Assembly: GCA_005879535.1 (NCBI GenBank)
Contig: VBKI01000089.1
Span: 1-53,690, forward strand
Direction of reading: 5' to 3'
Length of the DNA stretch: 53,690 nucleotides
From: Deltaproteobacteria bacterium
GTDB taxonomy: Bacteria > Myxococcota > Myxococcia > Myxococcales > 40CM-4-68-19
Below the pieces are notes generated by a model. That model was given only the letters and a program-made list of their open reading frames with translations, was not told the DNA's origin and made no database searches. This document shows, in pieces, positions 1 to 53,690 of the stretch. Both the position numbers and the translations under genes were made by a program. The stretch's first letter is position 1; the number at the start of each line of letters is the position of its first letter.

Positions 1-959
1 AGCTGCTCGGTGCGGGCGCGGTCGATGATGAGGTTGTCGAAAGGCGAGAGCAGCGTCGTCCGCTCTTCCCAGCGGTCGCGGATCGCGACGTCCGCCGGAG
101 CGTAATGCGGTCCCTTCCAGGCGGCGTCGGCGATCTCGACCGGCGCCGCTGCGCCCTCGCGCACCAGCGCGTCGAGCGCGCGCTGCGTAACGTATCGCGC
201 GAAGGCGTAGTGCGAGCGCAATTGTTTCAGCGTCGCCACGCCCGTCGCGCGCAACGCCCGCAATGTCGCCTCGCGCTCGAGCGCGCGCATGGAGAGCGGC
301 ACCGTCTCCGGCAGCCAGCCATCTGCCAGCGTCCACAGCTTGCGTCCGCGGTTGCGTCCCGCGACGACGATCTCGCCGCGCCGCTGGAGGATCGCGAGCA
401 TCATCGTAACGTTCCGCTCGTCGTTCCATCCGCCCGAAGTCCAACTGACCAGGGCGCGATCCTCGAACGCGGTCAACGGCAGCGGGCCATCGCGCCGCAG
501 ACGCGCCAGGACGCTGCGCCGCAACTGCGGGTTGTGCGCGAGGAACCTCGCCGCGCGCAACGGCCAGGTGCCGCCACCCGCACCAGCAAGGCTGCCATGA
601 GGCGACGGAGCGGCGCCGGCGTTCGTCGCACGGCGGTAGGCGCGCATCGTGGCGCGGTGAATCGCCAGGTCGCTGGTCGGGACGATCAGCGAGACCGTCT
701 CGAACAACTGCCGCTTCGCGAGCAGGCCCTCGAGAAGCGTCGGATCATGGCGGCCCAAGCGCGTCCAGAGTACGAGTTGGGGATTCCGCGCGACGACGTT
801 CGTGGGGTCGAGTTGGAGGTACCCGATGTCGCGGATGAGCTGGAGAATCCCGTTCCGCTTCGGCGGCGGGGCTCGCACGATCCGCTGTGCCGCGATCGCG
901 AGCCGGCGCGCATCGCTCGCCGTGATCCGGATTGGAAGAGGGGTTCGTCCGACGGGCAT
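1..959 (-). CDS. AlkX/YcaQ-type DNA glycosylase (HTH_42, COG3214), 3' end cut by window
   Basis: Translating the minus strand from the ATG at 957-959 gives about 319 residues that run off the left edge, so the C-terminus is missing. The N-terminal part carries GYLQLDPTNVV with a Q-L-D triad at residues 49-51. This matches the QxD catalytic motif of the AlkX/YcaQ branch of winged-helix crosslink-repair glycosylases. Near the edge is LLSPFDNLIIDRAR, the family's conserved SPFD segment. Enzymes of this family unhook alkylated bases and interstrand crosslinks in the cytoplasm. No clear Shine-Dalgarno precedes the start. The gene is divergent from the methyltransferase at 1015 with a 55-base gap. 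Family assignment is firm; substrate is inferred. Confidence 0.8.
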   Translation of the reverse strand, partial: MPVGRTPLPIRITASDARRLAIAAQRIVRAPPPKRNGILQLIRDIGYLQLDPTNVVARNPQLVLWTRLGRHDPTLLEGLLAKRQLFETVSLIVPTSDLAIHRATMRAYRRATNAGAAPSPHGSLAGAGGGTWPLRAARFLAHNPQLRRSVLARLRRDGPLPLTAFEDRALVSWTSGGWNDERNVTMMLAILQRRGEIVVAGRNRGRKLWTLADGWLPETVPLSMRALEREATLRALRATGVATLKQLRSHYAFARYVTQRALDALVREGAAAPVEIADAAWKGPHYAPADVAIRDRWEERTTLLSPFDNLIIDRARTEQ

Positions 960-1014
960 TCGCCGAGGGTAGCCGTGATACCGTTCCTGGAGAAAGCTGG
1001 TTCGAGGGGGACGC

Positions 1015-1518
1015 ATGATCGGCTTCATCCTCGCCCGGGCGGTCACCTACGGGGCCCTGTTTGTCGGCGTGCTGCTCATTTACCTGCCGAGGATCGTGCT
1101 CTCACGCTCGGGAATGGTGCCGCCGTCGTCCACAGGAGCGCTCCAGATCGTCGGCATGTCGGTGGGCGCTTGTGGGGCGGCGCTCGCCCTCTGGTGCATC
1201 GGCACGTTCGCGTTCGTCGGAAGAGGAACGCCGGCTCCATTCGACCCACCGCGACGGCTCGTCGTTCGAGGTCCTTATCGGATGCTGCGCAATCCCATGT
1301 ATATTGGTGCGAGCCTTGCTCTCACCGGCGCGGCGCTCTTCTATCCGTCGCTCGCTCTTCTCGCTTATGCCGGCTTGTTCCTGCTCGCTACTCACCTCTT
1401 CGTCATCTGGTACGAAGAGCCGACGCTGAAGCGAACGTTCCGCGGTGAGTACGAAGCATATTGCCGCGGAGTGCGCCGGTGGTTGCCACGGCTCCCTCGC
1501 TCCACCGTCCCACCCTGA
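1015..1518 (+). CDS. ICMT/PEMT-like membrane methyltransferase
   Basis: A 167-residue integral membrane protein with about four hydrophobic segments. The C-terminal half has GPYRMLRNPMYIG followed by a hydrophobic hairpin and YEEPTLKRTFRGEYEAY. This is the cofactor-binding signature of the isoprenylcysteine carboxyl methyltransferase / phospholipid methyltransferase superfamily, which uses S-adenosylmethionine. In bacteria such proteins methylate lipids, isoprenoids or other small membrane substrates; the substrate here is unknown. A strong GAGGGGGA Shine-Dalgarno sits just upstream of the ATG. It converges on the membrane protein at 1526, with only 7 bases between the two stops. Confidence 0.8.
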   Translation: MIGFILARAVTYGALFVGVLLIYLPRIVLSRSGMVPPSSTGALQIVGMSVGACGAALALWCIGTFAFVGRGTPAPFDPPRRLVVRGPYRMLRNPMYIGASLALTGAALFYPSLALLAYAGLFLLATHLFVIWYEEPTLKRTFRGEYEAYCRGVRRWLPRLPRSTVPP

Positions 1519-1525
1519 TACTCAG

Positions 1526-2035
1526 CTACGCTGCCCGCGGCGTCACACCCGCCGCTGTCTCCGCGCGGAATCCCTTGACCGCCGCGAATCCGAGCCAGAC
1601 GAAGAGCGCGAGCACGAGCGTCTGCGTCAAGAAGAATGGCGGCTCCTTCTGCGTCGGCGCGAGGGCCATCAGGGCGGGAAGCCTCAGGAACAGCTGCGCG
1701 AGCAGGACGAAGACGTTCAGGTAGAGCGCGAGCACGGCGCCGACCACGTAGATTCCGCGCCACGCGCCGGCGAGGTGTTTGACGTAGCGGGCGACAATCG
1801 CGACGGGCAATACGACGAGCGACAGGATCGCCACTGCGTGTGACGGCAAGAAGGTCACGAATGGGAAGCCGAACCCGGTGACGCTCGTGGCGACTGTCGT
1901 GGCGAGAAAGACGCTGGTCCACCCGTCGAGCCGCTTCCCGGCGACGAGCCCACCCGCGACGACGAGCCCGGTGAAGATCCCCACGAGACTCAATGCAACG
2001 TGAATCAAGGTGAACGTCGTGATTCCGGAGGTCAT
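1526..2035 (-). CDS. Hypothetical four-helix membrane protein
   Basis: 169 residues, not recognised. Four hydrophobic segments are visible, at roughly residues 8-32, 42-60, 66-84 plus 92-115, and 137-155. There is a short Arg-containing loop (ARYVKHLAGAWRG) and no catalytic motif. An AGAAGG Shine-Dalgarno precedes the ATG. It is transcribed convergently with the ICMT-like gene and stands about 170 bases downstream of the CHAD gene on the same strand. Real coding is supported by the hydrophobic periodicity and the ribosome binding site. No function is proposed. Confidence 0.65.
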   Translation of the reverse strand: MTSGITTFTLIHVALSLVGIFTGLVVAGGLVAGKRLDGWTSVFLATTVATSVTGFGFPFVTFLPSHAVAILSLVVLPVAIVARYVKHLAGAWRGIYVVGAVLALYLNVFVLLAQLFLRLPALMALAPTQKEPPFFLTQTLVLALFVWLGFAAVKGFRAETAAGVTPRAA

Positions 2036-2208
2036 GCGGACCTTCTTTCCTGGGACGATCGCGGGTGACAGCCAGCGTGACCTGACATATCGCTCACCGA
2101 CCGGGACAGCAATACATTGTCCGCAGCCGCCGGAGGCGCGCGAGCGTCTGTGGCAGCTCAGGCCGGATCAGCTGACGCAAGCTCGGGAGTCGAGTTACCG
2201 CGTGCCTC

Positions 2209-2985
2209 TCAACGGAGAGCGCTGCTGGCGCGATCGATCAGGCGCTGCTTGTGCCACCGGGTGAGCTGCGCCGCCGCAATCTTGCCCAAGCGCTTGCGCA
2301 TGTCTTTCTGGTCGCGCGCGAGCGCGGGCCTGGTCTTGACGAGATCGATGCGCGTGTCGACGTCGTGCAGCTCGCCCAGCGAGGCCTGGAGCGTCTTCAG
2401 ATCCGACTCCAGCCGCGTCACCTTCTTCGGGAGCGACCCCCTGGCGACTTCGACCAGGTACCGCACCTGCTTTACCGAAATGCGGGCGGCATGGAGCGAT
2501 CGGGGAGAGGGCCGGATGCGCGCCTGTTCCAGCCGCTCCTGCATGCGCTTCAACCGCTTGCGCATCAGCTTCGACAGATTGCGCGGCGGCGGCGCGGAGC
2601 CGTCTGCTGCCGCGCCCAGCAGGATGGGGAGCGTTTGCGACCGCCACTGTCGAAGCTCCCGCTGAAGCGCCTGCTTCGCCGCGCGCAAGCGAGCGCGACA
2701 CGACCGGTAGAGGGCAGCATCCCGGCTCCGCAGCCATTCGATCTGGAGCTGGAGATCCCGCACGGCGCCAAGCGCGTCCTGAAGCGCCTTCACCCGCCGA
2801 TCGAGCTTGCCAAGCCGGAGCACGCGTAGCGCCGCGCGCAGGCGCCGGGTGGCGACGCGCATGTCATGGACGGCGTCCTGTTCGGGCAGGGCGGCCTCGA
2901 GCTGCTGGACGGCGCGGGCCTGATCCGCGAGAAGACGCGCGCTCGCTCCGACAGCGCCGCGCTTCGCGCTTCGGTTCTTCGTCAT
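2209..2985 (-). CDS. CHAD-domain polyphosphate-binding protein
   Basis: 258 residues from the ATG at 2983-2985, which overlaps the ppa stop as ATGA. The open frame continues further upstream but that part is out-of-frame shadow of ppa. CHAD hallmarks are present: HDMRVATRRLRAALR at about residue 40 and the second-repeat helix LHAARISVKQVRYLVE at about residue 164, both rich in conserved His, Arg and Lys. CHAD domains are all-helical and bind polyphosphate through this basic surface, and often target polyphosphate granules. Its place as the last gene of a ppx-ppa operon, divergent from ppk1, fits that role well. There is no fused CYTH domain, so it is a binding protein and not a triphosphatase. 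Confidence 0.88.
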   Translation of the reverse strand: MTKNRSAKRGAVGASARLLADQARAVQQLEAALPEQDAVHDMRVATRRLRAALRVLRLGKLDRRVKALQDALGAVRDLQLQIEWLRSRDAALYRSCRARLRAAKQALQRELRQWRSQTLPILLGAAADGSAPPPRNLSKLMRKRLKRMQERLEQARIRPSPRSLHAARISVKQVRYLVEVARGSLPKKVTRLESDLKTLQASLGELHDVDTRIDLVKTRPALARDQKDMRKRLGKIAAAQLTRWHKQRLIDRASSALR

Positions 2986-3518
2986 CGTTGCCGGTGGCGC
3001 CGCAGGGCGTATCGGGTTACGAGCCGCTCGGCGTCCTTCGGCCCCTTCCATCCGAGCACGTGGATGTCCTTGCCCTCCAACGCCGTGGACGCGATGAAAA
3101 ACGATTCCACCTCCTTCTGTACGCGCGGAGGCAGGTCGAGCGCGCTCACGAGCTCGTCTGCGCGCGGGGCTTTGGTGGGTACCACCAGCAGGCGATCGTT
3201 GCGCTGCCTTCCTCCGCCCTCCTTGGCTTGATCGACCTGCACGATTCCTAGTGCCCGGCAACGCAGTACGATTCCCGGCCACGTCGCCACGTCCCAGTAA
3301 ACCACCGCATCGAGGGGATCGCCGTCTTCCGCGCGCGTGCCGGGCACGAAGCCGAAATCGAACGGATACACCATGCCTTCGGGCAGGGGTCGCGCGATCG
3401 TGAAGACGCGCAAGTCGGCATCGAGCTTCACCTTGACCGCGGACCCGCGGGGCGTCTCGATCACCACGTGGAGGGAGCGGTCCTCCGACCAGGGTGGAAG
3501 CTTCAGCAGATTTGCCAT
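2982..3518 (-). CDS. ppa: Class I inorganic pyrophosphatase
   Basis: 178 residues. It hydrolyses pyrophosphate to two orthophosphates in the cytoplasm, pulling biosynthetic reactions forward. The family I signature DGDPLDAVVY lies at residues 65-74, placing the metal-binding aspartates at 65, 67 and 70, as in E. coli PPase. YPFDFGFVPGT precedes it. The C-terminal half is somewhat divergent (VLGWKGPKDAERL). The start follows the ppx stop by 3 bases and the stop overlaps the CHAD start by 4, so the three genes are one operon. The operon is probably driven by the Pho box at 5112. Confidence 0.88.
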   Translation of the reverse strand: MANLLKLPPWSEDRSLHVVIETPRGSAVKVKLDADLRVFTIARPLPEGMVYPFDFGFVPGTRAEDGDPLDAVVYWDVATWPGIVLRCRALGIVQVDQAKEGGGRQRNDRLLVVPTKAPRADELVSALDLPPRVQKEVESFFIASTALEGKDIHVLGWKGPKDAERLVTRYALRRHRQR

Positions 3519-3521
3519 CGC

Positions 3522-5045
3522 TCACCTCGACCGGCGAGACCTGCCGCGTTCCCCGTTCTTTCCCTGAACGTCCAGGCGGCGTCCGAAGACGCGGTGGAAG
3601 AGCACCGCCTCACGTTCCACGTCCCAAAGCTCGAGGTCTACCGCAGCGCGGTGGCGAAGTTGAATGGAGACTGCCCGCCGGCCCGCGGACACTTCCATCG
3701 ACCGGACCGGCTGGTGGTGGCTGCGATCGAGAGCGTCGGCGATCCGGAGCAGTGTGGACAGCTTGCGGACCATCATCGTTTCGCGCACGGTCAGACCCTT
3801 CATGCCTGGATGCGCCCGATCCGGAGCGCTTCGGCGGTGGAACCGTGCGATGCGAGCGCAGATGTCCCGCTCCCGCGTGGAGAGAACCGGAAGGTCCGCG
3901 TTCTGGATCAGGTAGCAGGAGTGTTTGTGATGCGCCTGTGGGCTGATGGCGCTGCCGATGTCGTGCAGCAGAGCCGCGACCTCGAGCAGCGGCCGCGCCG
4001 GCGGCGGTAGCCGATGGACCGAGCGTGTCCGATCGAAGAGATCGAGGGCAAGCCGCGCCACCTTCTCCGCGTGCCGGCAGTCGATCCCGAACCGGCGTGC
4101 CATGGTCAGCGCCCCGTCCGCCAGCGACTCGTCCCCTCCCATGTCGCGATTCCGGCGGAGAAGGTCGACGAGGATCCCGTCCCGCAGGCCGCGATTGACG
4201 GCTTGCACCGTGCTGAGCCGGAAGTGGTGCATCGCGCAGTCCAGGATGACGGCGCCCGCCACGATGATCTCCGCCCTGCGCGCGTCGAACCGATGGCGGC
4301 GCTCGTGCACCGACATCGCGGCGAGCTCCTCCGCCGCCCGGGCGACTTCCTCGCGCGTCGCGCCCTTGCCGTCGCGGCCAGCATATCCGACGACGGCATT
4401 GATCGTTCCCGAACTGCCCAGCGCCCGCTTGGACAAGCTGGCGTCGCGCGGTAACGAGTCGAACGCCTCGCGGGCGAACGCGCGCATCAGAGCGAGCTTT
4501 CGTTCGGTGACCGTCGCCGAAGAGGAGAACACTTCCGTCAAGCGCACGGCGCCGACGGGTACGCTCCAGAGCGTCGTCGGCCGCTCACCGAGGGCGGTGA
4601 TGACCTCCGTGGATCCGCCGCCGATGTCGATGACGGTCCCTCGCGCATCCGCCGGAGCACCGTGGAGGACGCCCAGACAAATCAGACGCGCTTCTTCACG
4701 TCCGGAGATGATCTCGACGGGGACGCCGGCGCTGTCGCGGATCCTGCGGACGATCTCGCCACCGTTCGAAGCTTCGCGGAGCGCGCTCGTGGCGACGGCG
4801 CGGATTCGCGCGTGGTAGCGCCGGCAAAGCGCTCCGTATCGGCGGAGCGTCGACAGCAGGCGCTCGACGACTTCCTGGTCGAGGCGTCCGGTGGTGAATA
4901 CGCCCTCTCCAGGACGGACGGGGTCACGCTCCTCATGGAGCGTTTCGAGCGAATTGTCGGACAGGGGCTGGGCGACCTTGAGACGAACGGCGTTCGAACC
5001 GACGTCGATGGCCGCCAGCACTTTGAACCTGCGCTCGGTCGCCAC
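3522..5045 (-). CDS. ppx: Exopolyphosphatase / pppGpp phosphohydrolase (Ppx/GppA)
   Basis: 507 residues. The N-terminal two thirds form the Ppx/GppA actin-like fold: AAIDVGSNAVRL (phosphate-1 loop) at residues 11-22, SGREEARL with the catalytic-type Glu near 118, and DIGGGSTEV near 140-148. The C-terminal third is an HD-like domain with LLHDIG and a following His-rich stretch (AHHKHS). It releases orthophosphate from the ends of polyphosphate. It heads the ppx-ppa-CHAD operon and is divergent from ppk1, so the synthesis and degradation genes share one 153-base control region. MATERRFKVLAAIDVGSN was chosen as N-terminus because the fold begins directly after it. Confidence 0.9.
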   Translation of the reverse strand: MATERRFKVLAAIDVGSNAVRLKVAQPLSDNSLETLHEERDPVRPGEGVFTTGRLDQEVVERLLSTLRRYGALCRRYHARIRAVATSALREASNGGEIVRRIRDSAGVPVEIISGREEARLICLGVLHGAPADARGTVIDIGGGSTEVITALGERPTTLWSVPVGAVRLTEVFSSSATVTERKLALMRAFAREAFDSLPRDASLSKRALGSSGTINAVVGYAGRDGKGATREEVARAAEELAAMSVHERRHRFDARRAEIIVAGAVILDCAMHHFRLSTVQAVNRGLRDGILVDLLRRNRDMGGDESLADGALTMARRFGIDCRHAEKVARLALDLFDRTRSVHRLPPPARPLLEVAALLHDIGSAISPQAHHKHSCYLIQNADLPVLSTRERDICARIARFHRRSAPDRAHPGMKGLTVRETMMVRKLSTLLRIADALDRSHHQPVRSMEVSAGRRAVSIQLRHRAAVDLELWDVEREAVLFHRVFGRRLDVQGKNGERGRSRRSR

Positions 5046-5111
5046 CGCTTGCAGTGTACCGGAGCTAGCCTGAAAGTCATGAACTTCGGGCGCCTACTCG
5101 CCATCCGATTT

Positions 5112-5129
5112 CTGTGACACGATTGTCAC
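5112..5129. promoter_or_regulatory. Palindromic Pho box between ppx and ppk1
   Basis: CTGTGAC-ACGA-TTGTCAC: two 7-base half-sites with 4-base spacing (11-bp period), the classic PhoB box layout. With two more bases it is a perfect inverted repeat (CTGTGACA-CGAT-TGTCACAG, 5112-5131), so it reads as a Pho box on both strands. It lies 66 bases from the ppx start and 69 from the ppk1 start, nearly central. A TATAGT -10-like hexamer is at 5169-5174 before ppk1. Matching boxes precede phoB and pstS. PhoB binding is inferred. Confidence 0.7.
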
Positions 5130-5198
5130 AGACGGCGTGGCACTGCTCGGGTATTCGAACGCCCCGCGTATAGTGCAGTAATACGGGAGAGAAGCTCA

Positions 5199-7400
5199 AT
5201 GGAGCCGGCGATGCAAGCGACGACGCCTCCGCCCCAGCGCGAAGCGGCATCCGCCGCGGAGCAGGGGGCGCGGCGGATTGCCGAGCTCCACGACCCGCAA
5301 TTGTTCCTCAACCGCGAGCTGTCGTGGCTCCAATTCAACACGCGGGTGCTCGAAGAGGCGGCGGATATCTCGCTGCCGATCCTCGAGCGGCTCAAGTTCC
5401 TGGCCATCGTTTCCTCGAATCTCGACGAATTCTTCATGGTGCGCGTCGCGGGACTAAAGCAGCAGCAGCTCGGGGGTGTGAGCGAGACGGCTGCCGACGG
5501 CCTCTTGCCGAACGAGCAGCTCGCGGCGATCAGCACGCACGTTCACTCCATGATGGAAGAGCAGCATCGGATCTGGTCGGCCGACATTCTCCCTTGCCTG
5601 CAGCGGTACGGACTGCACCTCGTCACGCCCGATGCGTTCGACGCGCAGCAGCGGACGGCAGCGCGCGCTCACTTCGCCCAGAACGTCTTTCCGACGCTCA
5701 CTCCTCTGGCCGTCGACCCAGGACATCCCTTCCCACATCTGCGGAACAAGTCGATTAACGTCGCGGTGCTCTTGAGGAAGGAGGGCCGGCGCCGCCGAAA
5801 GGATCCGCGAGACTCCAGCCTCGCGGTCGTCCAGGTGCCGGCGGTCCTGGAGCGGCTCGTGCGGATTCCGTCTGCCTCCGGTCAGGCCTTTGCCCTGCTG
5901 GAAGACATCATCGCCGCTTTCGCGGGCGATCTCTTTCCCGGATACGCCGTCAAGCAAGCCACCGCCTTTCGCGTCACGCGGAACTGGGACCTGGACATCG
6001 ACGAGGAGGAATCCGAAGACCTCCTGAACACGGTTCGCGACGAGCTCCGCCGCAGGGATCGCGGCGCCGCTGTCCGGCTGGAGCTGGCGGGAGACGCTCC
6101 GGCCGACCTGGCGCAAGCCCTCGCAGGGGCTTTGAAGCTGGCGGAACAGGACATCTATCGCGTCCGCTGCCCGTTGCAGCCCATCGACGTGCTCGCGCTC
6201 GCCGAGGTGGATTCACGGCCGGAGCTGAGGGTCGAGCTCCTCCAGCCTGCCGTCCCACCGGACCTGCAGGAGACGCCGTCGATGTTCGCGACGATCGCCG
6301 CGCGGGACGTGCTCCTCCATCACCCGTACGAGTCGTTCGAGCCGGTGGTCCGCTTCATCCAGGAAGCCGCGGACGATCCCAAGGTGCTCGCGATCAAGCA
6401 CACGCTCTACCGGACCAGCGGCGACAGCCCCTTCGTGCAAGCCCTCTCGCGCGCCGCCGAGAACGGCAAACAGGTGACGGTGCTCGTCGAAATCAAGGCG
6501 AGGTTCGACGAAGCCAACAACATCGCCTGGGCACGGCGCCTCGAAGATGCGGGCGTCCACGTCGTCTACGGCCTGATCGGCTTGAAGACCCACTGCAAGA
6601 TCGCGTTGGTGGTCCGGCGCGAGGACCGCATCCGCCGCTACGCCCACTTGGGCACGGGCAACTACAATCCGAATACCGCGCGGCAATACACCGACCTCTC
6701 GATCTTCTCGGCGCGCGAAGAGCTCGCGGACGATGCTTCGGCGCTCTTCAACCTCTTGACCGGCTACGCCGAGCCGCCGCAGTGGAAGAGATTTGCCGTC
6801 GCGCCCTTCGGGCTGCAGGAGCGGATCCTCGCGCTCATCGAGCGCGAGGCGCAACGGGCGCGTGGCGGCGAGCCCGCCCGCATCGTCGCGAAGATGAACT
6901 CGCTCGTCGATCCTTCCGTCATCCGCGCTCTCTATGCCGCCAGCACTGCCGGGGTCTCCATCGACTTGCTGGTGCGGGGTATCTGCTGCCTGCGGCCGGG
7001 GATTCCCGGTACGTCGGAGAACATCCGCGTGGTGAGCGTAGTGGATCGCTTCCTCGAGCACAGCCGGATCTTCAGCTTCGGAGCCGGAGAGCGCGCAGAG
7101 GTGTACATCTCCTCGGCGGACTGGATGCCGCGCAACTTCACCCGGCGCATCGAGGTGATGTTCCCCGTCGACGACCCCGCGCTGAGAGGACGGCTCCTGA
7201 ACGACGTCCTCGCCGTGTCGCTCTCCGACGGCGTGAAGGCACGGCGGCTCGCTCCCGACGGGACGTACTCGAGGGTGCAGAGGACGGAAGGCGCGGTGCG
7301 CAGCCAGGAGTATTTCCTGCAGCGAGCGCGCCGGTGGATGGACAGCGCTCGCCGGAATCCCGCCATCCGCCCGGTCACGGCGCCGACCACCGCTTCGTAG
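5199..7400 (+). CDS. ppk1: Polyphosphate kinase 1
   Basis: 733 residues, full length for Ppk1. It polymerises the gamma-phosphate of ATP into polyphosphate, reversibly. The N domain begins NRELSWLQFNTRVLEEA. The catalytic C1/C2 domains show HPYESFEPVVRFIQEA, KQVTVLVEIKARFDEANNI, GLKTHCKIALV (the phosphohistidine region) and HLGTGNYNPNTARQYTD. SSADWMPRNFTRRIEVMFPV near the C-terminus holds the second conserved region. GGGAGAG provides the ribosome site before ATG 5199. It is followed by phoB after 77 bases and preceded by the palindromic Pho box, so phosphate-starvation control is likely. Confidence 0.95.
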   Translation: MEPAMQATTPPPQREAASAAEQGARRIAELHDPQLFLNRELSWLQFNTRVLEEAADISLPILERLKFLAIVSSNLDEFFMVRVAGLKQQQLGGVSETAADGLLPNEQLAAISTHVHSMMEEQHRIWSADILPCLQRYGLHLVTPDAFDAQQRTAARAHFAQNVFPTLTPLAVDPGHPFPHLRNKSINVAVLLRKEGRRRRKDPRDSSLAVVQVPAVLERLVRIPSASGQAFALLEDIIAAFAGDLFPGYAVKQATAFRVTRNWDLDIDEEESEDLLNTVRDELRRRDRGAAVRLELAGDAPADLAQALAGALKLAEQDIYRVRCPLQPIDVLALAEVDSRPELRVELLQPAVPPDLQETPSMFATIAARDVLLHHPYESFEPVVRFIQEAADDPKVLAIKHTLYRTSGDSPFVQALSRAAENGKQVTVLVEIKARFDEANNIAWARRLEDAGVHVVYGLIGLKTHCKIALVVRREDRIRRYAHLGTGNYNPNTARQYTDLSIFSAREELADDASALFNLLTGYAEPPQWKRFAVAPFGLQERILALIEREAQRARGGEPARIVAKMNSLVDPSVIRALYAASTAGVSIDLLVRGICCLRPGIPGTSENIRVVSVVDRFLEHSRIFSFGAGERAEVYISSADWMPRNFTRRIEVMFPVDDPALRGRLLNDVLAVSLSDGVKARRLAPDGTYSRVQRTEGAVRSQEYFLQRARRWMDSARRNPAIRPVTAPTTAS

Positions 7401-7435
7401 CGGTTCGGCGACTGCGCCGCGACAAGTTTGCTTTT

Positions 7436-7453
7436 CTGTCACTGCAGCGTCAC
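7436..7453 (+). promoter_or_regulatory. Pho box upstream of phoB
   Basis: CTGTCAC-TGCA-GCGTCAC: two direct half-sites with an 11-bp period. It ends 24 bases before the phoB GTG start. A TATGAG hexamer at 7464-7469 starts 10 bases after the box, the usual Pho-promoter spacing for a -10. If that is correct, transcription would start only one or two bases before the GTG, giving a nearly leaderless phoB mRNA. It implies autoregulation. Confidence 0.65.
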
Positions 7454-7477
7454 TTGCGTTCGCTATGAGCGATCCCT

Positions 7478-7966
7478 GTGGCGAGACAGCGGATCCTGAT
7501 CGTCGAGGACGAGCCCGACATCGTGAAGGTGCTCGAATTCAGCCTGAAGCAGGCTGGCTTCGAACCCGTCGTTGCATACGACGGCGAGCAGGCGCGCTCG
7601 AGGATCCAGCACCAGGTGCCGGACCTCGTCCTCCTCGATCTGATGCTTCCCGGCGTGCCGGGAACGGAGATCTGCAAGCAGCTCAAAGGGTCGTCGAAAA
7701 CGGCCAACGTTCCCGTCTTGATGGAGCAGGAAGTCGTCCTCACGGCGCTCGAGTTCAAACTGCTCGTTTCACTGATGGCGAGGGCGGGGCGTGTTCAGTC
7801 GCGCGAGCAGCTGCTCGACGAGGTATGGGAACTTTCTCCGGAGACGCGGACGAGAACGGTCGATACGCACGTCAAGCGCCTGCGGGAGAAGCTCGGGCAG
7901 GCACGCGACCTCCTCGAGACAGTCCGGGGGTCTGGGTATCGGCTGGTTGAACCCTCGGTGAAGTGA
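7478..7966 (+). CDS. phoB: PhoB-like response regulator with internal deletion in the receiver
   Basis: 162 residues against about 230 for PhoB. The first 82 residues match a receiver domain: acidic pair E10-D11, phosphoacceptor D54 in LVLLDLMLPG, then VPVLM. At residue 83 the sequence jumps to EQEVVLTALEFKLL, the start of the winged-helix output domain, which is intact (SREQLLDEVW, recognition helix RTVDTHVKRLREKLG, VRGSGYRL). Missing are the conserved Thr of beta4, the Lys of KPF and the whole alpha4-beta5-alpha5 dimer face, about 65-70 residues. The frame is kept. DNA binding should survive; normal phosphorylation control should not. Start is GTG at 7478. No phoR follows. A deletion in the organism or an assembly error are both possible. 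Confidence 0.8.
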   Translation: MARQRILIVEDEPDIVKVLEFSLKQAGFEPVVAYDGEQARSRIQHQVPDLVLLDLMLPGVPGTEICKQLKGSSKTANVPVLMEQEVVLTALEFKLLVSLMARAGRVQSREQLLDEVWELSPETRTRTVDTHVKRLREKLGQARDLLETVRGSGYRLVEPSVK

Positions 7967-8004
7967 GCTTTCGCGCCGCCGCAAGCCATCGAATCGCTTC
8001 CGCT

Positions 8005-8022
8005 TCGTCACAAGCCTGTCAC
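8005..8022 (+). promoter_or_regulatory. Pho box upstream of pstS
   Basis: TCGTCAC-AAGC-CTGTCAC: half-sites with 11-bp period. It ends 24 bases before the pstS ATG, the same distance as the box before phoB. A weak -10-like TCTAAA follows at 8031-8036, overlapping the AAGGA ribosome site at 8036-8040. Either the transcript is very short-leadered or the real promoter is arranged differently from the E. coli pattern. Confidence 0.62.
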
Positions 8023-8046
8023 TCCAGGACTCTAAAAGGACCCCCT

Positions 8047-9081
8047 ATGAAGAAGACCATCCTGACTGTGGCCGCTGCCCTTGCCGTGAGCGGTGCTGTG
8101 CTCGCCGACAAGCTCCTGATCAATGGCGCGGGGGCGACGTTCCCGTTTCCCCTCTATTCCAAGTGGTTCAGCCAGTACAACAAGCTCCACCCGGACATCC
8201 AGATCAACTACCAGTCGATCGGATCCGGCGGCGGCATCAAGCAGATCACCGAGAGGACCGTCGACTTCGGGGCCAGCGACGCACCGCTCAGCGACGAGCA
8301 GCTGCAGAAGGCCTCCGGCGTCCAGCACATCCCGACGGTGATGGGCGCGGTGGTCATCGTCTGGAACCTGCCCGGCGTGCAGCAGCTTCGCATCGCGCCG
8401 GAGACGCTCGCCGCCATCTACCTGGGCAAGGTCACGAAGTGGAACGACGCGGCGCTGAAGAACGATAACCCGACGGCGAAGCTGCCGGACACCGCGATCA
8501 CCGTCGCGCACAGGTCCGACGGCTCGGGGACCACGAACATCTTCACCGACTATCTCTCGAAGGTCTCGCCGGACTGGAAGTCCGGGCCGGGGAAGGGGAC
8601 CAGCGTCAACTGGCCGGCAGGCCTGGGCGGAAAGGGCAACGAAGGCGTCACCGGCCTGGTGAAGCAGACCGAGGGCGCAGTCGGGTACGTCGAGCTGGCA
8701 TACGCAAACCAGAACAAGCTGCCGACGGCGGAGCTGAAAAGCCACGACGGCGAGTGGGTCAAGGCGTCGCTGGAGTCCGTCTCGGCGGCGGCGGCGAAGG
8801 CGGCGATACCGGAAGATTACCGCGTCTCGATCACCGATCAGCCGGGCGATGGCGCGTATCCCACCGCTGCGTTCACGTACCTGCTCGTCTACCGGGACCA
8901 ACAGGACGCCGCCAAAGGCAGTGCGCTGCTGAATTTCATCTGGTGGGCCGTGCACGACGGCCAGAAGGAGGCGGCGGCGCTCGATTACGCACCGCTGCCG
9001 AAGCCGGTGGTCGAGAAAGTCGAGCAGACACTGAAACGGATGACCGTCAATGGAAAGCCCGTCCTCGCTTCCAGCAAGTGA
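8047..9081 (+). CDS. pstS: Phosphate ABC transporter substrate-binding protein PstS
   Basis: 344 residues. The open frame extends upstream to 7963, but ATG 8047 is chosen because it is followed by a classic Sec signal peptide (MKKTILTVAAALAVSGAVLA) and preceded by AAGGA. The mature protein begins DKLLINGAGATFPFPLYSKW. PstS phosphate-pocket segments are visible: GSGGGIKQI, FGASDAPL, HRSDGSGTTNIFTDYL and EGAVGYVELAYA. It captures orthophosphate in the periplasm for PstCAB. It has its own Pho box and lies directly downstream of phoB, so it can be expressed apart from ppk1. Confidence 0.95.
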   Translation: MKKTILTVAAALAVSGAVLADKLLINGAGATFPFPLYSKWFSQYNKLHPDIQINYQSIGSGGGIKQITERTVDFGASDAPLSDEQLQKASGVQHIPTVMGAVVIVWNLPGVQQLRIAPETLAAIYLGKVTKWNDAALKNDNPTAKLPDTAITVAHRSDGSGTTNIFTDYLSKVSPDWKSGPGKGTSVNWPAGLGGKGNEGVTGLVKQTEGAVGYVELAYANQNKLPTAELKSHDGEWVKASLESVSAAAAKAAIPEDYRVSITDQPGDGAYPTAAFTYLLVYRDQQDAAKGSALLNFIWWAVHDGQKEAAALDYAPLPKPVVEKVEQTLKRMTVNGKPVLASSK

Positions 9082-10057
9082 AGTGATCGCGCCGGCGAGC
9101 GAGCCGGAGCGCAGCCCCGGAGATGTTTCGGCCCGGCGTAACGCTCCGGATCGCGCATGGGCAATCCTGCTCACGGTGCTCGGGCTCGGCGTGCTCGCTG
9201 CCGCCGCGGTCATCGTCGCCGAGCTCTCCCGCATCGGAGCCCCGGCCATCGCTCATGCGGGGCTGAAGTCGTTCGTGACGAAGTCGACCTGGGACCCGAC
9301 CCGCGATCTGTTCGGCGCCGCGCCGTACATCTACGGGACGCTGGTGACGAGCGCGGTCTCGCTGGTCCTCGCGCTTCCCATCTCCATCGGATTGGCGCTG
9401 TTCCTCACCGAAATGGCGCCGCCCGCCGTGCGCTCGATCGTATCGTTTCCCATCGCGCTGCTCGCGGGCATTCCCAGCGTCGTCTACGGGCTCTGGGGGT
9501 TGTTCGTGCTCGTGCCCCTCCTGCGGAAGCCGGTGGAGCCGTTTCTCGCGAACACGCTCGGGTTCCTTCCCCTGTTCCAGGGCGCGCCCATCGGGCTCGG
9601 ATATCTCGCCGCCGGCGTGATCCTCGCGATCATGATCCTGCCCACCATCACCTCGATCAGCATCGAGGTGCTGCGGACCGTCCCCGGCCAGCTGCGCGAG
9701 GCTGCGCTGGCGCTGGGCGCAACGCGGTGGGAAGCGATCCGGACCGCGGTGCTTCCTTATGCGCGAGCCGGAATCGTCGGCGCCACCATGCTCGGGCTGG
9801 GGCGCGCGCTCGGAGAGACGATGGCCGTCACGATGGTCATCGGGAACTCGCCGACGATCCGCGCCTCGTTGTTCGCGCCGGGATACTCGCTGCCGGCCGT
9901 GATCGCCAACGAGTTCGCGGAGGCGAGCGGCGAGATGCATACCGGCGCTCTCGCCGCTCTCGGCCTTCTCCTCTTCGCCGTCACCGTGCTGCTCAACATC
10001 GCCGCGCGCGTCCTGGTGCGGATGTCGCGGCGCGGCCCGGCTCGGGTGGCGGCATGA
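9050..10057 (+). CDS. pstC: Phosphate ABC transporter permease PstC
   Basis: 335 residues with six predicted membrane segments. It has the binding-protein-dependent transport fold and the EAA-type loop [41 protein letters not shown] is typical of PstC. ATG 9050 overlaps the end of pstS by 32 bases; an alternative GTG start at 9083, just after the pstS stop, would remove 11 polar residues and cannot be excluded. It forms the membrane channel with PstA. The stop overlaps the pstA start as ATGA. Confidence 0.94.
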
Positions 10058-10887
10058 TGCTCGCCAAGCGGCGCGCAGTGAATCTGATCATGACCGGCGT
10101 TTGCGGGCTGGCGCTCGCCGTCGCGCTGGTGCCGCTCGTGTCGCTGCTCTGGCTGGTGATCTCGCACGGGTTCAGAGGGCTGTCGTTCGATTTCTTCACC
10201 GCCGTTCCCGCGCCGGTCGGCGAGGCGGGCGGCGGCGTGGGCAATGCGATCGCCGGAACGCTCTACATCGTCGGCATCGCGTGCCTGATCGGCGTCCCGC
10301 TCGGCGTCGGCGCGGGAGTCTTTCTCGCCGAGCGAGGCGACGGCCGCGTCGGCGACGCGATCCGCTTCACGGCCGAGGTTCTCTCCGGCGTCCCGTCGAT
10401 CGTGGTCGGAATCGTTGCCTACGGCCTGGTGGTCCTGCCGATGCGCCGCTTCTCCGCGCTCGCCGGTGGAGTCGCGCTGGCCGTGCTGATGGTCCCCACG
10501 CTGGCCCGGAGCACGGAAGAGCTGGTGCGGCTGGTGCCGCGATCGCTGCGCGAAGCCTCCCTCGCGCTGGGAGTTCCACAATGGCGGACTTCGTTGCGCG
10601 TAGTGCTGCGGACGGCGCTCGGCGGGATCATGACCGCGATCCTGCTCGCGGTAGCGCGGGCGGCGGGCGAGACGGCGCCGCTGCTGTTCACCTCGCTGAA
10701 CAACCAGTACTGGAACTTCAGCGCCGATCAGCCGACGGCATCGTTGACCGTGCAGATCTTCAACTACGCCGTCAGTCCCTACCAGGACTGGCACGACAAG
10801 GCCTGGTCGGCGGCATTGGTGCTGCTGCTCCTGGTCGGATCGCTTTCCCTCGCGGGACGGCTGCTGTCGCGGAGCCGGCTGCGATGA
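10054..10887 (+). CDS. pstA: Phosphate ABC transporter permease PstA
   Basis: 277 residues with six membrane segments, the second half of the channel. Diagnostic stretches are [22 protein letters not shown], the coupling loop [21 protein letters not shown], and [14 protein letters not shown]. The frame is open far upstream (from 9157) but that part is shadow of pstC. ATG 10054 is chosen because it makes the 4-base ATGA overlap with pstC, the same coupling seen at pstA-pstB and pstB-phoU. Confidence 0.94.
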
Positions 10888-11636
10888 AGGCGAAGATCGA
10901 CGTGCGCGCGCTGAACGCCTGGTTCCGCACCACGCATGCCTTGCGGGACGTTTCCCTGACCGTTCCCGAAAACTCGGTTCTCGCCATCATCGGCCCCAGC
11001 GGTTGCGGGAAGAGCACGTTCGTGCGCTGTATCAACCGCATGCACGAGCTCGTTCCCGGCGCACGGCAGTCCGGCCAGGTGCTGGTCGACGGACAGGACC
11101 TGCACGCGCGGCGCGTGGATCCCGTCAACCTGCGCCGCCGCGTCGGGATGGTCTTCCAGCGTCCCAATCCGTTTCCGACCATGTCGATCTTCGACAACGT
11201 GATTGCGGGCCTGCGGCTGAACGGGGTTCGCGGAGACTACGCCGAGGTCGCCGAGAACAGCCTGCGGCAGGCGGCGCTCTGGGACGAAGTGAAGGATCGC
11301 CTGCAGCAGAGCGCGCTCTCGTTGTCCGGCGGACAGCAGCAGCGACTCTGCATCGCGCGGGCGCTCTCCATCGAGCCGGAAGTCCTGCTCATGGACGAGC
11401 CGGCGAGCGCTCTCGATCCCATCGCCACCGCGAAGATCGAGGAGCTGATCCACGAGCTGCGAGCATCGCTGACCATCGTGATCGTCACCCACAACATGCA
11501 GCAGGCGGCGCGTGTCTCCGATGCAACGGCGTTCTTCTACCTCGGCGAGCTGATCGAGCATGGTGCCACGGAGCAGATCTTCACCAACCCCCGCGAGCCG
11601 CGCACCGAGGACTACGTGACCGGGAAGTTCGGATGA
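10884..11636 (+). CDS. pstB: Phosphate ABC transporter ATPase PstB
   Basis: 250 residues, the cytoplasmic ATPase that powers phosphate import. Walker [10 protein letters not shown] is at residues 37-45, the Q-loop at [15 protein letters not shown] (91-105), the ABC signature LSGGQQQR at 147-154, and Walker B VLLMDEP at 167-173, followed by the D-loop SALDP and switch His in [13 protein letters not shown] is a PstB hallmark. The open frame starts upstream inside pstA; ATG 10884 forms ATGA with the pstA stop. Confidence 0.95.
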
Positions 11637-12325
11637 AAGCGCATACCGACAAGACGTACGACGCGCAGCTCGACGACCTTCGCAACAAGCTGCTCAGCCT
11701 GGGCGGCAAGGTGGAGATGGAGATCGCCACCAGCGTCCGCGCTCTCGCCGAGCGCGACTCGAAGCTCGCGGAATCGGTGATTGACCAGGACCGGGAGGTA
11801 AACCGGCTCGAAGTGGAGGTCGACGACGCCTGCCGGCGCCTTCTCGTTCTCAGGCAGCCTGCGGCCAGCGACCTGCGCTTCATCACCACGGCGCTCAAGA
11901 TCGTCGTGGACCTCGAGCGCATCGGAGACCTGGCGGTGAACGTGGCCGAGCGCGCCCTCGATTTGAACCAGAGCCCGCCGCTGAAGCCGGTGCACGATCT
12001 CACGCGGCTCGCCGAGCTGTGCCAACGGCAGGTGCGGGCGGCCCTGGATGCCTTCGTGGACGGCGACGTGGCGAAGGCGGAGGCGGTGATCAAGAACGAC
12101 GATCTGCTCGACTCCGTCTATCACAACCTCGTCAACGAGCTGCTCGCGCTGATGATGGAGGATCCGCGCAACATCCGCCGTGCGAACAGCCTGCTGTTCG
12201 TCGCCAAGCATCTGGAGCGGGTAGGTGACCACGCCACCAACGTCGCGGAGATGGTCATCTACATGGTGCGCGGCACCGACGTCCGGCATCCCGGAAGCCG
12301 GGCATCGAAGAGCGTACCCGGATAA
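11633..12325 (+). CDS. phoU: Phosphate transport regulator PhoU
   Basis: 230 residues, all helical, with the two PhoU repeats and their metal-binding motifs. These are [26 protein letters not shown] in the first half and [22 protein letters not shown] in the second (E/DxxxD type). PhoU damps Pho signalling and Pst uptake when phosphate is plentiful, normally by linking PstB to the kinase PhoR. No phoR is in this window, so its partner is elsewhere or lost. ATGA overlap with pstB makes it the last gene of the pst operon. I see no clear intrinsic terminator in the 142 bases after it. Confidence 0.94.
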
Positions 12326-12467
12326 GGCTCAGGCGCGAGGCACGCGTCTAGAGCGGGTCGCAGCGACGTACGCCGAGCCGCAGGTTGGACTCGGTTGACG
12401 TGAACGATGGCGCCGGATTCCGCCAGCGGCTATGGTGCCTGGCTCCCTGAGGCCTTTGGGAGCGGAC

Positions 12468-12995
12468 ATGATGGAGATCTACGTCGTCCGGCACGGCATC
12501 GCCGTCCCCAGCGAAGCGGGGATTCCCGACCGGTTCCGCCCGCTCACCAGCAAGGGCCGCCGGCGCTTCCGCAGGACTGCCCGGAGATTCGCCCGCCTGG
12601 GACGCGAGCTCGACCTGATCCTGACCAGCCCTCTGGTCCGGGCCGTTCAGACTGCGGAGATCCTCGTCGGGGCCGTGAAGAATGCGGAGGTCGCGGTGCT
12701 GGAGGAACTGGATCCGAAGTCCGGCGTCGCGCCGTTGCTCGAAGCGGTGGCGCGTCGCGCCGACTTCCGATCCGTCGCCCTCGTCGGCCACGAACCGCAG
12801 CTGTCGGGTCTCGTCGCCTTGCTGACCGCGATACCGGGCAGCGAGATCGAGATGAGGAAGGGCGCAATTGTCCGTCTCGACGTGGCCGAAGCGGTGGAAC
12901 CCGGATCCGCGGAGCTGCGCTGGACCCTGAATCCGATGTCGAAGGAAGTGGAGAAGGGAGGCCGCGGGCTCGGCTCTCCTCGCGAACCAGCGTAG
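12468..12995 (+). CDS. sixA: SixA-type phosphohistidine phosphatase
   Basis: 175 residues. It is a short histidine phosphatase of the SixA branch, which removes phosphate from histidine of phosphotransfer proteins. The catalytic VVRHG motif is at residues 6-10, the second arginine region ILTSPLVRAVQTAEIL follows, and the partner histidine is in ALVGHEPQLS. The upstream Met at 12432 is less likely; ATG 12468 follows GGGAGCGG and starts right before the first strand. It stands alone 142 bases after phoU. A link to phosphate or to a histidine kinase is possible but not shown. Confidence 0.82.
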   Translation: MMEIYVVRHGIAVPSEAGIPDRFRPLTSKGRRRFRRTARRFARLGRELDLILTSPLVRAVQTAEILVGAVKNAEVAVLEELDPKSGVAPLLEAVARRADFRSVALVGHEPQLSGLVALLTAIPGSEIEMRKGAIVRLDVAEAVEPGSAELRWTLNPMSKEVEKGGRGLGSPREPA

Positions 12996-13125
12996 GCAAT
13001 GGCGAGCTGGAACGCTCGCGAGCAAGAAGCGCAAGCGCCGGTAGCTCCGCGGCGACCTTGGTCGGATTCAGTTGCACCAGGACAGCATTGACAGCCGATA
13101 CGGCTGCACGATAACCCGCGTGACC

Positions 13126-13818
13126 GTGGCGGAAAGAGAGAAAAGCGGCTGGCTCCTCCTCATCCACCAGATCCCGCCGAAGCCGAACTATTTTCGGGTG
13201 AAGATCTGGCGACGCCTCCAGAAGCTCGGCGCAGTCGCGATCAAGAATTCCGTGTACGCGCTGCCCAGCACCGATCAGGCCGTCGAGGATCTGAACTGGG
13301 TCCTTCGTGAGATCGTCGAGGGCGGCGGCGATGCGTCGCTGGTCGAGGCGAGGCTCATCGAGGGACTCGACGACGAGCAGGTCAAGGAGATGTTCCGTGC
13401 CGCGCGCGATGCCGACTACCACGCGATTGCGAATGACGCGCGCGGGCTCGCCCGACAGCTCCCGCGAAAAGGGGAGCTCGACGAAGACAAACGCAGCGAG
13501 CTCGCGGCCGGCCTCGCCCGCCTGCAGAAGCGGGTCGGCGAAGTTGCCGCCCTGGATTTCTTCCACGCGCGTGGCCGCGAGGCGGTCGAGGGATTGCTTC
13601 AGGAGTTGGAGGACAAGGTCGCCGCCCGCGTGCCCAGGATGGGCATCTGGCACGAGCTGTCGATGGACATGGTCGGCAATCACATCCAGGTCTTCTTCGA
13701 CGGCAGCAAGGTCATCGACGACCGCGACGACACCTTCAAGGACGCCGGCAAGTTCGGCGTCTGGACCAAGGCCGATTCCATCGTCCAGTTCGACGACCTC
13801 GTCGCCACGCCGAAGTAA
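13126..13818 (+). CDS. ChrB N-terminal domain fused to the tail of a LamG/DUF1080-like protein
   Basis: The N-terminal 150 residues are a ChrB_N domain (GWLLLIHQIPPKPNYFRVKI, then the helical AALDFFHARGREAVEGLLQE), which in ChrB proteins is tied to chromate sensing. Near residue 180 it changes to IWHELSMDMVGNHIQVFFDG and FGVWTKADSIVQFDDL. That is the last 55-60 residues of a concanavalin-like DUF1080/LamG protein, without its first two thirds. The usual second ChrB domain is absent. The simplest reading is an in-frame deletion joining two neighbouring genes. The start is uncertain: the frame opens at a TTG (13072), with GTGs at 13120 and 13126; the last is given because it lies just before the domain. 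Confidence 0.6.
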   Translation: MAEREKSGWLLLIHQIPPKPNYFRVKIWRRLQKLGAVAIKNSVYALPSTDQAVEDLNWVLREIVEGGGDASLVEARLIEGLDDEQVKEMFRAARDADYHAIANDARGLARQLPRKGELDEDKRSELAAGLARLQKRVGEVAALDFFHARGREAVEGLLQELEDKVAARVPRMGIWHELSMDMVGNHIQVFFDGSKVIDDRDDTFKDAGKFGVWTKADSIVQFDDLVATPK

Positions 13819-13838
13819 GCCGGTCAAAGGAGAAGCAC

Positions 13839-14477
13839 ATGATCGCCATCGCCCTGGTGCTGGCTGCAACGCTGAACACCGCGAAGATCGAGGAGCTCAT
13901 CGGCCTCAAAGGCAAGCTCGACGAGAAAGAGGGTGCGTTCAAGGTCTCGTATCCGCGTTCCGACATCGCTCCGACGGCGGCTGGCGTGAAGCTGACACCA
14001 CCGCTCGGCCTCACCGCTTGGGCTTCCTTCAGCGGCGGGGGAGCGCACACGATGGTCATGGGCGACATGGTCCTGACGGAGGACCAGGTGAACGCGGCGA
14101 TGAGCGCGGCGCTGGACAGCGGCCTGGAAGTGACCGCTCTGCACAATCACTTCTTCTGGGATTCGCCGAAGGTGATCAACACCATGGGCGTGAACACCTG
14201 GGCAGCGCTGGCCGGCTCCCCCGAGAAAGCCGTCGTCGACGGCGACTTCGCCATGCTCGAGTCGGAGATGCAGGAGATCCTCAAGACGCTCCGCCACGCG
14301 AACATCAATATCGTCGCCATCCACTCGCACATGGCGGGCGAACAGCCTCGAATTCTCTTCCTGCACTACTGGGGAGTCGGGCCGGCGGAACAGCTTGCCA
14401 AGGCGGTCATGTCGGCAGTGGCCAAGACGGGGGGAAATGATTCCCGGGTCAATGTTTCCGATCCGTGTCGGCGATGA
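13839..14477 (+). CDS. Shortened DUF1259 (LppY/LpqO-like) secreted protein
   Basis: 212 residues with a weak N-terminal hydrophobic leader. Two DUF1259-type pieces are visible: MVMGDMVLTEDQVNAAM with VTALHNHFFWDSPKV, and AVVDGDFAMLESEMQ with INIVAIHSHMAGEQPRILFL. Members that I know are near 300 residues with a complete second repeat between these pieces. Here HNHFFWDSPKV runs straight into INTMGVNTWAALAGS, so roughly 80 residues appear to be missing while the frame is kept. The family has paired histidines of unknown role and occurs beside ChrB-type genes. AAAGGAGAA precedes the ATG. The normal length is from memory. Confidence 0.65.
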   Translation: MIAIALVLAATLNTAKIEELIGLKGKLDEKEGAFKVSYPRSDIAPTAAGVKLTPPLGLTAWASFSGGGAHTMVMGDMVLTEDQVNAAMSAALDSGLEVTALHNHFFWDSPKVINTMGVNTWAALAGSPEKAVVDGDFAMLESEMQEILKTLRHANINIVAIHSHMAGEQPRILFLHYWGVGPAEQLAKAVMSAVAKTGGNDSRVNVSDPCRR

Positions 14478-14545
14478 ACCTGCCTCGAGTCCGCGTGTCC
14501 TTGCCGTTGCCTGCCGTAGTGCGGCGGGCAGATCGGAGGGCGCGA

Positions 14546-14989
14546 ATGGATCGCAGTCCGATGCCGGTGAGCGCTTTGTTCGAAGTGCGAGTGCTGGTGG
14601 TCGAGGACGATGCGGATCTGATCGAATCCGTCCGCCGCGTACTGCCCCGAAGCTTCCGGGTCACCGCCTGCCGATCGGCCCGCGCGGCGGTCGCCATCGT
14701 CGAAGCCGGGAAGTTCTTCGACGTCCTGATCTGCGGGTACGAGATGCTCGAGATGAATGGCCGCGAGCTGCACTCGTCGATTGCGGATCTCGACGCTGTC
14801 CTGGCGCGGAACGCGCTGGTGATCGTGTCCAGCCGCCTGTCGCCGGAAGACGAGCGGTACTTCGGGGATCGCCGCGTCCGTCTCATCTACAGCCCGTTCC
14901 GGTCGGAGCGGCTGCGCGAGGAGGTCGAGGTGCTCGCGACGCATGCGATGCTCGCGCTGTATCGCCTCGAGCGCTACGTCATTCAATGA
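14546..14989 (+). CDS. Pseudo-receiver domain protein
   Basis: 147 residues from the ATG at 14546, which follows a strong GGAGGG; longer starts from 14465 overlap the previous gene. The sequence VRVLVVEDDADLIESVRRVL is a clear receiver-domain first strand and acidic pair. The strand that should hold the phosphoacceptor Asp reads VLICGYEMLEMNGREL, where Gly replaces Asp, and the usual LysProPhe reads SPF with Ser in place of Lys. It therefore cannot be phosphorylated in the normal way. No output domain is present. It may act by protein contact. No kinase is adjacent. Confidence 0.7.
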   Translation: MDRSPMPVSALFEVRVLVVEDDADLIESVRRVLPRSFRVTACRSARAAVAIVEAGKFFDVLICGYEMLEMNGRELHSSIADLDAVLARNALVIVSSRLSPEDERYFGDRRVRLIYSPFRSERLREEVEVLATHAMLALYRLERYVIQ

Positions 14990-15004
14990 TGTCTGCGTCC
15001 TACC

Positions 15005-16198
15005 CTATCTGGTCATCCAGGATCTCGAGCGCACCGTGAGTGCCGCATAGGGGAAGATCCAGAACAGTGTGAGCGCCGAGAAATACGAATACAGCAGCCC
15101 ATAGAGGACGTCGCTCGACCGGCTGCTACGGACGTACACGAGGATTCCCAGGACCGAGATCACCCCCAGCGCCGCGAGCACGCCGACCAAGGCGTGTGGC
15201 TGCTGGCCCATGCGCGACAGCGTGTGGCACCAGCTCAGATATCCCACGGGATAACGCAGGTTCGTCACCACGCAGTCGAGCAGCGCGAACATGCGCGCTG
15301 CAGGAGGACGCTTCCAGACGATACGAGCCAGGCGCAGTTCCTCGCGCACGTAGCTGCGCTCCCAGCGCAGGTACATCTTGACCAGCTTCGCGTACGTGGA
15401 CGGCACCACCGTGCGCACGATTGCAGAGCCCTGGTAGACCGTGTCGAAACCGCGGTTGAGGATCGAGTTCGTCAGCGCGCGGTCCTCGCCGTAGGTGCAG
15501 GGTGCGCCGAGAAACGTTTGCGAAGTCCACTCTTCGAGCACCTCCCGAACGACAGCAAGACGATACGCGGCGAGCGCCCCGGGACAGCAGTAGACGGTGC
15601 CGTAGACGGACTGCACGGCGCGCAGCAGGTCGAACGACAGCGCGAACCGGACGTCGAGCATGCGGGGCAGCATGCCGGCGCCGGCGTTGTAGACCGCCAC
15701 ACGGCCGGCAACGGCGCCGACGCGCGGGTCGCGGAAGGGGCCTCCCATGGCGAGCAAGGCGGCCCGGTCGATCACGCTGTCGGAGTCGATCGTGACGACG
15801 ATCTCTCCACGGGCGTGGAGAAAGCCCGCTTCCAGAGCTGCGCGCTTGCCGCGGTTGCCGGCGAATCGGATCGTCGTGATCAGGCCGGGATCGCGCGAAG
15901 CAGCGCGCGACACGTACTCCCATGTGTCGTCGGTGCTGCCGTCATCGACGACGACGATCTGCAGACGTGAGCGGGGGTAGTCGGCCGCGGCCACCGACTC
16001 GATCGAGCGGGCGACCATCGGACCCTCGTTGTACGCGGGGATGATCACCGTCAGCGGCGGCGCGTCGGCGAATGTCGCCGCGGCAGCGGGGCGATACCGC
16101 AGCCAGAGCATCGTTCGGAACAGCAGGAGGAAGAGCCCCATCGTCGCCCAAACGACGCCGGGACGAGTCCAGATCCACGCGTGGTCGAAGATCGCCAT
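15005..16198 (-). CDS. Membrane glycosyltransferase, GT2 (hyaluronan/chitin synthase-like)
   Basis: 397 residues from ATG 16198 (a GAGGA precedes it; a GTG at 16231 is less likely). An N-terminal membrane helix is followed by a GT-A domain: VIIPAYNEGP, VVVDDGSTDDT, VTIDSDS, the acceptor-side GEDRALT, and KMYLRWERSY resembling the processive (Q/R)xxRW motif. At least three C-terminal helices follow. Such enzymes polymerise or transfer sugars at the inner membrane and may export the product. It is the last gene of the minus-strand arm of the cyclitol-type cluster, 104 bases after the epimerase. It could attach or export the cluster's product; that is inference. Confidence 0.82.
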   Translation of the reverse strand: MAIFDHAWIWTRPGVVWATMGLFLLLFRTMLWLRYRPAAAATFADAPPLTVIIPAYNEGPMVARSIESVAAADYPRSRLQIVVVDDGSTDDTWEYVSRAASRDPGLITTIRFAGNRGKRAALEAGFLHARGEIVVTIDSDSVIDRAALLAMGGPFRDPRVGAVAGRVAVYNAGAGMLPRMLDVRFALSFDLLRAVQSVYGTVYCCPGALAAYRLAVVREVLEEWTSQTFLGAPCTYGEDRALTNSILNRGFDTVYQGSAIVRTVVPSTYAKLVKMYLRWERSYVREELRLARIVWKRPPAARMFALLDCVVTNLRYPVGYLSWCHTLSRMGQQPHALVGVLAALGVISVLGILVYVRSSRSSDVLYGLLYSYFSALTLFWIFPYAALTVRSRSWMTR

Positions 16199-16302
16199 TG
16201 GCGATCCTCGGGACACCAGGGCAGGTACCACCGTTCATGGCGGACACCAGATAGAAACGTGAGATCCGACGCAGGTCGCAAAAGTCGGCGCGAAGGGCCT
16301 TG

Positions 16303-17322
16303 CTAGCGCTGGAAGGCATCAGACCACTGCGCTCGATGGTACCGAAAGAGGTCGCACAGGCTCTCGCCGATGGAATATGCCGGGGCGAATCCAAGCCCCT
16401 GAAGGCGCGACACGTCGGCGACATGCCGCCGGACGCCGGCGGTTCGATCGTTGCGCCGGACAACCTCGACCTGGCCGTTCAACCCGGAAATGCGAAGCAG
16501 CTCGGAAAGGATGGCGTGAATCGGGGTCTCGCGCCCGCTCGCGAGGTTGTACACGTTGCCGCCATCGCCCCTCTGCGCGAGGAGGAGAAGGGCGGCCGCG
16601 ACGTCGCGTACGTCGATGAAGTCGCGAGTCGTATCGAGTGCCCCAACCTCGAGTGCGGAGTGACGCGAGGCCGGAACCGACGCAAGCTGGGCGGCAAGAC
16701 GCGCACAGACATGACTCTCGCTTTGCCCCGGCCCGACCACGTTGAAGATGCGCGCCGTCACGAAGGGCAAGCCGCCGCGCTCGGCATGGATGCGCACGAC
16801 GTGCTCGGCTGCCAGCTTCGTCAGTCCGTACATGTCCGCCGGATGGCAGGTATCGGACTCGCGAATCGGCAGCGCTTCCGGCTCTCCGTAGACGCTGCCG
16901 CTGGACCCGAGGATCACCAGCGCGTCGAGCCCTGGCGCATCGGCGACCGCGTTCATCAAGGAAGCGGTTCCCTCGACGTTCGTTTGGAGCAGATCGCGCT
17001 GCGACGCCGTATGCAGCGCGGATGCGAGATGAAAGACGCAATGCGGCCGGAACTCGCGAAGAAGGTCACACAATCCGGGCGTATCGAGCAGCGAGACGGA
17101 CCGATATCGATGGCGTGCGGAGATGCTGGCGAGCAGCTCCGCGGGCAGTGGAGCCCGTTCTTGTCCACCGCGCGTCGAGATCGCATGCGTGAAGAAGCCA
17201 TCGACGCCGCCCGATCGGCCGATGCCCAGCACCTCCGATTCGGGCTCCGTATCGAGGATGCGCGCGGTGAGATAACGCCCGACGAGTCCCTGGGCGCCCG
17301 TGATGAGGTACCGGCGGGTCAC
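16303..17322 (-). CDS. NAD-dependent epimerase/dehydratase (extended SDR)
   Basis: 339 residues from the GTG at 17322, which overlaps the previous stop as GTGA; the open frame starts earlier but without domain. The Rossmann motif is TGAQGLVG, the catalytic Ser region LGSSGSVYG, and the YxxxK pair YGLTK. The layout resembles GDP-mannose dehydratase and UDP-galactose epimerase relatives, including the region TARIFNVVGPGQ. It acts on a nucleotide sugar or cyclitol. It is coupled to a second SDR just upstream, and both follow the GT4 and nucleotidyltransferase genes, fitting tailoring of an NDP-activated product. Confidence 0.82.
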   Translation of the reverse strand: MTRRYLITGAQGLVGRYLTARILDTEPESEVLGIGRSGGVDGFFTHAISTRGGQERAPLPAELLASISARHRYRSVSLLDTPGLCDLLREFRPHCVFHLASALHTASQRDLLQTNVEGTASLMNAVADAPGLDALVILGSSGSVYGEPEALPIRESDTCHPADMYGLTKLAAEHVVRIHAERGGLPFVTARIFNVVGPGQSESHVCARLAAQLASVPASRHSALEVGALDTTRDFIDVRDVAAALLLLAQRGDGGNVYNLASGRETPIHAILSELLRISGLNGQVEVVRRNDRTAGVRRHVADVSRLQGLGFAPAYSIGESLCDLFRYHRAQWSDAFQR

Positions 17323-18254
17323 CGTTCGACGCCCGCGATCGTCAGGCGCAGCCCTTCTTCGAGCGCAATCGCAGGCTGCCACCGGAGGATCTCGCACGCC
17401 CGCCGGTTGTCGGCGATCAGCTCGTGAATCTCGCTCTTGCCTGGCCGATCCCGTTCCCCGATTTCCTGGATCGGGCAGGTCAGCGCGAGCGCCTCGAGGA
17501 TGAGCTCCGCGACCCGCCCGACGCTCGTTCCGCGCATGGTGCCGATGTTGAAGATCTCCAGCTCCGGGCGCTCGAGAAAACAGGCGCTGGCAATCGCCTC
17601 AGCGACGTCGGTGACGAAGCAGTAATCCCGGATCGGCCGCAGGTCTCGAAGGATCACCGGCAGGCCGCGGCGCGCCATGCCGACGATCGTCGGGATCAAC
17701 GATTCCGGAGACGCCGCGGGACCGTAGATCGAGAAGGGCCGGAGGATGACGGCGCGCAGGTCGAACGCATGGACGTAGGACTCGATGAGCCTCTCGGCCC
17801 CGATCTTCGCCGCGGCGTACGGAGATCGCGCGCTGAGCGGATGGTCTTCGCCGACGAGTGAGTGAAGCGGCCGGCCATAGACTTCGGCCGACGAGACGTA
17901 CACCACCTTCCGCACGCCCTCCGCGCGGCAGGCCTGCAACAGCGCAGCGGTTCCTTCGCCGTGGACCCGCACGTATTTCGACGGGTCCTGGAACGAAGCG
18001 CCCACCGATGCAGGTCCCGCGAGGTGCACGACGGCGTCGGCGCCGGCAACCAGCTTCCGCATTGCCGTCGAGTCACAGATGTGGACCTGGGCGACGTACG
18101 CAGCGCCGGGCGGGATTCGCGCCGCCTCGTTCGGAGGCCCGATGACGGCCTGGACGCGGGCTCCCTTGCGCGCCAGCGCATCGACGGCTGCGGGCCCCAG
18201 GAATCCTCCTGCGCCCGTGACCGTGATGCACCTGCCCTGCAGCGGGTTCTCCAT
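17319..18254 (-). CDS. NAD-dependent epimerase/dehydratase (extended SDR)
   Basis: 311 residues. It has TGAGGFLGPAAV at residues 14-25, the active-site strand VVYVSSAEVYGRP, YAAAK as the YxxxK catalytic pair, and LRPFSIYGP. It is similar in length to its downstream neighbour but clearly different in sequence, so the two are not a recent duplicate. Expected chemistry is C4 epimerisation or 4,6-dehydration of an NDP-hexose, or an analogous step on an activated cyclitol. It starts 12 bases after the GT4 gene stop and ends in a GTGA overlap with the next SDR. Confidence 0.82.
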   Translation of the reverse strand: MENPLQGRCITVTGAGGFLGPAAVDALARKGARVQAVIGPPNEAARIPPGAAYVAQVHICDSTAMRKLVAGADAVVHLAGPASVGASFQDPSKYVRVHGEGTAALLQACRAEGVRKVVYVSSAEVYGRPLHSLVGEDHPLSARSPYAAAKIGAERLIESYVHAFDLRAVILRPFSIYGPAASPESLIPTIVGMARRGLPVILRDLRPIRDYCFVTDVAEAIASACFLERPELEIFNIGTMRGTSVGRVAELILEALALTCPIQEIGERDRPGKSEIHELIADNRRACEILRWQPAIALEEGLRLTIAGVER

Positions 18255-18266
18255 CGTCTCGCCCGG

Positions 18267-19508
18267 TCAATGCACTGGCGCACGGCGCTTGCAGTGCGTC
18301 TCGATCATGCTCTCGAAGCAGCCTTCCACCTGGCGGGTGGTCACCTCCGGAGTGAAGCGTTCGAGATAGCGTTCGTAGGCGCCCCGGCCCAGCCGCTCGG
18401 CGAGGCGGGCGTCTCCCAGCACTTGCATCAAAGCCTGCGCCAGTGCGCCCGGGTCGTCCGGCGGAACGACGAGGCCCGTCCGGCCATGCTCGACGTGATC
18501 CGGAATTGCTCCGACGGAAGAGACCACCGCCGGCTTTCCCAGCGACATCGCTTCGATGATCGCGTTGGGAAGAGAATCGATCGACGAAGGGTGGACGTGA
18601 ACGTCGATGACATTCCAGACGTCGGCGATGCTTCCCGGATAGCCGTGGATTCGAACGCGGTGTGCGATTCCCAGCTCCTCCGCCTGCCGACGCAACTGCT
18701 GCGGATAAGTCGGACCCTGGCGCTCGTAGCCGACGCAGAGGACGTAGACGTCGTGCCCGCCGTCGATGATGCGCCTGGCGGCTTCGAGGAGCACCGCTTG
18801 CCCCTTGAAGGGAACGAGGCCCGCGACCTGCCCGAGGATGGTTGCGCGGGTGTCCTCGGGGATGCCGAAGTCCCTCAGCACCTCGCTTCGCGAGCGGGAA
18901 GGCTTGTCCAGGCGCACGCCGTTCGCGATCACGTGCAGCGGCGGCGGCGATCCGCCGATGTAACGCGCGAGCTCGGTGGCCCGAATCTTCGCGTCGGTGA
19001 TGATCGCGCTGCAGCGGCGAAGATTGAGCCGGCGAATCGGCGGAAAGAGAATCTGCCGGATGGAGCGGCTGTCCAGGATCTTCCAGAGGTCCAGCTCGCT
19101 GTAGAGGGTGATGGACACAGGAACGCCGGCGCTCACGGCCGCGGGCACCGCTGTGTAGAGCGCGGTCTCGAGGTGTGCGTCGACGACGTCGGCACGGCTG
19201 GAGATGATGAGGCGCCGCAGCTTCTGGATGGCGGCCGCGAGCGTGGTGGCGGTGTTCGTGAGCCTGACGATGCGCGGGCCTCGCGCGCCGGCCGGATGCG
19301 GCACGCCGAGGTCGTGCACCCTCACGCCCGCGTCAGCGAACTGGCGCCGCATGGAGCCGCACTGGCTGCGAAGCGCGTGGTCCGCCGGGTACAGCGTGAC
19401 CACCGTGTGGTCGAACCGGTTCGTATCGATTGTGCGGGCAACATGGAAGAGGCGGTTCTCGCCTCCGCCAAAGTTGAGGTCCGAGATGACGGAGAGGACC
19501 CTGATCAC
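18267..19508 (-). CDS. Glycosyltransferase family 4
   Basis: 413 residues with the GT-B fold. The N-terminal glycine loop is NFGGGENRL; the C-terminal domain has GLVPFKGQAVLLEAARRI and VHPSSIDSLPNAIIEAMSLGKPAV, the EX7E-type nucleotide-sugar site. GT4 enzymes are retaining and use NDP-activated donors; pseudoglycosyltransferases that handle activated cyclitols also use GT-B folds. ATGA overlap with the nucleotidyltransferase stop suggests that its donor is made by that enzyme. Acceptor unknown. It is not OtsA/ValL-like by motif, so a direct ValL homolog is not claimed. Confidence 0.85.
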   Translation of the reverse strand: MIRVLSVISDLNFGGGENRLFHVARTIDTNRFDHTVVTLYPADHALRSQCGSMRRQFADAGVRVHDLGVPHPAGARGPRIVRLTNTATTLAAAIQKLRRLIISSRADVVDAHLETALYTAVPAAVSAGVPVSITLYSELDLWKILDSRSIRQILFPPIRRLNLRRCSAIITDAKIRATELARYIGGSPPPLHVIANGVRLDKPSRSRSEVLRDFGIPEDTRATILGQVAGLVPFKGQAVLLEAARRIIDGGHDVYVLCVGYERQGPTYPQQLRRQAEELGIAHRVRIHGYPGSIADVWNVIDVHVHPSSIDSLPNAIIEAMSLGKPAVVSSVGAIPDHVEHGRTGLVVPPDDPGALAQALMQVLGDARLAERLGRGAYERYLERFTPEVTTRQVEGCFESMIETHCKRRAPVH

Positions 19509-20269
19509 GGCTGCACCCGTCCGGGTTCCGCAGCGATCGCGCCCGGCCAGCGGTCCGCATTCTCGACGAGGAGCCGTTCCGCATGGACCAATGCCGCCTC
19601 GTCATTGACGTCGATCCAGGGCTCTCGGTGTGGGTAGGCGGCGACCGTGTCGTCCGCCTGGAGCAGGGCATCGATCAGCGCGGGCACGTCGAATCGGCGG
19701 CCGGCGGGAACGCGATCGATGGCCCTGCGGTTGAAAACGTATGTCCCGCTCGAGACGGGCACGGACAATTTCGGCTTCTCGCGGTACGCGACGACGCGCT
19801 GCCCCGCCAGGTCGAGCATGCCAAACGGAATCGGAAACGGCTGATCGTGAGTGGCGATCGTCGCGGCGGCCTCGCGTTCCCGGTGGTAACGGGCGAGCTG
19901 TCCCAGGTCCAGGCTCGTCAGATTGTCGACGTTGACGATCAGGACGTCGTCGATCCATGGCGGCAAGGACGCGACCGCACCGATGGTGCCGAGTTGTTCG
20001 GTCTCGACCAGCGCCTCCAGCGTGGCAAACTGCGATTTGGCCAGTGGCCGGCCGTGCGCGTCGATCCACGCGGCGAGAGCGCGTTCCTGCGCGCTGACGG
20101 CGACGTAGAGCTGCTTGAACCCGAACCACAGCAATGCCCGCAGATTGCACTCGATTAGAGGCACCCCAAGCACCGTCCGCAGACTCTTGTGTCGACTGGA
20201 GCCTCCTGCCCTCATCCGTTCCGATCGACCGCCGGCCATGATCAGCGCGGCGACTGAAGAGCTAGCCAT
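19505..20269 (-). CDS. Sugar/cyclitol-1-phosphate nucleotidyltransferase
   Basis: 254 residues from ATG 20269 (the longer open frame to 21574 is antisense shadow of the ROK gene). The nucleotidyltransferase start ALIMAGGRSERMR is followed by the K-type loop HKSLRTVLGVPLIE, TEQLGTIGAV and the metal-binding VNVDN. FGMLDLAGQRVVAYREKP and WIDVNDEAAL complete the fold. It condenses a sugar-1-phosphate with an NTP to make an NDP-sugar. In C7-cyclitol pathways the same fold (ValB) activates valienol-1-phosphate. It heads the minus-strand operon. No good Shine-Dalgarno is visible at this start. Confidence 0.82.
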   Translation of the reverse strand: MASSSVAALIMAGGRSERMRAGGSSRHKSLRTVLGVPLIECNLRALLWFGFKQLYVAVSAQERALAAWIDAHGRPLAKSQFATLEALVETEQLGTIGAVASLPPWIDDVLIVNVDNLTSLDLGQLARYHREREAAATIATHDQPFPIPFGMLDLAGQRVVAYREKPKLSVPVSSGTYVFNRRAIDRVPAGRRFDVPALIDALLQADDTVAAYPHREPWIDVNDEAALVHAERLLVENADRWPGAIAAEPGRVQP

Positions 20270-20512
20270 GGGAGGTCCCGCCCGTGAGTTGGGAAACGAT
20301 CTGCGGCAAGGTGATGCTCCTGCCGCATGAAGGCCAGTGCCGGCTCCTCTCGACGGTGTGAAATCCAGCGCCGCGCGGCAAGCAATCCCGATAAAAAATG
20401 AACTCAATGACAAGCGCGAAAATGTAAGCGTGAATGATGCGCTCGTTGCCGCTTGCGCGGCCTGAGCTTCCTGCTCACATTCGCGCGCAGGGCGTGACGG
20501 GCGGCGGGGCGG
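20270..20512. promoter_or_regulatory. Divergent promoter region of the cyclitol-type cluster
   Basis: A 243-base gap between two outward-facing operons. It contains an AT-rich island at about 20388-20440 (GATAAAAAATGAACTCAATG and onward) in otherwise GC-rich DNA. On the minus strand TTGTCA with TTTTAT-like hexamers, and on the plus strand ATGACA with TAAGCG, are possible but weak promoter elements. I see no Pho box. It is the natural control point of both arms. Confidence 0.45.
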
Positions 20513-21472
20513 ATGGCGACTCTCGTTTTCGATATCGGTGGAACGAGGACGCGAGTCGGCCTCTACGATTCCCGTCATTCGAAGATCGTCCGGTCCACCG
20601 CTGCCGCGACACCCAATCATCTCGACCTGCCGGAGGCGCCGTTCGAACGATTGCGCGACGGGCTTCTCTCGCTGATGGGCAGGCTGGGCGACGAGCTCGT
20701 CGAGCAGCAAACGGTGCGGGAAGTCGACGTCGCCTTCGCGGGGCCGATCGATCCCGCCGGAAACGTTCTCGCTGCCCCCACGCTCTGGGGCGCCCGTTTG
20801 ACCTCCCCGTATCCGCTGGGACAGGACATCGCGCGCCGCTGGCCCAACGCGCGCGTCGGGATCCTGAACGACGTCACGGCAGCCGGCTATCGCTATTTGC
20901 GATCGAGCGGGGATGACTTCTGCATCGTCACGGTCAGCTCCGGAATCGGCAACAAGGTGTTTGCCAACGGCCGGCCGCTGGTCGGCAAGAATGGGTTGGG
21001 CGGAGAGCTGGGGCATCTGCGCGTCGACGACTCCGAGGGAGCGCCGATCTGCGAATGCGGCGGCCGCGGACATCTCGGTGCGGTTTCTTCGGGCCGGGCG
21101 GTCCTCGCGTACGCGCGAAAGCACGCGCCGCAGAGCTCTTGCATCGAAGGTTTGACGAGCGGCGATCTCGTCGCCGCGTTCCGCCGCGAAGAGCCCTGGG
21201 CCATGAAGATCGTCGAGCGCGGCGCCGGCCCGCTCGGCTGGGCGCTGGCAGCGATGCACCTCGGCCTCGGGATCGAGCGGTTCGTGCTCGTCGGCGGCTT
21301 TGCGCTGGCGCTCGGCAACGCCTACCGACAGCTCGTGGCCCGGGCGGCAGATGCCCGCTGCTGGGACGCGCCGGGCGGTTGGGATTCGCGCGTGGAGTTG
21401 GGCGTGAACGACGACTTGTCGGGACTGATTGGCGCCGGAATCGCAGGAATGGTGCGGGAGGGGTCCGTATGA
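20513..21472 (+). CDS. ROK-family sugar/cyclitol kinase
   Basis: 319 residues. The ATP phosphate-1 loop VFDIGGTRTRVG is at residues 5-16, and the catalytic-base region is GILNDVTAAGYRY. The ROK cysteine cluster is partly changed: ICECGGRGHLGAVSSG keeps two Cys but has His where the third normally lies. GELGHLRV holds the zinc-ligand His. ROK kinases phosphorylate glucose, kanosamine (RifN) and related compounds, and a glucokinase-like enzyme (ValC) phosphorylates the C7 cyclitol in the validamycin pathway. It is the first gene of the plus-strand arm and ends in an ATGA overlap with the aminotransferase. Substrate inferred. Confidence 0.82.
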   Translation: MATLVFDIGGTRTRVGLYDSRHSKIVRSTAAATPNHLDLPEAPFERLRDGLLSLMGRLGDELVEQQTVREVDVAFAGPIDPAGNVLAAPTLWGARLTSPYPLGQDIARRWPNARVGILNDVTAAGYRYLRSSGDDFCIVTVSSGIGNKVFANGRPLVGKNGLGGELGHLRVDDSEGAPICECGGRGHLGAVSSGRAVLAYARKHAPQSSCIEGLTSGDLVAAFRREEPWAMKIVERGAGPLGWALAAMHLGLGIERFVLVGGFALALGNAYRQLVARAADARCWDAPGGWDSRVELGVNDDLSGLIGAGIAGMVREGSV

Positions 21473-22584
21473 AGGTCGGCCGCTACAATTATGCGCATCA
21501 GCTCGGAACGGACATCGAGCCGCTGATCGCGGACCTGCGGGCGATGCTGGTCGGCGGTCGGTACGAGCTGACACCCGAAGTGAAGCAGTTCGAAGCGCAG
21601 CTCGCGGAATTTCTCGGCGCGAGATACGTCCGGGGCGTCAACACCGGTACCGACGCGCTGGTGGTCGCCCTGCGGGCCCTGGGCATCGGGCCGGGCGACC
21701 AGGTCGTCACGCAGGCGAACACGTTCCACGCGACCGTCGGCGCCGTCGACCTGGTCGGCGCCGAACCCGTCCTGGTCGACGTGGATCCGGAGACGTTCCT
21801 CATCGACAAGCGGCAGCTCCGCGATGCGATCGGTCCGAGGACGCGCGCGCTGATGCCGGTGCACCTGTACGGCAAGCCGACGCCGATGGCCGAGATCGTT
21901 GCGCTGGCCGAAGCGCATGGGCTCTTCGTGATCGAGGACGCTGCACAGGCGATCGGTGCCCGCATCGAGGGGCAGTCGGTGGGCACGTTCGGCCACTTCG
22001 GATGCTTCAGCTTCCACCCGAGCAAGAACCTCGCCGCGGCGGGCGACGGCGGAGCAGTCGTGGCGAGAAATGCAGAGCTCGACGAGGCGCTCCGGCGGCA
22101 ACGCGAGCTCGGACAGGTAGGACAGAACAACCACGTGGTGGTCGGATTCAATACCAAGCTCGACGCGCTGCAGGCGAGGATCCTGTCCTGGAAGCTGCCG
22201 CGCCTCGAAGAATGGAACGAGCATCGGCGCAAGGTCGCCGGATGGTATCGCGAACGGCTCGCCGGCCTGCCGCTCGGATTCCAGGCGCGCACCGAGGGCG
22301 AAACCCACATCTATCATCTCTTCCAGGTGCGGACGGCCGAGCGGGACTCGCTTCTCGCGCATCTGCGCGCGCGCGACATCGACGTGGTCGTCCGCTATCC
22401 GACTCCAATTCACCTGCAGCCGGCATTCGCCGCGAAAGGCTGGAAGGCCGGACAGTTTCCGGTCGCGGAACGACTGGCAAGAGAGCTTCTTTGCCTGCCG
22501 ATCCGGCCGGACATCGGGATCGATGAGATCGATTACGTCACCGATTGCATCCACGACTTCTTCCAGAACGTGGCGGTCGGGTGA
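21469..22584 (+). CDS. DegT/DnrJ/EryC1/StrS-family PLP aminotransferase
   Basis: 371 residues. PLP-binding features are NTGTDALVVALRAL (residues 58-71), the cofactor Asp in FVIEDAAQAIGA (D157), and the Schiff-base lysine in FSFHPSKNLAAAGDGG (K186). The enzyme moves an amino group from glutamate or glutamine onto a keto sugar or keto cyclitol. The family includes the aminotransferases of aminoglycoside, kanosamine and validamycin (ValM) pathways. ATG 21469 overlaps the ROK stop; its stop overlaps the next gene as GTGA. It implies that the cluster's product carries an amine. Confidence 0.88.
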   Translation: MKVGRYNYAHQLGTDIEPLIADLRAMLVGGRYELTPEVKQFEAQLAEFLGARYVRGVNTGTDALVVALRALGIGPGDQVVTQANTFHATVGAVDLVGAEPVLVDVDPETFLIDKRQLRDAIGPRTRALMPVHLYGKPTPMAEIVALAEAHGLFVIEDAAQAIGARIEGQSVGTFGHFGCFSFHPSKNLAAAGDGGAVVARNAELDEALRRQRELGQVGQNNHVVVGFNTKLDALQARILSWKLPRLEEWNEHRRKVAGWYRERLAGLPLGFQARTEGETHIYHLFQVRTAERDSLLAHLRARDIDVVVRYPTPIHLQPAFAAKGWKAGQFPVAERLARELLCLPIRPDIGIDEIDYVTDCIHDFFQNVAVG

Positions 22585-23771
22585 AGCCGATCGTCACCAT
22601 CCTCGGCGGGAGTACGCCCTTCACGGCCGCGTTGGTGGAGGCGCTTCGCACCGCGTCGGCCGGCATTCCCGCCTGCGAGCTGCGCCTCTTCGGCCAGGAC
22701 GTCGATGCCCTCGAGAGAATGGCACGCTACGGCGATCGCAGGCTGGCCGCGCTCGGCTGGAGCGTCTCGTCGAGCCGCCGGCTCGACGAGGCCGTCGACG
22801 GCGCGGCCGTCGTCGTGAACCAGATCCGCTTCGGCGGCCTTGCGGGCAGGGCGCGCGACGAGGACCTCGCCTGCCGGTTCCAGCTTCCGGCGGATGAAAC
22901 GCTGGGTCCGTGCGGATTGACCAGCGCGCTGCGCGTCGTTCCCCGAATCCGCGAGCTCGCCGTCGAGCTCGGACGTCTGTGCGCCGATGCGTGGGTGCTC
23001 AATCTCTCGAATCCGTTGAGCATCACGACGCGCATGATGATCCGGGCAGGGGCGCCCGCCAGGTGCGTCGGGCTCTGCGAGCTGCCGACGGCGACCGTCG
23101 TCGAGACCTGCCGACTTCTGGGGATGTCGTTCGCGGACGTCGAATGGGATTACGCGGGGCTCAATCACCGCGGCTTCGTCTTTTCGCTGAAGCATCGGGG
23201 AGAGGATCTCCTCCCGTCGCTCCCCGGCATGCTCGAGGGCCGAACCATCTTCGGCGTCAGCGGAGAGGAGATCCGGCGGGTCGGCGCGGTCCCGCTGAAG
23301 TACTTCCGGCTGTCGACCTCCGCCGGCAAGCCGGCCGCGAAAGGTCGGGCTGACTTCCTGCAGGAGCTCAAGGCGACGATTGCGCGGGAGCTCGAGCAGC
23401 GGACCGCTCCACCGCCCAGCCTGGCCATGCGCGATCTCTCCTGGTACGACGGCGCGGTCGTTCCGATGATCGCCGCGATCTTCGCGGATGACGGCCGCCG
23501 GATGATCGTGAACTGCTTGCGCGACGACGGCCTCGTCCGGGAAGTCCCGGTCCGCGTCTGGCGCTTTGGCGTGGACGTCATCGGGACCGAACCACCGGCT
23601 CACCTGGCGCCGTGGCTCCAGCGGTGGGCCGCTCACGAGCGCGCTCTGGTCGAGGCCGTCGAATCCCCGACTCCGGAACGCATCGAGCGCGCGCTGGCGC
23701 TCGACCCGGCGGTGCCCGGCGCGAGGGTGCGCGAGATCGGGCAGGCGATATGGGCAGGATATGAGAACTGA
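22581..23771 (+). CDS. GH4-like NAD-dependent glycosidase/dehydrogenase
   Basis: 396 residues from GTG 22581. It has the family-4 layout: Rossmann start VTILGGSTPFTAALVEAL, VVNQIRFGG, LNLSNP (residues 141-145), metal ligands C166 in GLCE and H196 in GLNHRGF. It is shorter than the usual 430-450 residues. GH4 enzymes use NAD+ to oxidise C3 of the substrate, eliminate the aglycone and reduce again, usually on 6-phosphosugars. In this operon it may work as a C3 redox or elimination enzyme and not as a plain glycosidase. Overlaps neighbours on both sides (4 and 11 bases). Confidence 0.8.
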   Translation: MKPIVTILGGSTPFTAALVEALRTASAGIPACELRLFGQDVDALERMARYGDRRLAALGWSVSSSRRLDEAVDGAAVVVNQIRFGGLAGRARDEDLACRFQLPADETLGPCGLTSALRVVPRIRELAVELGRLCADAWVLNLSNPLSITTRMMIRAGAPARCVGLCELPTATVVETCRLLGMSFADVEWDYAGLNHRGFVFSLKHRGEDLLPSLPGMLEGRTIFGVSGEEIRRVGAVPLKYFRLSTSAGKPAAKGRADFLQELKATIARELEQRTAPPPSLAMRDLSWYDGAVVPMIAAIFADDGRRMIVNCLRDDGLVREVPVRVWRFGVDVIGTEPPAHLAPWLQRWAAHERALVEAVESPTPERIERALALDPAVPGARVREIGQAIWAGYEN

Positions 23772-24783
23772 CAAGCGACCGGATTCATTGCGCATCGCAA
23801 TCGTCGGCTGCGGCCGGATGGGATTGCAGCACGCCCGCAGTGCGTCGCAGTTGGGCCACCGCATCCGCGTGGCGTGCGACGTCGACGTTGCGCGAGCCTC
23901 GGCACTTGCGAGCGAGCATCCCGACTGCGAGGCGGTCACCGACGCCGCGACCGTCCGTTGGGATGAGGTGGACGCCGCTTTCGTCTGCACGCCGCCGTTT
24001 GCGCGAGGCCCGGTGGAGCTGTTCGCTGCGCAGGCGGGCGTGCCGCTCTTCCTCGAGAAGCCGATTGGCCTCTCGGCGGCGCAGTGCCTCTCGGCGCTGA
24101 CGGCCTTTCGCCTCACGGGCACGATCACGTCGGTGGGGTACATGAACCGGTATCGCGCTTCCGTGAGGCGCGCCAGGAGCCTGCTCGGGGGCGAAAGCGT
24201 ACTCGGCTTCGCCGCGCACTGGGTGTGCGCCGCGTACCGCGTCCCGTGGTGGGGCGATCCGACGCTCTCCGGCGGACAGCTCAACGAGCAATGCACTCAC
24301 TTGATCGATCTCGCGCGCCACCTCGTCGGGGAAGTCAGCGAGGTGAATGCCTTCGCGCAGCCCAGCCCGAACGGGGGCGGCGGTACCGCAGCGGTCTCCA
24401 TCCTGCTGCGCTTCCGCAACGGCGCCCTGGGGACCGTGATCTGCGGCTCCCTCGCGAATGAGAAGCAGATCGGATGTCGCGTGTTTACGCCGCGCGGACA
24501 GGTCGTCCTGGACGGCTGGGACTTCAAGTGGTCGCCTTCCGCGGCGTTCGGCGACGGAAGCGATCTCGCGCCAGTCGAGGACGTTTTTCTCGCGGAGTGC
24601 AGGTCGTTCCTCGACGCCGTCCGCTCCGGAGACGCGAGCGCGATCCGCTGTGACCTGGCGGAGGCGATGAGGACGCAGCGGGTGGTGGATGCGGCGCGCG
24701 CGGCGTTGGGTGGGAACGGTCCCCAACCTCTCGTGCCGGAACGGACGGTGGGGGAGGCGGGCCATGCGATCGACTACATTTGA
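23761..24783 (+). CDS. Gfo/Idh/MocA-family oxidoreductase
   Basis: 340 residues from ATG 23761; the longer frame is GH4 shadow. It has the N-terminal Rossmann motif IAIVGCGRMGLQHA, the catalytic FLEKPIGLS (EKP motif), and the C-terminal alpha/beta domain with GGQLNEQCTHLIDLARHL holding the conserved His. Members oxidise sugars, inositols or amino sugars, often at C3. With a DegT aminotransferase it resembles the NtdC-NtdA pair that makes kanosamine. It overlaps GH4 by 11 bases and the cyclase by 20. Confidence 0.85.
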   Translation: MRTDKRPDSLRIAIVGCGRMGLQHARSASQLGHRIRVACDVDVARASALASEHPDCEAVTDAATVRWDEVDAAFVCTPPFARGPVELFAAQAGVPLFLEKPIGLSAAQCLSALTAFRLTGTITSVGYMNRYRASVRRARSLLGGESVLGFAAHWVCAAYRVPWWGDPTLSGGQLNEQCTHLIDLARHLVGEVSEVNAFAQPSPNGGGGTAAVSILLRFRNGALGTVICGSLANEKQIGCRVFTPRGQVVLDGWDFKWSPSAAFGDGSDLAPVEDVFLAECRSFLDAVRSGDASAIRCDLAEAMRTQRVVDAARAALGGNGPQPLVPERTVGEAGHAIDYI

Positions 24784-25996
24784 CGGAGCGCTGAAGGTCG
24801 AGGAAGGCGTTTCCACCAGCAACCTCACGTCGATCGCGACAGCGCGGATCGGCCCTCGGCCTCCGCCTTTGGATTGGGCAGCGGTCTCCATGGATTGCGT
24901 GGCGCGCACCCGATACGAGGTCCTGTTCTGCGAATCCCTGCTCGAGCCCCACAGCGCGCTGATCGACGCGATCGGCGACCGGAAGGCCCTGCTCGTCACC
25001 ACTCCGACGGTCGATCGGATTCATGGCGCCGCGATCCGCGCGGTGTTGCAGAAGACGAATACGGTCTCGACGCTGGTGCTGAATGCGCGTGAAGAGACGA
25101 AATCGATGGAGCTCGTCGCGGCGGTGTGCAACGAGGCCCTGTCGCATGGGCTGAACCGGACGGGCGTGTTGATCTCCATGGGAGGAGGCGTGTGTTCCGA
25201 CATCGTCACGCTTTCCGCCTCGCTCATCCGCCGCGGCGTCGCCCACATTCGCGTGCCCACCACCCTGATCGGGCAGATCGATGCCGGCATCGGCCTGAAG
25301 GGCGCGGTGAACTTCTGCGGGAAGAAGAGCTTCGTTGGGTGCTTCCACCCGCCGGAGCAGGTGTTGATCGATCCGGCGTTCCTTCAGAGCCTGCCGCGCA
25401 AGTATCTCGTGTCCGGCGTCGCCGAGGCCATCAAGATGGGGATTGCGCGCGACGCCACCCTGTTCGAATTGATCGAGGCCCGGGCGTTCGACCTGGTGAC
25501 CTCAGGTTTCGACGAACCCGCCGCGGAAGGTCGGGAGCTGCTCCAACGGTCCGTCTGGGGCATGCTCGACGAGCTCCGCCAGAACCCCTACGAGGATCAG
25601 GGATACGAGAGGCTGGTGGATTTCGGGCACACCTTCAGTCCGACCCTCGAAGCGGCGCTGGGCTTCGACATCCAGCACGGCGAAGCCGTGGCGATCGACA
25701 TGGCGATGTCGACGACGATTGCGCGATCGCTGGGATTGATCGGGGCGGATGTCTGGCAGCGCATCGTCAACGTGTTGAGAACCGCTTCCCTGCCCATTTT
25801 CGCGAGCCGTCTCGACCTCCAGCTTTGCCGGGATGCCCTCGTCGAAGCGCGCCGGCACCGCGGAGGGTCGATGAACCTGGTGGTACCTGCCGGCCTCGGC
25901 CGGGTGGTCTTTCTGAAGGACGCCAATGACCTTCCGGACTCCATACTCGAGAGCTCGCTGGCGTCGCTGTCCTCCTGCGCGGCGGGGATTTCGTGA
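24764..25996 (+). CDS. Sugar phosphate cyclase, 2-epi-5-epi-valiolone synthase-type
   Basis: 410 residues from ATG 24764 with a strong GGGGGAGG. It has the dehydroquinate-synthase fold: SMGGGVCSDIVTLSASLIRR (residues 138-157), VPTTLIGQIDAGIGLKGAVN, metal ligands E221 in GVAEAIKM, H289 in VDFGHTFSPTLE, and H305 in QHGEAVAIDM. The stretch GMLDELRQNPYEDQGYERLV with DFGHTFSPTLE is the pattern of AcbC and ValA, which cyclise sedoheptulose 7-phosphate to a C7 cyclitol. AroB lacks this and is shorter. One change is KGAVNFCGKKSF where AcbC/ValA types have KTGVN with KNRLG, so the exact product could differ. Sequence comparison is from memory. Confidence 0.82.
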   Translation: MRSTTFDGALKVEEGVSTSNLTSIATARIGPRPPPLDWAAVSMDCVARTRYEVLFCESLLEPHSALIDAIGDRKALLVTTPTVDRIHGAAIRAVLQKTNTVSTLVLNAREETKSMELVAAVCNEALSHGLNRTGVLISMGGGVCSDIVTLSASLIRRGVAHIRVPTTLIGQIDAGIGLKGAVNFCGKKSFVGCFHPPEQVLIDPAFLQSLPRKYLVSGVAEAIKMGIARDATLFELIEARAFDLVTSGFDEPAAEGRELLQRSVWGMLDELRQNPYEDQGYERLVDFGHTFSPTLEAALGFDIQHGEAVAIDMAMSTTIARSLGLIGADVWQRIVNVLRTASLPIFASRLDLQLCRDALVEARRHRGGSMNLVVPAGLGRVVFLKDANDLPDSILESSLASLSSCAAGIS

Positions 25997-26388
25997 AGCG
26001 TAGAGGACCGGCCGTGGAACGGCAGTACAGGTTCGAAGGATGCACCTTCGAGCGCGTGCGGGCGCACGGCGGCTCGCGCGAGATTTCATTCGCGCGCGTG
26101 GTGGCGCGCAATCGAGGGTCGATCCGGTTCATCGATCTCTCCGTGCTCGGGCCCGGAGCGGACATCGGTTGTCATACCCACGACGTGGACAACGAGGAGC
26201 TGTACGTCGTGGTGTCCGGACGAGGGCTGATGACGCTGGACGGTCACGAGTTCGAAGTGGGCCCCGGCCACGTCATCCTCAACCGGCCCGGAGGGACGCA
26301 CGGGCTGAGGAACATCGGCGAGGAGGAGCTGCGCATCGTGGTGATCGAGGTCGAATCGGAGCCGGAAAATCTCCGGGACGGGCCATGA
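25993..26388 (+). CDS. Single-domain cupin
   Basis: 131 residues from GTG 25993 (GTGA overlap with the cyclase). Cupin motif 1 is CHTHDVDNEELYVVVSGRG with metal ligands His, His, Glu; motif 2 is NRPGGTHGLRN with the third His. Such small cupins bind a metal and act as isomerases, epimerases or sensors. In validamycin biosynthesis a different metal enzyme (ValD, VOC fold) epimerises 2-epi-5-epi-valiolone, so a cupin doing a similar step directly after the cyclase is attractive but unproven. Confidence 0.78.
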   Translation: MKRRGPAVERQYRFEGCTFERVRAHGGSREISFARVVARNRGSIRFIDLSVLGPGADIGCHTHDVDNEELYVVVSGRGLMTLDGHEFEVGPGHVILNRPGGTHGLRNIGEEELRIVVIEVESEPENLRDGP

Positions 26389-26951
26389 GCCAGCGCGGAA
26401 ACGGATGGAAGGTCGAGCTGCTGGATACCCTGACGAGGAATCCATGGTTCGGCGTCCTGCTGCAGAAGGTCACCCAGCCCGACGGCTCCAGCGAGCCGTA
26501 TTACACGATCGACTTTCCCCATCGCGCAGTCGGGGTCGTCGTGCGGCGCGGCGACGAATTCCTCTTCATTCGCCAGTACCGATTCATCGTCGACGAGCAC
26601 GTCTGGGCCATTCCCTCCGGCGGAGCGGAGAAGGGCGAAAGCGCCGCCGCCGCCGCGGCCAGGGAGATGGAGGAAGAGACGGGTTACCGGCCGTCCAGGC
26701 CCCTCGAGCACGTCGTCGGATACTACCCGTCGTACGGATGCGGCAATCAGCGCTTCGAGCTGTTCGTCGCCGAGGATCCGGTGCGCATCCGGGAAACGCA
26801 CGATCCGCAGGAGGTCATGTCCACGCGCTGGTTCCACAAGGCGGAAGTGCTGGGAATGATCCAGCGGAACGAGATCGTCGACGGGCTTTCGCTGACGCCG
26901 GTGCTGCTGGTGCTGCTTCGCGAGGCCTTGTCAGGCGCGAAATCGCCTTGA
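26385..26951 (+). CDS. NUDIX hydrolase (ADP-sugar pyrophosphatase-like)
   Basis: 188 residues. The NUDIX box fits GX5EX7REUXEEXGU exactly, from the second Gly of SGGAEKGES to EMEEETGY. Upstream ETI-like residues (EFLFIRQYRF) and the segment after the box (YYPSYGCGNQRFELFVAED) resemble NDP-sugar and ADP-ribose pyrophosphatases. It could remove unwanted NDP-sugars or release the activated intermediate. ATG 26385 overlaps the cupin stop, ending the seven-gene plus-strand operon. Confidence 0.85.
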   Translation: MSQRGNGWKVELLDTLTRNPWFGVLLQKVTQPDGSSEPYYTIDFPHRAVGVVVRRGDEFLFIRQYRFIVDEHVWAIPSGGAEKGESAAAAAAREMEEETGYRPSRPLEHVVGYYPSYGCGNQRFELFVAEDPVRIRETHDPQEVMSTRWFHKAEVLGMIQRNEIVDGLSLTPVLLVLLREALSGAKSP

Positions 26952-27062
26952 ACCGGCGCCCGGCCTGGCCGAGGGAAATTTTGCGCGTTTGTTTCGTCGC
27001 CTCGCGTCGGACTGGACAGTCGCCGAACGCGCGCTACCCATTGAGCGAAAGGATTGACCGTC

Positions 27063-27554
27063 ATGGTGAAGACGTTCGTCTTCTTGCTCTCCGTCGTGCT
27101 CGCCGCGCCCGCAGTGCTCGCGCAAGCAGGACCTCCCCCTCCGCCGCCCGACGACGCCCAGCCCGTTGCTCCGCCGCCGGAATCACAACCACCGCCGCCG
27201 CCTGCTGCCGCACCTCCGACGTCGCAACCGATCGAGCCGCCGCAGGCGACGGGTAACACGTCGGCCGCTCCCTCGAGCGTACCCGGGGAATGGGTCTACA
27301 CGACGCAATACGGCTGGGTGTGGATGCCGTACGACCAGCAGTACACGCACGTCGTCGAGACCAGCGGCGTCGCGTACATGTTCGTGTTCTATCCCGGGTT
27401 CGGATGGCGCTGGGTCCTGTCGCCCTGGGTGTTCGGGCTCGGCCCGCGGCCGCACTTCGCTCATGGCCCCGGCCGGTTCGCCTGGTATGCGCGCCCGTGG
27501 TTCCGGGCACATCCCCTGGTTCGCCGCAAAGTCGTTCGAACGCACCGCCGCTGA
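27063..27554 (+). CDS. Secreted proline-rich protein with Trp/Tyr-rich C-terminus
   Basis: 163 residues, unknown function. ATG 27063 follows GAAAGGA; a TTG at 27054 is also open. A signal peptide (MVKTFVFLLSVVLAAPAVLA) precedes a roughly 50-residue Pro/Gln-rich linker. The C-terminal part has EWVYTTQYGWVWMPYDQQY, then two aromatic segments and a basic end (VRRKVVRTHRR). Short secreted proteins with a GWVWxP motif are common in myxobacteria as far as I recall. It converges with the beta-propeller gene, stops 4 bases apart. Confidence 0.7.
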   Translation: MVKTFVFLLSVVLAAPAVLAQAGPPPPPPDDAQPVAPPPESQPPPPPAAAPPTSQPIEPPQATGNTSAAPSSVPGEWVYTTQYGWVWMPYDQQYTHVVETSGVAYMFVFYPGFGWRWVLSPWVFGLGPRPHFAHGPGRFAWYARPWFRAHPLVRRKVVRTHRR

Positions 27555-27558
27555 GCCG

Positions 27559-29172
27559 CTACTGCGCCCAGCGCCAGGCGTCGCGCCAGGCGCTGCCGCC
27601 GCGGTCGATCGCGGCGAACACCACGAAGGCCTGCGGAGGTACGGCAGCGATGTCCACCGGGTAGGGGAGGATGCTGCGCTCGCGGAGCGAGTGATCGAAC
27701 TGGGGAAGGGGGAGCTCGCTCCAGTGCGCGCCGCCGTCGGTGGAGGACAGGAGCTCGAACGCTCCGCCGGGCGCGCTGCCTGGCCCCGGCCGTCCGGAAC
27801 CGAGGGCGATCTCTCCTTCGGCGTCGCTTTCGTTCGCCATCGTATCGACGAGCGAGTCCCAGAACTGCTGCGTCGGCACATAGGCATAGAGCAGCTTGTC
27901 TCCCGCGATCCCCGTCAGCCGCCGCCCCGAGTTGAAGCGCGCGAGGAGTCGCTGCGGATCGAGGAGCGTGAGGAACATCTCGGACGGCACGGCGCGCGCA
28001 GCGGGCTGCGCTGGCTGCGCCGGCTGCGCCGGCGGCGCGCTGCCGCGGCCCCCACGACGGCCACGGCCGCCGCCAGCAGGTCCGCCGCCTCCCGCGCGTC
28101 CGCCACCGCGGTCTGATCTGCGAGGCGTGTCCGGTGCCCGTTCGACCGTCAAATGTGCCCGCCACTGTCGTTCCAGCACGGCGCGAACGGCCACGGGCGC
28201 CTCGTCCATGCGCGCCCACGTCGCGCCCTCGTCCGTGGAACGAAACGCCGGAGCGGCGATCGCGTGGAGCAGCTTGTCGCGGCCAGGGAAGCCGAACGAA
28301 GCGCGCAATGCGCTCGCGTCGATGCGAGCGCCGCGAAGCTGCCCGTCCAGCGCCGCAGCCAACTGCGGCGATCGCCGCACCAGCGCCGCTCCCTCGATCA
28401 TCGGGTCGGCCGCGACGGCCCACACTTTGCCGTCCACCACGGCGAGCCACGCGTCGAGGGCCAGGGAGCTCCGCTGCCAGAGCGTACCCCCGTCGTGCGT
28501 GACCCACACGGCATCCAGGCCGGCCCGCCTGGAGTCGCGGCCATCGACGAAGGTCAGCGCCGCCACCGCCGCGTCAGAGGTCGCATCCAGGAGCGTCGTC
28601 AGCGGTGGGGTCTCGCGCGCGGCCCGGACGGACATGTAGATGCTCTGCCGATCGACGGCGATGCTGCGCGCGCGCCAGCCGGCGGGGATCTGCGGTGTCA
28701 ACGTCTTCCAGCTCTGGGCGCAGTCCTGCGACACGTACAGGTGTCCGGCCGACGCTGCGTAGATGGCTCCTCCCGCCACGGCGAGCGCCTCGACCGCCAT
28801 CTCGTTCGAGGAGCGCCAAGTCTTCCCCCCGTCCCTCGAACAATGGATGTGTGCTCCCCCGAGGCCGACGATGATGGATCCGTCGAACATCACGTCGCGA
28901 AAGCGTCCGTCCGTCTGCGCAAACGTCCAGTCCGCGCCGGCGTCCGTGGAGACGAACACGCCGTCGTGCGGCTGGGAGACGACCGTCGCGATGGTCGTGT
29001 CCGACCCGAAGACGGCCTCGATCCGCGCATCGTCCCGCGTCGAGGTGAAGAGATGGAAGCGCTTCCGCTCGTAGCGCAGGGTCATCGCCGAGGGTCCCGG
29101 CGGCGGCGGATCCAGCGGCAGGGCGCGATAGGTGGCGCAGGCGGCCAGCGCGACGAAGACGATCCGCCACAT
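27559..29172 (-). CDS. Sortilin/VPS10-like beta-propeller lipoprotein
   Basis: 537 residues from ATG 29172, chosen because it gives MWRIVFVALAACATYRA, a lipoprotein signal peptide with LAAC lipobox; the frame opens earlier at 29376. Repeated BNR/Asp-box elements are visible: STDAGADWTF, SRDGGKTWRS, SQDCAQSWKT, THDGGTLWQR, STDEGATWAR and STDGGAHWSE, about six blades. Between the last two is a low-complexity Gly/Arg-rich then Ala-Gln-Pro insert of about 45 residues. Probably a surface beta-propeller that binds ligands or glycans. No catalytic residue can be named. Confidence 0.78.
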   Translation of the reverse strand: MWRIVFVALAACATYRALPLDPPPPGPSAMTLRYERKRFHLFTSTRDDARIEAVFGSDTTIATVVSQPHDGVFVSTDAGADWTFAQTDGRFRDVMFDGSIIVGLGGAHIHCSRDGGKTWRSSNEMAVEALAVAGGAIYAASAGHLYVSQDCAQSWKTLTPQIPAGWRARSIAVDRQSIYMSVRAARETPPLTTLLDATSDAAVAALTFVDGRDSRRAGLDAVWVTHDGGTLWQRSSLALDAWLAVVDGKVWAVAADPMIEGAALVRRSPQLAAALDGQLRGARIDASALRASFGFPGRDKLLHAIAAPAFRSTDEGATWARMDEAPVAVRAVLERQWRAHLTVERAPDTPRRSDRGGGRAGGGGPAGGGRGRRGGRGSAPPAQPAQPAQPAARAVPSEMFLTLLDPQRLLARFNSGRRLTGIAGDKLLYAYVPTQQFWDSLVDTMANESDAEGEIALGSGRPGPGSAPGGAFELLSSTDGGAHWSELPLPQFDHSLRERSILPYPVDIAAVPPQAFVVFAAIDRGGSAWRDAWRWAQ

Positions 29173-29341
29173 GCCGCCACGGACTCGCGTGCGAGAGTCG
29201 AAGTTACGTTTCGGATTGTGTCTCACAAGCCCGGACATCGCGATCATCCGCCTCGCATGCGCGGTCGGCGCGTCGAACTGACGTGACAGCATGCCGCAAT
29301 CGTGGCATCCCGGGGCCGATCCGCCGTCAAGGAGACCCGAA

Positions 29342-29815
29342 ATGCAAAAGATCACGCCGTTCCTTTGGTTCGACACACAAGGGGAGGAAGCCGCGAAGTT
29401 CTACATCTCGATCTTCAGGAATTCGAAGATCACCGGCACGACCCGATATGGAGAGGCGGGCCCCGGTCCGAAGGGCTCGGTCATGACGGTGGCGTTCAAC
29501 CTCGACGGGCAGGACTTCGTGGCGCTGAACGGCGGCCCGCAGTTCAAGTTCACCGAGGCCGTCTCGTTCGTAGCGAACTGCGAGACGCAGCAGGAAGTGG
29601 ACGACCTGTGGGAGAAGTTGTCCGCGGGTGGGGAGCGGTCGAGATGTGGCTGGCTCAAGGACAAGTTCGGTCTCTCCTGGCAGGTGGTCCCCACCGTTCT
29701 GGGACAGCTGTTGCAGGACAAGGATCCGGCAAAGTCCGGGCGCGTGATGGAGACGATGCTTCAGATGGACAAGCTCGACATCAGGAAGCTGAAGCAGGCG
29801 CACGCCGGAGGCTGA
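29342..29815 (+). CDS. PhnB-like VOC-superfamily protein (COG3865)
   Basis: 157 residues from ATG 29342 (AAGGAGA precedes it). [21 protein letters not shown] and [18 protein letters not shown] are typical of the PhnB / so-called 3-demethylubiquinone methyltransferase-like group of vicinal oxygen chelate proteins. [17 protein letters not shown] is the second conserved block. Despite the old name these are not proven methyltransferases. The family name is firm and the function unknown. It converges on the histidine kinase with adjoining stop codons (29815/29816). Confidence 0.82.
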
Positions 29816-31285
29816 TTACCGAGGGAGCTCGACCCGGAATGTGGAACCGAGGCCCGGCTCGCTCATGAGCTGGATGGTGCCGCCGTGCGCCTCGATCACC
29901 TTTCTCGTGATCCAGAGGCCGAGGCCGAATCCGCCGAATCGGCGGCGGGAGACGGCGCGCTCGAAGCGCTCGAAGACCCTTCTCTGATCGGCGGGATTGA
30001 TGCCGATGCCGTGATCGCGGACTTCGAGCACGACGCGCTCCCCGTTCTCGCTGAGCTGGACTTCCACCGGCTTGCCGGCGCCGTACTTCACGGCATTGCT
30101 GATCAGGTTGTCGATCACCTGGTCGAGCCGCAGCGGGTCCCAGCGCCCGGTGAGCTTTCCTTCCGACTGCATCTCGACCCGACAGCCAGCGGTCGCGAGT
30201 TGTCCCTCGAATCGCGCGAGGCTCTCGCGCACCGACGACGCCAGATCCACCTCCTCGCGCTGGAGCTGGAAGGTGCCGGTCGCCACGCGCGACACCTCGA
30301 GCAGCTCGCCGATCAGTTTCGCCATCCGGAAGAGAAGCCGATTCGCGGTCTCCATGCTTTGCAACGTCTCCTCACGACTCGGTCCTGCTTCGGATCGCTG
30401 CAGCCGATGGAGGAGGTTCTGTACATGGAGCGAGAGCGCCGTCAGCGGCGTGCGCAGCTCGTGGGAGGCGATGGAGAGGAACTCGTCGCGGGCGTCGACG
30501 GCGCGATTGCGCTCGGCGATGGCCGCGCCGAGGACCAGCGCGGTTGCCGCCGCGATGCCCATGAACGCCTGCAGGCCGAGGAGCGAGTCGGCAAGGACGG
30601 CCTGTGCGAACGGGCCGAAGCCCATCACGGTGCCCGCGGTGGCGATGGTGGAGACGAGGAAGACCGAGACGGCCGCGCCGTACTGGCCAAAGCGCAGCGC
30701 TGCCCACGCCAGCAGCGGGAAGAGCAGGTACGGGTGGCGATACAACGTGATCGAGCCCGGAAACAGGTTGCCGAAGACTAGCAGCGCGAACGTGACGAGT
30801 GCGCAAGCGAGAAACACCCCCTCCGTTACGATCGCCGGCAACCTGCGCACCGGCGGCCTTGCCCAGAAGACGAACAGCAGCGGCGCCACCACCAGATCGC
30901 CCAGCGTGTCGCCGATCCACCACGCCCGAAGCGTTTGGCCCACGTCGGCGGCCTGGACGATGCCGCCGACGCGAAGGCTCTCGACGCCGATGAACGCGCT
31001 CAACGCCGTGCTTCCGATCGCGGCGGCGAAGATCAGGACCACCACATCGGACACGCGGTCCAGCCGGGGCTGGAAGCGCATGCGTTGGAGAAGCCACGCG
31101 CCGACCACCGCTTCCAGCGTATTGCCGCAGGCGATGGCTAACGCGACCAGGAGCGGGGCGCCGTGGACCAGGTTCACGAGGAGCGCGGCTGCGAACACGG
31201 CGGGCCAGAGTGAAAACCCGTAAAGGTAGAGAGCAACGAGCGCGATACCGGTCGGCGGCCAGACCAGCGTGGCGAATCCCGCCAA
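29816..31285 (-). CDS. MASE1-domain sensor histidine kinase, N-terminus uncertain
   Basis: 489 residues from a TTG at 31285. The MASE1 sensor of eight or so helices starts almost at once (VWPPTGIALVALYLYG). It is followed by HisKA (ASHELRTPLTALSLH, phosphoacceptor His) and HATPase_c (NLISNAVKYG, VRDHGIGI, FGGFGLGLWI). Usually some 20-30 residues including the first helix precede VWPPTGIAL. Upstream, a hydrophobic MGAGKGNTKLLLGCALLFVG starting at ATG 31340 is present but in another frame. So either a frameshift or a non-ATG start has hidden the N-terminus. No response regulator gene is adjacent. Confidence 0.78.
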   Translation of the reverse strand: MAGFATLVWPPTGIALVALYLYGFSLWPAVFAAALLVNLVHGAPLLVALAIACGNTLEAVVGAWLLQRMRFQPRLDRVSDVVVLIFAAAIGSTALSAFIGVESLRVGGIVQAADVGQTLRAWWIGDTLGDLVVAPLLFVFWARPPVRRLPAIVTEGVFLACALVTFALLVFGNLFPGSITLYRHPYLLFPLLAWAALRFGQYGAAVSVFLVSTIATAGTVMGFGPFAQAVLADSLLGLQAFMGIAAATALVLGAAIAERNRAVDARDEFLSIASHELRTPLTALSLHVQNLLHRLQRSEAGPSREETLQSMETANRLLFRMAKLIGELLEVSRVATGTFQLQREEVDLASSVRESLARFEGQLATAGCRVEMQSEGKLTGRWDPLRLDQVIDNLISNAVKYGAGKPVEVQLSENGERVVLEVRDHGIGINPADQRRVFERFERAVSRRRFGGFGLGLWITRKVIEAHGGTIQLMSEPGLGSTFRVELPR

Positions 31286-31434
31286 CGAACAGAAGAGCGC
31301 AGCCCAACAGCAGCTTCGTATTGCCCTTCCCCGCGCCCATGCGCCGCAATCTCCCCGGTTGGAGCGCGGTGTCTACCAGCATCGGCGTGGAGTCGCATCT
31401 GGTATGTTCCGGCCGGGAAGGGAGAGAGCGAGCG

Positions 31435-31668
31435 ATGCCGACCGGATTCGTCGAAGCCGATCTGAAGAGCGAGGTCGCATCGCTGGACGAGTTGCTCAGG
31501 GTCACCCGCGTCCGCTTTCGCCGGGGCGAAACCGGGTTTGCTTCTTCGCAGAAGCTCATCGATCTGGACCTGGAGATTCGCAATGCGCTGCAGCGTCCGC
31601 TCTCGGCGGATCTACAGGTCGAAGTCCGCCGCTTGACGGCGCGTCTTCGCGCCCTCGATCCTCACTGA
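31435..31668 (+). CDS. Small hypothetical protein
   Basis: 77 residues, not recognised. ATG 31435 follows GGGAGAG. The sequence is mostly helical and charged (EVASLDELLRVTRVRFRRGE, IDLDLEIRNALQ, VEVRRLTARLRAL) and could form a short coiled coil. It stands alone 95 bases from the kinase reading frame on the opposite strand and 86 bases before the hydrolase. Confidence 0.55.
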   Translation: MPTGFVEADLKSEVASLDELLRVTRVRFRRGETGFASSQKLIDLDLEIRNALQRPLSADLQVEVRRLTARLRALDPH

Positions 31669-31754
31669 GCCAATCGCCGTTCAGGGAGCCGCGGCGGTAC
31701 CCCCGATCGCATTCGGGCATCGCGCAAACCGGCGATCCGGTCCATAGTGTCTGC

Positions 31755-32489
31755 GTGGCATCGTCCGTGGTCGAGGATTTCCCGCCTTCAACCCGAGCGG
31801 CATCGCGGCTCATCGGCGGGGAGCTGCTGGCTCTGGCGGCCTCGTCGCTGCTCTATCCTTTCGGACTCGATGCCAGCCGGAAGCGGACGGCACGACGGGC
31901 GGAGCAGCGCACCGTCGTCTTCGTCCACGGCTACCTGGGAAATCGCTCGTCGTTCTACCCGCTGGCCTTTTTCCTGAGGATGCTCGGCATCGGTCCGCTG
32001 CTCTCGTTCAGCTACTCCGCGGCGCAGGGGATCGAGGGCGCAGCCATCGAGCTGCGCAACTCGCTGCGTCACCGCGTTCGCGGCGGTCGCATCGATCTCG
32101 TCTGTCACAGCCTGGGTGGCCTGATCGCGCGGACCTGGCTGCAGCTCCTCGGCGGCGCGCGGCGCGTCGATCGCTGCATCCTGCTCGGCACGCCCGACCG
32201 GGGCACCTACAACGCCTACTGGCTCCTCTCCCGGATCGGTCGCGAGGTGCGTCCCGATTCGCCCCTCATCCGTCGGCTGGACGCCTCGCGCGCAGCCGCT
32301 TCGTCGGTGCGGTTCTCGTCGATCGTCGCCGGCTCCGACAACATCGTCATCCCGCGCGTGTTCTCCGCGGCGGAGGGCGAGGTCATCCACCTGCCCGACG
32401 TCGGGCACATGGGTCTGCTCTTCTCGCCGGCGGTCTTCCGCGCCGTCCACCAGCGGCTGCTGCTCGCCAGTGGGCGACCGGAGGATTGA
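31755..32489 (+). CDS. Alpha/beta hydrolase, lipase-like
   Basis: 244 residues from GTG 31755. The oxyanion strand is VVFVHGYLGNRSSFYPL, the nucleophile elbow LVCHSLGGLIART (Ser), an Asp candidate is in AGSDNIVIP, and the His is in PDVGHMGLL. The resemblance is to PGAP1-like/triacylglycerol lipase-type esterases. An N-terminal Ala/Leu-rich stretch (GGELLALAASSLLYPFG) might be a membrane anchor. The stop lies 7 bases before the NYN gene's ATG, so the two are probably co-transcribed, a pairing for which I know no precedent. Confidence 0.8.
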   Translation: MASSVVEDFPPSTRAASRLIGGELLALAASSLLYPFGLDASRKRTARRAEQRTVVFVHGYLGNRSSFYPLAFFLRMLGIGPLLSFSYSAAQGIEGAAIELRNSLRHRVRGGRIDLVCHSLGGLIARTWLQLLGGARRVDRCILLGTPDRGTYNAYWLLSRIGREVRPDSPLIRRLDASRAAASSVRFSSIVAGSDNIVIPRVFSAAEGEVIHLPDVGHMGLLFSPAVFRAVHQRLLLASGRPED

Positions 32490-32496
32490 AGAGAGC

Positions 32497-33339
32497 ATGG
32501 TCAGCGACAAAGAGCGCCGCATCGCCCTGTTCATCGATTTCGAGAACCTCGTGACGAACACGGGGATCAGCCCCTCGACGTTCGATCTGCAGCCGGCGAT
32601 GGACCGGCTGCTCGAGCGGGGCAAGGTCGTCTTCCGTCGGGCGTATTGCGACTGGTCGCGGTTTCGCGAGGCGACCCGCCGGTTGCACGACTTCGGAGTG
32701 GAGTTGATCGACGTTCCACCCTCGACCCGAGCCGGCAAGAACGGCGCCGACATGCGGCTGGTCATCGACGCGCTCGAGCTGTGCTACGCCCGCGAGCATA
32801 TCGATACCTTTGCGATCGCCTCCGGCGACAGCGACTTCTGTCCGCTGGCGTACAAGCTGCGTGAGAACAACCGGATGCTGATCGGGCTGGGCGTGAAGGG
32901 AGCGACCTCGCCGTTGTTCGTGAAGGCTTGCGACGAATTCGTCTACCTCAAGCCGCCAACAACCACGACGAAGGCAGCTGCTCGCCGCGAGTCGCCGCGA
33001 AAGACATCCGGGGAACGTGCCGCGCGCGAGATTCCGCCGATTGCCCGCGAGGTCGTCGCCGGCCTGCTCGCGCGCGCAACGGGTCCGTTGAACCCGTCAT
33101 TGATCAAGGAGACCATCGTCCGCAAGGAGCCCGACTTCGACGAGCGGGAGGCAGGATTCTCCACCTTCAGCAGGTTGCTGCAAGAGATGGAACGGCAGGG
33201 CCTGCTCAAGCGCCAGCAGCTGAACGGGCGCCAATGGTACGTACTGCCGCCGGATGCGGCGGGTTCCGAGAAAGAAACGGGTCGCGGTGAGGACCGGAAC
33301 GATGCACCGTCGGATGCGCAGAGGCGAGAGAGTGACTAG
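32497..33339 (+). CDS. NYN-domain ribonuclease-like protein with OST-HTH/LOTUS domain
   Basis: 280 residues from ATG 32497; a GTG at 32470 overlapping the lipase is also open. The N-terminal NYN (PIN-like) domain has the acidic set IALFIDFENL, KNGADMRLVIDALE and ASGDSDFCPLAY. A linker rich in Thr/Lys/Arg follows, then an OST-HTH/LOTUS-type winged helix (REVVAGLLARATGPLNPS through GLLKRQQLNGRQWYV). The architecture is that of LabA-like bacterial proteins and of eukaryotic MARF1, which cleave RNA or are RNA-guided regulators. The C-terminal tail is acidic and disordered. RNA target unknown. Confidence 0.85.
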   Translation: MVSDKERRIALFIDFENLVTNTGISPSTFDLQPAMDRLLERGKVVFRRAYCDWSRFREATRRLHDFGVELIDVPPSTRAGKNGADMRLVIDALELCYAREHIDTFAIASGDSDFCPLAYKLRENNRMLIGLGVKGATSPLFVKACDEFVYLKPPTTTTKAAARRESPRKTSGERAAREIPPIAREVVAGLLARATGPLNPSLIKETIVRKEPDFDEREAGFSTFSRLLQEMERQGLLKRQQLNGRQWYVLPPDAAGSEKETGRGEDRNDAPSDAQRRESD

Positions 33340-33381
33340 CTTTCCTGGCGCTCCGGATGAGCGCGGTGCTCGGGAGGAGCG

Positions 33382-33702
33382 ATGTCGGAACTACCGGTCA
33401 ATGGGGGACCCAGAGTCGCGATGACGCAGGTCATCGGGGCCCGGGACGGCGGCAACGGCGCCGGTGAACTGCTTGGCGAAATCGAGTCCGTCGGCGTCAG
33501 CGTCGGATGGAACCGCGTCACGCTGTCGGAAACGGCCCGCGCCGCGCTGCACGCCATTCTCGAGCGCAATGGCGGCGTGATGGATCGTTCATTCGAGCTG
33601 AGGCACGGGGCGCTCAAGCTGCTTCGCTGCCGGATGCTCAGCGCCGGCACGCGCTCGCAGCTCACCTTCGACGGCAGCGAACGGCACGGACGCCGCTCCT
33701 GA
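33382..33702 (+). CDS. Small hypothetical protein
   Basis: 106 residues, not recognised. GGGAGGAGC just before ATG 33382 is a strong ribosome site. The N-terminal third is Gly-rich (GARDGGNGAGELLGEIESVG); the rest is a possible helix-strand unit (TLSETARAALHAILERNGGV). It converges with the DksA-like gene with 21 bases between. No function is proposed. Confidence 0.55.
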   Translation: MSELPVNGGPRVAMTQVIGARDGGNGAGELLGEIESVGVSVGWNRVTLSETARAALHAILERNGGVMDRSFELRHGALKLLRCRMLSAGTRSQLTFDGSERHGRRS

Positions 33703-33723
33703 CGATTCGAGAATCCGCCGGAT

Positions 33724-34032
33724 TCAGGAGATCCAGCGCGCCGCGTGCGTGGGGCACGTCGCGAGCCACGGCTGCTGCTGAAGCGCGTCGCGGTCGAGGT
33801 TCACCCCGCAGACCTCACATCTGCCGAACGCGTCGGTATCGAAGGCCTTGATGGCGCGGTCGATCTGCTCGAGGAAGTTTCGCAGCCGCAACTCGGGATC
33901 CTGATCGGGACCGGAGGGCACCGGCAGCGAGGCGAGGTCTACCTCCTTGCCGGAGAGAACTGCCTCGAGGAGATCCGCGACGTCCTGGCCCTTGTGCAGC
34001 AACGCGGACTTCCAGGCAGGATCGGCCCTCAT
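33724..34032 (-). CDS. DksA/TraR-family zinc-finger protein
   Basis: 102 residues. A helical N-terminal half (LLHKGQDVADLLEAVLSGKE, then LRNFLEQIDRAIKAFDTD) is followed by a C4-type finger with ligands in RCEVCG and CPTH, so the fourth ligand is His in place of Cys. AFGRCEVCGVNL matches the TraR/DksA consensus. DksA proteins bind the RNA polymerase secondary channel and modulate initiation; this short version lacks the full coiled coil with the DxxDxA tip, so a canonical DksA role is doubtful. The small gene at 34065-34280 lies upstream on the same strand. Confidence 0.75.
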   Translation of the reverse strand: MRADPAWKSALLHKGQDVADLLEAVLSGKEVDLASLPVPSGPDQDPELRLRNFLEQIDRAIKAFDTDAFGRCEVCGVNLDRDALQQQPWLATCPTHAARWIS

Positions 34033-34064
34033 GCAGGCTCCGGTGGCGCGCGCCGCTCGGCGCC

Positions 34065-34280
34065 TCAGCGCGGCCGCGCGTCGGCGAACGCGTCAAGCCA
34101 GGTATCGCCCTGGCCCTCGATGGATCGCACGGTTCCTCCCGCGCCGTTGCCGACCTTGCAGCTGTACCGGGCGAGGCGACCGCGCCGCATTCCGCGCCGC
34201 GGGCGAAATTCGATGGTGGCGCTCGCGCCCCAGCGTCTGGCCGCTTCGGCCCGGGCCTCGTCCGGCGTCATGTCCTTCAT
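34065..34280 (-). CDS. Small hypothetical protein
   Basis: 71 residues from ATG 34280, which has a good AGGAGC ribosome site six bases upstream. The longer open frame to 34808 is shadow. The protein is basic in the middle (EFRPRRGMRRGRLARYSC) and ends with TWLDAFADA. It could be a small nucleic-acid-binding protein. It lies 32 bases upstream of the DksA-like gene on the same strand and may be in its operon. Confidence 0.5.
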   Translation of the reverse strand: MKDMTPDEARAEAARRWGASATIEFRPRRGMRRGRLARYSCKVGNGAGGTVRSIEGQGDTWLDAFADARPR

Positions 34281-34596
34281 CGGGCTCCTGTCAGAGCGGA
34301 CCAAGCACGCGCCGTAGCGTCGCGTGATCGTGCGATCCGGCCTCTGGCATTTACCACGAAGCGGGCGGTGGCGTCCTATCGGGCGATCGCGACGACCATG
34401 CTCGCCGCATACTCGTTCGCTACGGCTTTCGGTAATCGACGCCATCTGCAGCGACGGACGCGGCATCATCGCCGGGAGCGACAAACAGACGCAAGGCGCG
34501 TCTCGGAAGTGAAGCCATGACAGATCGGGTTGCGAAGTCCAACCGGGAGGCACATGCTCCCGCCCGCCGACCACGCCGGTCGGTGACGAGGTCATC
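34281..34596. other. Gene-poor divergent intergenic region
   Basis: 316 bases between two small divergent genes. One short open frame (34324-34512) is present on the plus strand but has an Arg/Ser-rich composition typical of out-of-frame GC-rich DNA and no family signal. Promoters for both flanking genes must lie here. I see no convincing -10/-35 pair, repeat or RNA structure. Confidence 0.4.
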
Positions 34597-34812
34597 ATGC
34601 GAAAGCTCGCAGCCGCTGTCGCCATCGCGTTTGCCGCCCTGTCCGCGCAGGCCGTCTGGGCCTGCGACCAAAAGACGGACACCGCCGAGCAGCCGCAGCA
34701 GAAGCCGGCCGTCGCCGAGAAGGTGCAGAAGCAAAACAAGCAAAAGAAGGCGAAGAAGACCGAGAAGACCGAGCGGTCGGAAAACACCGCGGTCGCCCGC
34801 GCCGACAAGTAG
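34597..34812 (+). CDS. Small secreted Lys-rich protein
   Basis: 71 residues. It has a clear signal peptide (MRKLAAAVAIAFAALSAQAVWA) and then a short polar mature part with many Lys, Glu and Gln (KVQKQNKQKKAKKTEK). A single Cys follows the cleavage region, but the preceding residues (VWAC) do not make a good lipobox. Unknown function; possibly a periplasmic polycation. It ends 67 bases before ftsH. Confidence 0.55.
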   Translation: MRKLAAAVAIAFAALSAQAVWACDQKTDTAEQPQQKPAVAEKVQKQNKQKKAKKTEKTERSENTAVARADK

Positions 34813-34879
34813 CTCGCCGTCTCATCCGGCCGTTGCGCGGTGCGTTCCGGTCCGGGGCAGGTTATAGAGCCCGTCGGCC

Positions 34880-36724
34880 ATGAATCGGAAGCAGACGGGC
34901 TTCAACCTTGCATTTGTGCTCATCGCAGTGATGGGCGTGCTGGTCGTGCAGGACTTCTGGGCGCGGCGGCAAGCGGTCGCTACCATTCCCTACAGCGAGT
35001 TCCAGAAGCTGGTCCGCGAAGACAAGGTTGCCAGCGTCGTCGTCGGGCAGGACCAGCTATCGGGCGAGCTGAAGGAACCGATCAACGGCAAGAAGCGATT
35101 CGTCGCCGTCCGCGTCGATGCGGACATCGCCAAGGAGCTGGACCAGCACGGCGTCGAGTACCGCGGGCAGTTCGACTCGAACTTCATCACCATGCTCCTG
35201 TCGTGGATCGTACCGACGGCCTTGTTCTTCGGCATCTGGGTCTTTCTCGGCCGCCGGATGGCGAAACAGCTCGGCGGACCCGGCGGCGGCCTGATGGCCA
35301 TCGGCAAGTCGAAGGCCAGGGTGTACGTCGAGACGGACACGAAGGTCACCTTCGCGGACGTCGCGGGAGTCGACGAGGCGAAGGCCGAGCTGCAGGAAGT
35401 GGTCTCGTTCCTCAAGGACCCGAAGGAGCACGGACGGCTCGGCGCTCGGATGCCGAAGGGGGTCCTGCTGGTCGGTCCTCCGGGCACGGGCAAGACGCTC
35501 CTCGCCAAGGCAGTTGCCGGTGAGGCCGGGGTAGCGTTCTTCTCCATCTCCGGGTCGGAATTCGTGGAGATGTTCGTCGGCGTGGGCGCCGCCCGGGTGC
35601 GCGACCTGTTCGAGCAGGCCCGCGCCAAGGCGCCATGCATCATCTTCATCGACGAGCTGGACGCGCTGGGCCGCGCCCGCGGCGCCGTTCCGGGGCTCGG
35701 CGGTCACGACGAGAAGGAACAGACGCTGAACCAGTTGCTCGTCGAGATGGACGGGTTCGACCCGACCTCCGGGATCGTCCTGATCGCCGCGACCAACCGG
35801 CCCGAGATCCTCGATCCCGCACTGCTGCGGGCGGGTCGCTTCGACCGGCAAGTCCTCGTCGACCGGCCGGACCGCATCGGGCGCGAGGAGATCCTGAGGG
35901 TGCACACGCGCAAGGTGCTCCTCGCCGCGGACGTCAAGCTCGAGGAAGTCGCTGCGCTCACCCCGGGTTTCACCGGAGCCGACCTCGCGAACCTCGTGAA
36001 CGAGGCCGCCCTGGTCGCCACCCGCCGCGGCGCCAACCAGATCGCCATGAACGACTTCAACTTGGCCATCGAGCGGATCGTGGCGGGGCTGGAAAAGAAG
36101 AACCGGCTGCTCAATCCGCGCGAGCGCGAGATCGTCGCCCATCACGAGATGGGCCACGCATTGGTTGCGGCGGCGCTTCCCGGCACCGATGCGGTGCACA
36201 AGATCTCGATCATTCCGCGGGGAATCGGGGCCCTCGGCTACACCATCCAGCGTCCCACCGAGGATCGCTACCTGATGACGCGCGAGGAGTTGGACAACAA
36301 GATGGCGGTCCTGCTCGGCGGTCGTGCGGCGGAGCATCTCGTCTTCGGACATCTCTCGACCGGCGCCGCCGACGACCTGGCGAAGGCCACGGACATCGCC
36401 CGCAGCATGGTGACCCGATTCGGCATGGGCACTGCGCTCGGTCCGGTGACGTACCAGACGGAGCCGAGCTCGTTCCTCGGACAGGCCTTCGGATCGCAAC
36501 GGCTCTACGGCGAGGAGACGGCGAGGGAGATCGACGTCGCGGTCCGCGGCATCATCGAGGCGCAGTTCCAGCGCGCGCGAGCGCTGCTCGCGACGAACCG
36601 CGCGCTCCTCGACGAGGCGGCCCGCGTGCTCCTGGCGAAGGAGACGCTCGCAGGGGAAGAGCTGGAAGGCATCCTCGGGCGCGTGGGGAAAGAATCAGGC
36701 CCGCGCATCGCCGCTACTGCGTAG
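34880..36724 (+). CDS. ftsH: ATP-dependent zinc metalloprotease FtsH
   Basis: 614 residues. Two N-terminal membrane helices (about residues 10-25 and 106-125) flank a periplasmic segment. The AAA+ domain follows, with Walker A GPPGTGKT, Walker [12 protein letters not shown], second region of homology [22 protein letters not shown], and the pore loop FVEMFVGVG. The M41 protease domain has HHEMGH (HExxH zinc site) with the downstream Asp ligand near [10 protein letters not shown]. It degrades membrane and some soluble proteins. It is complete, stands alone, and nothing is unusual. Confidence 0.95.
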
Positions 36725-36818
36725 TTCAGCACGCATCAGATTCCCTTCCGGCGGAGTCGCCAGCCGATTCGCCGGTGCGCATCGTCCGCCCGTCAGCTCA
36801 GTTGGCTGCGGAGCGTCC

Positions 36819-36962
36819 ATGAGCACGCGGTGTTCAGTGGTGACCAGGACATGGATCTGGATCGCCGTCGCATTGGCGGTGGGAGCATTGACCGGGGTCG
36901 TCAGCGCCGGTCGTTCCCCAGCGAACGCCGAGCCTGCGGCAAAGTTCTCTGCAATGCCCTGA
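36819..36962 (+). CDS. Possible small membrane or secreted peptide
   Basis: A 47-codon frame after ftsH. It starts MSTRCSVVTRTWIWIAVALA and continues with a hydrophobic segment and GVVSAGRSPANAEPAA, looking like a signal peptide with a very short mature part. GGAG lies about six bases before the ATG. It ends three bases before the stop of the convergent desaturase gene. Coding is plausible but unproven; it could be chance. Confidence 0.35.
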   Translation: MSTRCSVVTRTWIWIAVALAVGALTGVVSAGRSPANAEPAAKFSAMP

Positions 36963-36965
36963 GAC

Positions 36966-38078
36966 TCAGCCCGTATCCGAACGGTGACATGACGTCTTGA
37001 CGTCGAGGGCCGACGCGGATCCCATCCGCCGCAACCAGCGCACGTTGGCGGCGAGGGCGCTCCGCAGGGTAGGCTCGCAGCGGTATTGCACTCGATGCGC
37101 GGTGCAGGTCTCCTCGACGATTCTGGAGAGCGCCGGATAGTGCAGGTGGCAGACGCGCGGGAACAAGTGGTGCTCCACCTGGAAATTGAGCCCTCCGAGA
37201 TACCAGCCCAGCAGCGTGTTGCCCCGCGCGAAGTCTACCGTCGTCGCCAGCTGATGCTCGGCCCAGTCGGACTCGACGTCGCGGCTGCCGATGAATTCAG
37301 CCTCGTCCACGCAGTGCGCCAGCTGGAAGGCGTTGGCGAGTACGTTGCCGAGGACAAAGAGGGCGAGAGCCCAGATCAGCACCAGCCCCCATGAGGGATG
37401 GAGAAGGGCAGGCAGCAAGAACGCCCAACAGATGAAGAGCGCCTTTCCCGCCAGCGCGATGACCAGCGTTCGCCCGCGCGCAGCCGGGAACTGGCGCCCG
37501 GCGATGCGGCCGGTGGCGAGCTCGCGAGCGTCGTCGACGAACCACCACTGGAGAGGGAAGAGGCCGTAGAGGAGCCATACGTACAAGTGCTGGAAACGAT
37601 GGTGCCACCGCCGCGACTGCCACGGCGCGAGGCGCAACAGCGGGCTGCCGGCCTCGATGTCCGGATCGAGCCCGGACACGTTCGGGTATGCGTGGTGCAT
37701 GACGTTGTGCTTGAGGCGCCAGAGGAAAGAGCTCGCGCCCAGCAGATCGAGCGTGAACGACATGATTCCGTTCACGCGCGCGCTCGAGGAAGTGCCTCCG
37801 TGGTTCGCGTCGTGCATGACCGAGAATCCCACCCCGGCCACGGCCAGCCCGACGGAGATGCTCAGCAGCGCCGCCTGCCAGGCGTAGAGCGGAACGAACA
37901 TCAGCAGGCCGTAAGACATGGCGAGCCACGAGATCAAGGCGGCGGTCTTCGCGCCCATCGCCCAGCCGCCGTGACGCGAGCGCGCGGCGCCCTCGAAAAA
38001 CTCCTCCACGCGACGCGTGAGATCGGTATGGAAGGGTCCCCGCGCCGGAAACCGGACGCGCTCGAACTCGTTCGGCAT
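36966..38078 (-). CDS. Membrane fatty acid desaturase (front-end type)
   Basis: 370 residues, with two pairs of membrane helices and the three histidine boxes of acyl-lipid desaturases: HDANHGG, HNVMHH and QVEHH. The glutamine in the third box is the mark of front-end (delta-6-like) desaturases. No cytochrome b5 domain is fused, as in other bacterial members of this type. It introduces a double bond into membrane acyl chains with di-iron and O2. A 132-base gap separates it from the epoxide hydrolase, also on the minus strand and upstream. Confidence 0.88.
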   Translation of the reverse strand: MPNEFERVRFPARGPFHTDLTRRVEEFFEGAARSRHGGWAMGAKTAALISWLAMSYGLLMFVPLYAWQAALLSISVGLAVAGVGFSVMHDANHGGTSSSARVNGIMSFTLDLLGASSFLWRLKHNVMHHAYPNVSGLDPDIEAGSPLLRLAPWQSRRWHHRFQHLYVWLLYGLFPLQWWFVDDARELATGRIAGRQFPAARGRTLVIALAGKALFICWAFLLPALLHPSWGLVLIWALALFVLGNVLANAFQLAHCVDEAEFIGSRDVESDWAEHQLATTVDFARGNTLLGWYLGGLNFQVEHHLFPRVCHLHYPALSRIVEETCTAHRVQYRCEPTLRSALAANVRWLRRMGSASALDVKTSCHRSDTG

Positions 38079-38210
38079 ATGTCTCCAGGAAGCGATTGAT
38101 CGAACGGGTGAATCTGCTTCAGACGATAGGTGCCGCCGGTCACCGGCGTGTCACCCTCGAACGGGGCGAGCGCTCGCCCGAGAACGCCATGTAGCAGGAT
38201 AGGCGCTGAC

Positions 38211-39359
38211 TCAGAGCCCGGCAAAGAAAGCGCCGATGTCCTGCGCGAGCAACTGCGGTTCCTCCGTCGCGGCGAAGTGACCACCCCGCGGCATCGGGGT
38301 CCAGCGCCGCAGATCATAGAGACGCGCGGCCCATTCGCGCGGCGGAATGCCTTCGCTGATGAGCTCGTTTGCGAAGATGGCGATCGCGGTGGGGACGCGG
38401 ACAAGGTCCTGCGGCCCAATCGGAACGCGGAACCATCGGTTGTCGTAATAGTCGCGCATCGACGACGTGATGGTCCCCGTCGCCCAGTAGATGGTCAGAT
38501 TGGTGAGAAGGAAGTCGCGTGAGAATCGCCGGTCGGCGTCTCCGCCGGAGTCGGCCCACGAGCGCCATTTCTCGAGGATCCAGGCGGCGAGCCCGGCGGG
38601 CGAGTCGTTCAGTGCGTATCCGAGCGTCTGCGGCTTGGTGCCCTGGATCGCCTTGTAGCCGTTCTCGGCCTGCCAGAACCTGTCGTTGCGCTCGACGTAG
38701 TCTCTCTCCGCGTCCGAGAGGGGTCGCGCATCGGGCCCGACGTACGGGGGGATCTCCAGGTTGCTGAGATGGAGACCGATCATCGGCTGCGGCTCGTCCA
38801 GTGCCATCAGCGTCGAGACTCCCGCCCCGAAGTCGCTCCCGTGGGCCGCATAGCGCGCGTACCCGAGCCCGCGCATCAGCCGATGCCACAGCGAAGCCGT
38901 GAACCGGTAGTTCACGCCCGTGCGCGGAGGCCGTTCCGAGAAGCCGTAGCCCGGCAACGAAGGAATGACGACGTCGAACGCCGGCCCCTCGATGCCGTGC
39001 GCTTCCGGATCGGTCAGCAGCGGCAGGAGCGGGAGCAGCTCGATGAACGTGCTCGGCCAGCCGTGCGTCAGGATGAGCGGAAGTCCCCGCCCGCGCCGAG
39101 CCTTCTCGTGCACGAAATGGATGTGCACGCCGTCCAGGTCGGCGCGGAAATGCCGGAGGCCGTTCAGCTTGCGTTCCTGCGCGCGCCAGTCGAATCCGTC
39201 AGCCCAGTACGCCAGGATTCGCTTCAGGTAATCGAGGTTGGTGCCCTGGTCCCACCCGGTTCCAGGCACCTGATCGGGCCAGCGCGTGTTCAGGATGCGC
39301 GAGCGCAGATCGGCGAGGACCGAGGCGTCGACCTCTATCTTGAACGGCTCGATGCGCAT
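38211..39359 (-). CDS. Epoxide hydrolase (EHN-type alpha/beta hydrolase)
   Basis: 382 residues from ATG 39359 (the frame opens at 39476 with no domain). The N-terminal EHN segment IEPFKIEVDASVLADLRSRI and TRWPDQV are typical. HGWPSTFIELLPLL holds the oxyanion site; the nucleophile region AAHGSDFGAGVSTLMA has Asp; the catalytic His is in RGGHFAATEEPQLL. It opens epoxides to diols by a covalent ester intermediate. It is the upstream neighbour of the desaturase on the same strand. Confidence 0.88.
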   Translation of the reverse strand: MRIEPFKIEVDASVLADLRSRILNTRWPDQVPGTGWDQGTNLDYLKRILAYWADGFDWRAQERKLNGLRHFRADLDGVHIHFVHEKARRGRGLPLILTHGWPSTFIELLPLLPLLTDPEAHGIEGPAFDVVIPSLPGYGFSERPPRTGVNYRFTASLWHRLMRGLGYARYAAHGSDFGAGVSTLMALDEPQPMIGLHLSNLEIPPYVGPDARPLSDAERDYVERNDRFWQAENGYKAIQGTKPQTLGYALNDSPAGLAAWILEKWRSWADSGGDADRRFSRDFLLTNLTIYWATGTITSSMRDYYDNRWFRVPIGPQDLVRVPTAIAIFANELISEGIPPREWAARLYDLRRWTPMPRGGHFAATEEPQLLAQDIGAFFAGL

Positions 39360-39496
39360 CGCGCGATCGTGCCTCGCTTCACAAATGCAAACAATCGCAA
39401 AACGCCGGCGCAACAACTTCGGCGCCGCGCCGCGTGTCCGGAAATGCAGACAGTCCGGCGCCGCATGACGCGGCATCCGCGGTTCACAGGAGGAAC

Positions 39497-39796
39497 ATGA
39501 TGATGCGATCAGTGTTCGGCTTCCTTGCCGCAGCGGCGGTGTGCGGCTGCGGCACAGACAGCAGCTCCATTTCGAGCGCGCTCACCAGCACCGCCACGTC
39601 CGCGTCGAGCGACGGAGGAACTCGCGGCACACCGTCGGCCGAAGACATCGCCGCCTGCAGCGGCAAGGCGGCCGGCGACGCCTGTACCGACATCTACGAC
39701 GGCGGCGATCCGGGCACCTGCCAGCTGGCCGCGGACGGAACCACCCTCGCGTGCAGCGAACAGCACGGGGACGGTGGCCACCCCTGCGGGCCCTGA
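39497..39796 (+). CDS. Small Cys-containing lipoprotein
   Basis: 99 residues from ATG 39497, which has a strong AGGAGG. The leader MMMRSVFGFLAAAAVCGCG gives a probable lipid-attachment Cys at 17 or 19. A Ser/Thr-rich linker follows, then a small domain with four Cys (DIAACSGKAAGDACTD and GTCQLAADGTTLACSE), which may form two disulfides. Function unknown. An intrinsic terminator follows at 39846. Confidence 0.65.
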   Translation: MMMRSVFGFLAAAAVCGCGTDSSSISSALTSTATSASSDGGTRGTPSAEDIAACSGKAAGDACTDIYDGGDPGTCQLAADGTTLACSEQHGDGGHPCGP

Positions 39797-39845
39797 CGCT
39801 GCAGCACGAGTTGGGTCGCGGGCTTCCCCTCCCCTGACCCATACG

Positions 39846-39885
39846 GGGGCGGCGCCGTCCGGGGTCGGCGCCGCCCCTGGCTTTT
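39846..39885 (+). terminator. Intrinsic terminator after the small lipoprotein
   Basis: A perfect 12-bp inverted repeat, GGGGCGGCGCCG (39846-39857) and CGGCGCCGCCCC (39866-39877), with an 8-base loop, followed by TGGCTTTT. It is a strong GC stem with a short T run, on the plus strand, 50 bases after the lipoprotein stop and 17 bases before the FAD-Rieske gene. Confidence 0.8.
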
Positions 39886-39901
39886 GTGACAGACTGGCCC
39901 C

Positions 39902-41377
39902 ATGAGGAAATCGTCGGAATCCCTCTGGCTTCGGACGGTTGCCGATCCTGGTTTCCCGGCCCTCACCGGCGATGCCACCGTGGACGTCTGCGTCGTGGGC
40001 GGCGGGATGGCGGGCGTCACCGCAGCGCGTCTGCTCCAGCGAGCCGGCAAGCGCGTCGCCCTCCTCGACCAGGGAAAGATCGGCAACGGCGTGACAGGCT
40101 TCACCACCGCGCACCTGACCGAAGCGCTCGATACCCGCTACTTCGAGCTGCGCAAGACGTTCGGCAACGATGGCGCGCGGCTTGCGGCCCAGTCGCATCG
40201 CGCGGCGATCGAACACATCGCACGGACCGTCGACGAGGAGAAGCTCGACTGCGGTTTCCGCTATCTGCCCGGGTATCTGTACTCGGAGGAGTCGCCGGAT
40301 CAGATCGTCCAGGAGCACGAGGCGGCGCGGGCTTGCGGGATCGAGGTTGCCGTTCTCGACCGGGCACCGTTGCCGTTCCCCACGAAGAAGGCGCTCCGGT
40401 TCGAGCGGCAGGGGCAGTTCCATCCGCTGCGGTATCTGCTGCCGCTCGCGCGGCAGGTCGCGCAGCGGGGCGGCTTGGTGCACGAGCAGACGCGCGCGCT
40501 GGACGTCAGGGACGGCGAGCCCTGCACCGTGCGGACGGCGCAGGGCTTGGTGAGGGCGACGCACGTGCTCGTCTGCACGCACACGCCGGTGAACGACAAG
40601 TTCTTCATGCACACGAAGCTCGCCCAGTACCGATCGTACGTCGTCACGGCCCGCCCGGTGCAGCGCATCGACGGTCTCTTCTGGGATGATGCCGACCCGT
40701 ACCACTACTTGCGCATGCACGATGGGCAGCTCATCGCCGGCGGCGAGGATCACAAGGTGGGACAGAAAGCGAACACGAACGAGGCCTACGATCGCCTCGG
40801 CGAGTACGTGCGCGCCCGATTCGACGCGGCGGTCGAGGGCGAGTGGTCGGCGCAGGTCGTGGAGCCGGTGGACGGACTGCCCTACATCGGTCGCAATTCG
40901 CTCAACGCGCACGTCTTCGTCGCGACCGGATTCTCCGGGAACGGCATGACCGGCGGAACGCTGGCGGCGATGCTGCTCGCCGACCTCGTGCTCGGGAAGT
41001 CGAACGTCTGGGAATCCCTGTACAAGGCAACGCGCCTCAGCGCCGGCGCCGCGCTCGAATGGACGAAGGAAAATGTCGACTATCCGTTGCACCTCGTGGT
41101 CGGGGCACTGAAGGGCGCCCCGGCGGACGCTCTCGAAAGCGTCGCGCGCGGAGAGGGGCGCATCGTGACCGTCGCGGGCAAGAAGGTGGCGGCCTTCCGC
41201 GACGAGGATGGCAAGCTCACGCTGCTCTCGCCGACCTGCACGCACATGGCGTGCACGGTGAGGTGGAACCCAGCGGAGAAATCGTGGGATTGCCCCTGTC
41301 ACGGCGCGCGGTATGACGTCGAGGGCGAAGTGCTGAACGGGCCCGCGATCAAGCCGCTAGCGAAAAAGCAGCCATGA
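39902..41377 (+). CDS. FAD-dependent oxidoreductase with C-terminal Rieske [2Fe-2S] domain
   Basis: 491 residues. The N-terminal DAO-type FAD domain starts VDVCVVGGGMAGVTAARLL and ends with PYIGRNSLNAHVFVATGFSGNGMT. The last 100 residues are a Rieske domain with ligand motifs CTHMAC and CPCHGARYD (C-x-H and C-x2-H). The combination resembles the gamma-glutamylputrescine-oxidase-like FAD plus Rieske proteins. It probably oxidises an amine or similar substrate, passing electrons through the cluster. The ATGA overlap with the acyl-CoA ligase gene argues for a shared pathway. Confidence 0.88.
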   Translation: MRKSSESLWLRTVADPGFPALTGDATVDVCVVGGGMAGVTAARLLQRAGKRVALLDQGKIGNGVTGFTTAHLTEALDTRYFELRKTFGNDGARLAAQSHRAAIEHIARTVDEEKLDCGFRYLPGYLYSEESPDQIVQEHEAARACGIEVAVLDRAPLPFPTKKALRFERQGQFHPLRYLLPLARQVAQRGGLVHEQTRALDVRDGEPCTVRTAQGLVRATHVLVCTHTPVNDKFFMHTKLAQYRSYVVTARPVQRIDGLFWDDADPYHYLRMHDGQLIAGGEDHKVGQKANTNEAYDRLGEYVRARFDAAVEGEWSAQVVEPVDGLPYIGRNSLNAHVFVATGFSGNGMTGGTLAAMLLADLVLGKSNVWESLYKATRLSAGAALEWTKENVDYPLHLVVGALKGAPADALESVARGEGRIVTVAGKKVAAFRDEDGKLTLLSPTCTHMACTVRWNPAEKSWDCPCHGARYDVEGEVLNGPAIKPLAKKQP

Positions 41378-42885
41378 ACATTGCCGCGCAGGTGCTGGAG
41401 GTCGCGCGACGGTTTCCCGAGCGCCCCGCGATCACCGCCGACTCCGCCACCCTGACGTACGCGCAGCTTGCCAGCCGCGCAGCCCGGCTCGGCGCTGCGC
41501 TCCGCGCGCGGTCCGGAGGTTCCGGAGCGCGCGTCGTTCTCTACCTCGAGAACTGTCCCGAGTTCTTCGAGATCCTGCTCGGTTGCTGGAGCGCGGGATT
41601 GTGCGCGGTTCCCGTGAATGCGCGGCTCCATCCGAAAGAGGTCGCGTGGATTGTCGAAAAGACGAAGTCGAGGCTCGTTTTCGTCACCCCTGCGCTTGCC
41701 GACGCCGTCGCGAGCGGTCCTGGACTGACGGTGATCTCCACCGGCGGCAGCGATTATCAGGCGCTCCTCGCTGCCGAACCGATCGTTCCCCCGCCTGCGG
41801 CAGCCGACGATCCCGCCTGGGTATTCTTCACCAGCGGCACCACCGGCCGCCCCAAAGGCGCTGTCCTGACGCACCGCAATCTAATGTCGATGAGCCACGC
41901 CTACTACGCGGACATCGATTTCATCGACGAGCACGACACGGATCTGCACGCGGCGCCGCTCTCACACGGCTCGGGCCTCTACGCCATTCCGCACCTGCTC
42001 AAGGGGTCGCATCAGGTCGTGCTCGGCGGGTTCGAAGCGGCGCGCGTGTGCGACGCGATCGCGCAACACGAGAACGTCAGCTTCTTCGCCGCGCCGACGA
42101 TGGTGACGCGTCTGGTGCAGAGCGAAGCCGCGCGGACAGCCGGCTTCGCAAACCTCAAGACCATCATCTACGGCGGGGCTCCCATGTACGTCGCCGATCT
42201 GAAGCGCGCGCTGGCGCTCTTCGGGCCGCGTCTCTATCAGCTGTTCGGACAGGGCGAGTCACCGATGACGATCACCGGGCTCTCCAAGCAGTTGCACGCG
42301 GCGGCCGATCACCCTCGATACGAAACCTTGCTCGCGTCCTGCGGCTACGCCCGGACGGGCGTCGAGGTGAAGATCGTGGACGAGCAGGACCGCGAGCTCC
42401 CGCCTGGCGAAGTGGGGGAGGTGATGACGCGGAGCGAAGCGGTGATGCAGGGCTATCTGGACGAGCCTGCCGCGACCGCGGAGACGCTGCGCGGCGGTTG
42501 GTTGCACACCGGCGACGTGGGATCGATGGATGCGGACGGGCTGCTCACGCTAAGGGACCGCTCGAAGGATCTGATCATCAGTGGCGGCAGCAACATCTAT
42601 CCGCGGGAAATCGAGGAGGTGCTGCTACGGCATCCCGGCGTGCTGGAAGCGGCGGTGGTGGGGCGGCCTCATCGGGAGTGGGGCGAGGAGGTGATCGCCT
42701 TCGTCGTCGCACGGCCTGGCGCGTCGGTGTCACAGGCGGCGCTCGACGCCATCTGTCTCGACAACATCGCCCGCTACAAGCGGCCGCGCGAGTATCGTTT
42801 CGTCGACGCGCTGCCGAAGAACAACTACGGCAAGGTGCTGAAGACGGAGCTGCGCCACAAGCTCGGGGAAAACGGGAAGCCGTAA
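41374..42885 (+). CDS. Acyl-CoA synthetase / AMP-dependent ligase
   Basis: 503 residues of the ANL superfamily. The A3 P-loop is FFTSGTTGRPKGAVLTHRN, A5 is YQLFGQGESPMTIT, A7 is WLHTGDVGSMDADGLL, A8 is RSKDLIISGGSNIYPREIEE, and the catalytic lysine is in PKNNYGKVLKTELR. It activates a carboxylic acid with ATP and attaches it to CoA; similarity is to fatty and aromatic acid CoA ligases, and chain length cannot be read. The stop is followed by 49 bases before the OmpA-like gene. Confidence 0.9.
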   Translation: MNIAAQVLEVARRFPERPAITADSATLTYAQLASRAARLGAALRARSGGSGARVVLYLENCPEFFEILLGCWSAGLCAVPVNARLHPKEVAWIVEKTKSRLVFVTPALADAVASGPGLTVISTGGSDYQALLAAEPIVPPPAAADDPAWVFFTSGTTGRPKGAVLTHRNLMSMSHAYYADIDFIDEHDTDLHAAPLSHGSGLYAIPHLLKGSHQVVLGGFEAARVCDAIAQHENVSFFAAPTMVTRLVQSEAARTAGFANLKTIIYGGAPMYVADLKRALALFGPRLYQLFGQGESPMTITGLSKQLHAAADHPRYETLLASCGYARTGVEVKIVDEQDRELPPGEVGEVMTRSEAVMQGYLDEPAATAETLRGGWLHTGDVGSMDADGLLTLRDRSKDLIISGGSNIYPREIEEVLLRHPGVLEAAVVGRPHREWGEEVIAFVVARPGASVSQAALDAICLDNIARYKRPREYRFVDALPKNNYGKVLKTELRHKLGENGKP

Positions 42886-42934
42886 TGCCTTCAGCGCGGG
42901 TCCCACTCGCGCGCGGCTTGTGATACGCGGGGGC

Positions 42935-43756
42935 ATGCAACGATTTCCCTTCCTTTCGCTTTTCATCCCCGCCCTCTGCCTCGCCTGCGTCACGACGTCG
43001 ACGCACGAAAAGGGCATCGCCGATCTGAACGAGCAGCATCAAAAGGAGCTGGAGAAGACCCGTGCCGACGAGGCTGCGAGGCTCGCCGAGATGGAGAAGG
43101 CGCGCAAGGATCTGGAGACGAAGCTCACCGACGCGCAGAAGCGGGCCGACGAGCTGAACAAGGTCCTGCAGGGAACCGCCGCGGACAAGGAGAAGCTCGA
43201 CAAGCTCCTGCAGGCGACCAACGCGCAGCTCGAGGACCTGGGTCGGCAGAAGGCTGCCGCCGAAGCGCGCGCGGCGACGTACAAGTCTCTCACCGACCGG
43301 TTGCGCTCGATGATCGATGCCGGAAAGCTCTCCGTCCGGATCCGCAAGGGGCGGATGCTCATCTCCCTGCCCAACGACGTGCTCTTCGACTCGGGCAGCG
43401 CGGTACTCAAGAGGGCCGGACAGGATGCGGTCGCCCAGGTGGCGCAGGCCCTCGCGGGATTCAGCGATCGCCAGTTCCTGGTGGCCGGTCACACCGACGA
43501 CAAGCCCATCCGGAGCGCGCGATTTCCGTCCAACTGGGAGCTTTCCACGGAGAGGGCGGTGGTGGTGACGCGCTTTCTGGTGAGCAAGGGAATGAAGCCG
43601 GATTCGCTGGGCGCGGTGGGATACGGCGAGTTCGACCCCGTCATCGCGAACGATTCCGACGACCACCGCGCGCAAAACCGGCGGATCGAGATCCAGCTGC
43701 AGCCGAACCTGAGCGAGGTGCCCTCGATGGACGACCTGGCGAAGAAATCCGGTTAG
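42935..43756 (+). CDS. OmpA/MotB-domain lipoprotein with coiled coil
   Basis: 273 residues from ATG 42935 (GGGGG precedes it; a GTG at 42920 is also open). The lipoprotein leader ends ALCLAC. Residues about 28-115 form a heptad-rich Glu/Lys coiled coil. The C-terminal OmpA-like peptidoglycan-binding domain has LPNDVLFDSGSAVL, VAGHTDDKPI, NWELSTERAVVVTRFL and AQNRRIEIQ. It should tie the outer membrane to the cell wall. Its TAG stop (43754-43756) is also the first three bases of palindrome R1. Confidence 0.88.
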   Translation: MQRFPFLSLFIPALCLACVTTSTHEKGIADLNEQHQKELEKTRADEAARLAEMEKARKDLETKLTDAQKRADELNKVLQGTAADKEKLDKLLQATNAQLEDLGRQKAAAEARAATYKSLTDRLRSMIDAGKLSVRIRKGRMLISLPNDVLFDSGSAVLKRAGQDAVAQVAQALAGFSDRQFLVAGHTDDKPIRSARFPSNWELSTERAVVVTRFLVSKGMKPDSLGAVGYGEFDPVIANDSDDHRAQNRRIEIQLQPNLSEVPSMDDLAKKSG

Positions 43757-43808
43757 TCACTGCCGCGCCGGAGGTGCGGCTTTGCGACTATTGCTTGAGA
43801 CTGGCCAG
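43754..43808. repeat. Palindromic repeat R1 with stop codons at both ends
   Basis: Outer stem TAGTCAC/GCGACTA (43754-43760 and 43784-43790), inner stem GCCGCGCC/GGTGCGGC (43762-43769 and 43773-43780), 3-base loop. The tail TTGCTTGAGACTGGCCAG follows (43791-43808). The left TAG is the stop of the OmpA-like gene; the right end read on the minus strand is the TAG stop of the opposite gene. It may also act as a two-way terminator. Related copies: 45087, 45179 and, more distantly, 53100. Confidence 0.7.
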
Positions 43809-44188
43809 CGCGACCCATGCCGCCAGGGCGCACTCGCGCTGCTCGGTTGCCCACGGCCTGCCTGAAGCAGCGCCGGCGGAATCGAGCCGTGCCCGCGCCG
43901 CGCTTTGCGTGAGTCCGAGGACCTCCTGCGCCCGCGCCGGAAGCGATTTCGCCGGAAGGCGCACGCGTCGATCGTCGGCTGGACTTCGTTCGCGGACAGG
44001 CCGCGCTCGTGGCCGACGTGATAGACGACGGCGGCCTCGAAGGTCTCGCGCATCGTCACGCGCTGCTTGGCGACGATCTCGACACTGCCGTCCGCTTCGG
44101 CTACGAGAACGCCGTAGGCCCACCCGATGTGGGCCTTGAAGGCGAGCGTGGCCCGTCGCTTCCGGGAAGGCGAAGGCACGCCTGCCAT
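43788..44188 (-). pseudogene. Hypothetical protein gene with a 1-base frameshift
   Basis: Two frames join into one plausible protein of about 134 residues. The first runs from ATG 44188 to about 43957 (MAGVPSPSRKRRATLAFKAH, through GLSANEVQPTIDACA); the second continues LPAKSLPARAQEVLGLTQ to WVALASLKQ and a TAG in palindrome R1. Adding one C in GCCTT near 43957 (GCC CTT) restores the frame. The strand-like start and the end WATEQRECALAAW suggest a small RNase-H-like fold, but this is a guess. Unjoined, the first frame runs on to 43757 in low-complexity Arg/Ser sequence. Sequencing error or true pseudogene cannot be told apart here. Confidence 0.55.
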
Positions 44189-44246
44189 CGTACACCGCGC
44201 CGGGAGGCGAATCCCTGCGCCTTCACCGAGATCGAACGCGAATACC

Positions 44247-44690
44247 ATGCGCTATCTCGAAGATTTCCATGAAGGCCAGGTCTTCGAGCTCGGGGAGGAG
44301 ACCATCCGCGAGCAGGAGATCGTCGAGTTTGCCCGGCGCTTCGACGCGCAGCCTTTTCACGTCGACGCGGAGGCGGCCAAACGCTCCATCTACGGCGGGC
44401 TGATCGCGAGCGGGTGGCACACCGCGTCGTTCTTCATGGGGCTTCTGGTGCGCAGCCTCCTCCACGACGTGGCGAGCATGGGCGCAGGCGGCATCGACGA
44501 GCTGCGCTGGCTGAAGCCGGTGCGGCCCGGAGACACGCTGCGCGGGCGCCTGAACGTGGTGGGAACGCGGCCGTCAACGAAGCATGCCGACCGGGGCCTC
44601 CTGACCTGCGTCGGCGAGCTGTTCAACCAGAAGGACGAGCGCGTGCTCCTGATCCGCTGGTCCGCGATGATCGCGCGGAGGCGGCCGTGA
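44247..44690 (+). CDS. MaoC-like (R)-enoyl-CoA hydratase
   Basis: 147 residues from ATG 44247; the open frame begins earlier at 44127 outside the domain. The hot-dog fold signature is FARRFDAQPFHVDAEAAKRS with the catalytic Asp and His, followed by GGLIASGWHTAS. These enzymes hydrate trans-2-enoyl-CoA to (R)-3-hydroxyacyl-CoA. This form resembles stand-alone acyl dehydratases near acyl-CoA ligases, and one lies about 1.4 kb upstream. Its stop overlaps the VOC gene start as GTGA. Confidence 0.87.
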   Translation: MRYLEDFHEGQVFELGEETIREQEIVEFARRFDAQPFHVDAEAAKRSIYGGLIASGWHTASFFMGLLVRSLLHDVASMGAGGIDELRWLKPVRPGDTLRGRLNVVGTRPSTKHADRGLLTCVGELFNQKDERVLLIRWSAMIARRRP

Positions 44691-45151
44691 CCGCGCAGGT
44701 GCGCATCTGCATCGACGTTCCGGACCTCGAAAAGGGCATCGCCTTCTACACGCAGGTGTTCGGCCTCACCCTGGGGCGGCGGCTTGGCCGGGGCTGGGCG
44801 GAGCTCCTCGGCGCGTTGGCGGCGATCGATCTTCTCGCGGAGCCGGCCGGCAGCGCGTCGAGCCCGGGATCCAGCGCTGCACGGGATTACAAGCGCCACT
44901 GGACGCCGGTCCATGTCGACTGGCCCGTGCCCGATCTCGACGCGGCCGTCCGGCGCGCGCAGGCGGCCGGCGCCGTTCTCGACCGCGACGTACAAACGAG
45001 GAAATACGGCCGGCTCGCCAATCTGGCGGATCCGTTCGGCAACGGCTTCTGCTTCCTCGAGATGCGCGGTCGCGGCTACGACGAGCTAGTCGCGGCCGCC
45101 GAAGGCGGCTTAGTCGCGGCCGCCGAAGGCGGCTTAGCGACTACTTCTTGA
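44687..45151 (+). CDS. Glyoxalase/VOC-superfamily protein with repeat-encoded tail
   Basis: 154 residues from GTG 44687. The fold is VRICIDVPDLEKGIAFYTQV with FGLTLGR, then HVDWPVPDLDAAVRRAQAAG and ADPFGNGFCFLEM, where Glu is a likely metal ligand. The last 20 or so residues (DELVAAAEGGLVAAAEGGLA) are encoded by the two tandem units of repeat R2, so the natural end is probably close to residue 132. The repeat seems to have moved the stop codon downstream. It is coupled to the MaoC gene. Substrate unknown. Confidence 0.8.
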   Translation: MTAQVRICIDVPDLEKGIAFYTQVFGLTLGRRLGRGWAELLGALAAIDLLAEPAGSASSPGSSAARDYKRHWTPVHVDWPVPDLDAAVRRAQAAGAVLDRDVQTRKYGRLANLADPFGNGFCFLEMRGRGYDELVAAAEGGLVAAAEGGLATTS

Positions 45152-45161
45152 GACTGTACAG
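45087..45161. repeat. Palindromic repeat R2 with tandem 24-bp duplication
   Basis: Two exact 24-base units (45087-45110 and 45111-45134), each TAGTCGC, GGCCGCC, GAA, GGCGGC, T, then GCGACTA at 45137-45143 closing the outer stem. The tail CTTCTTGAGACTGTACAG (45144-45161) matches the tails of R1 and R3. It lies over the 3' end of the VOC gene, which reads through it. On the minus strand the tail reads LYSLKK then TAG. Confidence 0.7.
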
Positions 45162-45178
45162 TTTGTCGAGATGCGCTC

Positions 45179-45234
45179 TAGCCGCTGCCGCACCGAAAGG
45201 TGCAGCTTTGCGGCTATCGCTTCAGGCTGTACAG
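45179..45234. repeat. Palindromic repeat R3 upstream of ilvA
   Basis: Outer stem TAGCCGC/GCGGCTA (45179-45185 and 45210-45216), inner stem GCCGCACC/GGTGCAGC (45187-45194 and 45199-45206), loop GAAA, tail TCGCTTCAGGCTGTACAG (45217-45234). Compared with R1 and R2 the outer stem has T-to-C on one side and A-to-G on the other, a compensating pair change that supports selection for the hairpin. It ends 8 bases before the ilvA start. Confidence 0.7.
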
Positions 45235-45242
45235 GTCATGAG

Positions 45243-46760
<1,518 letters not shown>

Positions 46761-46767
46761 AGTCCGC

Positions 46768-47274
46768 TCACGTCGCGCCGAATGCCACCCTCAGCGTCAG
46801 CACCTCGACCCCGGGGTTGCGGGTCCCGAGGTGCGCGTTGGAGATGTGGCTGAAGCCGACCCCGACCCGGACCGTCGGATCCGGCGCGACCGAAAGCTCC
46901 AGGGAGGAGCGGAACTCGACGACGTGGCCGAGATCGCCATCCCCGCGCGCGAGCACGATCCCCGGTGCGAACGCAGGCGTCAGCCGCAGGCTGCCGGCGA
47001 GTGGGATCTCGAACGCGACGCCGGAGTAGACGTACGCGGCACCGCCGGTGGTCGTCAGGAGTCCGGCGACGGGGCGAACCACCGCCCAGTGCCAGGGGCC
47101 GCGCAGCTCCAGCTCCATTCCCAACGAGTGTGGGATCTCCTTGCGCATGCCGTACTGTCCGGTGGCGATCGCGACGGCCGCACGGTCCCCGCGCGCGGAG
47201 GCGGCCGCGACCAGCAGCAAGGCGGCCGAGACGGAGGCGATGCGACGGCGCGGCACTCTCCTTTGATGCACCAT
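46768..47274 (-). CDS. PagL-like lipid A 3-O-deacylase
   Basis: 168 residues from ATG 47274, with a signal peptide after a basic start (VPRRRIASVSAALLLVAAAS). The body shows alternating hydrophobic strands of an outer-membrane barrel. The catalytic triad candidates lie in VGVGFSHISNAHLGTRNPGV followed by EVL: His and Ser in HIS, and Glu, as in PagL. It removes a 3-linked acyl chain from lipid A and softens the immune or stress response to LPS. It starts 1 base after the chrA stop, so is likely co-transcribed with it. Confidence 0.75.
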   Translation of the reverse strand: MVHQRRVPRRRIASVSAALLLVAAASARGDRAAVAIATGQYGMRKEIPHSLGMELELRGPWHWAVVRPVAGLLTTTGGAAYVYSGVAFEIPLAGSLRLTPAFAPGIVLARGDGDLGHVVEFRSSLELSVAPDPTVRVGVGFSHISNAHLGTRNPGVEVLTLRVAFGAT

Positions 47275-47275
47275 C

Positions 47276-48442
47276 TCAAAGTTCGGGTCCACCGAAGAGT
47301 CCCGGGGCAAACGCCCGCAGCAGGCCGAGGGCGCCGCCGGCAAGGACGACGGCGACGACGTTCAGCCGCCACTTCCAGAAGGTGAGGGCCGCGAACGCCG
47401 CGAGGCCGAGGACGACCGTGATCCAGTCAACCGTTCCCGACGCCATGAAGGCGACCTTCGCCAAGGGGATCGAGACGGAAAACATCAGTCCGACCACGCC
47501 GCAGGTCACGCCTTTGAGGAACGCCTTCATCCCCGGCCTCGAGGTGAGCCAATCCATGTGCCGCGCAGCGCCGAGGACGAAGACGAAGGAGGGAAGGAAG
47601 AGCCAGAACGTCGCCGCGACGGCCCCGAGCCAGGGCACGCCGCGGGCGTTGCCCGCGAGGTACCCGACGAAGATGCCGATCGAGATCAGCGGACCGGGCG
47701 TGGTCTCGCCGAGCGCCAGCGCGTCGATCATCTCCCGATCGCCAATCCAGCCATAGCCGGCGACGGCGCCCTCGCGGATGTACGGCAAGACCGCGTACGC
47801 GCCGCCGAACGAGAACAAGCCCACCTTGAGGAAAAACGACGAGATGTCGAAGAGACGCTGTCCCGTCGACTCCGCCGCGCCGGCCGCCGGCCACAGAAGG
47901 ACGGGCAAGGCCGCAAGCGCCGCAGACCGCCGGCCGCGGACGAGACCGACGAGGCCGCATCCGAGGAGCACGAGCAGGAAGGGCGCATGTCCGAAGAAAA
48001 ATGCGACGAAGGCGATGCAGGAGAGCAGCACGGAGAAGGTATCTTTCAGCGTAGCGCGCGAGATCCGGACCAGTGCGGCGAGCAGCAGCGAAAGGCCCAC
48101 CGGACGGAAGCCCCAGAGCACGCCGAGCACCTGCGCTGTCTTGCCGAACCGGACGTAGATGAAGGCGAGCGCGGTGAGCGTCATGAAGCCGGGGAGGATG
48201 AAGAGCACACCCGCGAGCGCGCCACCGGCGTATCCACCCTTGCGGTACCCGATGTAGATCGCGAGCTGCAGCGCCTCCGGCCCTGGAAGCACGTGGCAGA
48301 AATTCAGCGCGCGGACGAATTCTTCTTCATCCAGCCACTTCTGCCGCTCGACGACCTGCAGGTGCATCAGCCCGATCTGGCCGACGGGACCGCCGAAGGC
48401 GAGCCACCCCAGCTTGAGGAAGTACCAGAAAAGCTCCCTCAT
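47276..48442 (-). CDS. chrA: Chromate efflux transporter ChrA
   Basis: 388 residues from ATG 48442; the frame is open up to 51247 but that part is shadow. It has two homologous halves, as in long-chain CHR proteins. The first has FLKLGWLAFGGPVGQIGLMH with FCHVLPGPEALQLAIYIGY, and the second FLKVGLFSFGGAYAVLPYI with ALGETTPGPLISIGIFVGY. Each half has about five helices. It exports chromate across the inner membrane. No chrB is adjacent; the ChrB_N fragment lies 34 kb away at 13126. It is divergent from the S41 protease gene with 87 bases between. Confidence 0.92.
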   Translation of the reverse strand: MRELFWYFLKLGWLAFGGPVGQIGLMHLQVVERQKWLDEEEFVRALNFCHVLPGPEALQLAIYIGYRKGGYAGGALAGVLFILPGFMTLTALAFIYVRFGKTAQVLGVLWGFRPVGLSLLLAALVRISRATLKDTFSVLLSCIAFVAFFFGHAPFLLVLLGCGLVGLVRGRRSAALAALPVLLWPAAGAAESTGQRLFDISSFFLKVGLFSFGGAYAVLPYIREGAVAGYGWIGDREMIDALALGETTPGPLISIGIFVGYLAGNARGVPWLGAVAATFWLFLPSFVFVLGAARHMDWLTSRPGMKAFLKGVTCGVVGLMFSVSIPLAKVAFMASGTVDWITVVLGLAAFAALTFWKWRLNVVAVVLAGGALGLLRAFAPGLFGGPEL

Positions 48443-48529
48443 CGTAGGCTTCAAGGCGGCGGCTCCGTGGCCGGATTGCCGCACTATACGTCGGCTGCTA
48501 AGAGTCGAAACCTCCGGGGAGAGTTGCAC

Positions 48530-50044
48530 ATGCGCTGGATTCGGATCGTCGCCCTTGGTCTGACCCTGATGCACTGCGGTGGGGAAGAGTCGAACTGGCG
48601 CGACCTCGCCGCGAGATGCGCGACGCCGCGCACGGGAACGGATCCGTTCACGGGTCAGGCGTACCCGGACAAGAGGGCGACGCTGACCGACGAAAAGAGC
48701 TGGCTGAAGGCTTGGACCGACGACACGTACCTCTGGTACAGCGAGGTACCGTCGGTCAATGCCGCGCAGTACACCAGTGTGACGGACTACTTCGATCAGC
48801 TGAAGACGCGCGCGACAACGCCTTCCGGAAATGACAAGGACCGGTTCCATTTCTGGTATCCGACCGCGGATTGGGAACAACTCTCCCAGTCCGGCGTCGA
48901 ACTCGGGTATGGCATCACCTGGGTCGTCCTGTCGCCTCCGAAGACGCTGCCACGGAACTGGGTAGTCGGGTACGTGGAGCCTAACTCGCCAGCGGACGGA
49001 AAGATCATGCGAGGTGCGCAACTCAAGCTCATCGATGGCGTGAACATGGAGACCGCGAACACGCAGGCCGAGATCGATGTGCTCAACGCCGGCCTCTCTC
49101 CGGCCAACATTGGAGAACAGCACACGTACACGGTCCTGGATCCGGGCAGTACCCAGAACCGCGACGTCCCCTTGCAGGCTGCCGGCATCACCACCAATCC
49201 CGTCCCCATCACGGGCGTCGTGATGGCGACCAACGGGAAGAAGGTCGGGTACTTGCTGTTCAACGATCACATCGCCACCGCCGAGCAGAGGCTCGTCGAT
49301 GCGGTGACTTCTCTCAAGGCGCAAAGCATCAACGAACTGGTGCTCGATATCCGGTACAACGGCGGCGGCTATCTCGCGATCGCGAGCGAGATCGCCTACA
49401 TGATTGCGGGCTCGGCCAGGACATCCGGGAAGATCTTCGAGCAGCTCACGTTCAACGCAAAGCATCCGTCGACCGATCCGGTCACCGGAAAGCAGATCAC
49501 CCCGACCCCGTTCTATACCCAGACGCTCGGATTCTCCGCCGCGGCAGGCACACCGCTGCCAACCCTGGATCTGCCGCGGGTCTTCGTTTTGACAGGCCCT
49601 GGCACGTGCTCCGCGAGCGAATCGGTCCTCAATTCGCTGGACGGCGTCGGCGTGCAGGTGATCCAGATCGGCGCGACGACCTGCGGCAAGCCCTACGGAT
49701 TCTACCCGGAGGACAACTGCGGGGTTACCTACTTCTCGATCCAGTTCAAGGGCGTAAACGCGAAGGGCTTCGGAGATTACGCGGACGGCTTTGCTCCGGC
49801 GGCGACGGCTCCGGTCGCAGGCTTCACCGGTTGCGTGATGGCGGACGACTTCACCCGCCCCCTCGGTGATGCAGGGGAGAACCGGCTGGAGACGGCTCTG
49901 AACTACATCACGACGGGGTCTTGCGGAACGCCTGCCGCAGCCACGGCGCTCATCACCGCACCGGGACCACGCGGCGACGGCGAGGTGCTGAAGTCCGTCT
50001 GGCGCCAGAACCGCATCATGACGATGCCCCGGACCGGCCGCTAA
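48530..50044 (+). CDS. S41-family peptidase (C-terminal-processing type), probable lipoprotein
   Basis: 504 residues from ATG 48530 with GGGGAGAG. The leader MRWIRIVALGLTLMHCGGEE may carry a lipid-attachment Cys at 16, though LMHC is an unusual lipobox. A PDZ-like region is present (NWVVGYVEPNSPADGKIMRG, LKLIDGVNM). The S41 core has LVLDIRYNGGGYLAIASEIA, the Ser nucleophile in GTCSASESVLNSL, and the general-base Lys in TTCGKPYGFYP. It cleaves periplasmic substrates. The stop shares bases with the stop of the convergent gene at 50041. Confidence 0.87.
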   Translation: MRWIRIVALGLTLMHCGGEESNWRDLAARCATPRTGTDPFTGQAYPDKRATLTDEKSWLKAWTDDTYLWYSEVPSVNAAQYTSVTDYFDQLKTRATTPSGNDKDRFHFWYPTADWEQLSQSGVELGYGITWVVLSPPKTLPRNWVVGYVEPNSPADGKIMRGAQLKLIDGVNMETANTQAEIDVLNAGLSPANIGEQHTYTVLDPGSTQNRDVPLQAAGITTNPVPITGVVMATNGKKVGYLLFNDHIATAEQRLVDAVTSLKAQSINELVLDIRYNGGGYLAIASEIAYMIAGSARTSGKIFEQLTFNAKHPSTDPVTGKQITPTPFYTQTLGFSAAAGTPLPTLDLPRVFVLTGPGTCSASESVLNSLDGVGVQVIQIGATTCGKPYGFYPEDNCGVTYFSIQFKGVNAKGFGDYADGFAPAATAPVAGFTGCVMADDFTRPLGDAGENRLETALNYITTGSCGTPAAATALITAPGPRGDGEVLKSVWRQNRIMTMPRTGR

Positions 50045-51717
50045 TCCATATCGATCGTCTGGAAGTTCCCGCCCGCGTCCAGCACCGTGCCCCACACCTT
50101 GTGGGACGCCTGGTGCTCGCTCATGCCGAATCCCATGGATGCGCCGACCCCGAGGTCCAGGCCGCGCAAGGACTCGAGGGCGTCGACCAGCGACTCGGTG
50201 GTGAAGTCGCGGCCCGCGCGCCGCAATCCCTCGATGAGCAGGGTGGCGGCGAGATATCCCTCGAGCGAAACGAAGTCCGGCTTCTCGCCGAGCGAGTATT
50301 TGGGCAAGAGATCCTGGTAGCGCATCACGGCCGTCGCCTTGCTGTGCGGCAGCGGGACCACCTGCGTGACGATGACGCCTTCGGCGACCTTTCCGCCGTA
50401 CGCCATCAGCTCGTCCGCCAGCGCCTGGCTGCCGACGAACGAGACATTGCTGAAGACGATGTCCGGCCGCTCCGCCTTCACCTTGTCGATGAACTTCGCC
50501 GCCGCCCTGTACGTCGAGACCATCACCACCGCCCGCACGGGGCGGCGGCTCTTGAGCAGCGTGTCCACCGCCTCGGCGACGTCGGTCGTGTTCCGCTTGT
50601 AGCCGACGCGCAGCGTGCGCTCCGGGTTGCGGTTGTACTTGCGCATCATCTTCGCCACGCCGTTGAACCCCGCGTCTCCGTAGCCGTCCTGCTGAGCGAA
50701 GACCGCGATCTCGTCCGGCGGAATCCGCCGGACGTCCACCAGGTACCGGACCGTCGACGCCGTCTCCTCCGCGTAGCTGGCGCGGTAGTTGAAGACGTAG
50801 CGATCGGGCGGATCGCGCCGCAGCAGGCCCGCGCCGGTGAAGGGACCGAAGAAGAGCATCTTCTTCTCCAGCGTGTACGGCACGGCCACTTCCGCGGTGG
50901 GCGTCCCGACGTTCCCGACGAATCCGAACACGTTGCGCGCCTCCGCCAGCTCCTTCATCACCGTGCGGGTACGGTCGGGCTCGTAGCCGTCGTCGAGAGC
51001 GACGAGGCGCAGCTTGCGCCCGTTCACGCCGCCCGCCTCGTTCGTCGCGGCGAAAGCGAGATCGATGCCGGTCTTCATCCCGCGGCCCAGCTCCTTGGCG
51101 GGGCCCGAGAACGGCGCCGCCATGCCGAAGACGATCTCCGTGTCGGTGACGCCCGGAACGCGCGAGCGCGTCTCGGCCTCCCGGTGGACCACCGCCGCCG
51201 CCTGCTGGCGCGCGGCCAGCGCTGCCGCTTCCTGCTGCGAGCGCCACCAGAGCGCACCGCCGACGACGGCGATGGCCACCGCGGCCGACGCGACCACGAT
51301 CAGCAGCATGGGGGAGCGCGGGGGCGGCGGGGGATGCGACTTCGGAATCATGATTTCCTCCGGTCCCGCGGCGGACTCGCCGGCGTCTTTTTTCGCGCCG
51401 TTCGACTCGTCGTCGGACACCATCTCCTCGAGCAGGAGCTTGTTGCAGGATTCCCAGATCGTGCGCTTCTCGGTGGTGACGTTGAGATCGACGTGGAACT
51501 CGCCCTCGCGCAGGCGCATGGCGCGGCGGACGGCGTCGAGGCCGGTCACGTGGCCGAAGCGGGCGTCGACGATCTCGCCCTTCTCCATGAACACGACCAC
51601 GTCGTGCTCCGGACCCGCGGGTGACACGATCGTCACCGCCGCCGTCTGCCGGCTGATGCTGTAGAACTGAATGAGGTCGGTGAACGACGTCTCCGACAGG
51701 TTTCCGCTCAGCGCCAC
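50041..51717 (-). CDS. DUF4388 (PATAN)-TM-periplasmic-binding-protein fusion
   Basis: 558 residues from GTG 51717, chosen because MALSGNLSETSFTDLIQFYS is the standard start of DUF4388; the frame is open to 52020. Order: DUF4388 (residues 1-115), an acidic linker, a Pro-rich stretch then one membrane helix (MLLIVVASAAVAIAVVGGAL), and a type I periplasmic binding fold like amino-acid ABC receptors (EIVFGMAAPFSGPAKELGRG, FVGNVGTPTAEVAVPYTLEK, VFAQQDGYGDAGFNGV). It looks like a sensor with a periplasmic ligand domain and a cytoplasmic regulatory domain. No ABC permease is nearby. Confidence 0.83.
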   Translation of the reverse strand: MALSGNLSETSFTDLIQFYSISRQTAAVTIVSPAGPEHDVVVFMEKGEIVDARFGHVTGLDAVRRAMRLREGEFHVDLNVTTEKRTIWESCNKLLLEEMVSDDESNGAKKDAGESAAGPEEIMIPKSHPPPPPRSPMLLIVVASAAVAIAVVGGALWWRSQQEAAALAARQQAAAVVHREAETRSRVPGVTDTEIVFGMAAPFSGPAKELGRGMKTGIDLAFAATNEAGGVNGRKLRLVALDDGYEPDRTRTVMKELAEARNVFGFVGNVGTPTAEVAVPYTLEKKMLFFGPFTGAGLLRRDPPDRYVFNYRASYAEETASTVRYLVDVRRIPPDEIAVFAQQDGYGDAGFNGVAKMMRKYNRNPERTLRVGYKRNTTDVAEAVDTLLKSRRPVRAVVMVSTYRAAAKFIDKVKAERPDIVFSNVSFVGSQALADELMAYGGKVAEGVIVTQVVPLPHSKATAVMRYQDLLPKYSLGEKPDFVSLEGYLAATLLIEGLRRAGRDFTTESLVDALESLRGLDLGVGASMGFGMSEHQASHKVWGTVLDAGGNFQTIDMD

Positions 51718-51841
51718 CCGTCGAGCGTACGACGGAGAGCAGGGCAACGCGAAATCCATCGTCAGTTGGCGCATCGCGCCGTCTATGACGGCCATCACGG
51801 GGGCGCGGTAGGCGTTTGTCGGGAATGTCCCTACCGGTACT

Positions 51842-52660
51842 TCACTGCTCCAACGTGTCGCAGGATGCCGCGGAACCTGTGTCGAGACCCGTCTTGAACC
51901 AGCGAGCGCGTTCGCGGGCGGAGCCGTGCGTGAACGATTCCGGCGAGACACGGCGGCCCGCCATCTGCTGGATGCGATCGTCTCCGACCGCGGACGCGGC
52001 GCGCAGGCCCTCTTCGGCATCGCCGGGATCGAGGAGCTGACGCTGCGCCGCGGAGTGGCCCCAGACGCCCGCGAAGCAGTCCGCCTGCAGCTCCAGCTTC
52101 ACGGAGAGGGCGTTGCGCCGTGAGGGATCCAGCCGCGTCGCGCGCTCGACCTTGGCGGTGATGCCGAGCAGGTTCTGCACGTGATGCCCCACCTCGTGCG
52201 CGATCACGTACGCCTGGGCGAAGTCGCCCGGGGCTCCGAATCGGCGCGCCAGCTCCCGGTAGAAGCCGAGGTCGATGTACACGCGCTCGTCGGGCGGACA
52301 GTAGAAGGGCCCCATCGCCGCGCCAGCGCCGCCGCAGCCGGACTGCGTCTCGTCCCAGAAGAGGACGAGCTTCGCATCGCGGTATCCGCGCAGGTTCTGG
52401 CCCCAGAACCGCTGCGTGTCGTTGAAGGAGCCGACGGCAACTTTCTCCAGCGAGGCTTCATCCTCTCGCCGCTGTTCGGCCTGCGGTCCTTGCGCCTGCG
52501 TGGCCGCGCCATTGTCTCCCACGAGCGCGAAGAAGTTCTGGCGGAAAACTATGCTGAGGACGCCGAGGAGGAGGATGCCGCCGATGCCGAGGCGCCCGCC
52601 GGTGATCAGGCCGCGCCGGTCCTCCACGTTGGATCGGTCGTCGTCGCCGCCGAGCCGCAT
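51842..52660 (-). CDS. YpfJ-like neutral zinc metallopeptidase
   Basis: 272 residues from ATG 52660. MRLGGDDDRSNVEDRRG is the usual start of the family; the frame opens at 52693. One membrane helix follows (GRLGIGGILLLGVLSIVF), then the metallopeptidase domain with the zinc motif AHEVGHHVQNLLG and the third ligand region ELQADCFAGVW. It has CPPDERVYIDLGFYREL upstream. A periplasm-facing or membrane-anchored peptidase of unknown substrate. No Shine-Dalgarno is obvious. Confidence 0.87.
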   Translation of the reverse strand: MRLGGDDDRSNVEDRRGLITGGRLGIGGILLLGVLSIVFRQNFFALVGDNGAATQAQGPQAEQRREDEASLEKVAVGSFNDTQRFWGQNLRGYRDAKLVLFWDETQSGCGGAGAAMGPFYCPPDERVYIDLGFYRELARRFGAPGDFAQAYVIAHEVGHHVQNLLGITAKVERATRLDPSRRNALSVKLELQADCFAGVWGHSAAQRQLLDPGDAEEGLRAASAVGDDRIQQMAGRRVSPESFTHGSARERARWFKTGLDTGSAASCDTLEQ

Positions 52661-52699
52661 CCGGACAATCTGCGTCGGCGCCGCCGCGCCCACAACCTC

Positions 52700-53038
52700 T
52701 CAGCGGGGGAGCAGACGTTCGAGCTTCTCCTGCGCATCCGCCGCGAAGCCCAGCGTCAATTCGCCATCCACCTCGATGATCGGGCGCCGCACTCGGCCAC
52801 CGTCCCCGGCGAGCCAGGCGATCAGCTTCTCGCCGGAGAGACCTTCCGATTCCTTGCGCCGCTTCGGCGCGACGAGCTGCTCCACACCGCCGGCCTTTTT
52901 CGACAGGGCGCGGAGCTCCGCCGCGGTGAGCGGCTCCTTGATCAAGTTGCGCTCTTCCACCGTCTGCTTCTTCCGCGCGAGAAACTCCCGCGCCTTCATG
53001 CAGCCGGTTCAGCCGGGCTTGCCGTAGTAGCGGATCAT
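52700..53038 (-). CDS. ArsC/Spx-family thioredoxin-fold protein, probable selenoprotein (in-frame TGA)
   Basis: 112 residues if TGA at 53009-53011 is read as selenocysteine. From ATG 53038 the codons give MIRYYGKPG-TGA-TGCMKAREFLARK; downstream are EERNLIKEPLTAAELRALSK, QLVAPKRRKESEG and RRPIIEVDGELTLGF, the Arg-Arg-Pro block of ArsC/Spx proteins. The TGA stands exactly at the first Cys of the family's CxxC, giving UxxC. Without recoding the gene would start at Met 52999 and lack the active site. A GC hairpin lies 15 bases after the TGA. Role: a thiol/selenol redox enzyme or arsenate-reductase-like; the reaction is unknown. Confidence 0.78.
52975..52993 (-). promoter_or_regulatory. Candidate SECIS hairpin for the in-frame TGA
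   Basis: On the minus-strand mRNA, GCGC-GG-GAG pairs with CUC-GCGC around a UUU loop (GG bulged). It begins 15 nt after the UGA at 53009-53011, the distance expected of a bacterial SECIS. Any GC-rich coding region can form hairpins, so this is suggestive only. Confidence 0.45.
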
Positions 53039-53099
53039 GCGCGCCAATCTATCCGGATACCTCTCGCAATGCATGGTCCCGAATTGCCAAGCTCAAACA

Positions 53100-53131
53100 T
53101 AGCCGCTAGTGGCCTTCGGCCGCCGCGGCTA
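53100..53131. repeat. Palindrome R4, related to R1-R3
   Basis: Outer stem TAGCCGC/GCGGCTA (53100-53106 and 53125-53131), same sequence as the outer stem of R3, with a shorter inner GGCC-TTC-GGCC hairpin. The tail differs from the other copies. The right end on the minus strand is the TAG stop of the gene ending at 53129, as with R1. It lies between that gene and the ArsC-like gene and may be its terminator. Confidence 0.55.
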
Positions 53132-53690
53132 CCGGAGCGCGAACGGCCACAGATGCAAAATCTTCGCGGCGACGGCCGCTGCTGCGACGAGCACCGCCGC
53201 GGTCCAGAACAGGCGGCGGCGCCTGCGCGCCTTGCGGTCCTCGAACGGATCGTCGAGAGAGCGCCTCGCGCCCCGTGGCAGCACCTTGAGATCCGTGAGC
53301 GCGGCCCCGAGTGGGATGTTGACGCGGACTCGCCCGTTCACCGCCCATCCATTTGCCTCCAGCACCGGCCCGAGCGTCCGCTGTCGCAGCTTGAGCCAAG
53401 CCAGCAACACCGAGGGACCCGAGATGGCGAGCATTGCCCCGAGGATGGCAAACGGTTTCGCGTACCAGGGTTGCAGGTTCATGAAGCCGGAGACGAAGCC
53501 GCCGAACAGCGTTCCGACCGCGCCGATGCCGACGCCGAGCGCCGCGACGATGCCCACCATCTTGCCCACGTCCACCGGACCGCTCGCCTGCGGAACGATG
53601 CCGGAATCCGCCGCAGCCTTGAGGCGCGCCTCGTTCTCGCGCTCTTTCGCCTCGGCGAACTTCTGCACCTGCTCCTCGATCAGGCGGAGT
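53129..53690 (-). CDS. Hypothetical membrane protein, 5' end cut by window
   Basis: The frame stays open to the right window edge (a GTG at 53668 is only an internal option), so the N-terminus is outside. About 187 residues are seen: a charged helical start (FAEAKERENEARLKAAADSG), two adjacent hydrophobic segments (VGKMVGIVAALGVGIGAVGT and PFAILGAMLAISGPSVLLAW), a soluble part with NGWAVNGRVRVNIPLGAALT, an Arg-rich stretch and a final helix (LFWTAAVLVAAAAVAAKI). Not recognised. The stop is embedded in palindrome R4. Confidence 0.65.
   Translation of the reverse strand, partial: LRLIEEQVQKFAEAKERENEARLKAAADSGIVPQASGPVDVGKMVGIVAALGVGIGAVGTLFGGFVSGFMNLQPWYAKPFAILGAMLAISGPSVLLAWLKLRQRTLGPVLEANGWAVNGRVRVNIPLGAALTDLKVLPRGARRSLDDPFEDRKARRRRRLFWTAAVLVAAAAVAAKILHLWPFALR

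Follow-up and report, generated by a model that had tools for sequence, protein, structure and literature searches.

Does an in-frame TGA that stands where ArsC- and Spx-type proteins carry an active-site cysteine encode selenocysteine (Sec), or does it end the gene? The question was raised by a small gene on the minus strand of the window, that is, the whole stretch of 53,690 nucleotides that was analysed (contig VBKI01000089.1, here C89). The contig belongs to a 5.16-Mb genome (G000) rated 100% complete, from a soil myxobacterium-like bacterium. Translation of the minus strand from 53038 to 52700 gave MIRYYGKPG*TGCMKAREFL...ERLLPR*, with TGCMKAREFLARKKQ... following the in-frame TGA, and both the gene coordinates and the TGA at 53011-53009 in the original prediction were exact. 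As had also been anticipated, automatic annotation would truncate the gene and lose the active site, since the ORF finder yielded only 99 aa in this frame, from the ATG at 52999. The features of the locus were as follows.

52700..53038, minus strand: open reading frame of the ArsC/Spx-like predicted selenoprotein, 112 aa including the predicted Sec at residue 10; coordinates include the stop codon
53036..53038, minus strand: ATG start of the full-length protein; the MI[RKQ][YF]YGKPG start is kept in the same-genus orthologues L017-L019, and the sequence upstream of the ATG is unrelated
53009..53011, minus strand: in-frame TGA, predicted Sec10 codon, aligned with Spx Cys10 and E. coli ArsC Cys12; TGA in 15/15 orthologues
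53000..53002, minus strand: TGC codon, Cys13 of the UxxC motif (putative resolving Cys); invariant in 15/15, aligned with Spx Cys13, Ser in E. coli ArsC
52997..52999, minus strand: internal ATG, the start chosen by conventional ORF calling, which leaves 99 aa without the active site; orthologues have V, K or T here
52975..52993, minus strand: candidate SECIS hairpin GCGCGGGA-GUU-UCUCGCGC (DNA GCGCGGGAGTTTCTCGCGC), 8-bp stem with a 3-nt apical loop, starting 15 nt past the UGA
52983..52985, minus strand: apical loop GUU with G first, 23 nt past the UGA, fitting published bSECIS constraints
52700..52702, minus strand: terminal TGA of the open reading frame, in the same frame
53668-53129: membrane protein gene, without a Pfam match; membrane call made by eye
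52693-51842: neutral zinc metallopeptidase gene (PF04228)

Homologues were searched for in relatives, the class and the phylum (up to 195 genomes). Fifteen orthologues were found, counting that of the window's genome and those of 14 others, all in the same order and 46-85% identical. The predicted Sec10 codon was TGA in every one of them and a Cys codon in none. Aligned to Spx and E. coli ArsC, whose sequences were verified against the PDB, the TGA column coincided with Spx Cys10 and ArsC Cys12, as the original prediction had expected, and all non-TGA homologues examined (Spx, ArsC and myxobacterial paralogues) carried Cys at that column. An independent collection, scanned with short exact peptides, contained two metagenome-assembled genomes with the TGA (Deltaproteobacteria bacterium 13_1_40CM_4_68_19 and isolate DP_11), with proteins identical to those of L017 and L020. 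These two named loci were all that the scan found, and orthologues of the other family (f4) escaped it.

Recurrence of the TGA in 14 other genomes argues against a read error. Differences between orthologues fell mostly at third codon positions across the entire frame (12/10/44 at positions 1/2/3 between the window and L017), which indicates selection on the read-through protein. That protein scored 26.2 bits against Pfam ArsC PF03960 (gathering threshold 24) and 30.4 bits against Pfam Glutaredoxin (gathering threshold 22.9).

The putative SECIS element was examined at the nucleotide level. The hairpin region codes for AREFLA, and its codons GCG CGG GAG TTT CTC GCG were identical in all 15 orthologues except for one TTC (L021), a change that weakens the top of the stem and shifts the minimum-free-energy fold of that stretch. 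Other invariant residues were written with mixed synonymous codons; a later invariant Phe was TTC in 14/15, and TTT is rare, at 5 of 74 Phe codons (about 7%) in five ORFs of the window. The exact 19-mer of the hairpin occurred 14 times in 147 genomes, each time in an orthologue of this gene (14/15). The looser pattern TGA-N19-GGGAGTTTCTC occurred 16 times in 195 genomes, 14 times in this gene and twice in other redox genes (L108 and L088), both with the TGA at an active-site Cys; its reversed control occurred twice. That the TGA, its flanking codons and the hairpin are all retained in 15/15 orthologues is not attributable to chance.

In a 15-row alignment of the hairpin, 4 of the 8 stem pairs had changed on both sides and 96.7% of cells paired, and none of 500 shuffles reached either covariation value. 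Compensated stem pairs were contributed by L108 (G007, NF041106-like), L088 (G006, glutaredoxin-like) and two members of NF041106, L104 (G182) and L105 (G190). L106 was left out because its register differs; its own fold was a 7-bp stem with a 6-nt loop. The bSECIS model requires a loop of 3-9 nt with G in the first two loop positions, a stem of 4-16 bp, a distance of 16-37 nt from the UGA and an MFE of at most -7.5 (PMC13188914). The window's hairpin, with its GUU loop, 8 bp, 23 nt and -13.3 kcal/mol, lay within all of these limits. The case for a SECIS element rests on conservation and covariation and not on energy: the hairpin was modestly more stable than shuffled sequence (z -2.84 with dinucleotide shuffling over 66 nt; z -0.8 with mononucleotide shuffling over 42 nt), and the energies alone are unremarkable for sequence so rich in GC. 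No Rfam family matched over 52600-53150. The hairpin 15 nt downstream of the TGA, first put forward as a SECIS candidate from a single sequence, was thus borne out by nucleotide-level conservation, covariation and agreement with the bSECIS model.

Several other TGA-containing redox genes were observed. L088 (G006:C295:2572-2604), in a same-genus genome, lies in a glutaredoxin/YruB-like gene reading ...DPT-TGA-QECCRVREFL; it shares the SECIS core, its stem bases being compensated, and is UXX-star-like, yet falls under all cut-offs. L108 (G007:C191:35167-35475) is an NF041106-like ArsC gene (62.8 bits vs a cut-off of 85) with a TGA at the Cys position and the same hairpin in compensated form. 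The relative of L108 in G012, L107, has Cys and lacks such a hairpin. Members of NF041106 elsewhere in the phylum (L103-L106) had Sec (G182, G190, G187) or Cys (G191) at the same column. Sec/Cys exchange has therefore occurred in NF041106; none was seen in the clade of the window's gene.

The genome was also searched for the machinery of selenocysteine insertion, whose absence would have told against a selenoprotein. SelA (500 bits), SelB (302.7 bits, both pieces of one frame combined), SelD (355 bits) and tRNA-Sec, the selC product (70.2 bits; called tRNA-SeC with anticodon tca, i.e. UCA, by ARAGORN), were all found above curated cut-offs. The SelD gene (G000:C33:15304-16236; loci L012 and L085) has an in-frame TGA of its own, in HGSG-TGA-ACK, so that the genome holds at least two predicted selenoprotein genes. 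A strong hairpin lies just downstream of that TGA and is different from that of the ArsC/Spx-like gene. tRNA-Sec was detected in 13/15 orthologue genomes and was not detected in G005 and G010, both of them fragmented draft genomes, 74% and 93% complete. selA accompanies the gene in all 15 genomes; as 130/147 genomes of the class have it too, this co-occurrence is consistent with the assignment and weakly informative, and it was discarded as proof.

Two other accounts of the TGA were weighed. It could be a true stop, in a pseudogene or upstream of a truncated protein of 99 aa starting at the ATG at 52999, from which a conventional ORF does run. Orthologues do not share that ATG, which would make the truncated call wrong, and a protein begun there would have no active site; the nine codons preceding the TGA are conserved, and the identical TGA is followed in fifteen genomes by sequence under purifying selection. 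With the conserved TGA, third-position bias, conserved start and unconserved internal ATG taken together, the read-error, pseudogene and truncated-protein readings fail, and a true stop must be rated extremely improbable. Alternatively, code reassignment or near-cognate read-through could make the TGA a Trp or Cys codon, with the hairpin incidental, and this would account for read-through of a UGA at one site. Against it, UGA still terminates this gene and several orthologues, and the genome encodes tRNA-Sec(UCA), selA, selB and selD. Every non-TGA homologue examined has Cys at this column, and the hairpin shows both constraint and covariation; this account is given hardly any weight either.

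The gene is almost certainly that of a 112-residue selenoprotein of the ArsC/Spx fold, with Sec10 predicted from the in-frame TGA. The earlier verdict of a likely selenoprotein is strongly supported by the TGA in 15/15 orthologues, by a hairpin that is both constrained and covarying, and by a complete set of Sec machinery. SelB and tRNA-Sec would place Sec10 at the UGA at 53011-53009, guided by the hairpin that starts 15 nt further on. The UGA at 52702-52700 of the same gene is probably read as an ordinary stop, because no SECIS follows it. In the protein, Sec10 would act as the nucleophile and Cys13 as the resolving thiol of a U-x-x-C centre.

The label ArsC/Spx-like held for the family fold and not for specific membership, two of the three arsenate-reductase arginines being missing and the scores falling under the Spx and NF041106 cut-offs. 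Novelty is also smaller than the original prediction implied: Sec-containing ArsC-like UxxC proteins are already known, and what is new here is a distinct clade of them. The cd03032 domain, which appears among the published examples, is taken here to be the Spx subfamily of ArsC. ArsC-like selenoproteins and a distant ArsC homologue have been described in Deltaproteobacteria (PMC1794560), a UxxS Sec arsenate reductase from the Sargasso Sea (PMC1088965), and a UxxC 'Arsenate reductase 2' with a cd03032 domain from the GOS data (PMC2398784), while NF041106 has been tabulated as 'Arsenate reductase-like protein' with UxxC (PMC13188914). Among the papers searched, none dealt with selenoproteins of Myxococcota or with a selenoprotein of the Spx type.

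NF041106 is the NCBIfam entry for the ArsC family (seleno)protein ArsC_rel_Se_1. Its proteins resemble the clade in having the ArsC fold with Sec in UxxC at the same column, and the member in G182 has its TGA and hairpin at identical spacing with one compensated stem pair; they differ in reading RAP where the clade reads RRP. Membership of the window protein was rejected at 36.6 bits vs a cut-off of 85. All 15 clade members matched the model weakly, and the NF041106 family search gave no match in G000 or its orthologue genomes. In a tree, 11 Sec rows of the clade and six NF041106-like rows were separated by a branch with 97/92 support, with ArsC and Spx on long branches of unsure exact placement.

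The clade is closer to Spx than to NF041106. Spx (TIGR01617, PRK01655; B. subtilis structures 3gfk, 1z3e and 7f75) is the closest solved relative by sequence and fold, and shares CxxC at the same place and the RRPII and GF/GY motifs. It has Cys10 where the clade has Sec, is 131 aa long vs 112 for the window's protein, and has a longer middle segment and a C-terminal tail. E. coli ArsC (1i9d) has the same fold as the query (TM 0.77), the same nucleophile position and the shared R94; it is CxxS where the clade is UxxC, and the clade lacks R60 and R107. The marine Sec arsenate reductase 1 (PMC1088965, PMC2398784) likewise has Sec in place of the ArsC catalytic Cys, but as UxxS, the arsenate-reductase branch of the fold, and not as the UxxC of the clade. 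'Arsenate reductase 2' of the GOS marine metagenome shares UxxC and an ArsC-type domain with the clade, a likeness drawn from its description.

What the protein does was approached from its fold and motif. An AlphaFold2 model had a mean pLDDT of 89.5 and came closest to the Spx-alpha-CTD complex 3gfk (E 1e-8, TM 0.83), followed by other ArsC-family proteins, and a profile search ranked Spx first (3l78, 2.3e-16). The fold, together with U-x-x-C having Sec10 as putative nucleophile and Cys13 as resolving residue, points to a small thiol-disulfide (selenenylsulfide) oxidoreductase or redox relay, not an arsenate reductase; we consider the former probable.

The same Spx matches could mean that the protein is an Spx-like redox-sensing regulator which binds the RNA polymerase alpha-CTD with U-x-x-C as its switch. 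Gly stands at the Spx Gly52 column in all compared orthologues but one (G067), and Spx R92 is conserved. Gly52 belongs with R60 and K62 to the alpha-CTD interface of Spx, and the K62 column reads Arg or Lys. Scores were nonetheless far under the Spx/MgsR cut-offs (44.1 vs 75.05 bits for TIGR01617; 47.5 vs 123 bits for PRK01655), Spx R60 is replaced by Lys (Asn in G067), the segment from Gly52 to RRP is several residues shorter than that of Spx, and the Spx C-terminal tail is absent, so a regulator is tentative at best. More speculative still is a fuller version, that these are uncatalogued Sec-containing Spx-like regulators of this order whose selenenylsulfide (UxxC) switch controls RNA polymerase binding, and whose near-frozen SECIS module also serves UXX-star-like glutaredoxin and NF041106-type ArsC genes. 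A selenium-dependent arsenate reductase is less probable than either. Pfam ArsC does reach its gathering threshold, and known Sec forms in the ArsC fold carry that name. Of R60, R94 and R107 of E. coli ArsC, which we take to be its oxyanion-binding arginines, only R94 is present; the R60 column is Ala (Lys in one orthologue, G067) and the R107 column is gapped, which argues against an arsenate reductase of the E. coli kind and led us to drop it as the lead function. TIGR00014 matched only 9/15 members, at E 1.5e-6 or weaker, and its set of residues (Cys12 with R60, R94 and R107) was represented by R94 alone, with Sec at the Cys12 column. Among the neighbouring genes that could be identified, none was an arsenic gene.

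The gene stands alone between the membrane protein and neutral zinc metallopeptidase genes. The closest relative retains the membrane protein upstream, with a periplasmic-binding-protein gene directly following the predicted selenoprotein gene; more distant orthologues shared neither neighbour. Being conserved in the closest relative only, the neighbourhood was set aside as a clue to function. The metallopeptidase ORF (51842-52693) overlaps a mechanically called DUF4388/periplasmic-binding-protein ORF (50041-52020) by 179 bases (51842-52020), on one strand and in different frames; to judge by the relative L014, the latter gene may start later.

Read as a selenoprotein of the ArsC/Spx fold, probably an oxidoreductase or relay, the gene adds a distinct and well-supported selenoprotein clade, most likely in the order Myxococcales. 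The proteins of this clade would be truncated past the active site in standard annotation, and they go undetected by current NCBIfam models when the model cut-offs are applied. Its SECIS carries an unusual amount of information: a single 19-nt hairpin hardly changes from genus to genus, and related genes have compensated variants of it. This makes it a good test case for SelB recognition in these bacteria. Replacement of Cys by Sec at the redox switch of an Spx-like fold poses cleanly the question of catalyst or sensor.
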